Source: Neisseria mucosa (lineage in GTDB: Bacteria > Pseudomonadota > Gammaproteobacteria > Burkholderiales > Neisseriaceae). From it: a stretch of 64,000 bases of DNA. The stretch covers positions 496,001 through 560,000 of the forward strand of contig NZ_CP053939.1 of assembly GCF_013267835.1 (NCBI RefSeq), given 5' to 3'. The notes under the pieces are model-generated. The model was not told the origin of the DNA and did not search any database. It saw only the letters and a program-made list of their open reading frames with translations. Numbering within the stretch: the stretch's first letter is position 1; the number at the start of each line of letters is the position of its first letter. Both the position numbers and the translations under genes were made by a program. Below are positions 1 to 64,000 of this stretch, piece after piece.

Positions 1-122
1 AGGATATTGTGAATGCGGGTGTAACGGAAAAGGCTGTGTTATACTCGCGTTCGCGCTTTTCTTGAGTGCTTAGCGAGATTAGGTTTGCGAAACTTGATGT
101 AGCAAGGCTTTTAAGAGAGGCG
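1..122 (+). promoter_or_regulatory. CRISPR leader
   Basis: Non-repeat sequence directly 5' of the first repeat. Its side is fixed by the degenerate repeat at the opposite end of the array (around 1125), so this is where new spacers should be added and where pre-crRNA transcription should start. An extended -10-like sequence (TATACT at 40-45, preceded by TG and one base) is visible, but I see no convincing -35. The cas genes presumably lie to the left, outside the window. Confidence 0.6.
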
Positions 123-1144
123 CCAGCCGCCTTCAGGCGGCTGTGTGTTGAAACCACCTTGACCGACTGAACCACTCGTTCCACCTTGCCAGCCGCCTTC
201 AGGCGGCTGTGTGTTGAAACAAACGTCATCGTCATGTTGTTACGGTCGATGCCCCAGCCGCCTTCAGGCGGCTGTGTGTTGAAACAACTTGAGATGTAGA
301 AATATTTTGACTATTCGACCAGCCGCCTTCAGGCGGCTGTGTGTTGAAACCTTTCCCGCAATCTTTATTATCGTGTTTTATAGCCAGCCGCCTTCAGGCG
401 GCTGTGTGTTGAAACTGCTGAGAATTTTCTTTTTTGAAATTCACAGGCCCAGCCGCCTTCAGGCGGCTGTGTGTTGAAACGTATCGTTTAGCCAATCAGA
501 ACCAATTTGCGAAACCAGCCGCCTTCAGGCGGCTGTGTGTTGAAACTTTGCCAAATCTGAGACGGCCATTAGTGTCTTGCCCAGCCGCCTTCAGGCGGCT
601 GTGTGTTGAAACATAGAATTAACGGTTCGGAAAACCATCATTGCAGCCAGCCGCCTTCAGGCGGCTGTGTGTTGAAACATGAAGCACAAATTGAAAGATT
701 TTGAGTCATATCCAGCCGCCTTCAGGCGGCTGTGTGTTGAAACATCAGTATTAATGAAGTATTTGATTGAAAAGCAGAACCAGCCGCCTTCAGGCGGCTG
801 TGTGTTGAAACAGTCTATCGACAATCGCCTTACCGTTTACCACCCCAGCCGCCTTCAGGCGGCTGTGTGTTGAAACGCTTATAATGTTGCGTAATGAGGC
901 GGAGTTAATACGCCCAGCCGCCTTCAGGCGGCTGTGTGTTGAAACGCAGTAATAGTAGTTGTAGCATCTGAAATGCCATCCCAGCCGCCTTCAGGCGGCT
1001 GTGTGTTGAAACATGCGGTAGGCAACAAGGGCTGGCATAAACAAGGCCCAGCCGCCTTCAGGCGGCTGTGTGTTGAAACTATGAAATTCATCACGAGAAA
1101 TCATCAAATCAACCAGCCGCCTTCGGGCGGCTGTGTGTTGAAAC
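123..1144 (+). CRISPR. CRISPR array, 16 repeats and 15 spacers, type I-C-like
   Basis: Sixteen copies of a 32-nt repeat start at 123, 189, 254, 319, 384, 449, 515, 581, 647, 712, 780, 845, 914, 981, 1048 and 1113. Spacers are 33-37 nt and all different. The repeat contains a 7-bp stem (AGCCGCC/GGCGGCT) around a TTCA loop and ends in GTTGAAAC; a 32-nt repeat with such a 3' handle is typical of type I-C, where Cas5d cuts 3' of the stem. Fifteen repeats are identical; the last has a single A-to-G change in the loop (1125), which marks the distal end. Uniform repeats suggest a recently active array. ORFs drawn through the array are artefacts. Protospacers cannot be assigned without a search. Confidence 0.97.
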
Positions 1145-1172
1145 TCTGCCACCGTATCTTATGTCTGAGTAG

Positions 1173-1283
1173 GGAAGAGGGGCTGTATGTTCAAATATCG
1201 TCCAAGCAGGCCACTTTTCTTTTGATCCTTCGCTTTCTGAAGCTTTAGTGAAAGCAGTAGAGGATATTAGAAGTAAGTTATAA
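1173..1283 (+). pseudogene. possible 3' tail of a lost gene
   Basis: Between the array and the cas3 stub, one frame stays open for about 36 codons, ends at TAA 1281-1283 and has a protein-like composition (…FDPSLSEALVKAVEDIRSKL). No start codon or ribosome site is visible, and an in-frame TAG at 1170 closes it upstream. I do not recognise the family. It may be the end of a gene cut off by array growth or deletion. The rest of 1145-1405 is AT-rich and otherwise empty apart from the hairpin at 1300. Confidence 0.25.
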
Positions 1284-1299
1284 AGATTAATCAATAACA

Positions 1300-1333
1300 A
1301 TGCCGTTTGAAAAAGTTTCAGACGGCATTTTTT
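1300..1333 (+). terminator. hairpin terminator with imperfect DUS pair
   Basis: ATGCCGTTTGAAA pairs with TTTCAGACGGCAT across a short loop and is followed by a T run. One arm carries a C-to-T change in the DUS core. It closes transcription from the array and the possible gene tail before the cas3 stub. Confidence 0.75.
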
Positions 1334-1405
1334 CTATTTACATATTAAATTTAATATCATATTATCATTGAATCTGTATCAATTTGAATTTTTTAGAATT
1401 CCAAT

Positions 1406-1725
1406 ATGAGCCCCCTCATTTACTACGCCCATTCCGCCCAAGACAAACTCGGCAATCTCTTACATTACAAACATTGGCAAACCTTGCAAAGCCATTTGGT
1501 CAATGTTGGGGAAATAGCGGCGGAGTTTGCCCGGGTATTTGATGCACAGGAAATTGCTTGTCAGACGGGAAAGCTTCATGACTTAGGGAAATATCCAGTA
1601 GCCTTTAATCGCCGATTGCATGGTGGCCCTCAGTCAATCATGCTACTGTTGTAGTCAAAATTGCAAAAACGCTTGCTTCAGGGTGGGTTCCAAAGTATAA
1701 ACTGTGGTTATCTTACTTAGGCTAG
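1406..1725 (+). pseudogene. cas3: cas3 N-terminal HD-domain remnant, frameshifted and truncated
   Basis: The first 75 or so codons read like the start of a type I Cas3 HD nuclease: YYAHSAQDKLGN, then SHLVNVGEIAAEFA, then the metal-binding HDLGKY motif and RLHGGP. The frame then breaks; one base appears to be missing near 1633. In the next frame the family sequence resumes (VNHATVVVKIAKTLASG, YKLWLSYL) until TAG at 1723-1725. The helicase domain and everything after it are gone, and adhC follows within 35 bp. Cas3 is normally the first gene of a type I-C operon, so a cas3 start downstream of an array and in the same direction looks like the relic of a second cas operon. It should be non-functional. 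Confidence 0.8.
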
Positions 1726-1759
1726 ATAACTTTAATTAATGAATTAAAAGGCAAAAATA

Positions 1760-2896
1760 ATGGAAATTAAACAAACCAATTCAACTATCAAATCTCGTGC
1801 GGCGGTGGCATTCGCCCCAAATCAACCCTTACAAATTGTGGAAATCGATGTAGAAATGCCGCGTAAAGGCGAGGTGTTAATTCGTAACACTCATACTGGC
1901 GTGTGCCATACTGATGCGTTTACGTTATCAGGAAGCGATCCTGAAGGCGTATTCCCTGTGGTACTTGGGCATGAAGGTGCGGGTGTGGTTGTTGCTGTGG
2001 GCGAAGGTGTGTCAAGCGTAAAACCGGGTGATCACGTTATTCCGCTTTACACCGCTGAATGTGGAGAATGTGAGTTTTGTCGTTCAGGTAAAACCAACTT
2101 GTGCGTCTCAGTGCGTGATACGCAAGGTAAAGGCTTAATGCCGGACGGCACGACGCGTTTTTCTTATCAAGGTCAGCCGATCTATCACTATATGGGCTGT
2201 TCGACTTTCAGCGAATATTCTGTTGTTGCCGAAGTTTCACTGGCGAAAATCAACCCGGAAGCCAACCACGAACATGTATGTTTGCTCGGCTGCGGCGTTA
2301 CTACGGGTATTGGTGCGGTACATAACACGGCAAAAGTGCAAGAAGGCGACTCTGTGGCCGTGTTTGGCTTGGGGGCGATTGGTTTGGCGGTGGTGCAAGG
2401 TGCGCGTCAAGCGAAAGCCGGCCGCATTATCGCCATTGATACCAATCCTGCAAAATTCGAGTTGGCAAAACAGTTCGGTGCAACGGATTGTTTGAACCCG
2501 AACGATTACGATAAACCGATCAAAGATGTGTTGTTAGACATCAATAAATGGGGCATTGACCATACCTTTGAATGTATCGGCAACGTAAATGTAATGCGTC
2601 AAGCATTAGAAAGTGCACATCGAGGTTGGGGACAATCCATTATCATCGGCGTAGCAGGTGCAGGACAAGAAATTTCAACTCGTCCGTTCCAGTTGGTAAC
2701 AGGTCGTGTTTGGAAAGGCACGGCGTTTGGTGGCGTGAAAGGCCGTTCTGAACTGCCGAAAATGGTCGAAGATTCAATGAAAGGCGACATCGAGTTAGAA
2801 CCGTTTGTGACCCATACAATGACACTTGATCAAATCAATGAAGCCTTTGAGTTAATGCACGAAGGTAAATCGATCCGCGCTGTTATTCATTACTAA
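1760..2896 (+). CDS. adhC: S-(hydroxymethyl)glutathione dehydrogenase (class III alcohol dehydrogenase)
   Basis: Zinc- and NAD-dependent oxidation of S-hydroxymethylglutathione, the first enzymatic step of glutathione-dependent formaldehyde detoxification; class III enzymes also reduce S-nitrosoglutathione. The 378 residues match the family's length. Visible marks are the catalytic-zinc region (CHTDAFT, GHEGAG), the structural-zinc cysteine cluster [16 protein letters not shown] near residue 100, and the Rossmann loop [13 protein letters not shown]. An AAAGG ribosome site precedes ATG. fghA follows after 8 nt, so the two form an operon. In pathogenic Neisseria this pair is controlled by NmlR; no nmlR gene is adjacent here. 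The gene has no DUS and its wording is very close to what I remember of Pasteurellaceae AdhC, which hints at transfer. Confidence 0.95.
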
Positions 2897-2904
2897 GGTA
2901 CGCG

Positions 2905-3732
2905 ATGAAACTGATTGAACAACATCAAATTTTTGGCGGTTCGCAACAAGTTTGGGCACACCATGCCCAAACGTTGCAATGCGAAATGAAATTTGCCGTC
3001 TATTTGCCGGATAATCCAGAGAATCGACCACTTGGTGTGATTTATTGGCTTTCCGGCTTGACGTGCACTGAACAAAATTTCATTACCAAATCAGGCTTTC
3101 AGCGTTACGCGGCAGAACATCAAGTGATTGTGGTTGCGCCCGATACCAGCCCTCGCGGAGAGCAAGTGCCGAACGATGCGGCTTACGATTTAGGGCAAGG
3201 TGCAGGCTTTTATTTGAATGCGACCGAGCAACCTTGGACGACGAATTATCAGATGTATGATTATGTCTTGAACGAATTGCCTGATCTGATTGAAGCAAAT
3301 TTCCCTACTAACGGCAAACGTTCCATTATGGGACATTCAATGGGCGGACACGGCGCATTGGTATTGGCATTGCGAAATTGGGAACGTTATCAAAGTGTCT
3401 CTGCCTTTTCGCCCATTTTGTCGCCAAGCATCGTGCCTTGGGGAGAAAAAGCCTTTTCTGCCTATTTAGGGAAAGATCGCGAAAAATGGCAGCAATATGA
3501 TGCCAGCTCGCTCATTCAACAAGGCTATAAAGTGCAAGGTATGCGCATTGATCAGGGCTTGGAAGATGAGTTTTTGCCAACACAATTGCGTACCGAAGAT
3601 TTTATCGAAACCTGCCGTGCGGCAAACCAACCGGTCGATGTGCGCTTCCATAAAGGCTACGATCATAGCTATTACTTCATCGCCAGTTTTATTGGTGAGC
3701 ATATTGCTTATCATGCGGCATTTTTGAAGTAA
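2905..3732 (+). CDS. fghA: S-formylglutathione hydrolase
   Basis: Hydrolyses S-formylglutathione to formate and glutathione, completing the pathway begun by AdhC. The 275-aa protein is an esterase-D type alpha/beta hydrolase. The nucleophile serine lies in GHSMGGHGAL (about residue 145), the oxyanion region in YWLSGLTCTEQNF, and the catalytic histidine in GYDHSYYFI near the C-terminus. It begins 8 nt after adhC and ends before a strong bidirectional hairpin. Called estD in some Neisseria annotation. Like adhC it lacks DUS. Confidence 0.94.
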   Translation: MKLIEQHQIFGGSQQVWAHHAQTLQCEMKFAVYLPDNPENRPLGVIYWLSGLTCTEQNFITKSGFQRYAAEHQVIVVAPDTSPRGEQVPNDAAYDLGQGAGFYLNATEQPWTTNYQMYDYVLNELPDLIEANFPTNGKRSIMGHSMGGHGALVLALRNWERYQSVSAFSPILSPSIVPWGEKAFSAYLGKDREKWQQYDASSLIQQGYKVQGMRIDQGLEDEFLPTQLRTEDFIETCRAANQPVDVRFHKGYDHSYYFIASFIGEHIAYHAAFLK

Positions 3733-3761
3733 ACCAAAGAAGTAATTTGTGTTAATAAATT

Positions 3762-3790
3762 AAAAAGGCATCGGGATTGATGCCTTTTAT
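3762..3790. terminator. bidirectional terminator between fghA and rtcR
   Basis: AAAAAGGCATC and GATGCCTTTT form a stem around a 6-nt loop with A and T runs on either side, so it can stop both fghA (+) and rtcR (-). It is not built from DUS, unlike most terminators in this window. Confidence 0.85.
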
Positions 3791-3847
3791 TTTTTATAAA
3801 TTATGAAAAATAATGCGATTAAAATGAGCTAGCTTGCCCACTCTCAT

Positions 3848-5476
3848 TTAAATATCTCCCCATTCCAATCCAAATCGCTGTAAATATTTCCTCAATCGGT
3901 CGCTGTCATTGACTTTTGCTCTTTCTGTTCGAGAAATATTGAATAAAGCGCGACCGGCGGCGGCCATATTGGGGTGTTTGCGGCATTCGTCGATAACGTG
4001 TTGCAGTTGCAGTTTGTCGAACAAATCCAATGTGTCCCAATCGACTTTATCGGGGTAGCCTTGTGCTTTTTCAGACGACCTGTTATGTAGGAGGCCGTCT
4101 GAAAAGGGTTCTTCCGACCATAACCATTTGAGGCGTTCGATTTCGGCTTGGACTTGTTCTACCTGTATCCTGCCTTGAGGTGCGAGTGTTGCCAGGCGCA
4201 TGATGCTGGCGGCTAGGTCGCGGAAGTTGCCGCGCCATGGGGCTTGGTTGGAGTGGGCGAAGGCAAGGTGGGCGGCCAGGGCTTCTTTGTTGAAGCGGGT
4301 GGTTCGGCCGAGTTCCTGTGAAGCTAGGGCGAGCTGATGTTCGACGTTGGGCTCGATGTCTTCGCGGCGGTCGGAGAGTGCGGGCAGTGGGTAGTTCCAA
4401 ATGTTGATACGGGCGAACAGGTCTTCGCGGAAGCGTCCGGCGCGGATTTCGTGGCGTAGGTCGCGGTTGGTGCCGGCGATGAGCTGGAAGTCGCTTTTGA
4501 CTTCGCTGTCGCTACCGACGGGATAAAAGTGTTTTTCTTCAATGGCTTTGAGCAACATGGCTTGTTCGTCCAAGCCTAATTCGCCGATTTCATCTAAAAA
4601 CAATACGCCGCCGTCGGCAGTTTTTAGGTAGCCTTCACGCTTTTCCGCCGCGCCGGTAAAGGCGCCTTTTTTGTGGCCGAACAAGGCAGATGCTGCGCCG
4701 TCGCCGCGAAGGGTGGCGCAGTTTACATCGACAAATGTGCCTTTAATCAGATGGCGCGCTTTTTTCAATTCAAAAATCCTGCGTGCCAGCATAGATTTGC
4801 CCGCGCCTGTCGGGCCGGAGAGCAGAATGGGGGAAGGAGAGTTGAGCGCGACTTGTTCAATTTCGGCAATCATGCGGTTGAAGGCGGCGTTTTGGGTAGA
4901 AATGCCGCTTTTCAGGTAGCGCACTGCATCGTCGCGTACAGCGGCAAGGCGTTCGGCCAGTACGTCGTAACGGGCTAAGTCTAAATCGATGATTTCATAA
5001 CTACCGACATTGCCGTCCTCCATACTGCGTCTTTGATTTTTGGGTGGAGCGGTTTGTAACAATACGCCGGGGATTTGACGAGATTCCACCAATAAAAACA
5101 GGCAGATTTGGGCAACGTGTGTACCTGTGGTGATGTGGGTGAGATAGGTTTCTTCTTCTGTATCAAATGGATAACCCGCCGCCCAATCGTGCAGTTTGGT
5201 ATAAACCTCGGAGAAATCCCACGGATTTGTCAGCTCCATAGGCACAAGATTGACGGCTGTGTGCGGCGACACCTGTTGAATATCGGCTTTTACATGATCT
5301 GCCAGCTCGCGGTATTTCTCCGCATAAAACAGCTCCATGCGGTCAAGATGAAAATCCTGACGCTGATTCATGGCGACATTCGGCCGCCATTTCTGCCAAC
5401 GCCCTTGACCGAAACCACTGTCCAATACCGTACCGAGAAAGCTGACAGCGACTTGTTTTTTAGGATGGGTATTCAT
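3848..5476 (-). CDS. rtcR: RtcR, sigma-54-dependent activator of RNA-repair genes
   Basis: 542 aa, the usual RtcR length. The N-terminal CARF-like sensor (about 1-185) carries ITTGTHVAQICLFLL, the signature of the RtcR sensing domain. The AAA+ domain has Walker A GPTGAGKS (221-228), the sigma-54-contacting loop GAFTGA (271-276) and Walker B LFLDEIGEL (292-300). A DNA-binding helix-turn-helix region ends the protein. In other bacteria RtcR is held inactive by its CARF domain until RNA with cleaved ends (2',3'-cyclic phosphate or tRNA fragments) appears, then activates rtcBA or rsr operons. Here it is divergent from a Y-RNA/rsr/ligase cluster with a well-formed sigma-54 promoter, so that cluster is its likely target. 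A DUS lies just upstream of the start codon. Confidence 0.95.
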   Translation of the reverse strand: MNTHPKKQVAVSFLGTVLDSGFGQGRWQKWRPNVAMNQRQDFHLDRMELFYAEKYRELADHVKADIQQVSPHTAVNLVPMELTNPWDFSEVYTKLHDWAAGYPFDTEEETYLTHITTGTHVAQICLFLLVESRQIPGVLLQTAPPKNQRRSMEDGNVGSYEIIDLDLARYDVLAERLAAVRDDAVRYLKSGISTQNAAFNRMIAEIEQVALNSPSPILLSGPTGAGKSMLARRIFELKKARHLIKGTFVDVNCATLRGDGAASALFGHKKGAFTGAAEKREGYLKTADGGVLFLDEIGELGLDEQAMLLKAIEEKHFYPVGSDSEVKSDFQLIAGTNRDLRHEIRAGRFREDLFARINIWNYPLPALSDRREDIEPNVEHQLALASQELGRTTRFNKEALAAHLAFAHSNQAPWRGNFRDLAASIMRLATLAPQGRIQVEQVQAEIERLKWLWSEEPFSDGLLHNRSSEKAQGYPDKVDWDTLDLFDKLQLQHVIDECRKHPNMAAAGRALFNISRTERAKVNDSDRLRKYLQRFGLEWGDI

Positions 5477-5711
5477 GTTTCAGACGGCCTTTAAATTATT
5501 TTTTCCAAGACAAATTTGCCGTTTACTTAGCCGCAAGCGTTTGTCCAAATCATCGAATCGCATCATATATCCTTTTATATTTTATTTTCTATATAGCTAT
5601 CTATAAATATATTTTTTACTATTCTACGCTTCTTGCCGATAAAAGCTACTTTAAAATATATTTTCTTTATATTCAATCAATTAAAAATTATTTTTATAAA
5701 AATTTTATTCT
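5477..5711. promoter_or_regulatory. rtcR / Y-RNA divergent intergenic region
   Basis: About 235 bp, strongly AT-rich from 5555 to 5710 (long A/T runs, CTATATAG near 5590). This is where RtcR enhancer sites and a DNA-bending site for sigma-54 activation should lie. I cannot define an RtcR operator by eye, and there is no exact IHF consensus. Confidence 0.4.
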
Positions 5712-5727
5712 TGGCACGCTGTTGGCT
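5712..5727 (+). promoter_or_regulatory. sigma-54 promoter of the Y-RNA/rsr transcript
   Basis: TGGCACGCTGTTGGCT matches the -24/-12 consensus: GG at 5713-5714 and GC at 5725-5726, 12 nt apart, with the full TGGCACG block and one mismatch in the TTGC block. If C5726 is -12, transcription starts at 5738, exactly the first base of the closing stem of the first Y-RNA module. The activator gene rtcR is divergent. Confidence 0.85.
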
Positions 5728-5737
5728 ATGTTGTGAA

Positions 5738-5817
5738 TGTAACGATACAGCAGATGCTTCGGGAAATACAGTTACCGGAGAAAAATTTTCCGTAAATTTA
5801 GTTGCTGTGTGGTTACA
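5738..5817 (+). ncRNA. Y RNA-like module 1 (short, no tRNA-like part)
   Basis: The ends pair: UGUAAC (5738-5743) with GUUACA (5812-5817), then a GA/UG internal loop, then UACAGCA with UGCUGUG. Inside is the motif shared by all seven modules, AUGC followed 9-11 nt later by UACA (here 5754-5757 and 5767-5770), and a small CGGA/UCCG hairpin. The long terminal stem with a small internal loop is the arrangement expected for the Ro/Rsr-binding stem of Y RNAs. It sits at the predicted 5' end of the sigma-54 transcript and abuts module 2 without a gap. Confidence 0.75.
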
Positions 5818-5908
5818 GGGCGAATGCCGACAAGACTACATTTGGATTAACAGGTTCGAATCCTGTCTCGTCTGATAGACGTTGAACGTCTTGTTTATTT
5901 AGTCGCCC
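5818..5908 (+). ncRNA. Y RNA-like module 2 with a T-arm mimic only
   Basis: Closing stem GGGCGA (5818-5823) with UCGCCC (5903-5908); shared motif AUGC...UACA at 5824-5840; inner stem CAAGAC/GUCUUG (5831-5836, 5888-5893). A tRNA T-arm look-alike sits at 5850-5866: five base pairs around a 7-nt UUCGAAU loop. It is followed by a CGUCU/AGACG mini-hairpin at the acceptor position, but there is no D-arm. It is therefore a partial tRNA mimic compared with modules 3 and 5. Confidence 0.7.
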
Positions 5909-5918
5909 ACCCTTTTTC

Positions 5919-6067
5919 AATATGGCAGGCAAATGCCTAGGGAAACTACAACATGGATATCCTTATGTCGCAGGTTCGAGTCCTGTCTCTGTTGTTTCAA
6001 ATAGCAGAGTAGCTCAGTTGGTAGAGCCAAGGCATGTTTCCCTTAAAAACTTGTTGCGTGCCATATT
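5919..6067 (+). ncRNA. Y RNA-like module 3 with complete permuted tRNA-like domain (YrlA-type)
   Basis: Perfect 9-bp closing stem AAUAUGGCA (5919-5927) with UGCCAUAUU (6059-6067), a small internal loop, then CAA/UUG. The shared AUGC...UACA motif is at 5933-5950, and AGGGAAAC pairs with GUUUCCCU. The distal part reads as a tRNA opened at the anticodon loop: anticodon-stem strand CCUU (5961-5964), 5-nt variable loop, T-arm with 7-nt UUCGAGU loop (5970-5986), 3' acceptor strand CUCUGUU (5987-5993), 9-nt linker, 5' acceptor strand AGCAGAG (6003-6009), UA, D-arm GCUC/GAGC (6012-6027), and the other anticodon-stem strand AAGG (6029-6032). This order is the one known for bacterial YrlA RNAs. Confidence 0.85.
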
Positions 6068-6075
6068 ATTTTTAC

Positions 6076-6157
6076 GGCAGCAGGCGGATGCCCGGAGAGA
6101 GTACATTAACCTTTCACGTTAAAACCGTTTCTCTTCATGTTTATCTGCTACGCTGCC
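6076..6157 (+). ncRNA. Y RNA-like module 4 (short, no tRNA-like part)
   Basis: GGCAGC (6076-6081) pairs with GCUGCC (6152-6157); after an AG/UAC internal loop GCGGAU pairs with AUCUGC (one G-U). The shared motif AUGC...UACA spans 6088-6105. The interior has GAGA/UCUC pairing and a UUAAC/GUUAA hairpin with a 7-nt loop. It is very similar in sequence and folding to module 7, so the two look like duplicates. A DUS at about 6168-6179 separates it from module 5. Confidence 0.75.
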
Positions 6158-6211
6158 ACTCATTCAAGGCCGTCTGAAATATTCAGGCGGATCGATATAA
6201 AAACCGTTTTC

Positions 6212-6357
6212 GGTGCATTCGGCAAATGCCGGAGGAATTACAGCCTGCTAAGCGCGAGGTCGCGGGTTCGAATCCCGTCTCTGCCGCCAACTATGGCAGA
6301 GTAGCTCAGTGGATAGAGCGCGTAAAAATTTCTCCACTCTTTGTTGCCTAATGTACC
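6212..6357 (+). ncRNA. Y RNA-like module 5 with complete permuted tRNA-like domain and embedded GCCA
   Basis: Closing stem GGUGCAUU (6212-6219) with AAUGUACC (6350-6357), then GGCAA with UUGCC; shared motif AUGC...UACA at 6226-6242; GGAG/CUCC and AAUU pairing inside. The tRNA-like part has canonical spacing throughout: anticodon-stem strand at 6253-6256, 5-nt variable loop AGGUC, T-arm with UUCGAAU loop (6262-6278), 3' acceptor strand CUCUGCC (6279-6285) followed by GCCA (6286-6289), a 5-nt linker, 5' acceptor strand GGCAGAG (6295-6301), UA, and D-arm GCUC/GAGC (6304-6319). Discriminator G plus CCA at the correct place makes it look like joined halves of a real tRNA. Confidence 0.87.
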
Positions 6358-6363
6358 ACCCCT

Positions 6364-6439
6364 TATGGGTGAATGCCATTAGGATTACATTCCTTCCTTG
6401 CTACAAACCTGAATGATCCTAATTAAACTAGTCGCCCTA
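6364..6439 (+). ncRNA. Y RNA-like module 6 (short, no tRNA-like part)
   Basis: UA plus GGGUGA (6364-6372) pair with UCGCCC plus UA (6432-6439), with one bulged U and one G-U. Shared motif AUGC (6373-6376) and UACA (6386-6389). An 8-bp inner stem AUUAGGAU/AUCCUAAU (6378-6385, 6416-6423) continues into AUUC/GAAU across the bulged UAC. It abuts module 7. Confidence 0.7.
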
Positions 6440-6440
6440 C

Positions 6441-6521
6441 GGCAGTAGGCGGATGCCCGGAAGAGAATACATTAGCTTTCAGTTAAAAACGCTTCTCTTC
6501 ATTTTTAGCCGCCACACTGCC
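6441..6521 (+). ncRNA. Y RNA-like module 7 (short, no tRNA-like part)
   Basis: GGCAGU (6441-6446) pairs with ACUGCC (6516-6521); after an A/AC internal loop GGCGG pairs with CCGCC. Shared motif AUGC...UACA at 6453-6471. GAAGAG/CUCUUC and a UUAGC/GUUAA hairpin lie inside. It is a near-copy of module 4 and the last module before the DUS hairpin and rsr. Confidence 0.73.
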
Positions 6522-6530
6522 ACCCATTCA

Positions 6531-6572
6531 AGGCCGTCTGAAAAACAAAGCTAAAACAAGTTCAGACGGCCT
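6531..6572 (+). terminator. DUS inverted pair between Y-RNA array and rsr
   Basis: AGGCCGTCTGAA (6531-6542) and TTCAGACGGCCT (6561-6572) can form a 12-bp stem with an 18-nt loop. There is no T run after the stem, so it may act as an attenuator or processing barrier between the RNA genes and rsr rather than a full stop. Confidence 0.5.
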
Positions 6573-6594
6573 CAAACCAACAATATGAAAGAAA

Positions 6595-8169
6595 ATGAAA
6601 ATGGCTAATACTACCTTGTTTCAATCTATTAAAAACCGTTTAACTAAAACCGACACTTATAACGAAGCCGGCGGCATCGCCTACACACTGACACACAAAC
6701 AACAGCTGGCCCAGCTTGCCGCTACCGGATGTCTGAACAATACCTACTATGCGGATGCCCAAAGTCAGCTTGACCAAGTGTTGAAATTGGCAGAAAACCT
6801 GGATGCCGAGTTTGTCGCCAAAACCGCCGTGTATGCCCGTCAAAAAGGTTTTATGAAAGATATGCCTGCGCTGTTGCTTGCCGTGTTGGCACAAAAAGAC
6901 GTGAATATGCTCGCCCGCGTATTCGACCAAGTGGTGGACAACGGTAAAATGTTGCGCAACTTCGCACAAATTATCCGCAGCGGCTCAGTCGGCAGAAAAT
7001 CCTTCGGCAACCGTCCGAAAAAACTGATGCAGACCTGGCTTTTGACCGCCACTGAAAAACAACTGCTTAACGCCGCCGTCGGCAATGCCCCGTCGCTGGC
7101 AGACGTGGTCAAAATGGTGCACCCAAAACCGCGTGAAGTATGGCGTGCCGCATGGTTTGCATGGTTGATCGGCAAACCGTACGACCGCGAAGCATTGCCG
7201 CCCATTACCCGCGCTTTTGAAGACTACAAACAAAGCCGAGAAGGCACATTGCCCAATGTTCCCTTCCAAATGCTCACCGCTTTAGACTTGAACAGCGGCG
7301 ACTGGGCAGAGATTGCCCGCAACGGCTCATGGCAGCAGGTTCGTCAAAACCTGAACACTTTCCTGCGCCACGAAGTGTTTGCCAAAAGTAAAAACATCAA
7401 AATGGTGGCAGAAAAACTGCGTGACGAAACCGCCATTGCCCGCGCCCGCGTCCTGCCTTACCAATTGCTGACCGCGTATCAGGCAACATCTAATCAAATG
7501 CCGTTTGAAATCCGCGAAGCGCTGCAAGACGCGATGGAAGCCGCCGTACAAAACGTACCGGCCATCCGAGGCAAAGTCGTGGTTTGTCCGGACGTCTCCG
7601 GTTCTATGCACAGCTCGGTTACCGGCCATCGCGGCAGCGCAACCAGCAAAACCCGCTGCATCGACATTGCAGCACTCGTATCCGCCGCCATGTTGCGTAC
7701 CAACCCGCAAGCCCACGTGATTCCGTTTGAACAAATCACGGTAAACGTGAAGCTCAATCCGCGCGACAGTATCATGACCAACGCCGAAAAACTCGCCAAT
7801 ATCGGTGGCGGCGGAACGGCATGCAGCGCACCGCTCGCCATGCTGAACCGCGAAAAAGCCGACGTGGATTTGGTCGTCATCGTATCAGACAACGAAAGTT
7901 GGGCGGATGACAACCAAGGATGGGGCGCAACAACCAGCCTGATGAAAGAGTGGGATATTTTGAAAAGACGTTGTCCAGAAGCCAAACTCGTTTGTCTGGA
8001 TATCCAGCCCTACACCAAGGCTCAAGCACGAAACCGTCAGGATATTTTGAACATCGGCGGCTTCTCCGACCAAGTATTCTCCCTGATTGGTTCCTTTTCC
8101 GAACGAGGTATGGGTACAGATTTCTGGGTAGAAGAGATTGAGAAAACGCCGTTGGCAGCTGTGAACTGA
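6595..8169 (+). CDS. rsr: Rsr, Ro60-like TROVE/vWA ring protein
   Basis: Bacterial orthologue of the Ro60 autoantigen. The N-terminal two thirds (about 25-320) are the HEAT-repeat TROVE domain that forms the RNA-threading ring. The C-terminal third is a von Willebrand A domain with the MIDAS motif DVSGS at 333-337. In studied bacteria Rsr binds Y RNAs and, with exoribonuclease PNPase, takes part in structured-RNA decay and rRNA maturation under stress. The 524-aa length is normal. Two in-frame starts are close together (6595 and 6601); the second (MANTTLF) is equally plausible. Its place directly after seven Y-RNA-like modules and opposite rtcR makes the assignment firm. Confidence 0.94.
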   Translation: MKMANTTLFQSIKNRLTKTDTYNEAGGIAYTLTHKQQLAQLAATGCLNNTYYADAQSQLDQVLKLAENLDAEFVAKTAVYARQKGFMKDMPALLLAVLAQKDVNMLARVFDQVVDNGKMLRNFAQIIRSGSVGRKSFGNRPKKLMQTWLLTATEKQLLNAAVGNAPSLADVVKMVHPKPREVWRAAWFAWLIGKPYDREALPPITRAFEDYKQSREGTLPNVPFQMLTALDLNSGDWAEIARNGSWQQVRQNLNTFLRHEVFAKSKNIKMVAEKLRDETAIARARVLPYQLLTAYQATSNQMPFEIREALQDAMEAAVQNVPAIRGKVVVCPDVSGSMHSSVTGHRGSATSKTRCIDIAALVSAAMLRTNPQAHVIPFEQITVNVKLNPRDSIMTNAEKLANIGGGGTACSAPLAMLNREKADVDLVVIVSDNESWADDNQGWGATTSLMKEWDILKRRCPEAKLVCLDIQPYTKAQARNRQDILNIGGFSDQVFSLIGSFSERGMGTDFWVEEIEKTPLAAVN

Positions 8170-8173
8170 AGCT

Positions 8174-8216
8174 AAGGCCGTCTGAAAAAAGGGTAGAAAT
8201 ATTTTTCAGACGGCCT
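8174..8216 (+). terminator. DUS hairpin between rsr and RNA ligase
   Basis: AGGCCGTCTGAAAAA pairs with TTTTTCAGACGGCCT across about 12 nt. It may reduce but not abolish readthrough into the downstream ligase gene, which has no obvious promoter of its own. Confidence 0.7.
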
Positions 8217-8257
8217 ATTTATTCAGGGTAAGCTGAGAAAAAGAATAAGGAAACAAA

Positions 8258-9736
8258 ATGCAAAAATTTATCTTAATCCGCGGTCATCAAGGTTCGGGAA
8301 AATCGACGTTTGCCGAACAAAAAGCCGCTGAATTTAAAGCGCAGTATCCAGATGCGGAAGTGGTCCGTATTGAAAACGATTTGTTCATTACCGATGAATA
8401 CGGTGAGTATCATTGGTCGGGTGAAGCAGTGGATAAGGCGCAGAAACGCGGTAATGCCTTGATGACTGAAACTTTGAGACTTGGACGCCAAAATCCGAAT
8501 CGAAATATTCTGATCATTAATTCCAATACCAACCAAAAAGCTTCGCGTTGCCGTCATTTATTGGATCAGGCGGAGAAAAGCGGTTTTGAAACAGAGGTCT
8601 ATCGACTGCACAATTTCTATCCCAACCTGCATGGCGTGAAAGAGCATGACGTATTGGCGGCGTATATCAAGCTGAACCAAAACCGAGTGGCAAACGAAAT
8701 CCATATCGAGGCCGTGCAACCGGCAAATGCGGAGCAGTTAGAAAAAATCGAACAGATGCAGGCTGTCGAGCATAAGCCGCTGGTGTTTGATGAAGCGCAG
8801 CAAACCTTTGTGACCGATCACTATCTGCAACACGGCAGCCGCAACTTTACCGCCAAAGCATCCAAGCACTATCCTGAATTGCGCGTGTTGAAATACGCCC
8901 GCAGCGTGTTCTATAACAACCGCTTTGATGATGCTTTGCTGGAAATGCGCGGTTTGATTATCGACGCGCACAACCGCATCATCGTGCGTCCGTTTAAAAA
9001 AGTGTTCAATTATTCGGAACGTATCGCCAAAGGCAGCCGTTATCCGATCCGAATCAGCGACGAGAGATTGGTGGATGCGGTCGTAAAAGTAAACGGCTTC
9101 CTCGGCTGCTGCACTTTCGTCTCGCTTTCAGACGACCATCCGTCTAAAGGCGCTTCGTTTGACGGCAAAGTGCTGTATTCGACTACCGGTTCGCTTGATA
9201 GCGCGTTTGCAGACATGACCGCCGCACACTGCGCGCAATACGAAACCTTGTTCCGCGCTTATCCGAACCACACTTTTTTGTTTGAAATCACAGACGCGAA
9301 AGACGTTCACATCATCCGTGAAGAATTGGGCGAAACCTTAATCGGCTGCATTGACGTGGCGACCGGCCGTCAGTTTAGCGAAGCGGAATTGGACAAAATC
9401 GGCAAACAATACGGCGTTCGCCGTCCTGAAACGCTGAAAAACATCACGTTTGGCGAGCTGAAAGGCCGTCTGAAAAATGTGGAACACGAAGGCTTTATGG
9501 TATTTGATGCCCAAAACGGCGAAATGCTGTTCAAACTCAAATCACCGTATTACCTGATTTCCAAGTTTTTAGGACGAAGCAACGAGGGCAATATCAGCCG
9601 CAAACTGGATAAACGCCATGTTGATGAAGAATTTTACCCTTTGATTGACTATATCCACGAGCATCAGGAAACATTCAATGCCATGTCGGAATTGGATAAA
9701 ATCGCGTTTATTCAGGCGTTTTTGAAGCAGTTGTAA
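8258..9736 (+). CDS. Fused polynucleotide kinase / T4 Rnl1-type RNA ligase
   Basis: 492 aa with two catalytic parts. Residues 1-150 form a P-loop kinase with Walker A GHQGSGKST (9-17), as in 5'-OH polynucleotide kinases. Residues 190-492 resemble T4 RNA ligase 1: EMRGLIID and RPFKKVFNYSE (229-254), nucleotidyl motif I KVNG with adenylated lysine K277, motif IIIa FEITD (342-346), motif IV EGFMVF (411-416), and motif V KLKSPYYL (426-433). Expected activity: phosphorylate a 5'-OH RNA end, then ATP-dependent sealing to a 3'-OH. I see no phosphatase motif (DxDGT) for removing a 2',3'-cyclic phosphate, so 3'-end healing must come from elsewhere. Same strand and 88 nt after rsr, under the likely control of RtcR; it takes the place that RtcB/RtcA hold in other species. 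Confidence 0.9.
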   Translation: MQKFILIRGHQGSGKSTFAEQKAAEFKAQYPDAEVVRIENDLFITDEYGEYHWSGEAVDKAQKRGNALMTETLRLGRQNPNRNILIINSNTNQKASRCRHLLDQAEKSGFETEVYRLHNFYPNLHGVKEHDVLAAYIKLNQNRVANEIHIEAVQPANAEQLEKIEQMQAVEHKPLVFDEAQQTFVTDHYLQHGSRNFTAKASKHYPELRVLKYARSVFYNNRFDDALLEMRGLIIDAHNRIIVRPFKKVFNYSERIAKGSRYPIRISDERLVDAVVKVNGFLGCCTFVSLSDDHPSKGASFDGKVLYSTTGSLDSAFADMTAAHCAQYETLFRAYPNHTFLFEITDAKDVHIIREELGETLIGCIDVATGRQFSEAELDKIGKQYGVRRPETLKNITFGELKGRLKNVEHEGFMVFDAQNGEMLFKLKSPYYLISKFLGRSNEGNISRKLDKRHVDEEFYPLIDYIHEHQETFNAMSELDKIAFIQAFLKQL

Positions 9737-9828
9737 GGCCGTCTGAAAAATGCTATATGCTTGTGTTAGTATAGCGCTGGCGGATGGAGTGTTTCATCTG
9801 CCATACTTTTAGTGAATAAGGAAAAACA

Positions 9829-10389
9829 ATGAAAAAAACAAGTATCGTTAGGAAACTGATGCTCGCCATCGCTATGCTTCCGTTAGCTGTTCAAACTGCG
9901 CAGGCTGAGGAATTTGGGTCTTTCGGCGCTCCGCCTAAAGGCTTCAAAGTCGGCTATCAAACCGCGCAAAATGGTGTGACATTGATAGAACTTGTGCCGC
10001 AGAAACAGACTGTGGAAGACTGGACGCAAATGGTCACGCTGCAATCCATGGCAGGTATGAAACCGGGTGTTGAGCAGTTTTTCGGCAATCTTTCAGCCTC
10101 ATGGCAGAATGCCTGTCCGCAAAGTAGTGTCAACCCAATAACGGCAGGTGAAGAAAACGGCTATCCATTCGCTTTGGTGATGTTGTTTTGCGCCAACAAT
10201 CCGCAAACCAGCAAACCTGAATTTACTTGGATAAAAGCCGTACAGGGTAACGAAGCTTTGTACGTGAAGCAATATGCTTTCCGTTACGAGCCGACGAAGG
10301 CCGAGTTGACCAATGCCGTCATGCATTTGCGCAATTTACGCGTCTGCGACAACAGCGCAGGACATCCTTGCAATAAAAAAGGAAAATAA
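9829..10389 (+). CDS. hypothetical secreted/periplasmic protein
   Basis: 186 aa. Signal peptide: MKKTSIVRK, a hydrophobic stretch, and a likely cut after TAQA (about residue 26). The mature part has four cysteines (NACPQ, FCANN, RVCDN, HPCNK), which suggests disulfide bonds in the periplasm. The family is not recognised. A GGAAAAAC ribosome site precedes ATG. It follows the ligase after 92 nt with a DUS between, and a long DUS hairpin follows it, so it is probably its own unit. Confidence 0.75.
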   Translation: MKKTSIVRKLMLAIAMLPLAVQTAQAEEFGSFGAPPKGFKVGYQTAQNGVTLIELVPQKQTVEDWTQMVTLQSMAGMKPGVEQFFGNLSASWQNACPQSSVNPITAGEENGYPFALVMLFCANNPQTSKPEFTWIKAVQGNEALYVKQYAFRYEPTKAELTNAVMHLRNLRVCDNSAGHPCNKKGK

Positions 10390-10397
10390 GCATTTAA

Positions 10398-10460
10398 ATA
10401 TTTTCAGACGGCCTTACCGGTTTTGCTAAAGCGAAACGTAACAAGGCCGTCTGAAAATAT
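10398..10460. terminator. long DUS hairpin between convergent genes
   Basis: An 18-bp arm (ATATTTTCAGACGGCCTT) and its complement flank a 27-nt loop. It lies between the converging 9829-10389 gene and the rpiB-like gene and can serve both. Confidence 0.8.
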
Positions 10461-10476
10461 ATGGAGCAACACGTAT

Positions 10477-10920
10477 TTATTTTCCGCGCTCGTATGCTTC
10501 GATTTCTCCGACTTTATGCGCATAGCTGCTGCTTGTGTCGTGGCGCAAATCCAACCAAATATCGACCAATGCCCAAGCGGCCGGCGCGGCAATCACGTTT
10601 TGCCCCATACATAAAACCTGCGCGTTATAGTTTTCCACCGAGCCGCGGACGGTGAGCAAATCATGTGCTGTCGCCGCCCGAATGCCGCGCACTTTATTGG
10701 CGGCGATTGCCGTGCCCACGCCGGTGCCGCAAATCAACAGCGCACGGTCGGCGCGTCCTGCCGCGACTTCTTCGGCTGCGGCAAACGAGAGTTGCGGATA
10801 GCTTCCTTCTGGCGAGGATAAATCGACCAAGCTGCTGACGCGCGTGTCGTTTTGCAGATGCGCTTTGAGCGCGTCTTTCAATATTGCGCCGTTGGCCGGC
10901 GCGGCAATAACCAAACGCAT
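10477..10920 (-). CDS. rpiB: RpiB/LacA/LacB family sugar-phosphate isomerase
   Basis: 147 aa from the ATG at 10920, chosen because AGGAG lies 6 nt upstream; the longer reading has no ribosome site. ICGTGVGTAIAANKVRGIRAA is the hallmark RpiB segment with the active-site cysteine, and NYNAQVLCMGQNVI matches the family's C-terminal motif. These enzymes interconvert aldose and ketose phosphates such as ribose 5-phosphate and ribulose 5-phosphate. The N-terminus (MRLVIAAPANGAILK) departs from the usual GxDHxG motif, so the substrate is uncertain. Divergent from the metallophosphoesterase gene. Confidence 0.82.
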   Translation of the reverse strand: MRLVIAAPANGAILKDALKAHLQNDTRVSSLVDLSSPEGSYPQLSFAAAEEVAAGRADRALLICGTGVGTAIAANKVRGIRAATAHDLLTVRGSVENYNAQVLCMGQNVIAAPAAWALVDIWLDLRHDTSSSYAHKVGEIEAYERGK

Positions 10921-11006
10921 AAAAACTCCTTGAAGCATATAATAAACATTATTCAGCATACGCCCGCGCGTGATACGATTCAAGCCTGCAACGCAGAGAG
11001 CATGGC

Positions 11007-11660
11007 ATGAGCAAAACCTACTTCACATCAGATTTACATTTCTCACATAAAAACATCGCCAAATTCTGCCCGCAATTTCGACCGTTTGACAATGTGGAAG
11101 AAATGGATGAATTTTTAATCCGGACATGGAATGAAACCGTTACGCCTGAAGATACGGTGTACAACCTGGGCGATTTTTCCTTTGCCCAAGACTACAAGCA
11201 GATAGAGCGCGTTTTGTCGCGTTTGAACGGGCAACATCACTTGATTTACGGTAATCATGATCATGTGATTCGGCAGCATGCCGATTTTTTCCGCAGCCAA
11301 ACCAAGCATGACGGCCATCCGCTGCTGTCGTCCATACGGCCGTATTTGAAACTCAAATTGCCGGAAATTAAGAATACGCTGGTTCTCTTTCACTATCCGA
11401 TTCAGGAGTGGGACGGCTGCTATCAGGGTTGGTATCACTTGTACGGCCATTTGCATGACAGGATGGCGGAAATCAAAGGACGTGCTTTAAACGTCGGATT
11501 CGATTTGCACGGCCGTTTTTTGACGGCAGAAGACGTCGATAAGTTTTTGTGTGATTTGCCTAAAATTTCTTATTTTGGCGAAGCAGGCTTGAAGGCCAAC
11601 TCGCCGGAAGAAGCGGCAGAGCTGGTGTCTTGGAAACTGGCGCAGTTAAATCAGGTATAA
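11007..11660 (+). CDS. metallophosphoesterase
   Basis: 217 aa calcineurin-like phosphoesterase. All metal-ligand motifs are visible in order: DLHFSH near the N-terminus, LGDFSF, GNHDH, HYPIQEWDG and GHLHD. Substrate unknown; proteins of this size are often annotated simply as metallophosphoesterase. Divergent from the rpiB-like gene, with an 86-bp shared upstream region, and closed by a perfect 16-bp DUS hairpin. Confidence 0.85.
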   Translation: MSKTYFTSDLHFSHKNIAKFCPQFRPFDNVEEMDEFLIRTWNETVTPEDTVYNLGDFSFAQDYKQIERVLSRLNGQHHLIYGNHDHVIRQHADFFRSQTKHDGHPLLSSIRPYLKLKLPEIKNTLVLFHYPIQEWDGCYQGWYHLYGHLHDRMAEIKGRALNVGFDLHGRFLTAEDVDKFLCDLPKISYFGEAGLKANSPEEAAELVSWKLAQLNQV

Positions 11661-11661
11661 T

Positions 11662-11703
11662 TTCAGACGGCCTTTGCGGATTTCCAGCAAAGGCCGTCTG
11701 AAT
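11662..11703 (+). terminator. DUS hairpin terminator after metallophosphoesterase
   Basis: TTCAGACGGCCTTTGC pairs perfectly over 16 bp with GCAAAGGCCGTCTGAA, with a short loop. Confidence 0.8.
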
Positions 11704-11729
11704 ATCAATTTCCCATTTTTGAGTGAGAT

Positions 11730-11801
11730 ATGGACAACCTTTCGGCTTACTTACTACAAAAAATCAGCCTCCCCAATCAATCCGGCAAGGATAAGTCATG
11801 A
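11730..11801 (+). CDS. possible 23-aa micro-ORF coupled to nudB
   Basis: ATG at 11730 opens a 23-codon frame (MDNLSAYLLQKISLPNQSGK...) whose TGA overlaps the nudB start as ATGA. GAGTGAG lies just upstream as a weak ribosome site. It could be a leader peptide that couples translation of nudB, or chance. No homologue is known to me. Confidence 0.35.
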   Translation: MDNLSAYLLQKISLPNQSGKDKS

Positions 11802-12262
11802 GCGGCAAGCCTTTGAAGTATCCCGTTTCCGCTTTGGTCGTCTTGCATGATGGAGACGGCAATATCCTGCTGATTGAACGTACGGCGCCGCAAGGTTTTT
11901 GGCAGTCGGTCACCGGCAGCATGGAAGAGGGCGAGCGTATTGAAGAAACCGCATGGCGCGAAGTGTGGGAAGAAACCGGTATCCGCCTTGCAGACGAACA
12001 GCTGGAAAACTGGCACGACAGCACCGTTTATGAAATCTATCATCACTGGCGCCATCGCTATCCTAAAGGCGTTTTTGAAAACCGCGAACACACCTTCTCC
12101 GCCCAAATTCCTCGCGATACGCCCATTGTTCTGCAACCGGACGAACACGTTGCCTACGGTTGGTTTGGTGCAGAAGAAGCGGCGGAAAAAGTGTTTTCCC
12201 CTTCCAATAAACGCGCAATTTTAGAATTGGTCAAAAGGCTGAATGCCAAAAAGGCCGTCTGA
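11798..12262 (+). CDS. nudB: dihydroneopterin triphosphate diphosphatase (Nudix)
   Basis: 154 aa. The Nudix box is complete (GSMEEGERIEETAWREVWEETGI, about residues 38-60). The N-terminal PVSALVVLHDGDGNILLIER and the WHDSTVYEIYHHWRHRYP region match NudB, which removes pyrophosphate from dihydroneopterin triphosphate early in folate synthesis. Start at the ATG overlapping the upstream micro-ORF stop. A DUS hairpin follows and ppa comes next. Confidence 0.88.
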   Translation: MSGKPLKYPVSALVVLHDGDGNILLIERTAPQGFWQSVTGSMEEGERIEETAWREVWEETGIRLADEQLENWHDSTVYEIYHHWRHRYPKGVFENREHTFSAQIPRDTPIVLQPDEHVAYGWFGAEEAAEKVFSPSNKRAILELVKRLNAKKAV

Positions 12263-12291
12263 ATACGACAGTTTCACATTTTCAGACGGCC
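12251..12291 (+). terminator. DUS hairpin after nudB
   Basis: The first DUS overlaps the nudB stop codon; the second lies at about 12280-12291, with a loop of roughly 18 nt. The second arm also forms part of the spacer of the ppa promoter. Confidence 0.6.
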
Positions 12292-12307
12292 GTGGGTTTG
12301 CTATACT
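12279..12307 (+). promoter_or_regulatory. probable ppa promoter
   Basis: Extended -10 TGCTATACT (TATACT at 12302-12307) with a weak -35 TTTTCA 17 nt upstream that overlaps the DUS. The ppa ribosome site (AAAGGAA) is 30 nt further on. Confidence 0.5.
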
Positions 12308-12346
12308 TTCGCCGTTTGACTCTCTTTAAAATCAAAGGAAACCATC

Positions 12347-12880
12347 ATGGCAGACTTCAACAAAATCCTGACCCCGGGCGACGTGGACGGCGGCATCATC
12401 AACGTTGTCAACGAGATCCCGGCAGGCAGCAACCACAAAATCGAATGGAACCGCAAACTGGCCGCTTTCCAACTCGACCGCGTTGAACCAGCAATTTTCG
12501 CCAAACCGACCAACTACGGCTTCATTCCGCAAACTTTGGACGAAGACGGCGACGAATTGGACGTATTGTTGGTTACCGAGCAGCCTTTAGCAACCGGTAT
12601 TTTCCTGGAAGCACGCGTTATCGGCGTGATGAAATTCGTTGACGACGGCGAAGTGGACGACAAAATCGTCTGCGTTCCGGCCGACGACCGCAACAACGGC
12701 AATGCCTACAAAACTTTGGCCGATTTGCCGCAACAACTGATCAAACAAATCGAGTTCCACTTCAACCACTACAAAGACCTGAAAAAAGCAGGTACCACTA
12801 AAGTTGAATCTTGGGGCGATGTGGAAGAAGCGAAACAAGTCATCAAAGAATCTATCGAACGTTGGAACAAACAAGCCTAA
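12347..12880 (+). CDS. ppa: inorganic pyrophosphatase
   Basis: Family I soluble pyrophosphatase, 177 aa, the normal length. Active-site features: EWNRKLAAF near the N-terminus, YGFIPQT, and the metal-binding signature DEDGDELDVLL (about residues 62-72). It hydrolyses PPi from biosynthetic reactions in the cytoplasm. Strong ribosome site (AAAGGAAACC). Own promoter and a DUS terminator make it a single-gene unit. Confidence 0.95.
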   Translation: MADFNKILTPGDVDGGIINVVNEIPAGSNHKIEWNRKLAAFQLDRVEPAIFAKPTNYGFIPQTLDEDGDELDVLLVTEQPLATGIFLEARVIGVMKFVDDGEVDDKIVCVPADDRNNGNAYKTLADLPQQLIKQIEFHFNHYKDLKKAGTTKVESWGDVEEAKQVIKESIERWNKQA

Positions 12881-12902
12881 TCGGTTTGCTCCACTCAATA
12901 TC

Positions 12903-12938
12903 AAGGCCGTCTGAAAGCAAAGTTCAGACGGCCTTTTT
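12903..12938 (+). terminator. DUS hairpin terminator after ppa
   Basis: DUS inverted pair with a 7-nt loop followed by TTTTTAT. The 140 bp up to the next gene is AT-rich with no other signal visible. Confidence 0.85.
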
Positions 12939-13079
12939 ATGTCTCAGCAGCCTATTAATTCTTCAAGAATTTTCAAACTGATATTTCAAATGAATCAATT
13001 ATATTATTTTAAATAATTGTTTCTTAAAGTCAAAATTTCAGACGGCAGAGAATAGGTTTTTTAGATTGCAATTACAGCA

Positions 13080-13706
13080 TCAGCCCCAAAACGCTTTTTC
13101 AAATCCTGCTGCGCATTCCGGTGGCAGTTCCCGTTGTAGTAAATCATGCAGAGCAGAATATAATGCTGAAGGTATGTCACAGCTTTCTTCATCGTAAAAC
13201 TCTCCGCCTGTTTTTCGCCATTCGCACTCAAAATCATAAATTGCCAATAAGGTTTGCATTAGTATTGCTATGGAAGGTGCGACAAGGCGGCGGTTTTCTA
13301 TCGTACCGTAACCTGTTATCAGCCAATAAACAGGACTGTCGGGGGCGGCAGTATCGGCAAAAAGAATTGAATCGTCGAACATTATGCCAAATATCGCCCA
13401 TTCTTCACGCCAGCCTTGTGTGGGCAGATATTGCTTGGTCTTCCTATCCCAACTGAAGGCCCAATCGTGCCAACTGTTGGGCAACTTGGGATAAGTTACC
13501 CAATGTAAAAACAGAGTTTCCATCTCCAGCCAATAATCGGCAAGCGGATTGTCGGAATGCCATGTACCGTCCATATGGCGGTAGAAATCTGCTAATGCAC
13601 CCAAATGCAGATGACGGTTGTCTTCCAGAGGGGGCAGTTCTTGCAACGTTTCTGTATAGGGAAAACCAAAAGTTTGAGCGAAAGTGTGTATAAGGGAGTG
13701 AGACAT
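13080..13706 (-). CDS. hypothetical protein, possibly SMI1/KNR4 (SUKH)-like
   Basis: 208 aa, rich in Trp, Tyr, Asp and Glu, cytoplasmic with no signal peptide. LADFYRHMDGTW, EEWAIFGIMFDDSILFAD and VYWLITGYGTIENRRLVAPSI recall the small beta-rich SUKH/SMI1 proteins that include many immunity proteins, but I am not certain. No toxin gene is next to it. Start chosen at MSHSLIHTF. It sits alone between ppa and cysI. The 180 bp upstream holds only faint repeat-like sequence. Confidence 0.6.
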   Translation of the reverse strand: MSHSLIHTFAQTFGFPYTETLQELPPLEDNRHLHLGALADFYRHMDGTWHSDNPLADYWLEMETLFLHWVTYPKLPNSWHDWAFSWDRKTKQYLPTQGWREEWAIFGIMFDDSILFADTAAPDSPVYWLITGYGTIENRRLVAPSIAILMQTLLAIYDFECEWRKTGGEFYDEESCDIPSALYSALHDLLQRELPPECAAGFEKAFWG

Positions 13707-13897
13707 AAAGTTTGCTTGCTGTATTTTTACGGTTTAAGCCCGTGGAAAATAATGGATTATAGTGGATTTAATTAGAATCGGGCTTGATGCAGGCTAATGA
13801 TGTAAGCCATTTGTTTAATTTATTTCTAATCTGCCAACGTTCATCAGTCAGAACATAAATATAGTAAATTCAAATTAGCTATAGGTAAGTGCGGCAT

Positions 13898-13966
13898 TTT
13901 ACCAATATAACAAAATCGTCTTTAAAACAAACAAACCATTCTTTCCCATTTTCAGACGGCCTCATT
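13898..13966 (+). promoter_or_regulatory. conserved upstream block of cysI (shared with cysN)
   Basis: ATATAAC-AAA…CTTT…AACA…CATTCTTTCCCATTTTCAGACGGCCT…TTAAAGTA is repeated almost base for base upstream of cysN (22250-22318). The order is a -10-like TATAAC, a C/T-rich core, a DUS, then the ribosome site about 35 nt later. Two sulfate-assimilation genes sharing it points to common control, most likely by CysB; that is an inference. Confidence 0.6.
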
Positions 13967-14002
13967 AAAGTAACGCCTATACCAAAAATAAGGAGTACTT
14001 CA

Positions 14003-15760
14003 ATGACTGCTACCACGACCGACCCGCGCGCTAAGCTGCCTGATACACCGCTTTCCGGCAACGAAGCCTTGAAAGAACGCAGCGATTATCTGCACGGCAC
14101 CATTAAAGAAGAGTTGAAAGACGACTTTACCGGCGGCTTTACCGCCGACAACTTTCAACTTATCCGCTTCCACGGCATGTACGAACAGGACAACCGCGAT
14201 ATCCGTGCCGAGCGTACCGAACAAAAGCTTGAGCCTTTAAAAAACATGATGTTGCGTTGCCGTTTGCCCGGCGGCATCATTACGCCGAAACAGTGGCTGG
14301 GTATCGATAAATTTGCCGGTGAAAATACGATTTACGGCTCCATCCGCCTGACCAACCGCCAAACCTTCCAATACCACGGCATTCTGAAAACCGATTTAAA
14401 ACAGGCACATCAGGCATTGCACAAACTGGGTCTGGATTCCATTGCCACAGCCAGCGATGTCAACCGTAATGTGTTGTGCACCAGTAATCCTGTACAAAGC
14501 ACTTTGCACCAAGAAGCCTATGAATGGGCGGCGCGCATCAGTATGCACCTCCTGCCGCGCACCATGGCATATGCCGATGTATGGCTGGACGGTGAAAAAG
14601 TGTTCACGACCGAGCCGACCGAGCCGCGCAATAAAGAAATTGCCGACGACGTAGAGCCGATTTTGGGTAAAACCTATCTACCGCGCAAATTCAAAACTGC
14701 CGTTGTGATTCCGCCTGATAACGATGTGGACATTCATTCCAACGACTTAGGTTTTGTGGCGATTGCAGAAAACGGCAAGTTGGTGGGTTTCAATGTATTG
14801 GTCGGCGGCGGTTTATCCAGCGAACACGGCAATACCAAAACTTATCCCAATATTTCCTATGAATTCGGTTTCGTTCCGCTGGAATACACCCTCAACGCCG
14901 CAGAAGCCGTCGTCAGCACTCAGCGCGACTGGGGCAACCGCAGCGACCGCAAAGCAGCGCGTACACGCTATACGCTGCAACGCGTCGGCGTAGATGTGTT
15001 CAAAGAAGAAGTCGAAAGGCGCATGGGCATTAAATTTGACCCCATCCGCCCTTACGAATTCACCCACCGCGGCGACCATATCGGCTGGGTACAAGGACAT
15101 GAAGGCAACTGGCATTTGACTTTGTTTATTGAAAACGGCCGCCTGCTTGATTATCCCGGCAGACCTTTGAAAACCGGCGTACGTGAAATTGCCAAAATCC
15201 ATCCCGGCGACTTCCGTCTGACGGCCAACCAAAATCTGGTGGTTGCCAATGTACCGCCGGAATTAAAAGATACGATTGATAAAATCGCCAAAGATCATGG
15301 CCTTATCAGTAAATCGATTACCATCCAGCGTGAAAACTCCATGGCTTGCGTTGCCTTGCCGACTTGCCCGCTGGCGATGGCGGAGGCCGAACGCTTCCTG
15401 CCGACATTCTCCGATAAAATCGACGAAATGTTCGCCAAATACGGCTTGGAAGACGAATACATCGTTTTGCGCGTAACCGGTTGCCCGAATGGTTGCGGTC
15501 GCGCCATGCTGGCGGAAATCGGTTTGGTCGGCAAAGCCGTCGGCCGCTACAACCTTTACGCAGGCGGCAACCGAGAAGGCACACGCATCCCGCGCCTGTT
15601 TAAAGAAAATATTACCGAACCTGAAATCCTTGAAATTGTCGAAGGCTGGGTGGCCGATTGGGCGCAAAACCGACTCGATGATGAAGGCTTCGGCGATTTT
15701 GCCGTCCGCACCGGTATCGTCAAACCCGTATTGGACGCACCTCGCGATTTCTGGGCATAA
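14003..15760 (+). CDS. cysI: sulfite reductase hemoprotein beta subunit
   Basis: 585 aa from the ATG at 14003, preceded by AAGGAG; the upstream in-frame extension lacks a ribosome site. With CysJ it reduces sulfite to sulfide for cysteine synthesis using siroheme and a 4Fe-4S cluster. The four cluster/siroheme cysteines are present in CVALPTC (about residue 450) and GCPNGCG (about 495). [12 protein letters not shown] and the substrate-binding basic residues of the N-terminal half are intact. Ends with the family's DFWA. Here it is separated from cysJ by two unrelated genes and faces it tail to tail. Confidence 0.96.
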
Positions 15761-15809
15761 CGCATACAGACAGACCCACAAATCTGCAATAAGAAAATAG
15801 AGAAGGACT

Positions 15810-15856
15810 AAAGGCCGTCTGAAAACCAGTTATCCTGATTTTTCAGACGGCCTTTA
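15810..15856 (+). terminator. DUS hairpin terminator between cysI and lipoprotein gene
   Basis: AAAGGCCGTCTGAAAA and TTTTCAGACGGCCTTT flank a 14-nt loop. It can serve cysI (+) and the converging lipoprotein gene (-). Confidence 0.8.
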
Positions 15857-15897
15857 ATATTGCGCGTATTTATATCAAAGATGGAATATAAACCGAA

Positions 15898-16470
15898 TCA
15901 GCGGCGGCGGCCAAAGCCTCGGCCCATGCTGGGGCGGCGATAGTTGGAAGGCTGACGCGTAGTTTCACGGTATCGTTGTTGCTGCTGGGCATTTTGTTGC
16001 TGGGCACGCAGGGTGCGTGTATTCAGCTGTTGGCTGGTGCGTCCGTTTGGACGTGCGCTTTGATAATAGTTGGCACGGGCTTGACGGGCAATCGGACTGT
16101 TTTGATTGCGTGCCTGTGTGAATTTATTGGCCAATGCGTTGCCGATAAATGCACCGGCTGCAGTACCTATCAAGCTTTGCAGCAGCCAGCTTCCGGTGGA
16201 TTGGTCGTAGATGTATTGTTGGCCGTCTGTACCGGTTACCGGTTGGCCGTTGTTGCCGTTGGCTTGTGCCTCGGCAGGAATGGTGTCTTTCACGGCTTCA
16301 GGCATGAGCTGGTAAACCGTATTGTCTTCTTGTTGGCCTGCTTGTTGTGCCAACTGTTGTTGCAATGCTTCGATTTGTTTTTGTTGCTGCTCAAGCTGTG
16401 CCTGGGTATTGTCTTTGCAGGCAGCAAGGGCGAAAGTGGAAAGGGCGGCTAAGGCAATCAGTTTTTTCAT
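15898..16470 (-). CDS. lipoprotein with coiled-coil and glycine-zipper-like segment
   Basis: 190 aa. Signal peptide with lipobox LAAC (cysteine at about residue 18). Then a Gln-rich coiled coil (QAQLEQQQKQIEALQQQLAQQ), a spacer, a small hydrophobic Gly/Ala segment LIGTAAGAFIGNALANKF that may insert in a membrane, and a Gln/Arg-rich tail ending RGFGRRR. CAGGA ribosome site. Probably envelope-associated; the function is unknown. Confidence 0.82.
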   Translation of the reverse strand: MKKLIALAALSTFALAACKDNTQAQLEQQQKQIEALQQQLAQQAGQQEDNTVYQLMPEAVKDTIPAEAQANGNNGQPVTGTDGQQYIYDQSTGSWLLQSLIGTAAGAFIGNALANKFTQARNQNSPIARQARANYYQSARPNGRTSQQLNTRTLRAQQQNAQQQQRYRETTRQPSNYRRPSMGRGFGRRR

Positions 16471-16560
16471 TGTTTTTCCTGAGAGAAGTTTGTCTTTGCC
16501 GAGATTTCGGCGGAGTGTGTTTGCCTAATATTAAATCATTTCCCTGTTTTTCAAGTGGTT

Positions 16561-17067
16561 TTACAAAATAATATTGGAAAGTTGCGCGGCAAATGCACGG
16601 CTGTTGGCGGCCAGATTGCCCAGGGTAGGCATTTCGTGTTCGGTTTCGATAATCAGCAGGTTGGCAGGGCGGCGGGTGTGCAGGGACATTTGCATTTCAG
16701 CGGGAGAGAAGGGCATGTGATGGCGTTTGGCGAAGGCTTCGGCGCGTTTGTTGGCGGTTTTGAGCATGGGCAGCAGGGTAATGTCCAAATGGAAACGGCG
16801 TACGCCCAAAACCAAAATACGCGCCGCGAAGAAATCCGCTTCATCAGTAAAAACGCTGGGGCTGCTTTGATTGAAATCGTGACGTTCTGCGGCAATCAAA
16901 GTCGCGATGGTGCGTACTTGCGGAATTAAGGCTTCGCTGATGAGGCTGTCGGGCGTATCAGGCAAAGTGAGCGTGTTGGGCATGCTGTGGTGGCTGTTGC
17001 TGTCAACGACCATGCGGCAGGTGTGTAACATTTGAGTTTGGCTGTGGATTTTGGTTGAAGCGGTCAT
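16561..17067 (-). CDS. hypothetical cytoplasmic protein
   Basis: 168 aa with no signal peptide or membrane segment. AAGGAA ribosome site before ATG at 17067. A long middle part (EADFFAARILVLGVRRFHLDITLLPML) is mostly alpha-helical in character; His is frequent. Family not recognised. Confidence 0.65.
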   Translation of the reverse strand: MTASTKIHSQTQMLHTCRMVVDSNSHHSMPNTLTLPDTPDSLISEALIPQVRTIATLIAAERHDFNQSSPSVFTDEADFFAARILVLGVRRFHLDITLLPMLKTANKRAEAFAKRHHMPFSPAEMQMSLHTRRPANLLIIETEHEMPTLGNLAANSRAFAAQLSNIIL

Positions 17068-17122
17068 GGCTGTATTCCTTATTTCTTAAAAATGGGTGGA
17101 TTTAAGCGGCCATGGTGGGTAT

Positions 17123-17150
17123 AAAAAAAGCCGCTCAAATGAGGCGGCTC
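17123..17150 (-). terminator. intrinsic terminator on minus strand (second of two)
   Basis: AGCCGC pairs with GCGGCT around an AAAT loop with two more flanking pairs; on the minus strand the stem is followed by seven T. No minus-strand protein gene precedes it within 360 bp. Confidence 0.7.
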
Positions 17151-17190
17151 TGATTTGCGTATTTTCAATTTGGTCTGTTTCAGACAAGCG

Positions 17191-17270
17191 CAAAAAAGTA
17201 CCGCACGTTTGTGTGGTACCAATAGAAGAAAGTAGCGGAGCATTGCGCGGTTTGCATGATGAAAATACGT
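17191..17270 (-). ncRNA. candidate small RNA ending in a strong terminator
   Basis: On the minus strand a TATACA -10-like box (17277-17282) is followed about 80 nt later by a 9-bp hairpin GUACCACAC/GUGCGGUAC with a 4-nt loop and a U6 run (17192-17219). A second terminator lies 40 nt further on. No convincing ORF fits the interval. This looks like a stand-alone small RNA; the -35 is weak and expression is unproven. Confidence 0.35.
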
Positions 17271-17462
17271 CTTTAATGTATAAAAGTATGGAACGTAGTT
17301 TAAAACAAGAAGGCCAGTAATTTCAATATCCAATCGACAAAGCCCACCAATAAATCTACAAGTTGTTGTAATCCTTCCAATTTATTTTCTTTCGAGTGAG
17401 TCAAATTTGCACAATTATAATGCAAGACAAGATAAATTGATAACAATCCGAGCAAGTTCCTT

Positions 17463-17503
17463 AAAAAGGCCGTCTGAAATCCAGCTTTCAGACGGCCTTT
17501 ATT
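17463..17503. terminator. DUS hairpin terminator after cysJ
   Basis: AAAAAGGCCGTCTGAAA pairs with TTTCAGACGGCCTTT over a short loop, with A/T runs on both sides. It ends cysJ (-). The interval 17271-17460 otherwise shows only AT-rich sequence. Confidence 0.8.
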
Positions 17504-17516
17504 TTTGTTTATTCAA

Positions 17517-19307
17517 TCAATAAACGTCGCGTTGGTAGCGTTTGTCTTCGCGCAGGTCGTTGAGGTAGTCTTCGGCTTCGTCGCGGCTGAGTTTGCCTTG
17601 GGTTTCGATGACTTCGATCAGGGCGTTTTCGACATCGCGCGCCATGCGTGCGGCGTCGCCGCAGACGTAGATGTGTGCGCCTTGTTGCAGCCAGTTCCAA
17701 ACTTCGGCGGCGCGTTCGGCGATTTTGTGTTGGACATAGACTTTGTGTTCGCCTTGGCGGCTCCATGCGAGGTCGGCGCGGGTGAGGAGGCCGTCTTTGC
17801 GCCAATCGCTCCATTCGAGTTGGTAGAGGAAGTCGTCAGCCAGGCGTTGGTTGCCGAAGAAGAGCCAGTTTTTGCCGCTGTCGCCATTGGCGGCGCGTTG
17901 TTGCATGAAGGAGCGGAAGGGGGCGACGCCTGTGCCTGCGCCGATCATGATGATGGGGGTGTCGCCGTTTTGTGGTAGGCGGAAGTTGGGGTTGGGTTCG
18001 ACAAAGACGCGGACTTCGCTGCCTTCTTCGAGGCGTTCGCCCAAGTAGCCGGATGCTGCGCCGGTGTAGGTGTGGTCGTGGTGGTCGAAACGGACGATGC
18101 CGATGGTGAGGTGGACTTCTTCGCCGACTTCGTCTTGTGCGGAGGCGATGGAGTAAAGGCGCGGGGTTTGTGGGCGGAAGAGGCTGTATAGGGTTTGTGC
18201 GTCCAGTGGGTGCGGATAGGCTGCGAATACGCCGACGGGCGGTGTGGCGGCGAGGTAGGCGTCCAGTTGGGCTTTATCTGCGGCTATGGTTTTGAGTGCT
18301 TCGTTGTTTGTTAATTCGGCGTATTGTTGGACGAATGCCGGTGTGTTTTGGGTGATGTCTGCGGATTCGGTCAGGGCGGTGCGGATGTCGGTTTCGCGGC
18401 CGTCTGAAAGTTGGACGGTTTCATTGCCGTTCAGTTGGTTGAGGTCGAGGATTTCTTGAACGAGATCGCCGGCATTTAGTGGCCATACGCCGAGTGCGTC
18501 CCCCGCCTGATAATGCAAACCTGAGCCGCTGAGGTCGATTTCGATGTGTTCGACGTCTTTTTCTGCGGTGCGTGAGGTGATTTTTTGGCGCACGGAGAGG
18601 GTGGCTGTGTAGGGGTTTTCTTTGGTGTATGCGGTGCCGCTGCTTGGGGTGGCCGGGCTGTGTGCTGCGGTGTTTGCACTAGGGCTTGCTGCTTGGGCGG
18701 TCAATTCGGCTACTTTGGGTACGACGGCGGCTACCCATGCGTCGGCATTTGCTTGGAACTCTAAGTCGCAAATGCCCAAGTCGTTCAGACGGCCTGCGCC
18801 CAGTTCGGCAAATTTGGCATCAAAGTCTTTGCCTGCTTGGCAGAAGTTTGGATAGGAGGAGTCGCCAAGTCCTAAGACGGCAAAGGTGAGTTTGCTGAGG
18901 TCGGGTTTCTTTTTGCCGTAGATGAATTTGTATAGGGGTAGGGCTTCTTCGGGCGGTTCGCCTTCGCCTTGGGTGGAGGTAACCAAAAGGACGATGTCTT
19001 CGTCGGGCAGGGTTTTGCTTTTGAAATCGCCTGCGCTGCTGAGGCGGGCTTCTACGCCGGCGGCTTGAAGTTTGGCGTGTAAGGATTCGGCAACGCTGCG
19101 TGCGTTGCCGGTTTGGGAGGCGGAAAGGACTAATACGCGGCGGCTGACTGCCGAGACGGCTGCTTGCAGGATAGTCGGTTCGGCTGCTGCGCCGGATACG
19201 CCTTGGCTTTGTGCCCAGCAATAGCCGGAGAGCCAGGCAAGTTGGGTGGGGGATAGGGCGGAGAGTTGGGCGGAGAGTTCGGCAGGCAGTGGATTGGCTT
19301 GGCTCAT
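17517..19307 (-). CDS. cysJ: sulfite reductase flavoprotein alpha subunit
   Basis: 596 aa diflavin reductase that passes electrons from NADPH to CysI. Domains in order: N-terminal tail, flavodoxin-like FMN domain starting LVLSASQTGNARSVAESL (about 75) with STQGEGEPPEEA, FAD domain with RLYSIASAQDE (about 385), and NADPH domain GAGTGVAPFRSFMQQR (about 457) to the C-terminal YQRDVY. All parts are intact. No partner cys gene is on the same strand next to it. Confidence 0.95.
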   Translation of the reverse strand: MSQANPLPAELSAQLSALSPTQLAWLSGYCWAQSQGVSGAAAEPTILQAAVSAVSRRVLVLSASQTGNARSVAESLHAKLQAAGVEARLSSAGDFKSKTLPDEDIVLLVTSTQGEGEPPEEALPLYKFIYGKKKPDLSKLTFAVLGLGDSSYPNFCQAGKDFDAKFAELGAGRLNDLGICDLEFQANADAWVAAVVPKVAELTAQAASPSANTAAHSPATPSSGTAYTKENPYTATLSVRQKITSRTAEKDVEHIEIDLSGSGLHYQAGDALGVWPLNAGDLVQEILDLNQLNGNETVQLSDGRETDIRTALTESADITQNTPAFVQQYAELTNNEALKTIAADKAQLDAYLAATPPVGVFAAYPHPLDAQTLYSLFRPQTPRLYSIASAQDEVGEEVHLTIGIVRFDHHDHTYTGAASGYLGERLEEGSEVRVFVEPNPNFRLPQNGDTPIIMIGAGTGVAPFRSFMQQRAANGDSGKNWLFFGNQRLADDFLYQLEWSDWRKDGLLTRADLAWSRQGEHKVYVQHKIAERAAEVWNWLQQGAHIYVCGDAARMARDVENALIEVIETQGKLSRDEAEDYLNDLREDKRYQRDVY

Positions 19308-19441
19308 TTTGTTTCCTTTGTTGGGACGGCTATAGCCGATTGTTTGAATAATGAACAGTCGCTACTTTAAACAGGCCGTCTGAAAAAAGGAAAGAATGCT
19401 TGGTTTTAATTTAAGATGATTTCGTTATATTCGGAATATAA

Positions 19442-19470
19442 GAAGGCCGTCTTGGTTTCAGACGGCCTTT
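19442..19470 (-). terminator. DUS hairpin terminator after gdx
   Basis: AAGGCCGTCT (the outer DUS lacks its final GAA) pairs with the arm AGACGGCCTT around a 7-nt loop, close to the gdx stop codon. Confidence 0.7.
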
Positions 19471-19478
19471 GCGGTTTT

Positions 19479-19799
19479 TTAATGACTGGAAAGTTTCATG
19501 ACGATTACGCCTGAAATAATTAAGAATGCGCCGAGCCAGCGGCCGAAGTTGGCGGCATCGTTGAAAAAGGCTACGCCTACTAAAAATGCGCCTGCCGCGC
19601 CTATGCCTGTCCAAACGGCATAGGCCGTCCCCATCGGTATGTTTTTTTGGGCGAGGAATAGAAAAAATCCGCTGCCGACAATGCAGGCCAAGGCGGCAGC
19701 AATACCCTGCCAACGGTAGCCTTCTTGTTGTGCCAATTTCAGCCCCAAGGGCCAGCCGATTTCCAGTATTCCGGCTAAGATTAAATAAAACCAACTCAT
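19479..19799 (-). CDS. gdx: SMR-family guanidinium/quaternary ammonium exporter (SugE/Gdx-like)
   Basis: 106 aa, four transmembrane helices, dual-topology small multidrug resistance fold. The proton-coupling glutamate E13 is present (AGILEIGW), as are TAYAVWTGIGAAGAF, typical of the SugE/Gdx branch, and the C-terminal VMKLSSH. Gdx proteins export guanidinium in exchange for protons. No guanidine riboswitch is seen upstream; instead it follows the ABC-type gene by 27 nt on the same strand, so a marR-ABC-gdx operon is likely. Confidence 0.85.
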   Translation of the reverse strand: MSWFYLILAGILEIGWPLGLKLAQQEGYRWQGIAAALACIVGSGFFLFLAQKNIPMGTAYAVWTGIGAAGAFLVGVAFFNDAANFGRWLGAFLIISGVIVMKLSSH

Positions 19800-19826
19800 A
19801 ATATGTCCTGATGGTGTGTTAAGGTT

Positions 19827-20696
19827 TCAGACGGCCTTGGAAAGATTGTTTTCTTCCGAGAGTTCAACGCGTTGTCCGATATCTTTTAGATTGGAGTATT
19901 GTTCGACCAAGCGCGGTACATCGTCCAAGCTCATTGCAAACATCCATAAATAAGTGCTGACGGAATAGATATGGCCGGCACTGCCATAGCCTTTAAGCGT
20001 CATGTGTATAAAGGCAAAGCCGAACAATACGCTCATCGCCATACCGATACTGAGATAGCCTAAGGCTTCGCGGTTGGAAATCAGCACGCGTAGTTTGGCA
20101 ACCCAGCCGTAGTGGCGGTAGAGCTGATGCTCGTTGCCGTCGCGGATAAGGTGGTTGTCGCGTTCAAGCCGGTTGTTTAAACGGAAATATAGGTTTTCGC
20201 TGATGGCGGCAAAACGCGGCAGCAACCATAAAAACAGGGCAAGTATCGCAACAGCCAATACGCCCACCCAAAATTCCAATATCAGCAACATCATACATGC
20301 ACCGAAGATGGAGACCAGCGAAGTAGCAGCGATGGGCAGGTGTTCTTCAAAGAAACTGACAAACTCACGCGATAGGGCGACGCGTGCAGTAATGGCGGAA
20401 TGCGGTACTTCTCGTTTGCGCTGTTCCAAGACAACCGGGACGGCTATTTCAGTATAGATCTGGGTAAATGTGCGCGTATCGGCTATCCTGCGGGCGGCAC
20501 CGATTATCCACATCAATAAAACCACCACACCATACAACATTGCCTGCCAGACGTTGCCTTCCATAACGGCATTAATCGCCCAGCCGCCAAACACGGGATA
20601 TACCAGCAAGAGCAGATTATCCAAGCCGACGAGAGAGAAGGTTGTGATGAGTTTGCGGCGGTGTGTTTGACCGATGTGTTTCAACATTTTCCACAT
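19827..20696 (-). CDS. ABC transporter six-transmembrane domain protein (no ATPase domain)
   Basis: 289 aa. An ABC-exporter-like membrane domain with about six hydrophobic segments (LVGLDNLLLLVYPVFGGWAI, MLYGVVVLLMWIIGAA, and others) but no Walker A or signature motif. Such half proteins occur in Neisseria and relatives, often beside a MarR regulator. 12 nt after marR and 27 nt before gdx. Whether it pairs with an ATPase encoded elsewhere is unknown. Confidence 0.75.
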   Translation of the reverse strand: MWKMLKHIGQTHRRKLITTFSLVGLDNLLLLVYPVFGGWAINAVMEGNVWQAMLYGVVVLLMWIIGAARRIADTRTFTQIYTEIAVPVVLEQRKREVPHSAITARVALSREFVSFFEEHLPIAATSLVSIFGACMMLLILEFWVGVLAVAILALFLWLLPRFAAISENLYFRLNNRLERDNHLIRDGNEHQLYRHYGWVAKLRVLISNREALGYLSIGMAMSVLFGFAFIHMTLKGYGSAGHIYSVSTYLWMFAMSLDDVPRLVEQYSNLKDIGQRVELSEENNLSKAV

Positions 20697-20708
20697 GGTT
20701 GCCCTCCT

Positions 20709-21134
20709 TTATTTAGTATTGAGGGTTTGCGCCATTAATTCGGTCAACGCGTCCAAATCGGCAAACAGTCGGGCTGCACGTTTTTCACCGAAGGCGGTAA
20801 AAATTCGTTTGCTGAATTCCTGCATGTTTTGCACCAATGGTGCGGCGGATTCTTTGCCTTGCTCGGTCAGCGACAATAAGCGTTCGCGTTTGTCTTGTTC
20901 GCTTTCGTGAAATGTCAGCAAGCCTTGTTCCGCCAGCGTTTTGCATGTGCCGGAAACGGTTTGCTTGGGCAGGCTCCATTCTTCGCCTATGTATTTTTGA
21001 GTGCGGCTGCCTTCGGTGGCTAAGGTATAGAGAACGGCGAAGGTATTGTAGTTGGTGTTTTGCTGTTTAATCCATTGGTCAAATGCGCTGTCTATATGGC
21101 TGATGCGCATACCGAGTTGGTCGAGCTGATTCAT
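20709..21134 (-). CDS. MarR-family transcriptional regulator
   Basis: 141 aa from the ATG at 21134 (MNQLDQLG). Winged-helix centre: RTQKYIGEEWSLPKQTVSGTCKTLAEQGLL followed by the wing ESEQDKRERLLSLTEQG. Directly upstream of the ABC-type and gdx genes, which it probably represses. Two direct copies of GACTAAT (about 21149 and 21185) lie in its upstream region and could be part of its operator. Confidence 0.87.
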   Translation of the reverse strand: MNQLDQLGMRISHIDSAFDQWIKQQNTNYNTFAVLYTLATEGSRTQKYIGEEWSLPKQTVSGTCKTLAEQGLLTFHESEQDKRERLLSLTEQGKESAAPLVQNMQEFSKRIFTAFGEKRAARLFADLDALTELMAQTLNTK

Positions 21135-21201
21135 AAATTGGTCTCTATATTGACTAATCGGATGAGGATTATAGTCATGTTTAGGACTAATTGCAAATAG
21201 A

Positions 21202-21235
21202 GGGCCATCTGAAACAATCATTTTCAGACGGCCTT
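21202..21235. terminator. imperfect DUS hairpin between marR and yddG
   Basis: GGGCCATCTGAAA (one mismatch to DUS) pairs with TTTCAGACGGCCT. It lies between divergent genes, so it is more likely an uptake pair than a needed terminator. Confidence 0.45.
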
Positions 21236-21313
21236 GAAACCGTTAAAATAATTAATGTAGAAACGATATATTCAAACTACGATAAACCTAATAACATCTT
21301 CGACACATACGCC

Positions 21314-22228
21314 ATGATTCATTTCTTATCTCAAAACATCTCCCCTAAACAAGCCACTGCCATCGGGCTGCTTGCCGTTGCTTTGTGGAGCTTTGTCATT
21401 TCTCTGATACGCTCTTTGAGCCTGCATATGGGGGCAGTGGGCGGCGCGGCAATGATGTACACCCTGTCCACCGTATTGATTTGGCTGATTTTCGGCCGGC
21501 CGCATTTGCGCAATTACAACCGCAGCTATCTGTTTTGGGCGAGTGTGTTTTTTGTCGGCTGCGAACTGTGTTTGTCGCTCTCGGTCGGTTTTGCGCAAAA
21601 CGCGAGACAGGCGGTGGAAATCGGCATGGTCAATTATTTGTGGCCGACGTTTACCATCGTCGGAGCGGTATATTTCAACAAACAGCCGTCAAAATGGTGG
21701 ATAGTCATCGGCTTTGTGCTGTCGTTTTTAGGGATTGCCACTGTATTGGGCGGCGATGTCGGCTTGTCGGTTTCTGGTATTTACCACAATGTCCGCACCA
21801 ATCCCGGCGGCTATATCATGGCATTTACGGACGCGGTGTTTTGGGCAGCATATTGTACGCTGACGGCGCGCGTGAAAGCAGAGGGTAGCAGCGTCGGCTT
21901 CTTCTTTGCGCTGGTGTCGATACTGTTGTGGATCGAATACTTTCTCAGCGGCGCGAATACGTTGAATTTTGATGCCGTATCGCTCGGCTATGCCGTTGCC
22001 GCCGCAGCTTGCATGGGTTTGGGCTATGCAGTATGGAATATCGGTATTTCACGTGGCAACCTGACCGTATTGGCAGGCGCATCTTATTTCATTCCAGTGT
22101 TGTCTGCGGTGGTGTCATCGTTTGTGATTCGCGCACCGTTGTCCATGACGTTTTGGCAGGGAGCGGGAATGGTATGCTTAGGGTCGATTGTGTGTTGGTT
22201 AGCGACCCGGGGAAAACAGATGGCGTGA
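21314..22228 (+). CDS. yddG: YddG-like DMT-superfamily exporter (EamA domains)
   Basis: 304 aa from ATG 21314; the longer frame upstream runs through a DUS pair and is unlikely to be coding. Ten hydrophobic segments in two EamA repeats. GAVGGAAMMYTLS, the CLSLSVGFAQNARQAVEIGMVNYLWPTFTIV segment and GYAVWNIGI match YddG, an exporter of aromatic amino acids and some xenobiotics. Substrate here is inferred. No clear operon partner; the cysN upstream block follows it. Confidence 0.83.
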   Translation: MIHFLSQNISPKQATAIGLLAVALWSFVISLIRSLSLHMGAVGGAAMMYTLSTVLIWLIFGRPHLRNYNRSYLFWASVFFVGCELCLSLSVGFAQNARQAVEIGMVNYLWPTFTIVGAVYFNKQPSKWWIVIGFVLSFLGIATVLGGDVGLSVSGIYHNVRTNPGGYIMAFTDAVFWAAYCTLTARVKAEGSSVGFFFALVSILLWIEYFLSGANTLNFDAVSLGYAVAAAACMGLGYAVWNIGISRGNLTVLAGASYFIPVLSAVVSSFVIRAPLSMTFWQGAGMVCLGSIVCWLATRGKQMA

Positions 22229-22249
22229 GGCAATATCCCATAGCTTTGC

Positions 22250-22318
22250 GATATAACGAAAACAGCTTTTTTAACAACCAAACATTCTTTCCCATTTTCA
22301 GACGGCCTGTTTAAAGTA
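22250..22318 (+). promoter_or_regulatory. conserved upstream block of cysN (shared with cysI)
   Basis: Near-copy of the sequence at 13898-13966: -10-like TATAAC (22252-22257), CATTCTTTCCCATTTT, DUS, then TTAAAGTA, at the same distance from the start codon region. Likely controls cysN together with cysI. Confidence 0.6.
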
Positions 22319-22357
22319 GCAGTCAGTTTGAGAAATCACGAGAAATGGGAAAGAATC

Positions 22358-23668
22358 ATGACCGCAGCTTCCGCTCCGCTTTTGCGCTTCATTACCGCCG
22401 GCAGTGTCGATGACGGCAAATCCACCCTCATCGGCCGCCTGCTCTACGACAGCAAAACCTTACTGACCGACCAGCTTGACAAGCTCAACCGCGCTGCTGA
22501 AAACGGCGAAACGCCCGACTTCGCCAGCCTGACAGACGGCCTTGCCGCCGAGCGCGAACAAGGCATTACCATTGACGTGGCCTACCGTTATTTCGCCACG
22601 CCCAAACGCAAATTCATCATTGCCGATACGCCGGGACATGAGCAATACACGCGCAATATGGTTACCGGCGCATCGACTGCCGATGCCGCCATTATTTTGG
22701 TTGATGCCACACGCGTTGATTTTTCAGGCAGCGAGCCAGTCCTACTGCCCCAAACCAAACGCCACAGCGCGATTCTGAAACTTTTGGGCTGCCCCAACAT
22801 CATTGTCGCCGTCAACAAACTCGACCTGCTCGACTTTGACGAAGCCAAATATCAAGCCATTATCGAGGCCTACCGCAAACTGGCGGAACAAATCGGCCTC
22901 AAAGCACACATCCACTTCCTGCCCATCAGCGCATTAAAAGGCGACAATATCGTCAATGCCAGCAGCCAAACCCCGTGGTATCAAGGTTTACCGCTTTTGC
23001 CTTTGCTTGAAAGCCTGCCTGTCAACCGTCAAAATGCCGCTGACCAAGCCGTGCACTTTCCCGTACAACGCGTGGCGCGCCAAGACGGCAGCAGCAGCGA
23101 CGACTTCCGCGGTTATCAAGGCAGATTGGAAGCAGGCCGTCTGAAAGTGGGCGATGAAGTCAAAGTTTTGCCCAGCGGCCATGTTGCCAAAGTTGCCGAA
23201 ATCTATAATGCCAACGGTAAAACCGAATCTGCCGAGGCAGGGGAAGTGTTGACTGTCGTTTTGGATACCGATATCGATATTTCACGCGGCAACAGCATTG
23301 TTTCAGCCGACAGCGCCATTGTTCCCGAACAACAATTTCAAGCCGCGCTTTGCTGGTTTGACGATATTCCGCTCAATCTGCGCCGCAAATATTTGCTGAA
23401 GCACACTACCCAAACTACGCCCGTAAAAATCAGCGAAATTGCCTACGTTTGGGACGTCAATACCCTCAGCCGGGTCGAATCTGCCGAAACGCTCAAGCTC
23501 AACGACATCGGCAGCGTCAGCCTCAAAACCCAGCAACCGCTCGCTGCTGCCGCATACGAAGACAATCATGCCCAAGGCGCGTTTATTTTGATTGACGAAG
23601 CCACCAATCATACTGTCGCGGCAGGCATGATACGCAAAGTCAGCGAAACAAACAGTTTTGAAATTTAA
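22358..23668 (+). CDS. cysN: sulfate adenylyltransferase GTPase subunit
   Basis: 436 aa from the ATG at 22358, which has GGAAAG just upstream; the frame opens 30 nt earlier without a ribosome site. GTPase motifs: G1 GSVDDGKST, G3 DTPGHEQY, G4 NKLD. CysN couples GTP hydrolysis to APS formation by CysD. It is slightly shorter than the roughly 475-aa E. coli protein, and no APS-kinase domain is fused. cysD normally precedes cysN; here the upstream gene is yddG, so cysD must be elsewhere. Confidence 0.93.
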   Translation: MTAASAPLLRFITAGSVDDGKSTLIGRLLYDSKTLLTDQLDKLNRAAENGETPDFASLTDGLAAEREQGITIDVAYRYFATPKRKFIIADTPGHEQYTRNMVTGASTADAAIILVDATRVDFSGSEPVLLPQTKRHSAILKLLGCPNIIVAVNKLDLLDFDEAKYQAIIEAYRKLAEQIGLKAHIHFLPISALKGDNIVNASSQTPWYQGLPLLPLLESLPVNRQNAADQAVHFPVQRVARQDGSSSDDFRGYQGRLEAGRLKVGDEVKVLPSGHVAKVAEIYNANGKTESAEAGEVLTVVLDTDIDISRGNSIVSADSAIVPEQQFQAALCWFDDIPLNLRRKYLLKHTTQTTPVKISEIAYVWDVNTLSRVESAETLKLNDIGSVSLKTQQPLAAAAYEDNHAQGAFILIDEATNHTVAAGMIRKVSETNSFEI

Positions 23669-23687
23669 AAGAAAAGTTGAAATAAAA

Positions 23688-23716
23688 GAAGGCCGTCTGA
23701 AGTTTCAGACGGCCTG
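23688..23716. terminator. DUS hairpin terminator between cysN and glyA
   Basis: Two DUS face each other over a 2-nt loop, followed by TGTTATTTT on the plus strand. It serves both converging genes. Confidence 0.8.
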
Positions 23717-23740
23717 TTATTTTATCCAAGTCGGAAATGC

Positions 23741-24991
23741 TTATGCGCCGTAAACCGGATATTTATTGCACAAAGCAGTCACTTGTTCGCGGACTTTGGC
23801 GAGGTTGGCTTCGTCTTCAGGATTGGCCAATACGTCGGCAACCAAGTTTGCCAATACGCGCGCGTCGGCTTCGTTAAAGCCGCGTGTGGTCATGGCGGCG
23901 GAGCCGATGCGGATGCCAGAGGTAACGAATGGTTTTTCCGGATCATTCGGGATGGCGTTTTTGTTGACGGTAATGTGAGCCTTGCCCAAAGCGGCTTCGG
24001 CGGCTTTGCCGGTGATTTTCATCGGTTGCAGGTCAACGAGGAAAACGTGGCTTTCTGTACGGCCGGATACGATGCGCAAACCGCGTTTAACCAACTCTTC
24101 CGCCATGGCGACAGCATTGATTTTCACTTGTTTTGCGTATTCTTTGAACTCAGGTTGCAACGCTTCTTTAAACGCTACGGCTTTGGCGGCGATAACGTGC
24201 ATCAACGGACCGCCTTGCAGGCTTGGGAAGATGGCAGAGTTCAGCGCTTTTTCGTGGGTATTGTCACGGCACAAAATCACACCGCCGCGAGGGCCGCGCA
24301 GGGTTTTGTGGGTGGTGGTGGTGACGAAGTCGCAGAATGGCACGGGGTTAGGATATTCGCCGCCGGCAATCAGGCCGGCATAGTGCGCCATGTCGACAAA
24401 GAGGTACGCGCCGACTTTATCGGCGATTTCACGGAATTTTGCCCAGTCTATTTGCAACGCGTAGGCAGATGCACCAGCCACAATCATTTTAGGTTTGTGT
24501 TCAAGAGCCAAACGTTCTACTTCGGCATAATCGAGAACTTCGTTTTCATCCAAACCATAAGTAATGGCGTTGTAGAGTTTGCCGGAGATGTTAACGCTTG
24601 CGCCGTGGGTCAAGTGGCCGCCGTGTGCCAGAGACATGCCCAAAATGGTGTCGCCCGGTTTCAAAACTGAAGCATATACGGCTTGGTTGGCTTGGGAGCC
24701 GGAGTGCGGTTGAACGTTGGCATAGGCGGCGTCAAACAGTTCTTTTACGCGGTCAATCGCTAATTGTTCAACAATATCAACGTGTTCACAGCCACCATAG
24801 TAGCGTTTGCCAGGATAGCCTTCAGCGTATTTGTTGGTCAATTGCGAACCTTGGGCTTCCATAACGGCACAGCTGACGTAGTTTTCAGAGGCGATCAGCT
24901 CGACGTGGTCTTGCTGGCGCTTGTCTTCTTGGGCGATGGCTGCTGCCAAATCGGGGTCATATTGTGCGAGGGTAACGCTTTTTGAAAACAT
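23741..24991 (-). CDS. glyA: serine hydroxymethyltransferase
   Basis: 416 aa from the ATG at 24991 ([13 protein letters not shown]), which has AAAGGA upstream; the longer frame adds 20 unlikely residues. PLP enzyme converting serine and tetrahydrofolate to glycine and 5,10-methylene-THF. Landmarks: [25 protein letters not shown], and the PLP-lysine motif [14 protein letters not shown] (about 220-233). Length and motifs are complete. Confidence 0.97.
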
Positions 24992-25124
24992 GTTCTCGAT
25001 TCCTTTGTGATGGGCTGAAAATATAGGATGGAGTGCTGCGGATTGGTTCAAGATGAACTATTTTTCTTGCATTGTCAACAATTGTGTCGGGTGTTTGGTT
25101 TCAGACGGCCTGAGATTGAAGGGT

Positions 25125-25499
25125 TTATTTGAAAATATCATCTTGTTTTAAATGAAAATCCATTTTTTCCAGAAGCGCGGCTAAATCGGCTTCGGCTTGG
25201 GCGGCTTTGAGATTTTTTGCCAGTTCTACCAAGGCTACCGCATTTAATCGTTCTTTCTCCAGCCGTAGGGCTTCTTCGCTGAAGATTTTGATATTGTCTG
25301 CCGATTCGGCGGCATTTATTTTTTCAAATGGATAAAACGATTCTTCGTGTACGGCCAAACCGTCGGGCAGGGGCGCGGCATGGTTGAAATCGGCATCATT
25401 GACCGGCATCCATGAAGGATGGTTTTCAAGCAGGATAAATTGTCCGTCCATGCCGTTGATATGACGGAATAGGGTGGTTCGGCCATTGTGTAAACGCAT
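25125..25499 (-). CDS. hypothetical protein
   Basis: 124 aa, acidic, no signal peptide. The N-terminal half (RLHNGRTTLFRHINGMDGQFILLENHPSWMPV) looks globular; the C-terminal half (about 70-118) is a long charged helix likely to be coiled coil. Family not recognised. Next to glyA on the same strand but 130 bp upstream of it. The 220 bp beyond its start holds the ydcH promoter. Confidence 0.6.
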   Translation of the reverse strand: MRLHNGRTTLFRHINGMDGQFILLENHPSWMPVNDADFNHAAPLPDGLAVHEESFYPFEKINAAESADNIKIFSEEALRLEKERLNAVALVELAKNLKAAQAEADLAALLEKMDFHLKQDDIFK

Positions 25500-25640
25500 A
25501 AGCCCGATTGTATGCCCAAGTCGGCAAACCGTCTAGAAACCTGTTTCTTTCCATTGGGACGATGGCTAATGGTGATATTATTAATTTTGACATAAAACAG
25601 TTTCGGCTTAAAAAAGACTGGATAAAACGCCCGTGTTTGT

Positions 25641-25646
25641 TATAAT
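25641..25646 (+). promoter_or_regulatory. probable -10 box for the ydcH-like gene
   Basis: A perfect TATAAT about 75 nt before the start codon; the -35 region is poor (TGGATA-like). Confidence 0.45.
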
Positions 25647-25720
25647 GAAGCTAAAGATTAATTCGTCCTAGTTTTTGACAGCAGTACTTTTTTATTTAAT
25701 TAACAAGAGAGGAAAACAAA

Positions 25721-25939
25721 ATGTTTCCAGAATATCGCGATCTGATTTCTAAACTGAAACAAGAGGATGCACACTTTGCCCGTTTGTTTGAGGAGCACAA
25801 CGAGCTGGACGATAAAATTACCGGTTTGGTGAATAACGTGGTAACCAGCGGCGCCGAAGAAATCGAGGAGCTGAAAAAAGCCAAACTCAAACTCAAAGAC
25901 GAATTGTATGCCCTTTTGCAAAAAGCAGCAGGCAAATAA
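25721..25939 (+). CDS. ydcH: YdcH-family (DUF465) small coiled-coil protein
   Basis: 72 aa. FPEYRDLISKLKQEDAHFARLFEEHNELDDKI is the typical DUF465 opening, and the whole protein is a helical hairpin rich in Glu, Lys and Leu. Function unknown in general. Strong ribosome site (AGAGAGGA), own promoter and a long terminator. Confidence 0.9.
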   Translation: MFPEYRDLISKLKQEDAHFARLFEEHNELDDKITGLVNNVVTSGAEEIEELKKAKLKLKDELYALLQKAAGK

Positions 25940-25952
25940 TTAAAATTTGAAT

Positions 25953-26018
25953 AAGGCCGTCTGAACGGTATGATGGAAATCTCAGATTCCCTTTCATGCC
26001 GTTTCAGACGGCCTTTTT
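25953..26018 (+). terminator. extended DUS hairpin after ydcH-like gene
   Basis: The DUS arms continue inward with CGG-ATGA pairing to TCATGCCG, giving a long stem with a purine-rich loop and T5 after it. Confidence 0.85.
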
Positions 26019-26170
26019 AATTATTAGGCATTTGGTTATTTTTATTGGCTTAATTTAACGAATAATTGTAAATCACTCTTAATTGCATTGAAAACTCTGT
26101 TAAGTTTATTTAGAATCCTGAATAATTTTTATTTTGATTTTAACAAACAAAGTTAAAGAGAAACGATGCA

Positions 26171-28372
26171 ATGAAAACATTCACACTCGCCATTTTGCCT
26201 TTGGCATTAATCAGCGCATTCTCTCACGCTGCTGAAGAGAAAGCTGCCGAACAGGCTGAAGTCGATACCGTTTACGTTACTGCCGAGAAGCAACTGCAAC
26301 AGTCGCTGGGCGTATCGCGTATTTCAAAAGACGACATCGACAAGCGTCCGGCCGTCAACGATATTTCCGAATTTGTCCGCACCATGCCGGGCGTCAACCT
26401 GACCGGCAATACAGCGACGGGTCAGCGCGGCAACAAACGCCAAATCGACTTGCGCGGTATGGGCCCTGAAAACACATTGATTCTGATTGACGGCAAGCCT
26501 GTAAATTCGCGCCAGTCCGAGCGTATCAGTATGCGCGGTGAACGCAATACGCGCGGCGACAGCAACTGGGTACCGGTTGAAGAAATTGAATCCATCACCG
26601 TTTTGCGCGGTCCGGCGGCAACACGTTACGGCTCCGGCGCGATGGGTGGCGTGGTCAATATCGTTACCAAAAAAGTGTCTAAGGAATTTAAAGGCCAGGT
26701 CAATCTTTACGCCAATCAACCGCAAGACAGCAAAGAAGGCGCAACCCGCCGTATCGGCTTCAATTTGAGCGGTCCGATTATTCAAGATACTTTGGGCTTC
26801 CGCATTTACGGCAACCTGAATAAAACAGATGCAGATGCGGCCGATATTAATGAAGGACACGGCAACGACAGCGCGGCCGGTGTCGAAGGCATACGCAATA
26901 AAGACATTGCAGGCCGTCTGCAATGGAAAATCAGCCCTGCGCAAACATTGATTTTAGACAGCAGCTACAGCCGTCAGGGCAATATCTACAACGGCGATAC
27001 GCAAAACAGCAATCCGCGTTCTGCTTTAGTTAATTCTCTGGCTGACAGTAAAGCCGAAACTGCTCGTTTATATCGTTCCGCTTATTCTTTAACGCATGAT
27101 GGCGCATGGGAATGGGGCGATACCAAAAACGTGATCAGTTATGAGCGCACAGTCAACAGCCACTTACCTGAAGGTTTGGCCGGTGGTCCGGAAGGCAGCT
27201 ATACAGGCTTGGATTTTGTACAAAGCCGTCTGAAAAACCTGCGCTTCAGTAGCGAAGCAAATATTCCGTTCAAACTTGGAGTCGATAATGTATTGACGGT
27301 CGGTGCGGAATTTACTGACAGTAAATTGGACGATCCTGCTTCCAATACTCAGGGATTTAAAGACCAAGGTAAAACCGATGCGTTTATCGGTATCTCCGCA
27401 ACGCGCGGTGGCAAGGCTTCGCAACGAAACTGGGCAGCTTACGTTGAAGACAATATTTCATTGACCGATAAAACCCACCTGATTCCGGCCATCCGTTTCG
27501 ACCACAATAGCGACAGCGGCAGCAACTGGAGTCCGGCTTTGAACTTCTCGCATCAAATCGGCGAAAACTGGTTGGTCAAAGGCGGTATTGCCCGTGCGTA
27601 CAAAGCGCCAAACCTGTATCAAACCAATCCTGACTTTATCCTGTACACACGCGGTCAAGGCTGTCCGCTCAATGCGCCGAACAGTGTGCGTTGCTACTAT
27701 ATGGGCAATGGCAATTTGAAACCTGAAAGCAGCATCAATAAAGAGATTGGTCTTGAGTTCAACAAAAACGGCTGGCAGGCTTCGGCGACTTATTTCCACA
27801 ACGCGTACCGCAATAAAATCGTGATCGGCGACCAGCGTATTGCCACCAGCAATATCGGCAACTGGCTCCTGCAATGGGAAAATACGCCGAAAGCGACTAT
27901 TTCGGGTATCGAAGGCAACTTGGTGATTCCGTTGCATGACACACTCAAGTGGAGCAACAATTTCACTTACATGCACAAATCCGAAGATTATCAAGGCAAT
28001 CCATTGTCTTTGGTGCCGAAGCACACCATCAACAGCACATTGTCTTGGATGCCGAACGAACGCTTCGATGCCAATCTGACCTTTACCCACTACGGCCGCA
28101 CTAAACCGCGTGGCGTGGCGATTAATAGACTGGAACGAGATGGTAATCCTCGTGCAGGCGTGGCAGCGTTGTCTTCCGAACACAGCCAAACCCAAGTCGG
28201 CTCTTACGGCATTTGGGGCATCAACGCAGGCTATAACTGGAACAAACGCGTGGCCGTTCGTGGCGGTATCAGCAATCTGTTTGACAAAAAACTGTACCGC
28301 ACGACTGCCGGCGCACAAACTTACAACGAGCATGGCCGTGCCTTCTACGGCAGTTTGAAAGTATCGTTTTAA
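26171..28372 (+). CDS. TonB-dependent catecholate siderophore receptor (FepA/PfeA-like)
   Basis: 733 aa outer-membrane receptor. Signal peptide ending SHA (about 20); plug domain with IDLRGMGPENTLILIDGKPV and RGERNTRGDSNWVP…ITVLRGPAATRYGSGAMGGVVNIVTKK, the wording of the FepA/PfeA/IroN branch; then a 22-strand barrel ending in …YGSLKVSF with the terminal Phe required for assembly. A disulfide loop CPLNAPNSVRC sits in an outer loop. It probably imports ferric catecholates. No exact Fur box is evident upstream, and no transport genes are adjacent. Confidence 0.9.
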   Translation: MKTFTLAILPLALISAFSHAAEEKAAEQAEVDTVYVTAEKQLQQSLGVSRISKDDIDKRPAVNDISEFVRTMPGVNLTGNTATGQRGNKRQIDLRGMGPENTLILIDGKPVNSRQSERISMRGERNTRGDSNWVPVEEIESITVLRGPAATRYGSGAMGGVVNIVTKKVSKEFKGQVNLYANQPQDSKEGATRRIGFNLSGPIIQDTLGFRIYGNLNKTDADAADINEGHGNDSAAGVEGIRNKDIAGRLQWKISPAQTLILDSSYSRQGNIYNGDTQNSNPRSALVNSLADSKAETARLYRSAYSLTHDGAWEWGDTKNVISYERTVNSHLPEGLAGGPEGSYTGLDFVQSRLKNLRFSSEANIPFKLGVDNVLTVGAEFTDSKLDDPASNTQGFKDQGKTDAFIGISATRGGKASQRNWAAYVEDNISLTDKTHLIPAIRFDHNSDSGSNWSPALNFSHQIGENWLVKGGIARAYKAPNLYQTNPDFILYTRGQGCPLNAPNSVRCYYMGNGNLKPESSINKEIGLEFNKNGWQASATYFHNAYRNKIVIGDQRIATSNIGNWLLQWENTPKATISGIEGNLVIPLHDTLKWSNNFTYMHKSEDYQGNPLSLVPKHTINSTLSWMPNERFDANLTFTHYGRTKPRGVAINRLERDGNPRAGVAALSSEHSQTQVGSYGIWGINAGYNWNKRVAVRGGISNLFDKKLYRTTAGAQTYNEHGRAFYGSLKVSF

Positions 28373-28390
28373 GTAGAAGCGTATTAAATC

Positions 28391-28457
28391 AGGCCGTCTG
28401 AAACGGTGTGAAATGAAATCTAAGATTTCTGACACATGGTTTCAGACGGCCTTTTTG
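28391..28457 (+). terminator. extended DUS hairpin after the FepA-like receptor
   Basis: The DUS arms are extended by partial pairing of the loop sequence; a TTTTTGATTTT tract follows. Confidence 0.8.
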
Positions 28458-28504
28458 ATTTTAAATTTAGAAGTATTTGTTGTTACGGAATTTGCTTTAC
28501 TTTT

Positions 28505-28537
28505 TTAGAAAAGTAAAAGGGCGGCATTCGCCGCCCT
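28505..28537 (-). terminator. GC-rich terminator after the nitroreductase gene
   Basis: AGGGCGGC pairs with GCCGCCCT over a 4-nt loop; on the minus strand it is followed by TTTTACTTTT. No DUS. Confidence 0.85.
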
Positions 28538-28552
28538 ATGAATCTAAAAGAT

Positions 28553-29215
28553 TCATTCGACCCAAGTCACCATTTCTTCAATCGGTTTGCGTGATTTTTT
28601 GGTGATTTCTTTGGCTCGATAGCCGAATGTTGCTGCTACGGATACGCCCCATTCATTGGCATCAAACAGGCCTTCTGCCGCCAATACTTCGTTCATTTTG
28701 TCGTAGTTGAAGCCTTCGATTGGGCAGGAATCGATGCCGATGGCGGCTGCACCTGTGAGCATATTGGCTAAAGCAATATAGGTCTGCTTGCCGCTCCAGT
28801 CAAAGAGTGCGCGTTGGTCGTCGGCAATTTTAATATCGGTTTCTTGGAAGCTTTTGTATCTTGCCAACGCTTTTTCCAGCTGCTCGCCTTGCAGGCCCCT
28901 GCGTTCGGCAACGCTGCGGAAGAACGGGGTATCGTAACGGGCATTTTTCTTGGCAAGGATAATCACCAGATGGCTGCAGTCGTCCAGTTGCGATTGCATA
29001 CCCCAGCTGAAAGGTTTGAGCTTTTCTCTCAATGCTTTGTTTTGGATAACCAAAAATTTCCATGGCTCGGATCCGACAGAGCTGGGTGAGAGGCGGGCAA
29101 ATTCTAAAATCGCTGCAAAATCTTCTTGGCTGATTTTTTTGTCGGGATCGTAATAACGGGTGGAGCAGCGATTTTCGAATACTTGCAGCATTTGTTCGCG
29201 TGTAATTTTACTCAT
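28553..29215 (-). CDS. NAD(P)H nitroreductase family protein
   Basis: 220 aa FMN-dependent nitroreductase. FMN-binding marks: CSTRYYD near residue 18, LSPSSVGSEPWKFLVI (about 43-58), and the GAAAIGIDSCPIEGF segment. Such enzymes reduce nitroaromatics, quinones or flavins with NAD(P)H. Resembles NfsB-type proteins, but the natural substrate is unknown. AGG-containing ribosome site. Single-gene unit. Confidence 0.88.
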   Translation of the reverse strand: MSKITREQMLQVFENRCSTRYYDPDKKISQEDFAAILEFARLSPSSVGSEPWKFLVIQNKALREKLKPFSWGMQSQLDDCSHLVIILAKKNARYDTPFFRSVAERRGLQGEQLEKALARYKSFQETDIKIADDQRALFDWSGKQTYIALANMLTGAAAIGIDSCPIEGFNYDKMNEVLAAEGLFDANEWGVSVAATFGYRAKEITKKSRKPIEEMVTWVE

Positions 29216-29391
29216 TGGTTTTTCCTAATAAATGAAGATGTTATTTTGACCGTTTTGCCAATATCCGGTTTGCGTGAATTGGAGAAGGAAACAGGATAGG
29301 GCAGCACCATGTTAAATCAAACCCTGCGGCTAGGCTATCTTTTAATTTTGAATTTCGCAGAAAAAATCGATTAAGTATCAATATGAATATG

Positions 29392-29440
29392 AAAAGGCCG
29401 TCTGAAATTTTAAAAGTAAAGTTTCAGACGGCCTTTGATT
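29392..29440 (-). terminator. DUS hairpin terminator after aspA
   Basis: AAAGGCCGTCTGAAA and TTTCAGACGGCCTTT around a 20-nt AT-rich loop, just beyond the aspA stop. The interval 29216-29391 holds nothing else recognisable. Confidence 0.8.
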
Positions 29441-29451
29441 TTAAACCCTGG

Positions 29452-30849
29452 TTACAGGTGCGGATTCATCAGGTTTTCTGGGGAGAGGATGCGGTTGAGC
29501 TCTTCTTCGCTCAACAGGCCGCGCTCCAGTACGACTTCGCGCACGCCTTTGCCGGTTTGGGCGCAGATTTTGCCGACCAAATCGCCGTTGTGGTGGCCGA
29601 TGTATGGGTTCAGGTAAGTAACCAAACCGATGGAGTTAAAAACATAGCGTTCGCAGATTTCGCGGTTGACCGTAATGCCTTTGACGCATTTTTCGGACAG
29701 GTTGACCGCGGCATTGCCCAAGAGGGAAATGGTTTCAAACATACATTGGGCGATGACCGGCTCCATAACGTTCAGCTGTAACTGACCTGCTTCGGCTGCG
29801 AAAGTGATGGTGGTGTCGTTGCCGATGACTTTGAAGCACACTTGGTTGACGACTTCAGGAATCACGGGATTAACTTTGGCCGGCATGATGGACGAACCGG
29901 CCTGCAATTCAGGCAGGTTGATTTCTTTCAAACCGGCGCGTGGACCAGAAGAGAGCAGGCGCAAGTCGTTACAGATTTTGGATAGTTTGACAGCTGTGCG
30001 TTTCAATGCGCCGTGTACCATTACATATGCGCCGCAGTCGGAGGTCGCTTCGATCAGGTTTTCAGTCAGTTTGCAAGGCAGGCCGCTGACTTCGGAGAGT
30101 TTCTCAACGACCAAAGCCGCATAGCCTTTGGGTGTATTCACGCCCGTACCGATGGCGGTGGCGCCGAGGTTGACTTCAAGCAGCAGGGAGCGGGTGCGGT
30201 CGAGATTGAGGATTTCTTCTTCCAACAACACTTGGAAAGATTGGAATTCTTGGCCTGCAGTCATCGGCACGGCATCTTGAAGCTGGGTGCGGCCCATTTT
30301 CAAAACGTCTTTAAACTCTTCGGCTTTGGCGGCAAAGGCGTTTTTCAGGATAGCCAGTTTTTCGAGCAATTCGCCGATGCTGTAATACACGGCAAGGCGG
30401 AAGCCGGTAGGATAGGCGTCGTTGGTGGATTGGCTGGCATTGACATGGTCCATCGGATTGACGATGTCGTAGCGGCCTTTTTCGTATCCCAACACTTCCA
30501 GCGCAAGGTTGGCAATGACTTCGTTGGTGTTCATGTTGACCGAAGTACCGGCGCCGCCTTGATAAACGTCGGACGGGAATTGGTCGAGGCAGCGGCCTTT
30601 GACCAATACTTCGTCGCAGGCTTTTTCAATGGCGGCCGCGATTTCCGGCTTGATGGCACCCAATGCGCCGTTGGCTTGCGCGGTGGCTTTTTTAACCATC
30701 ACCATGCTGCGGACAAATTGCGGTACGTCGGAAATTTTTTGCGTGGAAATTTTAAAGTTTTCAATGGCGCGCAAAGTATGGATGCCCCAATATACTTCAG
30801 CAGGGATCTCACGGTCGCCCAATAAATCGTGTTCGATTCGTACAGTCAT
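29452..30849 (-). CDS. aspA: aspartate ammonia-lyase
   Basis: 465 aa. Converts aspartate to fumarate and ammonia. Fumarase/aspartase superfamily signature [11 protein letters not shown] (about residue 317), [17 protein letters not shown] and the [15 protein letters not shown] substrate loop are all present. Normal length. No aspartate transporter is adjacent. Confidence 0.96.
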
Positions 30850-30938
30850 TTCTCTTACCTTCTCGTATAGTTGTGTTGGTGTGCGTTATGCGTTTGGAAC
30901 ATTAGCCCAGTTCGGCAAGATTGTCCAGTCGGTAAGGC

Positions 30939-31139
30939 TTAATCGTCAGGGTGAAAACGTGCCGCTTCGCGCTCTTTCGCGGCTGTCTCTTTATCTTTCA
31001 ATTTCGCACCCAAGCCCAACATTTTTTCATATTCGGATTGCGGCGTGCCATCCTCTTCCATGCCGAATGCGCTGGCATTGACCCAAAGGGAAAGCAGGGA
31101 AACGATGAAGGCGAAAAAACCAACGATATACCAAAACAT
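30939..31139 (-). CDS. small single-pass membrane protein
   Basis: 66 aa. One N-terminal transmembrane helix (FWYIVGFFAFIVSLLSLWVNA) and a charged cytoplasmic tail (LKDKETAAKEREAARFHPDD). Good ribosome site (AAGGAAG). Function unknown; upstream of aspA on the same strand with about 90 bp between. Confidence 0.75.
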   Translation of the reverse strand: MFWYIVGFFAFIVSLLSLWVNASAFGMEEDGTPQSEYEKMLGLGAKLKDKETAAKEREAARFHPDD

Positions 31140-31274
31140 TTTTTTCTTCCTTGTGTGTCTGCGTGTGCAGATTGTTGTGGTTTGTAAAGATATGAATGTA
31201 GCACAAACACGGCAAGGTTTAAATTCCCTTACTTCGTCCTTTCATTCATTTACCTGTTATTGTTTAGAAAAGAA

Positions 31275-31311
31275 AAGGCCGTCTGAAAAGTAAGACTTTT
31301 CAGACGGCCTT
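31275..31311. terminator. DUS hairpin, 16-bp stem
   Basis: AAGGCCGTCTGAAAAG and CTTTTCAGACGGCCTT pair perfectly around a 5-nt loop, just after the small Cys-rich gene on the minus strand. Confidence 0.8.
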
Positions 31312-31329
31312 GGGACTATATCGGGAAGA

Positions 31330-31476
31330 TTAGCCGCCGCATGCGCCGCAGCAACCGCCTTCGCCATGACCGCCGCGTTTTTCTTCGTTGTTGACAACGG
31401 GCAGCTCGGTTTCTTCGGTTTGCTCTTTTTTATCTTCAGGCAAATCGTTTACTTTGATTTTGTTTTCTTCAGCCAT
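31330..31476 (-). CDS. 48-aa protein with Cys-rich CCGACGG tail
   Basis: Small ORF with a strong ribosome site (AAAGGA, 6 nt before ATG). Acidic/Lys-rich first 30 residues (MAEENKIKVNDLPEDKKEQ…), then RGGHGEGG and the C-terminal GGCCGACGG. The clustered Cys, His and Gly suggest metal or persulfide binding. The reading frame is closed tightly by a DUS terminator, which supports a real gene. Family unknown to me. Confidence 0.7.
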   Translation of the reverse strand: MAEENKIKVNDLPEDKKEQTEETELPVVNNEEKRGGHGEGGCCGACGG

Positions 31477-31774
31477 GATATATCCTTTCAATGGATTAGG
31501 GAGTGGAAAGATTCATAAAGATAGCATCTTTAGAGCGATAAACCAAGTAGTGCAAAACGGTCTTGTGATAATGCCATGACTTGGAACAATAAATTTGATT
31601 GCAAAAGCGTAAAGGCCGTCTGAAGGAATCTTTAGATGCGTGTCAGTTTCTATGGTTTGAAATGGTAGCAGAAAGATTTAAGAATGCTTGATTTGAAGGG
31701 ATAAACTGACATGGATTTCAAAAAACAATACAATGTTATCATCATCTGGACACCGCCAATTGATTGGAGCATAT

Positions 31775-32467
31775 ATGTATTCACACCACAGCGAACGCCA
31801 TTTCAGCAACCGCAACAATTGGCTTCGGGCAAGCGTATTGGGGGCCAATGACGGGCTGATTTCCACTGCCTCGCTATTGACAGGCGTAGCCGCAGCCACG
31901 CCTGATTTCCAAACCCTGCTGTTGACCGGTGTTTCGGCACTGATTGGGGGCGCGGTGTCGATGGCGGCGGGGGAGTACGTTTCCGTATCCAGCCAGTCGG
32001 ACACGGAAAAAGCCGATTTGCACAAAGAACGCCACGAATTGGCAAACAATCCTGACGCAGAGTTGGAAGAACTGACTGAAATTTACCGCCGCCGCGGTTT
32101 GTCCGGCGCGCTTGCCGCCGAAGTCGCGCAAGCCTTGATGGAACACGATGCACTTGCCGCCCACGCGCGCGACGAAATCGGCATCACCGAAACCTCGGCC
32201 GCCCGTCCCATGCAGGCCGCGCTGGCTTCTGCCGCTTCATTTTGTGCCGGCGCGATTTTGCCTTTACTGGTCGCGTTGACAGCTTCTAGTGCTATTGTCC
32301 CTGCATTGGCCGTCTCCACTTTGTGTGGACTGGCATTACTGGGTTATGTATCCGCCAAATTGGGCGGCGCGCCTGTCGTTCCTGCGGTTATACGCGTGTG
32401 CCTTTGGGGCGTGGCGGCATTGGCGATAACCGGATTTATTGGAAAATTGGCCGGTGTGGCGGTTTGA
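31775..32467 (+). CDS. VIT1/CCC1-family iron/manganese transporter
   Basis: 230 aa from the ATG at 31775, with GGAG 5 nt upstream; the frame is open 42 nt further but without a ribosome site. Five hydrophobic segments. NWLRASVLGANDGLISTASLLTGVAAA and GAVSMAAGEYVSVSSQSD are the signature VIT parts, followed by the acidic cytoplasmic helix with DAELEELTEIYRRRG that binds metal. Such proteins move Fe2+ or Mn2+ out of the cytosol. Confidence 0.9.
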   Translation: MYSHHSERHFSNRNNWLRASVLGANDGLISTASLLTGVAAATPDFQTLLLTGVSALIGGAVSMAAGEYVSVSSQSDTEKADLHKERHELANNPDAELEELTEIYRRRGLSGALAAEVAQALMEHDALAAHARDEIGITETSAARPMQAALASAASFCAGAILPLLVALTASSAIVPALAVSTLCGLALLGYVSAKLGGAPVVPAVIRVCLWGVAALAITGFIGKLAGVAV

Positions 32468-32531
32468 ATGTAAGGCCTTGTATTCTTTTAAACCTGTATC
32501 CAGTAAAATTGAAAATTAATTTGCTCACTAA

Positions 32532-32560
32532 AGGCCGTCTGAAAAATTTTCAGACGGCCT
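32532..32560 (+). terminator. DUS hairpin between VIT gene and mfd
   Basis: AGGCCGTCTGAAAA pairs with TTTTCAGACGGCCT with almost no loop. There is no T run, so termination strength is uncertain. Confidence 0.6.
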
Positions 32561-32599
32561 GCGGTGCTTGTATTGACTTATTGCACACTGTTTTTTGTC

Positions 32600-35500
32600 A
32601 TGACCTATCCGATTCCCAAACCCCGTGAAAAATCCCGTTGGCTCAATCTGTCTCAAGGCTCGCTGCCCTTGGCTTTGGCGCGTTATCTGCCGCATAAGCA
32701 GCTCAAGGTTGTCTTGACCCAAGATGCGGAACAGGCGCTACGCCTTCAGACGGCCTGGCTGTTTTTCCGTCCGCACGATACGGCGGTGTTCCTGCCGGAC
32801 TGGGAAACGCTGCCTTACGAGCGTTTTTCGCCGCATCAGGATTTGGTGTCGGAACGGCTCTCGGCGTTGTGGCAGATTAAGAGTGGCGCGGCGGACGTGT
32901 TGTTCGTACCGGTTGCCACGGCGATGCAGAAGCTGCCACCCGTACCGTTTTTGGCGGGGCGCACGTTTTGGCTGAAAACTGGGCAGACTTTGGATATAGG
33001 CCGTCTGAAAACCGATTTGGTGGATGCGGGCTACAACCATGTTTCCCATGTTGTCGCGGCGGGCGAGTTTGCCGTGCGCGGCGGGATTGTCGATTTGTTC
33101 CCGATGGGCAGCGAGATGCCGTACCGCATCGATTTGTTCGACGATGAAATCGACAGCATCAAAACCTTTGATACCGAAACGCAGCGCACCATTTCCCCCG
33201 TTTCCGAAATCCGCCTGCTGCCGGCGCACGAATTCCCCACAGACAGCGAGGCGCAAAAGATTTTCCGCAGCCGCTTCCGCGAAGAAGTCGATGGCAATCC
33301 GAATGATGCCGCCGTGTACAAAGCCGTCAGCAACGGCCACTTCGGCGCGGGCGTGGAATACTACCTGCCGCTGTTTTTTGAAAACGAGCTGGAAACGTTG
33401 TTTGACTATATCGGCGAAGATGCGCTGTTTGTCTCTTTGGGCGACGTTCACGCCGAGGCCAACCGCTTTTGGAGCGACGTCAAATCGCGTTACGCCATGG
33501 CGCAGGGCGACGAAACCTATCCGCCTTTGCTTCCACAGTATTTGTATCTCTCTGCCGATGTATTCGTAGGCCGTCTGAAAAACTACGGACAAGTGCTGCC
33601 CGATGTTTCCGGCAAAGAACACACCTTGCCCGACCTTGCCGTCAACCGCCAATCCGACGAGCCTTTGCAGGCATTGAAGGATTTTCAGACGGCCTTTGAC
33701 GGACGGATTTTGCTGTGTGCTGAAAGTTTGGGACGGCGCGAAACCATGCTCGGTTTCTTACAGCAAAACGGTTTGAAAGCCAAAAGCGTGTCTGACTGGC
33801 AGGGCTTTTTGTCGGCGCACGAGCCGCTGATGATTACAGTGGCGCCGTTAGCATACGGGTTTAAATTAGAAGATCAAAACATCGCGGTTATTACCGAATC
33901 CGATCTTTATCAATACGTCGCCCGCTCGCGCAAACATCATCGCAAGAAACACGCAGCCGTTTCAGACGGCATGTTGCGCGACCTTGCCGAAATCAATATC
34001 GGTGATCCTGTTGTACACGAAGAACACGGCATCGGGCGCTATATGGGCTTGGTAACGATGGATTTGGGCGGCGAAACCAACGAAATGATGTTGCTCGAAT
34101 ACGCGGGCGAAGCGCAGCTTTATGTGCCTGTTTCTCAACTGCATTTAATCAGCCGCTACTCCGGCCAAGCGCATGAAAACGTCGCCCTGCACAAACTCGG
34201 CAGCGGCGCGTGGAACAAGTCGAAGCGCAAAGCCGCCGAAAAAGCGCGCGACACCGCCGCCGAGTTGCTCAACCTCTACGCCCAACGCGCCGCCCAATCG
34301 GGACACAAGTTCGAAATCAACGAGTTGGACTATCAGGCGTTTGCCGACGGCTTCGGCTACGAAGAAACCGAAGACCAGGCCGCCGCCATCGCCGCGGTGA
34401 TTAAAGACCTGACGCAGGCGAAACCGATGGACCGCCTCGTGTGCGGCGATGTCGGTTTCGGCAAAACAGAAGTCGCCCTGCGCGCCGCGTTTGTGGCGGT
34501 AATGGGCGGCAAACAAGTCGCCGTACTCGCCCCGACCACGCTTCTGGTCGAGCAGCACGCACAAAATTTCGCCGACCGCTTCGCCGATTTCCCTGTGAAA
34601 GTCGCCAGCCTTTCGCGTTTCAACAACAGCAAAGCCACCAAAGCCGCACTGGAAGGTATGGCGGACGGCACGGTCGATATTGTTATCGGCACGCACAAAT
34701 TGGTGCAGGACGACGTCAAATTCAAAAACTTAGGTTTAGTGATTATTGATGAAGAACACCGTTTCGGCGTGCGCCAGAAAGAGCAGCTCAAACGCCTGCG
34801 CGCCAATGTTGACATCCTTACCATGACTGCCACGCCGATTCCGCGCACCCTCAGCATGGCGCTCGAAGGCCTGCGCGACTTCTCGCTGATTACCACCGCG
34901 CCCAGCCGCCGCCTTGCCGTCAAAACCTTTGTCAAACCCTTCAGCGAAGGCAGCGTGCGCGAAGCCGTACTGCGCGAACTCAAACGCGGCGGGCAGGTAT
35001 TTTTCCTGCACAATGAAGTGGATACCATCGAAAATATGCGCGAGCGGCTGGAAGCCCTATTGCCCGAAGCCCGCATCGGTGTGGCGCACGGACAACTGCG
35101 CGAGCGCGAGCTGGAGCAAGTCATGCGCGACTTTTTGCAACAAAGATTCAACGTATTGCTCTGTTCCACCATCATCGAAACCGGCATCGACATCCCCAAC
35201 GCCAACACTATCATCATCAACCGCGCCGACAAATTCGGGCTGGCGCAACTGCACCAGCTTCGCGGACGCGTCGGCCGCAGCCACCACCAAGCCTACGCCT
35301 ACCTGCTCACGCCCGAATACATCACCAAAGACGCAGAAAAACGCCTCGACGCCATTGCGGCGGCAGACGAACTCGGCGCAGGCTTCACCCTCGCCATGCA
35401 GGATTTGGAAATCCGCGGCGCAGGCGAAATCCTCGGCGAAGGACAGTCCGGCGAAATGATGCAGGTCGGCTTCACGCTCTACACCGAAATGCTCAAACAA

Positions 35501-36004
35501 GCCGTGCGCGACCTCAAAAAAGGCCGCCAGCCCGACCTCGACGCACCGCTGGGCATCACCACCGAAATCAAACTGCACAGCCCCGCCCTGCTGCCTGAAA
35601 GCTACTGCCCCGACATCCACGAACGGCTCGTCCTCTACAAACGCCTCGCCGTCTGCGAAACCGTACAGCAAATCAACGCCATACACGAAGAACTCGTCGA
35701 CCGCTTCGGCCTGCCCGAACAACCCGTCAAAACCCTCATCGAAAGCCACCACCTGCGGCTCGCCGCAAAAGAATTGGGCATAGACGCCATTGATGCGACC
35801 AGCGAAGCGGTAACGATAATCTTTGGTAAAAACAACAATGTCGATCCAACCGAAATCATCCTGCTGATTCAGAACGACAAAAAATACCGCCTTGCCGGAG
35901 CCGATAAGCTGCGATTTACCGCAGAGATGGAAAATATCGAAGTGCGGATTAATACGGTGAAGAACGTATTGAAGACTTTGAAAGAAAGGGTGATGGTGAA
36001 GTAG
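32600..36004 (+). CDS. mfd: transcription-repair coupling factor
   Basis: 1134 aa from the ATG at 32600 (MTYPIPKPREKSRW). Removes RNA polymerase stalled at DNA lesions and recruits UvrA. Domains: UvrB-like N-terminal part (PDWETLPYERFSPHQD), RNA polymerase-interacting CarD-like domain (GDPVVHEEHGIGRYMGLV, about 475), translocase with Walker A GDVGFGKTEVALRAA (about 615) and DEEH box, helicase C part with TATPIPRTLSMAL and QLHQLRGRVGRS, and the C-terminal TRCF domain. Complete. Several DUS lie within the coding sequence. Confidence 0.97.
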   Translation: MTYPIPKPREKSRWLNLSQGSLPLALARYLPHKQLKVVLTQDAEQALRLQTAWLFFRPHDTAVFLPDWETLPYERFSPHQDLVSERLSALWQIKSGAADVLFVPVATAMQKLPPVPFLAGRTFWLKTGQTLDIGRLKTDLVDAGYNHVSHVVAAGEFAVRGGIVDLFPMGSEMPYRIDLFDDEIDSIKTFDTETQRTISPVSEIRLLPAHEFPTDSEAQKIFRSRFREEVDGNPNDAAVYKAVSNGHFGAGVEYYLPLFFENELETLFDYIGEDALFVSLGDVHAEANRFWSDVKSRYAMAQGDETYPPLLPQYLYLSADVFVGRLKNYGQVLPDVSGKEHTLPDLAVNRQSDEPLQALKDFQTAFDGRILLCAESLGRRETMLGFLQQNGLKAKSVSDWQGFLSAHEPLMITVAPLAYGFKLEDQNIAVITESDLYQYVARSRKHHRKKHAAVSDGMLRDLAEINIGDPVVHEEHGIGRYMGLVTMDLGGETNEMMLLEYAGEAQLYVPVSQLHLISRYSGQAHENVALHKLGSGAWNKSKRKAAEKARDTAAELLNLYAQRAAQSGHKFEINELDYQAFADGFGYEETEDQAAAIAAVIKDLTQAKPMDRLVCGDVGFGKTEVALRAAFVAVMGGKQVAVLAPTTLLVEQHAQNFADRFADFPVKVASLSRFNNSKATKAALEGMADGTVDIVIGTHKLVQDDVKFKNLGLVIIDEEHRFGVRQKEQLKRLRANVDILTMTATPIPRTLSMALEGLRDFSLITTAPSRRLAVKTFVKPFSEGSVREAVLRELKRGGQVFFLHNEVDTIENMRERLEALLPEARIGVAHGQLRERELEQVMRDFLQQRFNVLLCSTIIETGIDIPNANTIIINRADKFGLAQLHQLRGRVGRSHHQAYAYLLTPEYITKDAEKRLDAIAAADELGAGFTLAMQDLEIRGAGEILGEGQSGEMMQVGFTLYTEMLKQAVRDLKKGRQPDLDAPLGITTEIKLHSPALLPESYCPDIHERLVLYKRLAVCETVQQINAIHEELVDRFGLPEQPVKTLIESHHLRLAAKELGIDAIDATSEAVTIIFGKNNNVDPTEIILLIQNDKKYRLAGADKLRFTAEMENIEVRINTVKNVLKTLKERVMVK

Positions 36005-36014
36005 AAAGGTTAAG

Positions 36015-36050
36015 AAAAGGCCGTCTGAAACGATTTTCAGACGACCTTTT
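36015..36050 (+). terminator. DUS hairpin terminator after mfd
   Basis: AAAAGGCCGTCTGAAA with TTTCAGACGACCTTTT (one arm carries a G-to-A change) and a T/A-rich tail. Confidence 0.8.
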
Positions 36051-36063
36051 ATTATCCAAAATT

Positions 36064-36133
36064 TGTAGGTCGGATACTGGTATTCGACAAAATCTCCCGT
36101 ATGAAGCTGTCGGATTCTAGAATCCGACCTACA
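36064..36133. repeat. nested palindromic repeat unit
   Basis: TGTAGGTCGGAT at the left end pairs with ATCCGACCTACA at the right end. Each end also contains its own palindrome: GTCGGATACTGGTATTCGAC (36069-36088) and the perfect GTCGGATTCTAGAATCCGAC (36109-36128). The 70-bp layout suggests a small mobile or REP-like element. It lies at the border between mfd and an accessory patch. Confidence 0.55.
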
Positions 36134-36228
36134 TCTGCTTTTCTCATTGGAGCCTTGTCAATAAACAGGATAAATAGGGGTAAAACCGTCGTTCAGGTCG
36201 TCTGAAAATTCTCTTCAAGCCTTTATTT

Positions 36229-36416
36229 ATGATTCTAAAGAATTTTAAATTGCGTATTGTCGACTTCAATGATGGAGATTTGTTGAGAGATACTGTATTG
36301 TTATGGATGGCAATTTTGACGGCACATTAGAAGATGCTTCTGAAGCTAAATCTCTTCGCCGTAAGCTTGATTTGATTCGGATGGTTCTTGACTTTAAAGA
36401 CCAATCTGAAGAATAA
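36229..36416 (+). pseudogene. possible frameshifted small gene
   Basis: A 33-codon frame from ATG 36229 (MILKNFKLRIVDFNDGDLLRDTVLL) overlaps a 37-codon frame from ATG 36303 (MDGNFDGTLEDASEAKSLRRKLD…QSEE). Joined by a single-base slip near 36300 they make one plausible acidic protein of about 60 residues. It could instead be two unrelated short ORFs. Not recognised. The surrounding 36134-36470 has one variant DUS and nothing else clear. Confidence 0.3.
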
Positions 36417-36470
36417 CTAACACTCAACCTTTTAATCTTAAAATAACTTTTGTATAAAGGGAATCTTATC

Positions 36471-37394
36471 ATGAAAAAATTATTAATCGCTTTATTGGTA
36501 ATCGCTGCCATTACTGGCTGTGAAAGCAAAGAAGTTAAAGAAGCTGCAAAAGCGGCTTCTGCTGCTGGGTCTACTGCTACTGTTAAGGAAGCCGCAGCTT
36601 CTGAAACACCAGAAATGTCTGAAGAAGATTTGGGTTATGGTGATCCAGTTCCAGCAAATCTCCAACCAGATGAAGAGTTCAATAATGGTTGGGAGTTCCA
36701 TGGGGCTGACACTCGGGATCCGAACTTCTACGATGCAGTACAGAAATTCGGACCTACCTGGAGGTATGTTGGTAAGAATGACGACGGAAGTGAGTTCATG
36801 GTCATTTACTCTTGCGGTAATGGTTCTATTGGTAGCGGTTTTGCTATTGCTGGTCCTGCTATTTCTGGACACTACTCTAAGGAGCATCCTTACGAGTTTG
36901 TTATTACCAATCAGGGCCAAAACATACGTCGTGACTTTGTAGAACGTCCTGAGAAGTACCCTACTTTTGATAAAGTAGGTAACCGCCTAGCAAGCATGAC
37001 CACAGCGGGCTTTAAACGCTATCAGGACTTGAATTACAATGTCTTGGCAGAGGTTAACGTAGGTGGTATCGTCGATGATAATACTGGTCACTCGATCGTT
37101 TACACAGACCCACGTCGTTTAGTAAACGGTGAGTTAGGTAATCGCTTAGCAGTGCAAGGCTTAGCCTTTACTGAAACGGTTACCGATTGGTCGCACCATG
37201 ACTCTGTATATAAATCCTACATCCAAGACCCACAAACCTACCAAGGTAAGTTAATGGGTCTATTCGAACCAAGTGCTATTCAAGAGCATATAAAGAGCAA
37301 TACTTTCAGTTACAAGTACAATATCCCTGCAGTGATCTCTGATCCAGCAGCAGAGAAGTACTTTAAGAACGGAAACATTTGCGATTTGAATTAA
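36471..37394 (+). CDS. hypothetical lipoprotein
   Basis: 307 aa from ATG 36471 (AAAGGGA upstream). Lipobox ITGC with Cys at about residue 19, a Lys/Ala/Glu-rich linker (KEVKEAAKAASAAGST…), then a large globular part with Trp/Tyr/Gly-rich segments (NNGWEFHGADTRDPNFYDAVQKFGPTWRYVGKNDDGSEFMVIYSCGNGSIGSGF). No family recognised. AT-richer than its neighbours and without internal DUS, so it may be acquired. Confidence 0.78.
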   Translation: MKKLLIALLVIAAITGCESKEVKEAAKAASAAGSTATVKEAAASETPEMSEEDLGYGDPVPANLQPDEEFNNGWEFHGADTRDPNFYDAVQKFGPTWRYVGKNDDGSEFMVIYSCGNGSIGSGFAIAGPAISGHYSKEHPYEFVITNQGQNIRRDFVERPEKYPTFDKVGNRLASMTTAGFKRYQDLNYNVLAEVNVGGIVDDNTGHSIVYTDPRRLVNGELGNRLAVQGLAFTETVTDWSHHDSVYKSYIQDPQTYQGKLMGLFEPSAIQEHIKSNTFSYKYNIPAVISDPAAEKYFKNGNICDLN

Positions 37395-37408
37395 TAATAA
37401 GTGTTTCT

Positions 37409-37448
37409 AGAAAGACTATTCCCTAAACCGGAGTAGTCTTTCTTTTTT
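37409..37448 (+). terminator. intrinsic terminator after lipoprotein gene
   Basis: AGAAAGACTA pairs with TAGTCTTTCT around a 15-nt loop, followed by T5. No DUS. Confidence 0.88.
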
Positions 37449-37474
37449 AATCTAAATCAGTAAAGGAATAGAAA

Positions 37475-37531
37475 ATGTTAAAACAAATCGTTATTGTAGA
37501 AGGTTTATCTCATTATCGAAGGATAAAATGA
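37475..37531 (+). CDS. possible 18-aa micro-ORF coupled to the next lipoprotein
   Basis: MLKQIVIVEGLSHYRRIK, preceded by AAAGGA at good distance; its TGA overlaps the next start codon as ATGA. It may be a leader that delivers ribosomes to the lipoprotein gene, or a decayed fragment. Confidence 0.35.
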   Translation: MLKQIVIVEGLSHYRRIK

Positions 37532-37875
37532 CGATGAAAATTAAGGTAGCTATGCTGGGTATTACCGGCTTGATATTGTCCGGCTGCTTTTTTGCCAATG
37601 ACGAAATCAAGTTGGATGATATTGGGAATTTCAAAATTACTGTCAATGATGCTAAGGATTATAGGCAGGTTCATTTGACAGGCTTATTAGGCAATAGTGC
37701 AATGGGCATTTCAGATATCAAAACAACTAGCCGCAACGATGAGCTGAATATTACTTTATTTCAAAAATTAGCAGGTTCGGAATACTCAGGAACATTAGAT
37801 AAAGAAATTGCTCTTGAAAACAATATCAAGAAGATTACTTATGGTTCTAAACGCGAGATTATATGGCAAGACTAA
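37528..37875 (+). CDS. small hypothetical lipoprotein
   Basis: 115 aa (or 113 from the second Met). Signal peptide and lipobox LSGC at about residues 17-20, then a mature part likely of beta structure (KLDDIGNFKITVNDAKDYRQVHLTGLLGNSAMG…). No family recognised. Overlaps the upstream micro-ORF by ATGA. Same AT-rich patch as the larger lipoprotein. Confidence 0.7.
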   Translation: MTMKIKVAMLGITGLILSGCFFANDEIKLDDIGNFKITVNDAKDYRQVHLTGLLGNSAMGISDIKTTSRNDELNITLFQKLAGSEYSGTLDKEIALENNIKKITYGSKREIIWQD

Positions 37876-37884
37876 AAATACAAT

Positions 37885-37918
37885 AAAGGTCGTCTGAAAA
37901 AGGTTCAGACGGCCTTTA
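37885..37918 (+). terminator. hairpin terminator with one variant DUS
   Basis: AAAGGTCGTCTGAA (variant with T in the core) pairs with TTCAGACGGCCTTT over a 5-nt loop, T-rich afterwards. Confidence 0.75.
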
Positions 37919-37965
37919 AAATTATAAATGGATAGACTTTTTGACTATCCTATTTCGATAACATT

Positions 37966-38268
37966 TCAAGATTTTTTTGCGCAGAAAAAGGAATACAGCA
38001 ACTGTATCATCTCGGTTACCCTCGGGTCGGCAATGTAATACTGCCGTTCCCGATGGTTCACTTCAAACGATACCAAACCGGCTTCACGTAATAGGGCTAA
38101 TTGGCTGGACATTGCCGCTTGCGGCAGTCCGGATGATTCAGCCAACTCGGTTACATTGTGCGGCCTTTCATGTAGTTTGCACAATACCGCGAGACGGTTG
38201 GGATTGGCCAGAAGTTTAAGAAAAGCGGAGGCTTCTTCGTAGGGTGGTTGATTGTCGGCAATGGTCAT
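37966..38268 (-). CDS. ArsR-family regulator (BigR/SqrR-like)
   Basis: 100 aa winged-helix repressor. ASAFLKLLANPNRLAVLCKLHERPHNVTELAESSGLPQAAMSSQLALLREAGLVSFEVNHRERQYYI covers the HTH and wing. A single cysteine lies in the C-terminal helix (FFCAKK), with none in the usual metal-binding ELCVCDL position. It is the last gene after DUF2892 and rhodanese genes on the same strand, the setting of BigR/SqrR sulfur sensors, so it may respond to persulfides. Confidence 0.83.
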   Translation of the reverse strand: MTIADNQPPYEEASAFLKLLANPNRLAVLCKLHERPHNVTELAESSGLPQAAMSSQLALLREAGLVSFEVNHRERQYYIADPRVTEMIQLLYSFFCAKKS

Positions 38269-38348
38269 TTTTCACGCTTTTCGGCAAATGAGGAGGTTGA
38301 ATTATCAGTCATAATGGCCTCCAGCAGCAACTTTCAGACGGCCTTTGT

Positions 38349-38870
38349 TTAATGATTCCATGGCATTTTGGCCAGCAGGCGTGCCATACCGCAGAATCCG
38401 GTTAGTCCGGCCGTTAACAGACCTGCGCCGACCATCACGTCTATCAGATAAAACCAAGGCGATACCAGCCAACCTGCCAGCACGCCCAACAGAATCAAAC
38501 TGCCCGCTATGGTTTGCACCTGCCGCATGATGTCCGGTGCGGCACGGTCAGCAACAATAGGAAGCCCTGCAGCCTTCCATGCCTGTAAGCCGCCTTCTAG
38601 AATATAGCATTCTCGACCTTGGCCAAGCGCTGACAATATTGTTTCTGCCTGTGTTGTACGTTTACCGCTCAGGCAATAAAAAATCAGGCATAGGGCTGTA
38701 TCATCGGGCAGTTTGTCTCGCTGCCGTTCAGGCGGAAGGGATAATGCACCGCCAATATGCCCGCCCCGATATTCGGCTTGGCTTCGGATATCGACTGCCA
38801 ACGCGTCCTCACGGATTTTTGCCGTGGCTTCGGAAGGCGTAATTCGCGGGAGTTGTCCGACCGTACTCAT
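38349..38870 (-). CDS. rhodanese with C-terminal DUF2892 membrane domain (YgaP-like)
   Basis: 173 aa. Residues 1-110 are a rhodanese domain with active-site loop CLSGKRT (catalytic Cys near 69), which carries sulfane sulfur. Residues 115-170 hold two membrane helices of the YgaP/DUF2892 type (AGSLILLGVLAGWLVSPWFYLIDVMVGAGLLTAGLTGFCGMARLL). Starts 12 nt after the DUF2892 gene. Expected role: sulfurtransfer at the inner membrane during sulfide or persulfide stress. Confidence 0.88.
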   Translation of the reverse strand: MSTVGQLPRITPSEATAKIREDALAVDIRSQAEYRGGHIGGALSLPPERQRDKLPDDTALCLIFYCLSGKRTTQAETILSALGQGRECYILEGGLQAWKAAGLPIVADRAAPDIMRQVQTIAGSLILLGVLAGWLVSPWFYLIDVMVGAGLLTAGLTGFCGMARLLAKMPWNH

Positions 38871-38882
38871 GTTTTGTCTTCG

Positions 38883-39077
38883 TTATTTTTTGTTGATGCG
38901 ACAGGTGTTGATGCCCAATAAGCTGTACAGTGCGCAGTTGCCAATCAGTGCTGTGCCCAGAGGGACGATGCCCAGCCAACCCCACCAGCCAATTTGTCCG
39001 GTAGCGGCTGCAGCAATCAGCGCTACGCCGATAACAATACGGATTACGCGATCCAAAGTACCCAAGTTTCGTTTCAT
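38883..39077 (-). CDS. DUF2892 (YgaP-type transmembrane) protein
   Basis: 64 aa. MKRNLGTLDRVIRIVIGVALIAAAATGQIGWWGWLGIVPLGTALIGNCALYSLLGINTC: two hydrophobic helices and the conserved NCALYxLLGINTC end. AAGGAGCAAT ribosome site. First gene of the likely DUF2892-rhodanese-arsR operon. Confidence 0.9.
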   Translation of the reverse strand: MKRNLGTLDRVIRIVIGVALIAAAATGQIGWWGWLGIVPLGTALIGNCALYSLLGINTCRINKK

Positions 39078-39118
39078 TTTATTGCTCCTTGTTTAAGAAT
39101 GGATTGTCTATAAATAAA

Positions 39119-39142
39119 CATATATAACAAAAATCATATATG
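39119..39142. promoter_or_regulatory. palindromic operator of the ArsR-controlled operon
   Basis: CATATAT (39119-39125) and ATATATG (39136-39142) form an inverted repeat with 10 nt between, 42 bp before the first start codon. The place and symmetry suit a BigR-type dimer site. Confidence 0.55.
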
Positions 39143-39476
39143 AGAAATATTATAGCTTTAAAGATGACTTTGTCAAATGGTTTACAGTAAAAGTGTAATG
39201 AATATTTGCATTGTATTTTTAAACGCACAAATAGAATCAATCTCCAACGGCATGGTTAAATGTAAAAATACAGCCTGATATTTTCAGACGGCACTGAAGA
39301 TGATCTATATAATATTTTATTTATATTGGAAGAATGAGTAGTCAGTTTTCAGAAGGAATCAAATCATGACCGATTCGGAAAAGAAGTTCAATGGAGACGA
39401 TTTGAAGACTGGATAATCCGTTGTGTAACTAGCAAGGGAGAGAAAACACTTTAAAATCAAATTGTCTACGAATTAT
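39143..39476. other. AT-rich intergenic stretch with a 16-codon ORF
   Basis: About 330 bp without a real gene. It contains one DUS-like core (near 39280) and, at 39366-39416, a 16-codon ORF (MTDSEKKFNGDDLKTG) with AGAAGGA upstream, which may be a gene stub. Nothing else is recognised. Confidence 0.4.
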
Positions 39477-39513
39477 AAAAGGCCGTCTGAAAATTGAATT
39501 TCAGACGGCCTTT
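39477..39513 (-). terminator. DUS hairpin terminator after the FetA-family receptor
   Basis: AAAAGGCCGTCTGAAA with TTTCAGACGGCCTTT and a short loop, 27 nt beyond the receptor stop codon. Confidence 0.8.
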
Positions 39514-39540
39514 GGTTTCTTTATAACGTCGTTCGTATCA

Positions 39541-41637
39541 TCAGAAACGATAGTTCACGCCCAAGGCAAATTCGCGGCCGCGTTCGTAGAAGGGCACGCG
39601 TCCGTTGCCGTCAGGGAAGCGTTGGCTATGCGAACGGTATTGCTTATTGCCGATGTTGTTGACGGCGAAGTTGACGTTCAGGTTGTCTTTTTTCAGCGGC
39701 TGCCAGTTGGCGTAGATGTCGTGTACGCCGTAGCCGGCTTTCTTGCTGTGTATCGTGCCTTGTCCGCGGGCGACGTCGGTGTATTTCACGCTTTGGGCGT
39801 AGCGGCCGCGCCAGCCGATTTCGAGTTTGGGGTTTTCAAACTGATAAGACAGGCCGGTCAGCCATTGGCGGCCGGTGTTCCAGAAGGTGAACGAGCTTTC
39901 GTGGTCTTCTGCTTGAATCGGGCTTTCGCCGTAGTACATTTCGCCGTTCAGGCGGGGTTTGACGTAGGATACGCCGGCGCGTGCGGTCAGGCCGCCCCAG
40001 CGGTAGGACGCGTCAAGTTCGTAGCCGTAGGTTTTGAGCGTGCCGCCGTTGTAAATCTTGCCGCGTTCGGTGATGGAGGCGGTGTTGTTGTTGATTTTTG
40101 CCCAACGATAGACGATGAGGTCTTTGATGCGTTGGTGGAACACGCTGCCGCTGACGTTGAAGTTGTCGTTGCGCCATTTGAAGCCCAATTCGGCACGGCG
40201 GGCGGTTTCGGCTTTGAGGTTGCTGTCCAAATCGGCGGCAGCGCCTGCGCGTTCGTTAGCCAACAGGGCTTCGTTCAGGCGGGGCGCACGGCTTGCCTGA
40301 TTGAGGTTTGCCAAGAGGGAGAAGTTGTCGTTGATGTCCCAAATCGCGCTGATGCTGGGGTTCAGCTGTCCGTGCGACGCGCTTTGTTTGCTGGCGGCGT
40401 TGTATTTGAAATGGTCGTAACGCAGGCCGGTGGTCAGGGTAACGGGGTTCAGGTTCCAGATGCCTTCCGCGTACACGCCGTATTCGGCTTTCTTCTCTTT
40501 GTCGCGTTCATACAAACCGAGAATCTTCAGCCATGCGCCTTTGTCGGACGGCTCGGAGGTTTCGTGGCGGTAGTTGACGCCGTATTTCACCATGTGTCCG
40601 TCGCCGAAGGAGCTGGCGAGGTTCAGGTTGGCGCCGGTTGCTTTGATTTTGCTCAACTCAAGCTGACCGATGGGAACGCCGCCTTGAGCCGTGCCGGAGG
40701 CATGTGCTTTCGGGGAAGGCGCGCCTTTAGGCGGCTTGGTGTCGTCGGTGTTGATTTGGAAGACGTTGGCGTCAATTTTGTCGAGGAAGCCGACGTTGCG
40801 GCCACGGTATTCCAGATTGTAGGTCTGCTCTTTTTGATAAGTGCCGTCCACGCCGACATAGCTGTCAACGTTTTGGAACTCGGCTTTGTCGGTGCGGTTG
40901 CCTTTTTGGTATTCCTGACGGTAGGTCAGGCGGATGCCGTGGTCGTCGTTGAAGTCGTAGCCGAGTTTGGCGAGGTAGCTGTGCTGTTTCAGATGACTGC
41001 CGCGGTTGACATCGCCGTTGCCGTCTTTGTAGTCGCGGTTGTTGAGGAAGTTGCCTGCAAACAAGGCATCGAAGCCGTTTTGATAGCCGTAAACCGCCGC
41101 GTTGCCGGTTGAGCCTTTATTGCTGCTCAAGCCCGCGCCGAGTTTGAAACCGAAAGGTTTGCCGTCGGTCAGTAGGTCTTTCGCGTCAACCGTCGTTACG
41201 CGGATGGTACCGCCGACCGCGCCCAAGCCCGCGCTCGCCGCGCCCGTGCCTTTTTCGACGTTGATGCTTTTCACCAAAGCGGGGTCAAGCTGGAAGCGGC
41301 TTTGGTGGTGGAAAATTTTGGTGGATTGGCTGGTGCCGTCCACTTCCAAATTAATCTTGTCTTCGCCGACGCCGCGGATGCTGTAAAACTGCGCCACGCC
41401 GTTGCCGCCGCCGACATCCATACCGATTTGGTCTTTCATGACTTGTTTCAAATCGGTCGAAGTTTCGCGGTCAAGCTGATTGCGGGTAACGCGGGTCGGT
41501 ACGGCAGTACCGGTAACCTTAATTTCATTCAGCTCGGCAGTTTCTGCTGGTTGCAAATTTTCGGCATGAGCGAAGCCTGTTGATAGTGCGAGTGTAATGA
41601 GACTAAGGCGGAATACAGGAAAAGAGGTTTTATTCAT
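39541..41637 (-). CDS. TonB-dependent receptor of the FetA/FrpB family
   Basis: 698 aa from the ATG at 41637 (MNKTSFPVFRLSLITLALSTGFAHA, signal peptide). Plug domain: DQIGMDVGGGNGVAQFYSIRGVGEDKINLEVDGTSQSTKIFHHQSRFQLDPALVKSINVEKGTGAASAG, very like FetA. Barrel segments LEIGWRGRYAQS, the NLNVNFAVNNI…YRSHSQRFPD region and the end FALGVNYRF follow the same family. FetA imports ferric enterobactin-like siderophores; this may be FetA itself or a paralogue. No fetB-like transport genes are adjacent. A Fur box lies upstream. Confidence 0.9.
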   Translation of the reverse strand: MNKTSFPVFRLSLITLALSTGFAHAENLQPAETAELNEIKVTGTAVPTRVTRNQLDRETSTDLKQVMKDQIGMDVGGGNGVAQFYSIRGVGEDKINLEVDGTSQSTKIFHHQSRFQLDPALVKSINVEKGTGAASAGLGAVGGTIRVTTVDAKDLLTDGKPFGFKLGAGLSSNKGSTGNAAVYGYQNGFDALFAGNFLNNRDYKDGNGDVNRGSHLKQHSYLAKLGYDFNDDHGIRLTYRQEYQKGNRTDKAEFQNVDSYVGVDGTYQKEQTYNLEYRGRNVGFLDKIDANVFQINTDDTKPPKGAPSPKAHASGTAQGGVPIGQLELSKIKATGANLNLASSFGDGHMVKYGVNYRHETSEPSDKGAWLKILGLYERDKEKKAEYGVYAEGIWNLNPVTLTTGLRYDHFKYNAASKQSASHGQLNPSISAIWDINDNFSLLANLNQASRAPRLNEALLANERAGAAADLDSNLKAETARRAELGFKWRNDNFNVSGSVFHQRIKDLIVYRWAKINNNTASITERGKIYNGGTLKTYGYELDASYRWGGLTARAGVSYVKPRLNGEMYYGESPIQAEDHESSFTFWNTGRQWLTGLSYQFENPKLEIGWRGRYAQSVKYTDVARGQGTIHSKKAGYGVHDIYANWQPLKKDNLNVNFAVNNIGNKQYRSHSQRFPDGNGRVPFYERGREFALGVNYRF

Positions 41638-41679
41638 GATTTTTCCCAAGGAATAAAAAATTGACCGTTTATTCTAATT

Positions 41680-41698
41680 ATTTTAATAATGATTATCA
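41680..41698 (-). promoter_or_regulatory. Fur box upstream of the FetA-family receptor
   Basis: On the minus strand GATAATCATTATT followed by AAAAT closely matches the 19-bp Fur consensus GATAATGATAATCATTATC. It lies about 45 bp before the start codon, so iron repression is likely. Confidence 0.75.
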
Positions 41699-41901
41699 AA
41701 CTACAAATAAATGTAAAAGAACATATTGGTCTCATTTTGATTTGTAGTTTGGATATTTTTATAAATATCAATTGGTTTGTTTATGGTTAAATTTTGTAAA
41801 ACTATTTTGAGAGAAAATATGTTGAGGCTTACTGTTTTGCAACTGGAGAAAAGGGATGAGTTGAATATTTATCGATGATCAATATTGTGTATAGGTGTTT
41901 T

Positions 41902-41936
41902 AAAAGGCCGTCTGAAAATTATTTCAGACGGCCTTT
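41902..41936 (-). terminator. DUS hairpin terminator after lipoprotein gene
   Basis: AAAAGGCCGTCTGAAA with TTTCAGACGGCCTTTAAG and a 3-nt loop. The stretch 41700-41900 is AT-rich and shows nothing else. Confidence 0.75.
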
Positions 41937-41975
41937 AAGTTTAACAAGCTTAACTATGCAGTTTGTGAGGCTTGT

Positions 41976-42719
41976 TTATTTGGAAGGTGGTTGGGCATAT
42001 CCGTTATCGGCTGGGAATGCGTCAGGTTCGCTATTTTTTTGCGTTGGGTCGTATAGTTCAAAAATAGCCGTACCAATTACACCTGTATTTTTGATGGAGC
42101 CTTTATCCGAGTTTGCAGCGTAAGAGTCTTCTGGGTTGCTGAATACAAAAGATGCTACAGCATCATCACTTTTACGGAAACCTTCGATTACCAGTGAATC
42201 ATGTGGGTACAGAACATAGCCATCTGAGTATCTGCTGGCAGCCTGGCCTGAGATGACATCCAAACCATCTACGCTGGCTATAATTTCCAAAGTTTTATTG
42301 CTATTGTTCTTATAAACCAAACGGTATGACTGACCGTCTTTACCTTGCAAAAAGTAGTTGCTACCGTCGCGGAAGATTGGAAACAGGTCGCCATTGTCAG
42401 ATTGCACGGATAATTCCACTTTGCCTGCTGCTAAAGAAATCGAGTTGATTTTTTTACCCTGATAATCTTTAGCTGAGTAGTTCAATACGCCTTCTGCCAA
42501 AGGGTTTTTCGTGACACGGCGCAAATCTACGGAATGAACGGAAGACTGTACTTCATCTCCCCAGCTGGTTCCTAGTTTTTCTGCTGTTTCTACGCTTTGA
42601 TTGGCTATTTCTGAATCTGCTGGTGCAGGAGCTTCAGATGAAGGAGATTGCTGGGAACAAGCAGCTAAAATTGCAGCCAACAGCATTGTCAGCCACAATT
42701 TGAATTTTATTTTGAACAT
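41976..42719 (-). CDS. hypothetical lipoprotein
   Basis: 247 aa. Lipobox LAAC (Cys about 21) after a KFKLWLTMLLAAI signal; Ser/Pro/Ala linker; mature domain likely beta-rich (GKVELSVQSDNGDLFPIFRDGSNYFLQGKDGQSYRLVYKNNSNKTLEIIASVDGLDVISG). The later part reads YVLYPHDSLVIEGFR. AGGAGCAATT ribosome site. Not recognised. Confidence 0.8.
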   Translation of the reverse strand: MFKIKFKLWLTMLLAAILAACSQQSPSSEAPAPADSEIANQSVETAEKLGTSWGDEVQSSVHSVDLRRVTKNPLAEGVLNYSAKDYQGKKINSISLAAGKVELSVQSDNGDLFPIFRDGSNYFLQGKDGQSYRLVYKNNSNKTLEIIASVDGLDVISGQAASRYSDGYVLYPHDSLVIEGFRKSDDAVASFVFSNPEDSYAANSDKGSIKNTGVIGTAIFELYDPTQKNSEPDAFPADNGYAQPPSK

Positions 42720-42929
42720 AATTGCTCCTGAGATAATTTAATAGGTTAACAATCTGAATATATTAAATAATATGAAAAATTATCCGTATTCTATACTATT
42801 AATCTAATTGGGTAGAAAGCAGAGCTGTAAAAACAAGATAAATTATTTATAGTAATTAAAATAGATTTGAAAACAAACCGGACTTTGATTTTGTGAGTTG
42901 GTATCGCTGGTTAATCTGTTTCTGTATAA

Positions 42930-42962
42930 AAAGGCCGTCTGAAAAGTGTTTTTCAGACGGCC
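42930..42962 (-). terminator. DUS hairpin terminator after cls
   Basis: AAGGCCGTCTGAAAA pairs with TTTTCAGACGG with a small loop, between cls and the lipoprotein gene upstream region. 42720-42929 is AT-rich and empty. Confidence 0.75.
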
Positions 42963-42972
42963 TCACTACTTT

Positions 42973-44466
42973 TTACAGCAAAGGACTCATCAGGCGGACG
43001 GCATTTTCTACGAGGCCGCGGAGTTTGGAGCGTTGTTGCCATGATTTGATGGCAATGTAGCTGCTGTTTTTGAGGTAGTCACGTTGGAGGTTGCAGATTT
43101 GTTTGGTGGTGTCGCGATCGTAGATGGCGAGGCTGATTTCGAGGTTGAGGAAGAAGCTGCGCATGTCCATATTAACCGTACCGAAGAGGGAGTAGTCTTC
43201 GTCTATGGTCATGGTTTTGGCATGTAGAAGACCGCCTTCAAACATGGCGATTTTGACGCCGGCTTCCAGCAGCATAGGGTAGTAGGCGCGTGAGGCGTAG
43301 CGTACCATCAGTGAGTCGACTTTGGCAGGCAGTATCAGGGTTACTTTGACGCCGCGTTTGGCGGCGACGGTTAATGCCATGAGAAGCGGCTCGTCGGGGA
43401 CGAAGTAGGGGGTGGTAATCGTGATTTGTTTGGTAGCGGCATAGATGGCGCTGATGATGGTTTCGTAAATGACGAAGCTGCTTTGCTCGGGAGCGGAGGG
43501 AATGATTTGGGCAACAATATTGCCTTGCTGCATTTTTTCGGGAAGGATTTTGGGCAGCAGGTTTTTTGCTTGGTTGAGGTATGTTTGTACGTTTTGGAGG
43601 TTTTTATCGGTTTCGACGGCAAGGTCGGCGAAGAAGACGGCTGACAGCTCCAGTACCATAGGCCCTGTGCAACGCATCATGGCATCTATCCATTCGCCGA
43701 CGCCTGAGTTTTGTTTGAAGTAGCGCGGATCAACGAGGTTGAAGCTGCCGGTGTAACCGATTTTGCTGTCGATAACGAGGAGTTTACGGTGGTTGCGCAG
43801 ATCGGTGCGTGTGAATAATGTACGCCAGATGCCGACAGGTAAGGAGGTATGTACTTCAACGCCGGCTTGGCGCAGTTTCTCTACCCAATCGCTTTCAAGA
43901 AAGCTCCTGCTGCCGACAGCATCGGCCAGTATCGCGCAGTCTACGCCTCTGGCTTTGGCGGCAAGGATTTCATTTAGAATTTCTTCGATGCGGCCTTTGG
44001 GTTCGATAATGTAAAAGGCCAACAGGCAGGAATGGGCTGCGGCGCGTATGTCGGCAAGCATGCTGTCGATGATGGTGTCGGTGGTTGAGAGCAGGCTCAT
44101 GGCGTTGCCTCGGGTTGCACCCAGCCCCGTTCCTTTTTCGGCAACTTTACTGATGCCGTGGTAACGCGATTTCACTTGGTCGGCAATATCGAGATACATA
44201 TCGGTAAGGTGGGCGGCGGCAAAGTTGCGGTAGAAACGGTTCATTTCGCCGGTACGTTTGGCGCGGGCCGTACCGAGACGCGGCTCGCCGATGAGGATGT
44301 AGGCGATGGTTCCGAATACGGGGAAAAGGAAGAGGATAATCAGCCATGCAAAGGTTGAGCCGATATTTTTTTGTTTGTACAACACGCGCAGCATGCAGGC
44401 GAGTGCGGCGCAGGTGTGGGCGAAGATAAAAATCTCGGTCCAGGTAATGTCTTTTAAGAAATTCAT
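42973..44466 (-). CDS. cls: cardiolipin synthase
   Basis: 497 aa from the ATG at 44466 (MNFLKDITW); the longer frame has no ribosome site. Two N-terminal membrane helices (IFIFAHTCAALACMLRVL, TFAWLIILFLFPVFGTIAYILIG), then two phospholipase D motifs: HRKLLVID (about 253) and HAKTMTID (about 430). It condenses phosphatidylglycerol molecules to cardiolipin at the inner membrane. The family match is clear, which paralogue (ClsA type) less so. Confidence 0.93.
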   Translation of the reverse strand: MNFLKDITWTEIFIFAHTCAALACMLRVLYKQKNIGSTFAWLIILFLFPVFGTIAYILIGEPRLGTARAKRTGEMNRFYRNFAAAHLTDMYLDIADQVKSRYHGISKVAEKGTGLGATRGNAMSLLSTTDTIIDSMLADIRAAAHSCLLAFYIIEPKGRIEEILNEILAAKARGVDCAILADAVGSRSFLESDWVEKLRQAGVEVHTSLPVGIWRTLFTRTDLRNHRKLLVIDSKIGYTGSFNLVDPRYFKQNSGVGEWIDAMMRCTGPMVLELSAVFFADLAVETDKNLQNVQTYLNQAKNLLPKILPEKMQQGNIVAQIIPSAPEQSSFVIYETIISAIYAATKQITITTPYFVPDEPLLMALTVAAKRGVKVTLILPAKVDSLMVRYASRAYYPMLLEAGVKIAMFEGGLLHAKTMTIDEDYSLFGTVNMDMRSFFLNLEISLAIYDRDTTKQICNLQRDYLKNSSYIAIKSWQQRSKLRGLVENAVRLMSPLL

Positions 44467-44541
44467 ATTCGGTGGGGAGTGGTTGGGTTTTTCAATTTGA
44501 AGGTTGAGGCCGACAAGCTTCAAATATTAAGTATATAGAAA

Positions 44542-44595
44542 AACCGTCTGAAAACAAATTTACACGATAATTGTGTTTTTGTTTTCAGACGGCCT
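44542..44595 (-). terminator. long DUS hairpin after hemE
   Basis: CCGTCTGAAAACAAA pairs with TTTGTTTTCAGACGG around an AT-rich loop that itself can pair (ACACGATAATTGTGT). Confidence 0.8.
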
Positions 44596-44609
44596 TTGCG
44601 TTGCTTTCA

Positions 44610-45671
44610 TTAACTGTGATACTGACGGGACAATTCGTGTACGGTATCGACCAGAATTTTGGCGTGTTCGGGGTCGGCGTGTTGGTTGATGCCGTGGCCG
44701 AGGTTGAATACATGGCCGCTGCCGTTGCCGTAGTCGGCAAGAATGCGTGCGACTTCGGTGCGGATAGATTCGGGCGTGCCGAAGAGGGCAAACGGGTCGA
44801 AGTTGCCTTGCAGGGCGACTTGTTCGCCGACGCGACGGCGGGCTTCGCCGATGTTGCAGGTCCAGTCCAAGCCTAATGCGTCTGCGCCGATTTCTGCCAT
44901 GCTTTCCAGCCATAAGCCGCCGCCTTTGGCAAATACGATAACAGGCACGCGGCGGCCTTCGCTTTCGCGTTTGAGTCCGGCTACGATTTGACGGATATAT
45001 TTCAGGCTGAATTCTTTAAATGCGGCATCGCTCAACACGCCGCCCCAAGTGTCGAAAATTTGTACGGCTTGTGCGCCGGCATCGATTTGGGCATTGAGAT
45101 AAGCGGTAACGGCTTGGGCATTGGTGTCGAGGATTTTATGCAGCAAATCAGGGCGCGAATACATCATGGTTTTGATGGTGCGGAATTCTTTGCTGCTGCC
45201 GCCTTCGACCATGTAGCAGGCGAGTGTGAACGGGCTGCCGGAGAAGCCGATGAGTGGAACGCGGCCGTCCAGTGCTTTGCGGATGGAAGTTACCGCGTCA
45301 AAGACGTATTGCAGTTTTTCCATATCGGGAACTTGCAGTTTGGCGATGTCGGCTTCGTGTTGCAAAGCGCGTTCAAATTTCGGGCCTTCGCCTTCGGCAA
45401 AATACAGGCCCAAACCCATGGCGTCGGGTACGGTCAGAATGTCGGAAAACAGAATTGCCGCGTCCAGATCGAAGCGGTCTAAAGGCTGGATGGTGACTTC
45501 GGTCGCCAGCTCGGTGTTTTTGCACAAATCGAGAAAGCTGCCTGCGCGTGCGCGCGTGGCTTTATATTCAGGTAGATAGCGTCCGGCTTGGCGCATCATC
45601 CAGATGGGTGTGTATTTGACAGGCTGTTTGAGCAGGGCGCGGAGGAAAGTATCGTTTTTCAGAGCAGTCAT
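44610..45671 (-). CDS. hemE: uroporphyrinogen decarboxylase
   Basis: 353 aa from the ATG at 45671 ([14 protein letters not shown]). Converts uroporphyrinogen III to coproporphyrinogen III in haem synthesis. Signature [15 protein letters not shown] (about 23-37) and [19 protein letters not shown] (about 150) are intact. Downstream of hemDX-hemY on the same strand, separated by a DUS pair. Confidence 0.96.
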
Positions 45672-45709
45672 GATAAATAGGCTTTCTGATTTGGTGTGTT
45701 GGAACAAAG

Positions 45710-45747
45710 TTCAGACGGCCTTAGTTGTTTATTCAGGCCGTCTGAAA
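45710..45747 (-). terminator. DUS inverted pair between hemY and hemE
   Basis: TTCAGACGGCC (45710-45720) and GGCCGTCTGAA (45737-45747) can pair. It lies 60 nt beyond the hemY stop, so hemE may be transcribed partly on its own. Confidence 0.6.
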
Positions 45748-45807
45748 TGATTAAATGGTTGGTTTAGTTGTAGATTTCATGTTGTCGCTTAATGCGAAAT
45801 CAGCACA

Positions 45808-47031
45808 TCAATTGGGTTGAGGAAGGGCTGCCGGATGTTCTTCTTCGGCCACGCTTTCCAAAACCAGATTGCGTTGTTCTTGCGCTTTTTGCGGCTGATC
45901 GGTTTCATCAAACACACGGGCCAAAACCAAATGCGCAGATACGCTGGGTTGCAGGGCGATGCTGGCTTCGAGGTAGCCTTGGGCTTTGCCCCAAAGTTTG
46001 CGGCCGTAAGCCAGTTGGCCAAGATACATCAACAGTAGCGCATTGTTCGGTTGTTCCTGCAACCAAGAATCTGCCAAATCGATGGCTTTTTGCTGGTCGC
46101 GCTCGCTTAGGAAACGAACGGATTCGACAAATGCTTCCAAAAGCTCGGGCTGGCGGTTTTGCGGATAATGGGTTTTTACCCATTTGACCGCTTCGGTATA
46201 CAAGCCCAAACGCTCGTATTTTTCGGCAATCGCGACGCACAATTCGCCAGATTTCACACTTTCGGGAATCTGTTTCAAACAGGCTTTCAGACGGCCTGCA
46301 TCGGTTACTTCGCTCAAGAGGCGGCGATATGCCCAGTTTTGATACTGTTCTGCTTCGTAATCGTTGATGGCGCCGGCTTTGACCAGTTTTTCCGCTTTTG
46401 CTAGGACATCTGAGGCATCGCCGTGATCAAAGGCATAACGCAATTGCAGGCGCACCAGGCGGCTTAAGTTGCCGTTGATTTTGGCTGCAGCTTCAAGATT
46501 TTGTGCGGCAGTCGGATAATCGCGGCGGCCCAGTGCGGATTCGGCCAGCAAAAGATGACGGGAAAGCTGTTGTTTTTGCGGAAGGTGTTCGATTTCGTGC
46601 AGGTAGCGGTCGCGCAGTTCGAAGTTTTCCATTTGGTCGGCCGCGTGCGCGCCCAACATCAAAGCCAGGGTGCGGTTGTCGCCGGCTTCTTTGTTTTGCA
46701 AGACTTTGGCGGCTTCTTGTTCGGCTTTTTCAAAACGGCCTTCAAAATATGCCAAACCTGCGCTGTTCAAAGAGGCAGAAGCCTGACGGCCTTTGCGGGC
46801 AATGCCGAATCGTTGCATACGCGCCGGAAGGTTCAAAAGGCCGAACACGAATTTAATCAGGAAATACAAGACGAATACGCTCAACAGCAGGCCTAAAACA
46901 AAGGCATGCAGATTGATGCGCAGCATGGTTTGCTCAACCACGACGTACACGTTGCCTGTATAAATGCCGGAAGCCAACGCTAAACCGACGGCGGCGGCAA
47001 ACAGAATGACAATCCAAACGACGGTTTTCAT
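45808..47031 (-). CDS. hemY: HemY, TPR-containing haem-biosynthesis-associated membrane protein
   Basis: 407 aa. Two N-terminal membrane helices (VVWIVILFAAAVGLALASGIY; LHAFVLGLLLSVFVLYFLIKFVF) followed by HemY_N and TPR-like helical repeats in the periplasm-facing or cytoplasmic part. Proteobacterial HemY of this type is distinct from protoporphyrinogen oxidase and helps organise the late haem pathway. Overlaps the hemDX stop by 4 nt (ATGA), so translation is coupled. Confidence 0.9.
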   Translation of the reverse strand: MKTVVWIVILFAAAVGLALASGIYTGNVYVVVEQTMLRINLHAFVLGLLLSVFVLYFLIKFVFGLLNLPARMQRFGIARKGRQASASLNSAGLAYFEGRFEKAEQEAAKVLQNKEAGDNRTLALMLGAHAADQMENFELRDRYLHEIEHLPQKQQLSRHLLLAESALGRRDYPTAAQNLEAAAKINGNLSRLVRLQLRYAFDHGDASDVLAKAEKLVKAGAINDYEAEQYQNWAYRRLLSEVTDAGRLKACLKQIPESVKSGELCVAIAEKYERLGLYTEAVKWVKTHYPQNRQPELLEAFVESVRFLSERDQQKAIDLADSWLQEQPNNALLLMYLGQLAYGRKLWGKAQGYLEASIALQPSVSAHLVLARVFDETDQPQKAQEQRNLVLESVAEEEHPAALPQPN

Positions 47032-49151
47032 GCTTGCTCTCCTTTAATTTTGGCAGCAGGCTTGGTTTGGTTTTGTGGTTTGGTAGCTTCGGCAGCCGGT
47101 TCTTTTTTGTTTTCAGACGGCAATGCAGGCGCTTCCAGAGATTGAGGGGCGGAAGCGGCGGCCGGTGCGGCAGTCGTAGCTTGATCGGCAGCTGCCGCCG
47201 GAGCGGAAGCGGTTTTCTCGGCAGCTTGGGTTTGGGCAGCCTCTTCGTTCGTCATTTGTGTACGCGAACCTTCTTGATAAGCGCGAACGGCACTCAAGCT
47301 GGCTTTCAGGCTGTCGTCTGAAATCATGCGGACATCAAGGGCTTTGAGTTCGGCCAACTCTTTCAGCCATGACTGGGTAGCAGGGGATTTGCTGTCGAAG
47401 TATTGCTTCACGGTTGCTTCAACATTGTTCAAATCGCTTTGATACACTTCGCTGTTGTGTTGCAACAGGGCAATGCGCGCATCCAAAAGGCGCAGGCGCA
47501 GGTTTTCACGGATGAAGTAGGTTTGTTCGGGCGAAATCAACATGGCGTCGTTGCTGTCCAGATGACGGACTTCAACCAAGCCTTTGAGGGCATTGAGGGA
47601 TTTTTCCCATGTATTTTTCCACCAAGTTCCTGAATGGGCGGTTTCGACAGGCGCGGCACCCGGTTTCAATACGCCGTCCAAGACCAAAGGCAGGCCGGAA
47701 ATGGCGGTTTCCAAACGGTCGATACGCAGGGCGGTAGCGGAAATATCGACATAAGGACGGTTTTTCAGTGCGGCCAAATCATTGCTGATGGCTTGTTTGA
47801 CGGGGATAAGCTCGGGCTGGTCAAAACGGCTCAGGCGGCTGTCGATGTGTTCCAATACGCTGACCGCGCCTTGAAGGTTGCCTGACAGCATCAATTGTTG
47901 CGAAGCAGTGTTCAGCATGGATTCGGCTTCGTCAACCAGCCAGTTGATACGGCCTTTAAGCAGCTCTTGATAAGCTTTTTGCGTTTGCAGAATTTGATCG
48001 CTATTGCTTTTTTGACCGTTGTTCAAGCGGTCTAACTCGGCCTGAATAGCGGTTTGGCGGTTGAGGTTGTCTTTTAAAAGGCTGGCGTTTTCAGACTCGC
48101 CCAACGCAGCTTTGTCGATTTTTTGATTGAATTCGAGCTCTTGGTTTTTTAAAACATTTTGACCCTGTACAAACAGGAATCCGCTCGCGCCCAAGCCAAG
48201 CAGTGCCAAGACGGTTGCACCTGCGGCCAAGGCTTTGCCGCCGGATTGTTTGATGATGACAGGGGCGTTGTTTTGTGGGAGATTGTTGGACTCGGGCATG
48301 CTCGCCTCCACTCGCTGAGGTTGGGTAGGTTTGATTGGTTCAGACGGCCTGGTGTTTTCAGAACGTTCAGGCGCCGAAGCTGCCGTATTGGCAACTTGTC
48401 GGGTATCTTTATTGTCTTCGACTTGGGTCACTGCTTGACTCCTTTGTGGCATGGATGAAAGTGCAGCGGATAAAGAAGTGACGGTTTCTACATGTTTGGC
48501 GCCGACGATGCGAAGTGCATCGGCAATGCGCGGATGGTGGGTAAAGTATAGCAAGGATTCGAAGAATCGGGAAAATTGCGGCGGAATCTGATGGAAAAAT
48601 TCGCGTGCAAGTTCGCCGGATGTAACGTAGGCGGCGGCGATGTCTTCGGTTTTAAAGTGCTGCCAATCGATGGCGTGTGGCCGTCTGAAATAGATTTCGG
48701 CGAAGTCGATTTGGAAACCCAGTGCGCTTAATTTGTCTGCCAAATAATCGCGGCCGCCATGACCTCGAATAATGAGAACTCGGGCGTTGGGCGGTAGGTT
48801 TTTCCAAATAGGCATTCTCAAGACGGCTTCGCTGTCGTTGCCGTCTTCGGGAGAGAATACGGGATAAGGGGAGAATTGTGCCAAAGTATGTTGGCTGGTT
48901 TGGCCGACGGTAATGTGTGCTTTGGGGCCGTCTGAAAAGTTCAGGTGCGGCGCTGCGGTTTCAATAGCGGTCGGGCTGACCCAAAACACGACATCGGCTT
49001 GCTTGAATTGTTCGGGAAGTTTGTTTAGTCCCGAACGGTCTGCCTCTATTTCGATCGGACTCAATACTTGAGCCTGCCAACCGGCTGCATGGCAGGTTTG
49101 GATATCTTGTTGCGGACGGTTGGACGGACGGATAATGAGTAGAGTAGGCAT
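47028..49151 (-). CDS. hemDX: HemD-HemX fusion: uroporphyrinogen-III synthase with HemX domain
   Basis: 707 aa. Residues 1-235 are a HemD domain (LLIIRPSNRPQQDI at the start; ITVGQTSQHTLAQ, VLIIRGHGGRDYLADKLSALG), which closes the tetrapyrrole ring. A Ser/Pro/Gln linker leads to a membrane helix (ALAAGATVLALLGLGASGFLFVQG, about 305-330) and then a HemX domain with coiled coil and helical part. A low-complexity Ala/Pro/Lys tail ends it. Fusions of HemD and HemX are known in several proteobacteria. First gene of the coupled hemDX-hemY pair. Confidence 0.92.
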   Translation of the reverse strand: MPTLLIIRPSNRPQQDIQTCHAAGWQAQVLSPIEIEADRSGLNKLPEQFKQADVVFWVSPTAIETAAPHLNFSDGPKAHITVGQTSQHTLAQFSPYPVFSPEDGNDSEAVLRMPIWKNLPPNARVLIIRGHGGRDYLADKLSALGFQIDFAEIYFRRPHAIDWQHFKTEDIAAAYVTSGELAREFFHQIPPQFSRFFESLLYFTHHPRIADALRIVGAKHVETVTSLSAALSSMPQRSQAVTQVEDNKDTRQVANTAASAPERSENTRPSEPIKPTQPQRVEASMPESNNLPQNNAPVIIKQSGGKALAAGATVLALLGLGASGFLFVQGQNVLKNQELEFNQKIDKAALGESENASLLKDNLNRQTAIQAELDRLNNGQKSNSDQILQTQKAYQELLKGRINWLVDEAESMLNTASQQLMLSGNLQGAVSVLEHIDSRLSRFDQPELIPVKQAISNDLAALKNRPYVDISATALRIDRLETAISGLPLVLDGVLKPGAAPVETAHSGTWWKNTWEKSLNALKGLVEVRHLDSNDAMLISPEQTYFIRENLRLRLLDARIALLQHNSEVYQSDLNNVEATVKQYFDSKSPATQSWLKELAELKALDVRMISDDSLKASLSAVRAYQEGSRTQMTNEEAAQTQAAEKTASAPAAAADQATTAAPAAASAPQSLEAPALPSENKKEPAAEATKPQNQTKPAAKIKGEQA

Positions 49152-49177
49152 AATGTGGGATAAATTATTAAGGTTTT

Positions 49178-49210
49178 AGGCCGTCTGAAAGAAGGGTTTC
49201 AGACGGCCTG
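49178..49210 (-). terminator. DUS hairpin after fpr
   Basis: AGGCCGTCTGAAA with TTTCAGACGGCCT and a 7-nt loop. Between fpr and hemDX on the same strand. Confidence 0.75.
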
Positions 49211-49224
49211 TTGCCGGAGATACG

Positions 49225-50001
49225 TTATTGATCGACGAATGCGCGCTCAATCAGGTAGTCGCCGCGGACACCGGTTTTCGGAGAAACGGTCAGGCCGAAT
49301 TCGTCCAAGACGTTGCAGGTGTCTTTCAACATAGCAGGGCTGCCGCACAACATGGCGCGGTCGTCTTGCGGATTGATTTTAGGCAGGCCGATGTCTTCGA
49401 AGAGTTTGCCGCTGCGCATTAAATCGGTCAGACGGCCGTGGTGTACATAGTCTTCGCGTGAAACGATTGGATAGTAAATCAGTTTTTCTTTAACCAAGTC
49501 GCCCAAGTATTCGTGTTCGGGCAATTCTTTGGTGAAGCGGTCGTAGTATGCCAAGTCTTTTTTGTAGCGTACGCCGTGAACCAAGATGATTTTTTCGAAT
49601 TGCTCGTAAATTTCAGGGTCTTTGGTAATGCTCAAGAAAGGGGCGATGCCGGTACCGGTGCTCAAGAGGTAGAGGTGTTTGCCCGGATTCAGGTCGCCGG
49701 CAACCAGTGTACCGGTCGGTTTTTTACTGATGAGGACATCATCACCGACTTTAAGGTGTTGTAGGCGGCTGGTCAATGGGCCGTCTTGTACTTTAATGCT
49801 GAAAAATTCCAGATGCTCTTCCCAGTTGGCCGAAGCCACGCTGTATGCGCGCATCAGCGGTTTGCCGTCAACCATCAGGCCGACCATGACGAATTGGCCG
49901 TTTTCAAAGCGCAAAGATTCGTCACGGGTGCAGGTGAAAGTGAAGTAAGCGTCGGTCCAGTGGTGTACGGACAAGACTTTCTGGGTGTTGAATGCTGCCA
50001 T
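49225..50001 (-). CDS. fpr: ferredoxin/flavodoxin-NADP reductase
   Basis: 258 aa, the size of bacterial Fpr. FAD site RAYSVASANWEEHLEFFSIK (about 54-73); NADP site GTGIAPFLSI and GVRYKKDLAYYDRF; C-terminal FVDQ close to the family end. It exchanges electrons between NADPH and ferredoxin or flavodoxin, for example for iron release or oxidative stress defence. Single-gene unit with a DUS upstream. Confidence 0.93.
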   Translation of the reverse strand: MAAFNTQKVLSVHHWTDAYFTFTCTRDESLRFENGQFVMVGLMVDGKPLMRAYSVASANWEEHLEFFSIKVQDGPLTSRLQHLKVGDDVLISKKPTGTLVAGDLNPGKHLYLLSTGTGIAPFLSITKDPEIYEQFEKIILVHGVRYKKDLAYYDRFTKELPEHEYLGDLVKEKLIYYPIVSREDYVHHGRLTDLMRSGKLFEDIGLPKINPQDDRAMLCGSPAMLKDTCNVLDEFGLTVSPKTGVRGDYLIERAFVDQ

Positions 50002-50085
50002 TGATATTTCCTGTCGGATAAGGCCGTCTGAATAGGATAAGTCGGGGCGGCCGAGGTTAATAAAAAGAGTGGAATACGGCTTCAG

Positions 50086-51852
50086 CTACTTGCTCGCCGG
50101 TACGGCTGATTTTTCGCTGAGGCTGTGCAGGTCGGCATAGCGTCCGCCTGCGCTGATTAATTCTTGGTGTGTGCCTTGTTCGACGACATTGCCTTCATGC
50201 ATGACAACGATGTTGTCTGCTTTTTCGATGGTAGAAAGTCGGTGGGCAATCACCAAAGTGGTACGGTTTTGCATCAGGTTTTCCAATGCGGTTTGCACCA
50301 AACGTTCGGATTCATTATCCAATGCACTGGTGGCTTCGTCCAAAATTAAAATCGGCGCGTTTTTCAAAAGCGCACGCGCAATAGCGAGACGTTGACGTTG
50401 GCCGCCGGACAGTTTTAAACCGTTTTCGCCGACTTCAGTGTGCAGGCCTTGCGGCATTTTTTGGATAAATTCCCAGGCATTGGCTGCTTTTGCGGCATTG
50501 ATAATTTCTTCTTCGCTGAATTTGTCAGCTTGTGCATAGGCAATGTTTTCAGCAATCGTACCATTAAACAGGACAACGTTTTGGCTGACGAATGCCATGC
50601 GGCTGCGCAAGCTTTCGAGCGTATATTCATTGATGTTGATGCCGCCGATCAAAACTTCGCCTTCATTGGGATTAAGGAAGCGCGGCAACATATTGGCCAA
50701 GGTGGTTTTGCCGCAACCCGATGCGCCGACCAATGCAGTCACTTTGCCTTGCGGGACAAGCAGGTTGATGTGGTTCAAACTGTTGCGTTCGGCTTCAGGA
50801 TAACGGTGTACAACATCGCAAAATTCGATATTGCCAGGGTTTGGGCTGAGGGTTTGTTTGCCTTCGTTGTTTTCTTCGGGTTGGTCCAAAAAGGTGAAGA
50901 CGCTTTCTGCCGCCGCCAAACCGCGCTGCAGGGATTGCATCACACCGGTCATGCGTTTGATGGGGTCAAACATCATGATCATGCTGGACAAAAACGACAT
51001 GAAATCGCCTGCACTAAAGCCGGAAAGCCCTGCTTGGCGGGCTGCTGCGTAAATAATTGCGGCCAGAGCGACCGAAGCCATCAATTGCGTAATACCGGTA
51101 CCGGCAGAGCTGGCGGAAACCTGTTTGAGCAGGTTGCGGCGAACATCATTGGCAATACGGTCGAAGCGGCGGTTTTCATAATCTTGACCACCGTAGATTT
51201 TTACAACGCGTTCGCCATTAATACTTTCGCCCAAGACCTGCATCAGCTGGCCAAGATAAATTTGATTGTTGGCAGACAGTTTGCGCAGGCGTTTACTGAC
51301 TGTTTGGATACATACGGCGACGACCGGTAAGATGATAAAAGTAATCAGGGTCAAACGCCAGTTCAGATAAGTCAGCAAGCCCAACAGGCCGACTACGCTC
51401 ACGCCGTCTTTGGCAATCACGGTAATGACGTTAAACCCTGCATCGGTAATTTGATTGACGTCGTTCAAGATGCGAGACATCAAACGGCCGCCGGTATTGC
51501 TGCTGAAATACGAAGTCGGCAGGTGCATCATTTTGTTGAACATTTCACCGCGCAAGCGCTGCACCAAGTGGCTGGACAGATACGTCGTGCAATATTCGTT
51601 GATGAAGTTAAACAGGCCGCGAACGAAAAACAGCGCCACAATTGCCAGCGGCAACCATGACATGCTTTTCATGTTTTTATCGACAAAACCTTCATTGATC
51701 AAAGGTTTGAGCAAGTAACCGAAAGCCGGCATCGTACCGGCGACAATCAGCATGGCCACTACGGAGACGATAAACATCTTCCAATAGCTTTTCAAATATC
51801 CAAGCAAGCGCTTGTATAACTCCCAGTTGGATGTGGCTTGTGTTGTCTGCAT
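50086..51852 (-). CDS. msbA: lipid A export ATP-binding/permease protein
   Basis: 588 aa half-transporter that flips lipid A-core across the inner membrane. Six membrane helices (1-320), then the ATPase domain: Walker A GASGCGKTT (about 380), signature LSGGQRQR (about 485), Walker B ILILDEATSALD, and H-loop AHRLSTI. Length typical. No strong ribosome site is seen before the ATG at 51852, and no better in-frame start is evident. Confidence 0.94.
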   Translation of the reverse strand: MQTTQATSNWELYKRLLGYLKSYWKMFIVSVVAMLIVAGTMPAFGYLLKPLINEGFVDKNMKSMSWLPLAIVALFFVRGLFNFINEYCTTYLSSHLVQRLRGEMFNKMMHLPTSYFSSNTGGRLMSRILNDVNQITDAGFNVITVIAKDGVSVVGLLGLLTYLNWRLTLITFIILPVVAVCIQTVSKRLRKLSANNQIYLGQLMQVLGESINGERVVKIYGGQDYENRRFDRIANDVRRNLLKQVSASSAGTGITQLMASVALAAIIYAAARQAGLSGFSAGDFMSFLSSMIMMFDPIKRMTGVMQSLQRGLAAAESVFTFLDQPEENNEGKQTLSPNPGNIEFCDVVHRYPEAERNSLNHINLLVPQGKVTALVGASGCGKTTLANMLPRFLNPNEGEVLIGGININEYTLESLRSRMAFVSQNVVLFNGTIAENIAYAQADKFSEEEIINAAKAANAWEFIQKMPQGLHTEVGENGLKLSGGQRQRLAIARALLKNAPILILDEATSALDNESERLVQTALENLMQNRTTLVIAHRLSTIEKADNIVVMHEGNVVEQGTHQELISAGGRYADLHSLSEKSAVPASK

Positions 51853-52029
51853 ATCAATCCAAATTTAGAGCAAACATGCAATTCTAAACGAAAATATCTG
51901 TCATTACAATGTTTGCAATTGAAAGTCAAAAGGAGTCGGTATTGTTTTAACGCCTTGATTTTATATTGGGAACGACTGTGGTTTGGTGGGTTTGGCAATA
52001 ATGTTGCCCACTTCTTAAATATCGGTTGC

Positions 52030-52057
52030 GGCCGTCTGAAAAAGTTTCAGACGGCCT
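52030..52057 (-). terminator. DUS hairpin after thrC
   Basis: GGCCGTCTGAAA with TTTCAGACGGCC and a 4-nt loop. 51853-52029 shows no other feature. Confidence 0.75.
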
Positions 52058-52080
52058 CATCAGTCGTCAAGGACGGCCGG

Positions 52081-53490
52081 TTAAGCCAGAGCTTCCTTAA
52101 TGATGTCTTTTACTGCCGTCGCATTATTAGGGACAACACGGACCCGTTGCGGCAGATTTTCCAAGCCTTCCAATGCGGCAGGGCGGGGGATGGAAACTTC
52201 TCCGACCGCTTCATGGATGGTGGCTTCAAATTTGGCGGCCAGTGCGGTTTCGAGGCAGACGATAGTTTCGCCGGCCTCGCGGACTTCACGGGCAACTTTG
52301 ACGCCATCGGCTGTATGCGGATCAATCAATTCATGATCTTGCTCGTAAACCTGTTTGATGGTGGCAAGGCGGTTGGCATGGGTCGATTTACCGGAAACAA
52401 AGCCATATTGTTGATGTACTTTGTTTAAGGCAAATTCCAAATTGAAGCCTTTGCCGGAGGCTACTTCCGCCCATAAGGTTTGGATTTCGTCCGCATCGCG
52501 GTCCATCAGGTCAAACACAAAACGCTCGAAGTTGGAGGCTTTGGAAATATCCATAGACGGGCTGGAAGTGACGTGGGTGTGTTCGCTGTTGCGTGGGCGG
52601 TATGCGCCGGTTTTGAAAAATTCGTCCAATACGTCGTTTTCGTTGGTGGCGACAATCAAGCGGTGGATAGGCAGACCCATTTGACGGGCGATATGGCCGG
52701 CGCAGACATTGCCGAAGTTGCCGCTTGGTACGCAGAAGCTGACTTTTTCGTCATTGCTTGATGTGGCGTTGAAATAACCGGCGAAGTAGTACACGACTTG
52801 GGCGACGATGCGGCCCCAGTTGATGGAGTTGACTGTGCCGATGTGGTATTTGGCTTTGAATTCGGCATCGTTTTGTACGGCTTTGACGATGTCTTGGCAG
52901 TCGTCAAACATGCCTTCAACGGCGATGTTGTGGATGTTGGCATCTTGTAGGCTGAACATTTGCGCGCGTTGGAATGCGCTCATTTTGCCTTCCGGAGACA
53001 GCATGAAGACGTTGACGCCTTTTTTACCGCGCAGGGCATATTCGGCGGCAGAGCCGGTATCGCCGCTGGTGGCGCCTAAGATATTGAGTTCTTTGCCTTC
53101 TTTATTCAATACATATTCAAACGCATTGCCCAAGAATTGCATGGCCATGTCTTTGAATGCCAAAGTCGGGCCGTTGGACAGGGCTTGGATTTTGATGCCG
53201 TCTGAAAGTGTACGCACCGGCGTGATGGCTTTGGTACCGAATACTTCTTCGGTGTAGGTGCGGTTGATGATGTCGCGTAAATCATCAGCAGGGATGTCGG
53301 TGGCAAACAGGCTCATGACTTCAAACGCCAGCTCGGGGTAACTGAGTGTGCGCCATTGGTCTAAAGTAGCACGGTCGATTTGAGGGTATTGCTCAGGCAG
53401 CATCAAACCGCCGTCAGGAGCTAAACCCATCAATAAAACTTCGCTAAATTGCTTGCGTGCGGTCGCACCGCGGGTGCTGATGTATTTCAT
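52081..53490 (-). CDS. thrC: threonine synthase
   Basis: 469 aa, type with the N-terminal MKYISTRG start. Converts O-phosphohomoserine to threonine with PLP. PLP-lysine in PTLAFKDMAMQFLG (about 107-120), phosphate-binding GATSGDTGSAAEYAL (about 145). Complete. Other thr genes are not adjacent. Confidence 0.96.
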   Translation of the reverse strand: MKYISTRGATARKQFSEVLLMGLAPDGGLMLPEQYPQIDRATLDQWRTLSYPELAFEVMSLFATDIPADDLRDIINRTYTEEVFGTKAITPVRTLSDGIKIQALSNGPTLAFKDMAMQFLGNAFEYVLNKEGKELNILGATSGDTGSAAEYALRGKKGVNVFMLSPEGKMSAFQRAQMFSLQDANIHNIAVEGMFDDCQDIVKAVQNDAEFKAKYHIGTVNSINWGRIVAQVVYYFAGYFNATSSNDEKVSFCVPSGNFGNVCAGHIARQMGLPIHRLIVATNENDVLDEFFKTGAYRPRNSEHTHVTSSPSMDISKASNFERFVFDLMDRDADEIQTLWAEVASGKGFNLEFALNKVHQQYGFVSGKSTHANRLATIKQVYEQDHELIDPHTADGVKVAREVREAGETIVCLETALAAKFEATIHEAVGEVSIPRPAALEGLENLPQRVRVVPNNATAVKDIIKEALA

Positions 53491-53537
53491 GGTTTCTTCT
53501 CTATGTATTTAAAATTCAAATAGAAAGTCAAAACGAA

Positions 53538-53573
53538 TTCAGACGGCCTTGATGTGAAAAAAGGCCGTCTGAA
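53538..53573 (-). terminator. DUS hairpin after small lipoprotein gene
   Basis: TTCAGACGGCCTT pairs with AAGGCCGTCTGAA around 10 nt; it begins 3 nt beyond the stop codon of the lipoprotein gene. Confidence 0.75.
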
Positions 53574-53576
53574 CGA

Positions 53577-53951
53577 TTATTTGTAGAGTCGTTTGAAGCA
53601 GGCGGTAACCGTTTTTGCAGTAACGGAAGCAATGGCCTGTTCGCGGGTTGCCGGACTCAATACCTGCATCATTTCGGTTGCAGTCAATTGGTTTGGCGCT
53701 TCTTCGCTGGCGCAGCCGCAGATTTTATTTTCCCATTCGGCTTGTTTTTCCGCGCTCATGGCCAAAGCGATGACGCGCCATTCGTTACGTTTGTTTAATT
53801 CGGTACGGCATTGGCTGTCTACCGCCATTTTTACTACGCTGCTGCCGATACCCGTACCGCTGCCCAAACCGCCGAAAGAGTCGCCGCCGGTAGCGCATGC
53901 ACCCAATAAGAAAGCTGATGTAACAGCTGCCAAAAGAGCTTTTGAAGTCAT
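53577..53951 (-). CDS. small lipoprotein
   Basis: 124 aa from the ATG at 53951 (MTSKALLAAV, CAGGAAAC upstream). Lipobox LGAC (Cys about 19), Gly/Ser-rich linker, then a helical part with four cysteines (QCRTEL, KICGCA, TACFK) that may form disulfides. Unknown function. Confidence 0.8.
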   Translation of the reverse strand: MTSKALLAAVTSAFLLGACATGGDSFGGLGSGTGIGSSVVKMAVDSQCRTELNKRNEWRVIALAMSAEKQAEWENKICGCASEEAPNQLTATEMMQVLSPATREQAIASVTAKTVTACFKRLYK

Positions 53952-54102
53952 GATGTTTCCTGTAAACAAGGCCGTCTGAAACGTCCGAAGAATTCTCAAA
54001 ATAGCATGTATTATACCGTAATGCGGCCCGATATGTGTGTTTGCGAAACTACCGTATAATGCTAGCGAGTTTTCTTTTCAATCAATCAGCACGAAAGCCT
54101 CT

Positions 54103-55410
54103 ATGTCTGACCTTTTCGCCCGCCAACCCGAAGCCCCTTTAGCCGAACGCCTGCGCCCGCATTCTTTAGATGATGTCATCGGGCAGCAGCACTTAATCGG
54201 TGAGGGCAAACCTTTGCGCGTGGCGGTGGAAGGAGGAAAGCCACATTCTATGTTGCTGTGGGGGCCGCCGGGCGTAGGCAAAACCACGCTGGCACGGATT
54301 TTGGCGCAGAGTTTCAATGCGCAGTTTCTGCCTGTTTCCGCCGTATTTTCCGGCGTGAAAGACATACGCGAGGCCATTGAAAAAGCTGAAATTGCCTTGC
54401 AACAAGGGCAAGCGACGATTTTGTTTGTTGACGAGGTACACCGCTTCAACAAAGCGCAACAGGACGCATTTTTGCCTTATGTCGAAAGCGGCTTATTAAC
54501 CTTTATTGGCGCGACCACGGAAAACCCGTCATTTGAAGTCAATCCGGCATTGCTCAGCAGGGCGCAGGTTTATGTCTTGCAATCCTTGTCTTCAGACGAC
54601 CTAAAAAAACTGATTGCCAAAGTATTGGCTTTGCCCGAATACCAAGACTTTACGATTGAAGCGGATGCGCAAGAATTGCTTGTGAATACCGCCGACGGCG
54701 ATGCGCGCAGATTGTTGAATTTATTGGAACAACTTTTACGTGCTGCCGATACACGCCGTCTGAAAACCTTAACCGCCGAATTTCTCGCCGACAGTCTCGG
54801 GGCGCAAATCCGCCGTTTTGATAAGGGTGGCGAGAGTTTCTACAACCAAATCTCCGCCCTGCACAAATCCGTACGCGGTTCGCATCCTAACGCGGCATTG
54901 TATTGGTTCTGCCGTATGCTCGACGGTGGCACCGACCCGCGCTATCTCGCCCGCCGCATTGTCCGCATGGCATGGGAAGACATCGGCTTGGCTGATCCGC
55001 GTGCCTTAACGATTGCTAATGATGCCGCCGCGACTTATGAGCGCTTAGGCTCGCCGGAAGGGGAGCTTGCTTTGGCGCAAGCCGTGTTGTACCTTGCCGC
55101 CGCTGCCAAATCCAATGCAGGCTATAAGGCATACAACCAAATGCGCCGTTTCGTCAAAGAAAATGCCAGCGACGAAGTGCCTGTCCACCTGCGCAATGCG
55201 CCGACCAAGTTGATGAAAGAATTGGGTTACGGACGCGAATATCGCTACGCCCATGATGAACCAAATGCCTACGCCGCCGGCGAAAGCTATATGCCCGACG
55301 GCTTGGACGAACCCGACTTCTACCAACCCGTCCCTCGCGGATTGGAAATCAAAATTGGTGAAAAGCTGAAATGGCTGAAATCCTTGGATGAAGATGCGCT
55401 GGATGATTAA
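54103..55410 (+). CDS. rarA: replication-associated recombination protein A (RarA/MgsA)
   Basis: 435 aa from ATG 54103 (MSDLFARQPEAPLAERLRP). AAA+ ATPase acting at stalled replication forks. RPHSLDDVIGQQHLIG, Walker A GPPGVGKTT (about 52), Walker B ILFVDEVHRF, sensor ATTENPSFEVNPALLSR, and the C-terminal tetramerisation domain (FDKGGESFYNQISALHKSVRGS). Complete; a DUS core lies inside. Confidence 0.94.
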   Translation: MSDLFARQPEAPLAERLRPHSLDDVIGQQHLIGEGKPLRVAVEGGKPHSMLLWGPPGVGKTTLARILAQSFNAQFLPVSAVFSGVKDIREAIEKAEIALQQGQATILFVDEVHRFNKAQQDAFLPYVESGLLTFIGATTENPSFEVNPALLSRAQVYVLQSLSSDDLKKLIAKVLALPEYQDFTIEADAQELLVNTADGDARRLLNLLEQLLRAADTRRLKTLTAEFLADSLGAQIRRFDKGGESFYNQISALHKSVRGSHPNAALYWFCRMLDGGTDPRYLARRIVRMAWEDIGLADPRALTIANDAAATYERLGSPEGELALAQAVLYLAAAAKSNAGYKAYNQMRRFVKENASDEVPVHLRNAPTKLMKELGYGREYRYAHDEPNAYAAGESYMPDGLDEPDFYQPVPRGLEIKIGEKLKWLKSLDEDALDD

Positions 55411-55476
55411 AACAATAAATGTGTCTCAAGTTTCAGACGGCATTTGGCTATTTTGAGCGTAATAAATTGTTTAATA

Positions 55477-55506
55477 TTGGCATTAGATCTTTAATTTCGC
55501 TATAAT
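55477..55506 (+). promoter_or_regulatory. sigma-70 promoter
   Basis: TTGGCA (55477-55482), 18-nt spacer, TATAAT (55501-55506). Drives the small basic protein gene at 55598. Confidence 0.7.
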
Positions 55507-55597
55507 TTTGTCATCCTATTTTCTTGCCGAATAATCGAATACATAAAAAATCGCGGCTGCTGAACCCGATTTCCGAAACAAAATTAGAAAGCAGATA

Positions 55598-55813
55598 ATG
55601 GATAATTTAGATCAAAGTCGTAGCCGTGCATGGCGACGACATCAAGAGCAACGCCCCAGTCATCGTGTACGTGGCAAAAATCCTTTGAAATATAAACCCG
55701 AAAAAAAGTGGGATTTGATGTATCTCCGCAGCAATAAAATCAAACGTGCACAAAAACTGGGTTTTATTTATCCGTTCAGACAGCATGAATTTGATGCTGA
55801 ATGGTTTGACTAA
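55598..55813 (+). CDS. small basic hypothetical protein
   Basis: 71 aa, strongly basic (RSRAWRRHQEQRPSHRVRGKNPLKYKPEKKW), possibly nucleic-acid binding. It has its own promoter and an intrinsic terminator, so it is a real transcription unit. Family not recognised. Confidence 0.65.
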   Translation: MDNLDQSRSRAWRRHQEQRPSHRVRGKNPLKYKPEKKWDLMYLRSNKIKRAQKLGFIYPFRQHEFDAEWFD

Positions 55814-55854
55814 CTCAAAAGATACATTTTCGATTCAATCGAGATGGTTTTCAC

Positions 55855-55882
55855 AAGGCGGATATTTTCCGCCTTTTTTAAT
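55855..55882 (+). terminator. intrinsic terminator after the small basic protein
   Basis: AAGGCGGA pairs with TCCGCCTT over a 5-nt loop, then a T run. The start codon of the next gene (55887) lies only a few bases beyond the T run. Confidence 0.85.
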
Positions 55883-55886
55883 TTTT

Positions 55887-56210
55887 ATGAATGCACTTTT
55901 TATTTGTAGTCGTAACCAATGGCGCAGTCCTACCGCTGAAACCGTATTTCGACGTTATCCAAATGTACAGGCACGTTCTGCAGGAACCAGCCCCAATGCG
56001 CGGCATACTGTTTCCATAGATGACATTGCATGGGCGGATAAGATTTTCGTAATGGAACAAAAACATAAGAGCCGTCTGCTGGCACAGTTTCCCCGTACTT
56101 TGCAATATAAGGAAATGATTGTTTTAGATATTCCTGATGATTATCGATACATGGATGAAGAATTGATAGAAATATTGAAGGAAAGTGTCGTGCCTTATCT
56201 GTCTAGATAA
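55887..56210 (+). CDS. low-molecular-weight protein-tyrosine-phosphatase-like protein
   Basis: 107 aa. The phosphate loop CSRNQWRS fits C-x5-R-S at the N-terminus, followed by AETVFRRYPNVQARSAGTSP and ITS-like WADKIFVMEQKHKSRL, as in LMW phosphatases and arsenate reductases, and DIPDDY near the end holding the general acid Asp. Shorter than the usual 150 aa. The ATG has no clear ribosome site because it follows a terminator T run; the frame is open 141 nt further upstream, so the start or mode of expression is uncertain. Confidence 0.78.
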   Translation: MNALFICSRNQWRSPTAETVFRRYPNVQARSAGTSPNARHTVSIDDIAWADKIFVMEQKHKSRLLAQFPRTLQYKEMIVLDIPDDYRYMDEELIEILKESVVPYLSR

Positions 56211-56390
56211 TGAGGTTTTCCTCAAGATTATCTGAAAAAAATATGACTTACTTCTAGGTAAAATTTATTCCAAAACATCATTTACTTCACGCATCACTGA
56301 CAAATAAAACGCAAATCTAAGATCAAATTGAATTTTTCAGACGGCATTTGATGTATGAATGTTTTTAACCTATACCACACATAATTTTTT

Positions 56391-57692
56391 ATGAATATTC
56401 TCGAAGCCTTACTATTATTGTGCCTACTGATCGTCATTAGCGCGTTTGTGTCCTGTTCAGAACTTGCGCTTGCTTCGGCGCGCAAAATCAAATTGCAGGT
56501 CATGGCGAAAGACGGCGGCGATACACGCGCGCTGGATGTGCTCAATATGCAGCAGCAGCCGGGTAGTTTTATTACCGTCGTCCAAATCGGTTTGAACGCC
56601 GTCGCCATTCTTGCCGGTATCGTCGGAGAGGCGGCGGTGCGCCCCTATTTTGACGGCTTGTTGGCAAACGCTGGCAGTTGGGGCAGTACGGCTGCGTCGC
56701 TGCTGACATTTACGTTGGTAACAGGCAGCTTTATCCTGATTGCCGACCTGATGCCCAAGCGCGTGGCGATGACCCACCCTGAAGCGGTGGCGGTACGCAT
56801 TGTGCGGCCGATGATGTTTTTAATTTTTATCTTAAAGCCGTTTATTTTGATTTTTGACGGATTGGCAAACGCAATATTCAAGCTCTTCAAAATTTCTACC
56901 GTCCGTCAGGAGCAACTGACTTCGGAAGATATTTACGCCGTCGTCGATGCCGGTGCGCAGGCTGGTGTGTTGAAAGAACAAGAACACTATCTGATTGAAA
57001 ACATTTTCGATATGCAAGAGCGCAAGGTAACTTCCACCATGAGCACGCGCGAATACATTGTCTATTTCGATAAACACGATGACAGCGATACCGTGTTGGA
57101 AATGATGTCGGACAAACCGCACAACAAATTCCTTGTATGCGACGGCGATTTGGAACGCGTCATCGGCTATATCGAATCGCACACGCTATTGACCCTGTTT
57201 TTAAAAGGAAAAGACGTCCGCCTGACCGACAAGCGTGTATTGCGCAAAGTCTTGTTCATCCCTGACACGCTGTCGCTTTACGATGTATTGGAAACCTTCA
57301 AAACTTCCGGCGAAGACTTTGCCGTCGTAGTGAACGAATACGCGCTCGTGGTCGGTGTGGTAACGCTGAAAGACGTGATGAGCATTGTCATGGGCGAGCT
57401 GGTCAATACCGAAGAAGAGCCGCAAATCATCCGCCGCACCGAAGACACCTGGCTGGTGGATGGCGCGACCCCGCTCGCCGATGTCATGCGTGCGTTGGAT
57501 ATCGAAGAGTTTCCCGGTTCGGAAAACTACGAAACCATCGCCGGCTTTATGATGTATTCCCTGCGCAAAATCCCGAAGCGCACGGATTTTCTGGTTTATG
57601 CCGGTTATAAGTTTGAAATCATCGATACTGAAAATTTGAAAATCGACCAGCTTTTGGTTTCAAAACAAGGAAATATGGTGGGGAAAATGTAA
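56391..57692 (+). CDS. CNNM/CorC-type hemolysin family membrane protein
   Basis: 433 aa. N-terminal DUF21/CNNM domain with four hydrophobic segments (LLLLCLLIVISAFVSCSELALASARK…; ITVVQIGLNAVAILAGIVGE), then a CBS pair (about 205-330; VMSTREYIVYFD-like, FAVVVNEYALVVGVVTLKDVM) and a C-terminal CorC_HlyC domain. Members such as MpfA/CorC take part in Mg2+ or Co2+ efflux. The 180 bp upstream has a partial DUS and no gene. Confidence 0.88.
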   Translation: MNILEALLLLCLLIVISAFVSCSELALASARKIKLQVMAKDGGDTRALDVLNMQQQPGSFITVVQIGLNAVAILAGIVGEAAVRPYFDGLLANAGSWGSTAASLLTFTLVTGSFILIADLMPKRVAMTHPEAVAVRIVRPMMFLIFILKPFILIFDGLANAIFKLFKISTVRQEQLTSEDIYAVVDAGAQAGVLKEQEHYLIENIFDMQERKVTSTMSTREYIVYFDKHDDSDTVLEMMSDKPHNKFLVCDGDLERVIGYIESHTLLTLFLKGKDVRLTDKRVLRKVLFIPDTLSLYDVLETFKTSGEDFAVVVNEYALVVGVVTLKDVMSIVMGELVNTEEEPQIIRRTEDTWLVDGATPLADVMRALDIEEFPGSENYETIAGFMMYSLRKIPKRTDFLVYAGYKFEIIDTENLKIDQLLVSKQGNMVGKM

Positions 57693-57751
57693 CGGGTTGC
57701 TGGGAACACATGACAAGAAAATTAAAAAATAAATAAAAAGGAAAAAATATT

Positions 57752-58099
57752 ATGACGACTAACGAACCTCAAAAATACGCCCGCAGCCTGCATGCGCCCA
57801 TCAGCCTCGGCACAACCTCTGACGACCGCTTTATGCCGCGTGGCTTTCTTTCATATTTTGCCGAGCTGCCGAAGTTGGTTTTAACCGAAAAATTAGATGG
57901 ACAAAACAACTGCTTTGCTGCACACGGCCTCTATGCCCGTAGTCATACTGCACCTACCCAGCATCCGTGGGATAAACCTTTGCTGCAACGATGGCAGCAA
58001 ATCAAAGATGATTTGGGCGATCTCGAACTTTTTGGCGAGAAGACGAAGTCATCCACCGCGACAATATGGCGTCGCATGGGTAGGGAAGGGGAAAAGTAA
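57752..58099 (+). pseudogene. truncated second RNA ligase (Rnl5/DRB0094-like)
   Basis: The first ~95 residues read as an ATP-dependent RNA ligase: KYARSLHAPISLGTTSDDRFMP, motif I TEKLDGQN with the adenylation lysine, then LYARSHTAPTQHP and LELFGE (start of motif III). Directly after LFGE the sequence changes to an unrelated tail ending at 58099. In another frame EDEVIHRDNMASHG follows, as if an internal deletion joined distant parts out of frame. Motifs IV and V are missing, so it should be inactive. The AAAAGGA ribosome site is still good. Confidence 0.75.
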
Positions 58100-58105
58100 A
58101 TATAT

Positions 58106-58146
58106 AAGGTCATCTGAAACTCAAAAATGCGGTTTCAGACGACCTT
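58106..58146 (+). terminator. hairpin from two variant DUS
   Basis: AAGGTCATCTGAAAC pairs with GTTTCAGACGACCTT; both cores are mutated, but in a mostly compensating way. Confidence 0.65.
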
Positions 58147-58488
58147 TGATTTAGGCCTATGCAGGCTGTAGCGTGGGCAACGGCAGTTTGGGCAAGCCCG
58201 CTTTCCATAGGCAAATTATGAACCAATATCCGAACATTGCCTCATGAGGGACACGATATTCAACGGGCAGTAAAATAATCTACGCCGACGACTGAGGAGA
58301 GTTCGAGCCGCCAAAATACTGCCTGTACTTCATAGACAGAAGGGTCGGGCAGAAGGGATAAATCGAAAATCCTCAACCAGCTTTTGAAAGCCAATGTCCG
58401 CTACGGCGGACTGCAAGCAGGTAAAAATAGCTTTCCAGTTGCGAATAGGCAATCGAATGAATGCCATACATAATGTAGATGTTTTAAA
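58147..58488. other. decayed intergenic stretch
   Basis: About 340 bp with frequent stops in all frames and normal GC content, as expected for eroded coding sequence. No family can be identified. It lies between the ligase remnant and the toxin/immunity remnant. Confidence 0.5.
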
Positions 58489-58908
58489 TTATATATCCAT
58501 TAACTCATAAGAAACATTTCCGGTTTCTAGTAACTCAATAAATACTCTTTTAATAAAATCAAAGTCTTCTATCACCGAACAAGCTGGATAGGGTTCTCCC
58601 TCAAAGTAAACCAATCCAGGAGTACCATTAAAGTCAGATTTTGTTCTAATTAGGAACTCCCCATCTTTTCCATACTCAATTAAAGTAAATAAATATCTTT
58701 CACCGTCACATTGAACTGATAATCCTGAGATTCCAACTTCTGGCTCTGGGATAAACTCTAACCCCGCAGCCCCCTCATTTAGTTCAATATTATTAAGTAT
58801 AGATATCATTTTATCTTTATCAATAGAAGATACTCTCTCCCTATTAGATGCTATAATCCAGTCCTTTCCTCTTTGAAATCCACAGGTAAAAAATAAATTA
58901 TTTGTCAT
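58489..58908 (-). CDS. putative immunity protein, in frame with upstream toxin fragment
   Basis: 139 aa from an internal ATG at 58908 that has AAAGGA about 10 nt upstream. Acidic, soluble; segments TCGFQRGKDWIIASNRERV, GAAGLEFIPEPEVGISGLSVQ and GTPGLVYFEGEPYP. Its place right after a deaminase toxin end suggests immunity. Unusually, no stop separates it from the toxin frame: seven A plus the A of ATG keep both in one 420-codon ORF. One base more or less in this tract would restore a stop at the junction. Confidence 0.6.
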   Translation of the reverse strand: MTNNLFFTCGFQRGKDWIIASNRERVSSIDKDKMISILNNIELNEGAAGLEFIPEPEVGISGLSVQCDGERYLFTLIEYGKDGEFLIRTKSDFNGTPGLVYFEGEPYPACSVIEDFDFIKRVFIELLETGNVSYELMDI

Positions 58909-59580
58909 TTTTTTTGGTTCCTTTATTGATCGTTGACCTTTAGACCAAACGTACACTTTGGGTAACTTAGTTCTATTATCTATTACATGAACAGTAACAG
59001 ATTTTAACCCAGCTTTTTCAGCAGCTGTAGCTATATCATTTTTACAATAATCACAAACATCCTTACCTTGAACATTAATGACCATACTTTTACCTTTAGT
59101 TACACCTCGGTCATAAGCCTGTTGAATAGCTCCTATTTCTGCATGAGCATTTTCCATATTACTATTTGGATAAGGCGAGCCGTTTTTTAAAGGCGGTTTC
59201 GCTGCCACATTTTCTGCAATTAGTGTCAGTTTATTTGGATCTGAAAATTTATCCGCCCTAGCCATCTGATTGGTATCAACATAAACCCTGCCATTAACAT
59301 CCACTCTCGCAATGACATCAATCTTCTCAAGTTTTGTGCCTTGTGCTTTAAGCATTTCGTTTGATAGCTGCTCTTTTAATGGGATAGATTTAGCATTATT
59401 CTCCGCACCAGAAGAAATTTTAATCTTATGGTTTTCATATCCTTTTGTTTTCCCAATAATCGGCAATTTTTCGTTTGCATTGGCTCCTTTTGGCAACTTA
59501 GTTAAGGCTAGTGCCCCTAACCCCGCAGCTTCAGCAGCACCTTTTCCTACATTAGCTGCGATTTCTACCAACACACCAAA
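58909..59580 (-). pseudogene. C-terminal fragment of a polymorphic toxin with deaminase domain
   Basis: The open frame runs from about 59580 (GVLVEIAANVGKGAAEAAG) through a pretoxin-like linker to a deaminase-type domain: HAEIGAIQQAYDRG and, about 30 residues on, CDYCKND, the HAE…CxxC zinc motif of cytidine-deaminase-like toxins. The 5' part of the gene (export and delivery domains, as in MafB or CdiA) is missing, cut by an IS30-family remnant whose antisense strand supplies the first ~55 codons of the present ORF. It is probably a silent cassette. Confidence 0.7.
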
Positions 59581-59583
59581 ATA

Positions 59584-59826
59584 ACCAAAGCATTGAAAGC
59601 GGAGACTTATTTTTGCCGCCCTTACCATTCTTGGGAGAAAGGGCTGAATGAGAACACCAACGGACTCATCCGGCAATACTTCCCCAAACAAACCGATTTC
59701 CGCAACATCAGTAATCGGGAGATACGCAGGGTTCAAGATGAGTTGAACCACCGACCAAGAAAAACACTTGGCTACGAAACGCCAAGTGTTTTATTCTTGA
59801 ATCTATTCCAACCACTGATACACTAG
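59584..59826 (+). mobile_element. 3' remnant of an IS30-family transposase (IS1655-like)
   Basis: The plus-strand frame encodes KALKAETYFCRPYHSWEKGLNEN…GLIRQYFPKQTDF…ELNHRPRKTLGYETPSVLF, the C-terminal catalytic end of IS30 transposases, up to TAG at 59824. Only about 77 codons remain. The sequence after the stop (TGTTGCACTTGAAAT…) looks like the IS right end. It truncates the toxin gene on the opposite strand. Confidence 0.85.
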
Positions 59827-59848
59827 TGTTGCACTTGAAATCCGAATC

Positions 59849-59890
59849 CAAGGCCGTCTGAAACAATCCAATGTTTCAGACGGCCTTTTT
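59849..59890 (-). terminator. DUS hairpin terminator
   Basis: AAGGCCGTCTGAAACA pairs with TGTTTCAGACGGCCTT around a short loop with a T run on the plus strand. It lies beyond the stop of the small periplasmic protein gene. Confidence 0.75.
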
Positions 59891-59927
59891 ATGAAATCAA
59901 AAATTGTTAGAGCTAAGACAGAGGTCT

Positions 59928-60233
59928 TTATTCGCAATTTAAGCCTTTTGTTTTTTCAGCGAATGTATCCATGGCAATTTGGCACATGCGTTCACGTTGG
60001 CCTACGTCGGCGGCAGGCAGGATTTGGCGCAGGTATTTTGTGTTGTCGCGTTGGAACGATGCTTTATCGCCTGCTTTTTGGTAACACGCATCCGCACGGG
60101 TAAAGTATTGCTGGCAGATTTTCGGCAACTCTTCAAAGGACAAGGGTTTGCTTTTGTGCATGCCGTGTGCGGAGACGGAGAGGGAGGAAAGGGCGCACAG
60201 CGCGATGATTAAGGTTTGGGAAATGGTTTTCAT
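59928..60233 (-). CDS. small periplasmic protein (DUF5339-like)
   Basis: 101 aa from the ATG at 60233 (MKTISQTLIIALCALSSLSVSAHG, signal peptide). The mature part has four cysteines (PKICQQYF, DACYQKAG, RMCQIA, GLNCE) and looks helical. It recalls the small secreted DUF5339 family common in Neisseria; I am moderately sure. Function unknown. The nadK gene lies just upstream on the same strand. Confidence 0.75.
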   Translation of the reverse strand: MKTISQTLIIALCALSSLSVSAHGMHKSKPLSFEELPKICQQYFTRADACYQKAGDKASFQRDNTKYLRQILPAADVGQRERMCQIAMDTFAEKTKGLNCE

Positions 60234-60259
60234 GGTCAGCCTATTTATTGAAGTGGTGT

Positions 60260-61150
60260 TTAAATTAATTGTTCGCCCCAATGCAGCTTTTGGCGCAGGG
60301 TTTTGAAGTATTGGTAATCGGTGGGATGGAGGACGCGCAAGGGGTTGTGATAGCGGCGGATGATGATGCGGTCGAAGTTTTGCACGTCGATATGGGATTG
60401 TCCGTCAAAATGTGCGCGTGCGTCGCCGCTTTTGGTAATGAGGATTTCGATTACGCTGGTGTCGGGGATGGCAATCGGGCGGTTGGTCATGGATTGCGGG
60501 CAGATGGGCACGAGCGTGAAGGCGTGCAAACCGGCCTGCATGATGGGGCCGCCGGCGGCAAGCGCGTAAGCGGTCGAACCTGTCGGTGTGGAAATAATCA
60601 GGCCGTCCGAGCGTTGGGTATAGACAAATTCTTGATTGATAAATACTTCAAATTCAATCATTTGGCCTGCGCCGCCACGAGACAGTACGGTATCGTTGAG
60701 GGCGAGGGCGCGTTCGATGGTTTCGCCGTCACGAATGATGCTGGCTTCGATGAGGATGCGCTCTTCGGGCAGATATTTGCCTTCCAGTACGGGGCGGATG
60801 CCCTCAACCATGGTGTCGCGTGAGATTTGGGTGAGGAAGCCCAAGTGGCCTTGATTGATGCCGATGATGGGGACGGCGCGCGGGGCGACTTCACGGGCGG
60901 CGGAGAGGAAGGTGCCGTCGCCGCCGAGTACAACGACAAGGTCGCAGTATTTGCCCAGCTGGGCTTTGTTTACGGTTTCGCAGTAGGCGGAATCTTGGAT
61001 ATAGACGCAGTGTTCTTCTACGCTCAATTCATCCAGATAGATGGTGAAGCCGTTTTCGCGCAGAAAAGAAACCAATGTGTGGACGGTATCTTGAATCTCG
61101 GGCGTATTGGGACGCGTAACGATACCGATGTTTTTAAATGGGCTTTTCAT
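60260..61150 (-). CDS. nadK: NAD kinase
   Basis: 296 aa. Phosphorylates NAD to NADP. GGDGTFLSAAR (about 73), the NQGHLGFLTQ segment, and RSDGLIISTPTGSTAYALAAGGPI are the family's catalytic and nucleotide-binding motifs. Complete. Precedes the small periplasmic gene. Confidence 0.95.
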   Translation of the reverse strand: MKSPFKNIGIVTRPNTPEIQDTVHTLVSFLRENGFTIYLDELSVEEHCVYIQDSAYCETVNKAQLGKYCDLVVVLGGDGTFLSAAREVAPRAVPIIGINQGHLGFLTQISRDTMVEGIRPVLEGKYLPEERILIEASIIRDGETIERALALNDTVLSRGGAGQMIEFEVFINQEFVYTQRSDGLIISTPTGSTAYALAAGGPIMQAGLHAFTLVPICPQSMTNRPIAIPDTSVIEILITKSGDARAHFDGQSHIDVQNFDRIIIRRYHNPLRVLHPTDYQYFKTLRQKLHWGEQLI

Positions 61151-61176
61151 GTAATAGGCCGTCTGAAATTAAGTAT

Positions 61177-61749
61177 TTAATCTATCCAGATATCGCGCTC
61201 GAGGCGGTCGAGGCGTTCGTTTAAGCGGGCAACGTCGTCGCGCAGTTTGTCCACTTCTTCCAACCATGCGGCAAGCGTGGCTTGGTCGATAACAGGGGAT
61301 TCGGGTTCGCGTGAAAAGTCGCTGATTTGCTCGGCAATGCTTTTGCCGATTTTTTTCATGGTGCGGCCGATGTCGCCGGCGCGCGAGCTGATGCTTTCTG
61401 CGGCCACATGACCGAATACGCGCGCCAAATCTTCGCTCGGATAATAGCGCAATCCACCCAAAATAGGAAGGACGGACATGCCCAATACCAAGTCGCCTTC
61501 AAGGCTGATATCGCCCACGCCGGGCTGGCCGCCTTGGAGGATTTTTTGGATGGCGCTGTTGTGGAATGTGATGTTGGTGTCGGCGGTGTCGTTTGCGGTT
61601 TCAAGAAAACCTTGTTCGCTGATGCGTCCGGTCAGTCTGAAACCGGTCAGGCTGATGCAGATGATGCTGCCTGCAAATTCAGACAGCTCGCGCTGTTGCT
61701 CCGGATTTTGCTGTATCAGGTGGTTGATAATGGGAAATAGGGCGGACAT
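61177..61749 (-). CDS. ubiJ: UbiJ-like SCP2-domain ubiquinone-synthesis accessory protein
   Basis: 190 aa. SCP2 lipid-binding domain (about 20-110; ISLTGFRLTGRISEQGF, GDISLEGDLVLGMSVLPILGGL) followed by a coiled coil (EEVDKLRDDVARLNERLDRLERDI) at the C-terminus, the UbiJ layout. UbiJ supports the soluble Ubi complex in ubiquinone synthesis. Upstream of nadK by 26 nt on the same strand, so they may be cotranscribed. Confidence 0.83.
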   Translation of the reverse strand: MSALFPIINHLIQQNPEQQRELSEFAGSIICISLTGFRLTGRISEQGFLETANDTADTNITFHNSAIQKILQGGQPGVGDISLEGDLVLGMSVLPILGGLRYYPSEDLARVFGHVAAESISSRAGDIGRTMKKIGKSIAEQISDFSREPESPVIDQATLAAWLEEVDKLRDDVARLNERLDRLERDIWID

Positions 61750-61799
61750 GGTTTACTCTAAATGCCGTCTGAAACGGATGAATGGGTTGAGTCGCAATT

Positions 61800-62573
61800 T
61801 TACAGGCTTAGCCCGTCTGCGCAAACGGTATTTACAATTTTGCCGTTGCTTTCATCATCAACGATGAAATCAGGAGCCGGCAGGCCGAGTTTGGCCGCTT
61901 CGGCAGTATAAAATTCGGCACGGCTTGGGTGGCGGGGTTCGACAATATTGCGGATACGCTTGCCGTCGGCTTGGCAGGCCGTCTGAAAAAGGATTTGGAC
62001 GGCCAAGTCTTTATGAAGGATATTGACGGGTTGATTGCCACCTTGAATGTGTGTTTTTTGAACCAGCTTGGTAACGGGGTGACGGTCGGTAGAGTAAAGT
62101 CCGCCCAGTCGCAATATGTCGATATGGGGGACGGCGCTTTCCAGCAGGGCTTGCTCAACCGCGAGGATTTGACGGGCGGATTCGGTTTGCGGATCGGGCG
62201 GCGTGGTTTCATCGCATACGCGTGCTTGGTCGCCATACACGCTGGTGCTGCCGGTAAAGATGATGTGTTGTACCTTGCATCGCTCGGCAAGCTGAATCCA
62301 TTTTTTCAGGGTATCGGCGTAATGGTTCAATGACGAAGGCGGAAGCAGGCAAAACCATGTCGACTTGTTGATATGGTTTTGCCATAATGCCGAATTTTGA
62401 AAAACATCGTCTTGATTCAAATCGATAATGTCGAGTTCAATCGGCAGATTGATGTCGTCGGAGGTCAGGTTGCGTTTGACGGCGGCTACCTGACTGCCTT
62501 GCTCGTAACATTTTTGTGCCAGCGGCAGGCCGAGATAGCCTAAGCCGAGAATGGAAATATCGGGAAGGTGCAT
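61800..62573 (-). CDS. NAD(P)-binding epimerase-like protein (YeeZ-type)
   Basis: 257 aa. The N-terminal dinucleotide motif is ISILGLGYLGLPLAQ (7-21). An SDR-type centre HIIFTGSTSVYGD and LRLGGLYS follow, and a C-terminal part with NILHKDLAVQIL. It resembles E. coli YeeZ and other uncharacterised sugar-nucleotide-epimerase relatives. Substrate unknown. Confidence 0.78.
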   Translation of the reverse strand: MHLPDISILGLGYLGLPLAQKCYEQGSQVAAVKRNLTSDDINLPIELDIIDLNQDDVFQNSALWQNHINKSTWFCLLPPSSLNHYADTLKKWIQLAERCKVQHIIFTGSTSVYGDQARVCDETTPPDPQTESARQILAVEQALLESAVPHIDILRLGGLYSTDRHPVTKLVQKTHIQGGNQPVNILHKDLAVQILFQTACQADGKRIRNIVEPRHPSRAEFYTAEAAKLGLPAPDFIVDDESNGKIVNTVCADGLSL

Positions 62574-62595
62574 AAAGAAAGCATCCGAAAATTAA

Positions 62596-62651
62596 CAGGC
62601 CGTCTGAAAATAGCTTTAACTTGGTTAAAACCACGTTTTCAGACGGCCTTT
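62596..62651 (-). terminator. extended DUS hairpin after tetR
   Basis: CAGGCCGTCTGAAAA with TTTTCAGACGGCCTT; the loop itself can pair (TTTAACTTGGTTAAA). Confidence 0.78.
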
Positions 62652-62662
62652 GTATGGAAAAA

Positions 62663-63304
62663 TTAATGGTTGCTGCCGATTTTTTGGTCAAATTCGGCAC
62701 GGTGTTCCGGAAGGAGGTAAGGGCGTAACAGGCTGAGTGTGCGGCTGATGCCCCGTACTTTGGAATCTTCGGTCAACTTGGCGCGGCCGCGCAGGGAGCT
62801 GTCGAAGTCGAACCAGTATTTCGTTACCATCCACATATTGACGGCAAGGTCGTTCATGGCGGTTTGGTCTGCGCTAATAATGTTCAAGCCGTTGAGCTGG
62901 GTCAGCAGGTTGACCAACAGGGGGGACACTTTGGCTTGGGTAAAGGTATTGTGTTCGCCCAATAATTCGGCACTGCGGGCAAGCAGGGTGTTCACATCGC
63001 TGAAAAGGAAACGGTATTCCCACATCACATCATAAATACCGGCCATGTAGTTAATGGAGTCTTCGACATTAGACGGCAACACGGCTTCGTTAAGATAGGC
63101 AAGCAGGGCCTCACTGTAACGTTTGAACAATTGGACGATGATTTCGTCTTTGTTGCGGAAATGGTAGTAGAGGTTGCCCGGGCTGATGCCCAAATGGGCG
63201 GCAATGTGGTTGGTGCTGATATTGCGCTCGCCTTCTTCGTTGAACAAGGCGAGGCTGGCATTGATGATTCGTGTGTAAGTGTTGACTTTAGCAATGCGCG
63301 GCAT
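62663..63304 (-). CDS. TetR/AcrR-family transcriptional regulator
   Basis: 213 aa from the ATG at 63304 (MPRIAKVNTYTRI), with AAGGAG 9 nt upstream. N-terminal HTH: ISTNHIAAHLGISPGNLYYHFRNKDEIIVQLF (about 30-60). The C-terminal ligand domain is all-helical and not assigned. Upstream neighbour is murB on the same strand, 18 bp away, but the target genes are unknown. Confidence 0.87.
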   Translation of the reverse strand: MPRIAKVNTYTRIINASLALFNEEGERNISTNHIAAHLGISPGNLYYHFRNKDEIIVQLFKRYSEALLAYLNEAVLPSNVEDSINYMAGIYDVMWEYRFLFSDVNTLLARSAELLGEHNTFTQAKVSPLLVNLLTQLNGLNIISADQTAMNDLAVNMWMVTKYWFDFDSSLRGRAKLTEDSKVRGISRTLSLLRPYLLPEHRAEFDQKIGSNH

Positions 63305-63322
63305 GGGATACACTCCTTTGTT

Positions 63323-64000
63323 TTATAGGCTGTATGAAGTCGGCAGCCAGTTGGGTTCTGCGTGTAATTCTACCTGAAATTGAGTAAATACTGTATTACA
63401 AACATATTGTGCCAGCTGGTGGACATCTTGCGCGGACGCGTTGTTTTTATTCACTAAAACCAAAGCCTGTCTGTCATGCACGGCCGCACCGCCGATCTGA
63501 TGGCCTTTCAGACGGCATTGGTCAATCAGCCAGCCGGCCGCGAGTTTGACCGAACCGTCAGGCTGCGGATAGCGTGGCATATCGGGGTATTGCTGCAACA
63601 AATCGGCCGCTTTTTCAGCACTGACAACTGGATTTTTAAAGAAACTACCGACATTACCAAGTACGTTAGGATTAGGCAGTTTACTGTTGCGGATTGCACA
63701 CACTGCATCGGAAACATCTTTGGCCGTCGCCTCGCGGCCTTGGCTCAGTTTGGCAACCGCTGCCGCCAAATCGCCATAGCCCAAGTTCGGCACAAAATGC
63801 TCTTTTAACGCAAATACAACCGAAACAATCACATAACGGCCTTTGCCTTCCTGTTTGAATAGGCTTTCACGATAGGCAAAGTCACAGTCGGCATTGGAAA
63901 GCTCGACAAAGGTTTCCGTATCCAAATCAAAGCAGCGTACGCTATGGATAACATCTTTCGCTTCAACGCCGTATGCACCGATGTTTTGTACCGGAGACGC
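63323..64000 (-). CDS. murB: UDP-N-acetylenolpyruvoylglucosamine reductase (5' part outside window)
   Basis: The frame is open to the window edge, so the N-terminus is missing; the visible 225 codons are the C-terminal two thirds. SPVQNIGAYGVE, YRESLFK, the catalytic region VLGNVGSFFKNP, and LIDQCRLKGHQIGGAAVHDRQALVLVNKNNAS are MurB motifs. It makes UDP-MurNAc for peptidoglycan. An apparent start at 63925 is only an internal TTG. Confidence 0.93.
   Translation of the reverse strand, partial: ASPVQNIGAYGVEAKDVIHSVRCFDLDTETFVELSNADCDFAYRESLFKQEGKGRYVIVSVVFALKEHFVPNLGYGDLAAAVAKLSQGREATAKDVSDAVCAIRNSKLPNPNVLGNVGSFFKNPVVSAEKAADLLQQYPDMPRYPQPDGSVKLAAGWLIDQCRLKGHQIGGAAVHDRQALVLVNKNNASAQDVHQLAQYVCNTVFTQFQVELHAEPNWLPTSYSL

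Follow-up and report, generated by a model that had tools for sequence, protein, structure and literature searches.

Between a leftward rtcR gene and a rightward rsr gene, the Neisseria genome studied here (2.22 Mb, a single contig) carries an array of seven consecutive modules that, judged by their sequences, look like Y RNA genes: four with no tRNA part, one with a T arm only and two with a permuted tRNA-like domain. In our judgement the array probably represents seven bacterial Y RNAs made from one RtcR/sigma-54 transcript, supplying Rsr with adapters that bear different heads. The evidence that the present analysis brings to this proposal consists of the structure of the modules, covariation, similarity to YrlA, promoter spacing, and matches to R1, a covariance model of the module core, which under strict settings were found only in those genomes of the genus that bear rsr. 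The array spans positions 5738-6522 (785 nt) of the 64-kb stretch of DNA that was analysed, hereafter the window.

Organization of the rtcR-rsr locus

To the right of rtcR, and all in rightward orientation, follow a sigma-54 type promoter, the seven-module array, rsr and a ligase-kinase gene. These features are listed below together with their scores against protein families, R1 and the Rfam YrlA family (RF02553).

3848..5476, minus strand: rtcR, sigma-54 activator of RNA repair operons (NF038308 798.7 bits, cut-off 650; PF06956 253.8 bits)
5712..5726, plus strand: sigma-54 type promoter (GG-N10-GC), TGGCACGCTGTTGGC, assigned by pattern only
5738..5817, plus strand: M1, no tRNA part (R1 26.8 bits; fold z -4.83)
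5818..5908, plus strand: M2, T arm only plus a short hairpin (R1 37.8 bits; YrlA 39.2 bits, below cut-off; class T by pattern)
5921..6065, plus strand: M3, full circularly permuted tRNA-like domain, no CCA (YrlA 60.8 bits, E 4.1e-13; acceptor pairs 7/7; covariation in alignment A3)
6076..6157, plus strand: M4, no tRNA part (fold z -4.08; covariation with M7 paralogues, alignment A4)
6215..6354, plus strand: M5, full permuted tRNA-like domain, discriminator G and CCA encoded in the acceptor loop (R1 41.5 bits; YrlA 62.9 bits, E 1e-13; GCCA loop; acceptor pairs 7/7)
6367..6437, plus strand: M6, no tRNA part (R1 35.1 bits; fold z -3.34)
6441..6522, plus strand: M7, no tRNA part, paralogue of M4 (R1 22.0 bits, E 0.0011; alignment A4)
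6595..8169, plus strand: rsr, divergent Ro60/TROVE protein (PF25045 vWA_Ro60 69.2 bits; PF05731 33.3 bits)
8258..9736, plus strand: T4 RNA ligase 1-type ligase with N-terminal P-loop kinase domain (PF09511 33.3 bits at 229-432; PF13671 29.0 bits at 5-114)

The rsr product aligns with Rsr of D. radiodurans (2nvo) over residues 14-501 at E 1.2e-23, and scores 80.3 bits against NF041674, under the cut-off of 900; for the ligase-kinase, a PDB sequence search returned no match at E<=0.01. The genome also encodes an RpoN domain, PNPase domains and, about 125 kb from the operon (G000:C1:376125-377162), an RtcB-family gene. In its divergent RtcR, its sigma-54 type promoter (recognized by pattern), its rsr and its Y RNAs the locus resembles the rsr-yrlBA-rtcBA operon. 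It differs from that operon in the placement of the array upstream of rsr and in its repair genes, the gene after rsr being the T4 Rnl1-type ligase with its kinase domain and not rtcB or rtcA.

The promoter pattern has one further match in the window, at 54290. Where a promoter was found in Neisseria loci, its distance to the first ATGC is 42 nt in eight out of nine and 39 nt in the other (L017), and the 42-nt distance is kept in L021 too, although the first module there belongs to the full tRNA-like class. From the -24/-12 spacing we infer that transcription would start at 5738, the first base of the M1 stem, a start that suits modules released as units.

A common plan in seven modules

Every module is built on the same plan: a lower stem leads into an internal loop that holds AUGC, after which come the upper stem (8-9 bp) and UACA. 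At the DNA level, ATGC-N9-11-TACA occurs seven times in order on the plus strand at 5754-6471 (718 nt), whereas a looser pattern (N8-13) matches 11 times outside the array in 64 kb, six times on the plus strand and five on the minus strand, so that about 0.06 matches would be expected in 0.7 kb. When folded singly, each of M1-M7 closes its own lower and upper stem. The z scores against 200 dinucleotide shuffles are -4.83 for M1, -3.68 for M2, -3.84 for M3, -4.08 for M4, -2.12 for M5 and -4.64 for M7, and M6, folded over 6367-6437, closes its stem at z -3.34; both stems are present in the minimum-energy fold of M2, from which the T arm is absent. In a fold of the whole 785-nt strand, M1, M3, M4, M5 and M7 retain their own stems, but M2 and M6 become joined, the 5' half of the M2 lower stem being paired to the 3' half of the M6 lower stem; for these two to form apart from each other, co-transcriptional folding or Rsr would be required. 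A strict-stem descriptor recovered five of the seven modules plus one stray site in the window, and assigned a wrong 3' strand to M4.

An earlier, sequence-only reading of this DNA had described seven consecutive segments, each with its own closing stem, and the ordered motifs and single-module folds (z -2.12 to -4.83) bear this out. The segment lengths given there as 76-149 nt become 71-145 nt with redrawn boundaries, and of the two junctions said to lack a spacer, M1 and M2 do abut (5817/5818), whereas M6 and M7 lie 3 nt apart. The division into three architectures (no tRNA part, T arm only, full tRNA mimic) stands, both by pattern and by the YrlA alignments of M3 and M5.

Covariation of the stems and association with rsr

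R1 was trained on sites outside Neisseria, beginning with 45 well-paired, non-redundant cores from which two were removed by eye. In the 43 that were kept, 94.6% of cells are paired, a percentage inflated by the choice of training sites for good pairing, and double changes occur at all 16 core pairs; pairing falls to 34-61% when the 3' side is shifted by 1-3 columns. Among Neisseria sequences, relatives of M3 (A3) covary at 8 of 32 pairs and relatives of M4 and M7 (A4) at 5 of 24, so the covarying closing stems to which the sequence-only reading had looked for support were indeed found. In the M3 counterpart of L017 the lower stem is damaged.

Applied to the 64 kb, whose modules it had not seen in training, R1 detects five of the seven (M1, M2, M5, M6 and M7, at E 4e-9 to 0.0011), with the best match outside the array at E 0.17. 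Together with the rsr gene at 6595-8169, these matches uphold the identity first proposed for the modules, namely Y RNAs in an rtcR-rsr context. M3 and M4 were missed by the core model in the window search; with filters off on a 1.2-kb slice, M4 gave its upper stem alone (6.0 bits) and no full core, and M2, M3 and M5 were missed as full modules.

Across the genus, rsr is present in 10 of 46 genomes, our own included. A covariance-model scan of Neisseria genomes, likewise proposed at the outset, gave R1 matches at E<=0.01 in eight of the ten rsr-bearing genomes versus none of the 36 without rsr under strict filters, the absence from the latter being not firm because 120 of the 307-617 candidates per genome were scored. 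In G019 (L018) and G024 (L016), R1 matches appear when the locus is searched alone. Both rtcR and the ligase gene occur in 11 of the 46 genomes, that is, in the ten with rsr and in G036; the ligase is full-length in eight of these 11, in two pieces with a stop in G024, in pieces on two contigs in G031, and reduced to its end in G036. In this last genome rsr is absent and the C-terminus of the ligase is left near rtcR; no R1 match was found, and the interval from rtcR to the ligase remnant shows just one ATGT-TACA pattern. In G045 a distance of 40 kb separates rtcR from the ligase, and rsr, accompanied by its two modules, lies at a further remove of over 500 kb; one sigma-54-like site is found at rsr and one at the ligase. 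The modules of G045 beside a distant rsr, and G036 with neither rsr nor an R1 match, thus indicate that modules travel with rsr.

Permuted tRNA-like heads and comparison with YrlA

By T-arm and D-arm patterns we sorted heads into class Y (no tRNA part), T (T arm only) and TD (full tRNA-like), and in the window (locus L022) the order from M1 to M7 is Y, T, TD, Y, TD, Y, Y, the D arm being absent from M2. Such calls are imperfect: in L056 and L059 the third module falls into the no-tRNA class, whereas the third of L049, similar to them by eye, falls into class T, and for L062 the no-tRNA call depends partly on a doubtful upstream site. TD modules run from T arm through acceptor 3' strand, loop and acceptor 5' strand to D arm, the arrangement that a tRNA would take if its acceptor side were closed and its anticodon side opened, with the Y stem replacing the anticodon arm. 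A circular permutation relative to tRNA is described for the bacterial Y RNA structure 6CU1 in a passage of PMC11472068.

M3 and M5 have in common with YrlA an Rsr-type closing stem, AUGC...UACA and the permuted T arm, acceptor and D arm, and match the model over its whole length. They differ from it in that the gathering score of 69 is not reached in the window (M5 62.9, M3 60.8 and M2 39.2 bits), in that M5 retains a discriminator-CCA, and in that just two of the seven modules are of this kind. That cut-off is passed by the M3-type modules of L018 (98.3 bits) and L020 (82.1 bits) and by the M5-type module of L020 (70.8 bits). Tandem tRNA genes reach up to 46.6 bits as cross-matches to YrlA, so that the 39.2 bits of M2 would be unconvincing if taken alone; its core (R1 37.8 bits) adds support. 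M1, M4, M6 and M7 can be likened, by description and not by sequence, to YrlB of the Salmonella rsr-yrlBA-rtcBA operon, as Y modules of an RtcR operon that lie beside rsr and have no tRNA part; YrlB is not known to have one either.

A YrlA census of 398 genomes of the phylum gave matches at E<=0.001 in 140 and above the cut-off in 3. Among four loci inspected, three were tandem tRNA-Lys genes mimicking the permuted order and the fourth was without tRNA, and the census was discarded as a baseline for Y RNA number. Two other identities for the array were ruled out. A cluster of tRNA pseudogenes is at odds with the lack of any ARAGORN tRNA in the window, the permuted arms, the 7/7 pairing of both M3 and M5 acceptors and the covariation among M3 relatives. 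A decoy of one particular tRNA is at odds with the lack of a close match among the genome's own tRNAs: against 41 distinct cellular tRNA sequences, the tRNA parts agree at best in 27/37 and 22/37 positions, counted over the acceptor, positions 8-9, the T arm and the last four bases, with the D arm excluded.

Module numbers across Rsr loci

Work on bacterial Y RNAs has mostly dealt with one or two of these RNAs in a genome, and Chen in 2014 reportedly described one or more tRNA-like Y RNAs for each species, a wording which implies that several per species were already known. Among the papers listed by our literature search, none is by its title on Neisseria Y RNAs; the primary papers on Y RNA distribution lay outside its scope, so that multi-Y arrays have possibly been published.

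Rsr relatives gave 52 named loci, and removal of four that repeated genus loci left 48 outside Neisseria; L023-L031, which have 1.5-kb flanks, were excluded from module counts. A stem score of 33 corresponds to the 99th percentile of 1860 shuffles and is reached by 126 of 186 real sites, and by four of the seven window modules (M2, M3, M6 and M7); since 32% of shuffles attain a score of 26, counts at 26 are mostly motif counts. Outside Neisseria, 36 of the 48 loci have modules at a score of at least 26 (these 36 have a median of 3 and a maximum of 5) and 35 at a score of at least 33 (median 3 among the 35, maximum 4), with all three classes present in 13 and 7 of the 48, respectively; the counts are lower bounds, as at least five (L074, L075, L078, L080 and L082) of the 12 loci with zero at 26 have one upstream R1 match. 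The modules lie downstream of rsr in most of the module-bearing loci and upstream in some. By eye, small reading frames lie between the modules of relatives.

For the ten Neisseria loci (L013-L022, in order) the motif sites number 7, 7, 7, 7, 6, 8, 7, 7, 2 and 7 at a score of 26, and 2, 4, 4, 4, 4, 6, 5, 6, 1 and 4 at a score of 33, where bulged lower stems are penalised. L016 and L018 additionally hold, by eye, a module-like remnant without TACA. The sequence-only reading had taken one or two Y RNAs as usual and set this locus apart, which the counts do not bear out: the median among module-bearing non-Neisseria loci of the same Rsr clade is 3, and nine of the ten rsr-bearing Neisseria genomes have six to eight motif sites (genus range 2-8). 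Going by these counts, the Neisseria arrays are the large end of a general pattern, and multiplicity itself is not unique.

Rsr adapters, decoys or drifting copies

In the mechanism that we propose, broken tRNAs would activate RtcR, and a single RtcR/sigma-54 transcript would carry the seven Y RNAs first, followed by rsr and the RNA ligase-kinase. Processing into separate RNAs would then give a mixed set of Rsr RNPs, in which the closing stem and the AUGC/UACA internal loop of each module would form the Rsr-binding part. Binding of RtcR to 5' tRNA fragments with cyclic phosphate is described in part of PMC7790460, and binding of Rsr to the lower stem of bacterial Y RNAs in part of PMC4726728. 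The RNPs would differ in their heads: a permuted tRNA-like body like that of YrlA for M3 and M5, a T arm alone for M2, and a short hairpin for each of M1, M4, M6 and M7. A section of PMC8394870 has the tRNA-like domain binding PNPase and being modified by DusA and TruB; the tRNA-like heads of the array might in the same manner dock Rsr to PNPase or to another tRNA-binding enzyme, leading to decay of unrepairable RNA, and the short heads might serve as gates or competitors on Rsr. What speaks against this mechanism is that M3 and M4 escape the core model, that M3 and M5 stay under the YrlA gathering score, that M2 and M6 can mispair within one long transcript, that array size shifts fast (2-8) and that the stem of the L017 counterpart of M3 is damaged; some modules may be dispensable.

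The T-arm and tRNA-like modules could also be decoys or sinks that occupy tRNA-recognizing enzymes during tRNA damage, with Rsr merely stabilizing them. The enzymes so occupied may be PNPase, RNase P, the CCA enzyme or those that modify tRNA, or the modules may be competitive inhibitors of a tRNA nuclease, which is conceivable for M3 and M5. Two full mimics and one partial mimic of tRNA within one array fit this explanation, as do the modifications of YrlA by DusA and TruB in the section already cited (PMC8394870) and the suggestion by Hughes et al., in a passage of PMC7790460, that YrlA may competitively inhibit anticodon nuclease. However, four of the seven modules have no tRNA part at all, and the tRNA parts of the others are no close copies of a cellular tRNA (the best 27/37 and 22/37 mentioned above). 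Furthermore, an anticodon-nuclease cutting site is missing, as the Y stem stands at the place of the anticodon arm, so that the tRNA-like modules would not be cuttable as substrates of that enzyme. We consider decoys unlikely.

Neutral duplication, by which one or two modules would work and the remainder would be drifting copies, draws on the genus range of 2-8 modules, the TACA-less remnant seen by eye in L016 and L018, the M4/M7 paralogues and the damaged lower stem in L017. It is hard to square with the six to eight motif sites kept in nine genomes whose Rsr identity goes down to 85%, or with the compensatory stem changes in A3 and A4, and we regard it as quite improbable. Very improbable indeed is a long, structured 5' leader which yields no separate RNAs and controls how rsr is translated or how stable the transcript is: the array is immediately upstream of rsr and M1 begins at the predicted transcription start, but modules lie downstream of rsr in most module-bearing non-Neisseria loci, their number and order vary, and relatives have those small reading frames (by eye) between them.

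A discriminator-CCA in M5 and its relatives

M5 and its relatives have GCCA after the acceptor 3' strand, and then a short linker whose last two bases, AU, stand directly before the acceptor G; in M3, CCA is absent at that place. NCCA directly after the acceptor occurs in 17 of 74 full tRNA-like modules, 13 of these being from Neisseria and not independent. Within the genus this makes 13 of 23 TD modules, and each of the 10 genomes has one or more of the 13; outside it, NCCA is found in 4 of 51 TD modules (L042, L045, L052 and L054), with U before the G in three of the four. Under a stricter filter (at least 6 acceptor pairs, loops of at least 4 nt) CCA is present in 11 of 16 Neisseria modules, compared with 4 of 36 from elsewhere, of which two are near-identical, and U precedes the G in 3 of 4 loops with CCA versus 7 of 32 without; in Neisseria loops without CCA, U precedes the acceptor G in 4 of 5. 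As a control, other offsets were scored. Outside Neisseria, CCA stands at the next offset in 3 modules (versus 4) and at the others in 1, 2, 1, 2 and 1, and in Neisseria two M3-type loops have CCA at offsets 2 and 3, so that the position is distinct only within the genus. An acceptor of 5 bp with a GNRA loop as its cap is found in six modules, which come from five loci of Lysobacter and Pseudomarimonas.

With permuted tRNAs and two-piece tmRNA, M5 shares the order T arm, acceptor 3' strand, CCA, loop, acceptor 5' strand, D arm; it differs from them in the Y stem that takes the place of the anticodon arm. By analogy with what has been proposed for permuted tRNAs, RNase P might cut before G+1, and the CCA end might be laid bare by trimming. 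In its minimum-energy fold M5 has an 8-bp acceptor in which the discriminator G is able to pair with U(-1), and owing to this pair the RNase P cut could be shifted or blocked. That M5 and its relatives would be a tRNA-mimic subclass from which two-piece Y RNAs are made is in our view a decidedly doubtful suggestion. If true, an Rsr RNP whose end is a mature-like tRNA acceptor would exist beside the CCA-less (M3 type) and T-arm-only mimics of the same array, and the two-piece M5 product could recruit CCA- or acceptor-recognizing enzymes or report tRNA processing during damage.

Natural controls are at hand in G036, where rsr is gone and no module was found, and in G045, where rtcR, rsr and the ligase are apart and the modules are with rsr. 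In loci with up to eight neighbouring modules and three head types, the role of the Y RNA head becomes a question of deletions within one operon, in which the T-arm-only and CCA-bearing classes would separate PNPase docking from other tRNA mimicry.

Sequences between the modules and upstream of rsr

Two short intervals around the Y RNA modules (M1-M7) are occupied by inverted pairs of GCCGTCTGAA, the Neisseria uptake sequence:

6168-6192, inverted uptake-sequence pair between M4 and M5
6532-6571, inverted uptake-sequence pair between M7 and rsr

The second pair could act as an attenuator that separates the array from rsr. In five other Neisseria rsr loci (L016, L017, L018, L019 and L020), inspection by eye placed small protein reading frames among the Y modules, upstream of rsr, where they divide the array into two clusters.

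Related modules and model matches at other loci

In planctomycete records (L036, L037, L043 and L050), some of the tRNA-like modules found 3' of rsr carry acceptor-loop inserts of up to 84 nt. Tandem tRNA-Lys genes at three loci (L146, L147 and L148) score approximately 45 bits with the Rfam YrlA model, because the tandem pair mimics the permuted order, and matches below the YrlA threshold must be checked for tandem tRNA genes. An Rsr of the same type is also encoded on eight viral contigs (L149-L156), 7 of which contain at least one match to R1, the core covariance model built from non-Neisseria modules, at an E-value of 3e-5 or better; on L149 a match lies approximately 3.6 kb from rsr.

Other features of the window

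By eye, from ORF translations, positions 973-1654 contain repeated units resembling a CRISPR array, adjoined by a short reading frame (1406-1654) that appears Cas3-like (HD). The reading frame at 11007-11660 resembles by eye a calcineurin-type phosphoesterase (GNHDH), and an NCBIfam search returned no match for it.

Break-up and probable loss of the cassette

Within the genus the cassette is dispersed in G045 (L021, L135 and L136), where 40 kb separates rtcR from the ligase gene, and rsr with two Y modules lies more than 500 kb away; one sigma-54-like site is found at rsr and another at the ligase. In G036 (L134, G036:C1:593800-599500) a C-terminal ligase remnant persists close to a retained rtcR, with helicase-like sequence (by eye) between them, and a search of the genome found no rsr; this locus likely represents a natural loss of the cassette. 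The window's own genome carries an RtcB-family gene:

G000:C1:376125-377162, RtcB-family gene, approximately 125 kb from the operon

Finally, the ligase gene of G024, a species that carries rsr, is split in two pieces with a stop (G024:C3:356270-357746), suggesting that genomes retaining the array may not need this enzyme.
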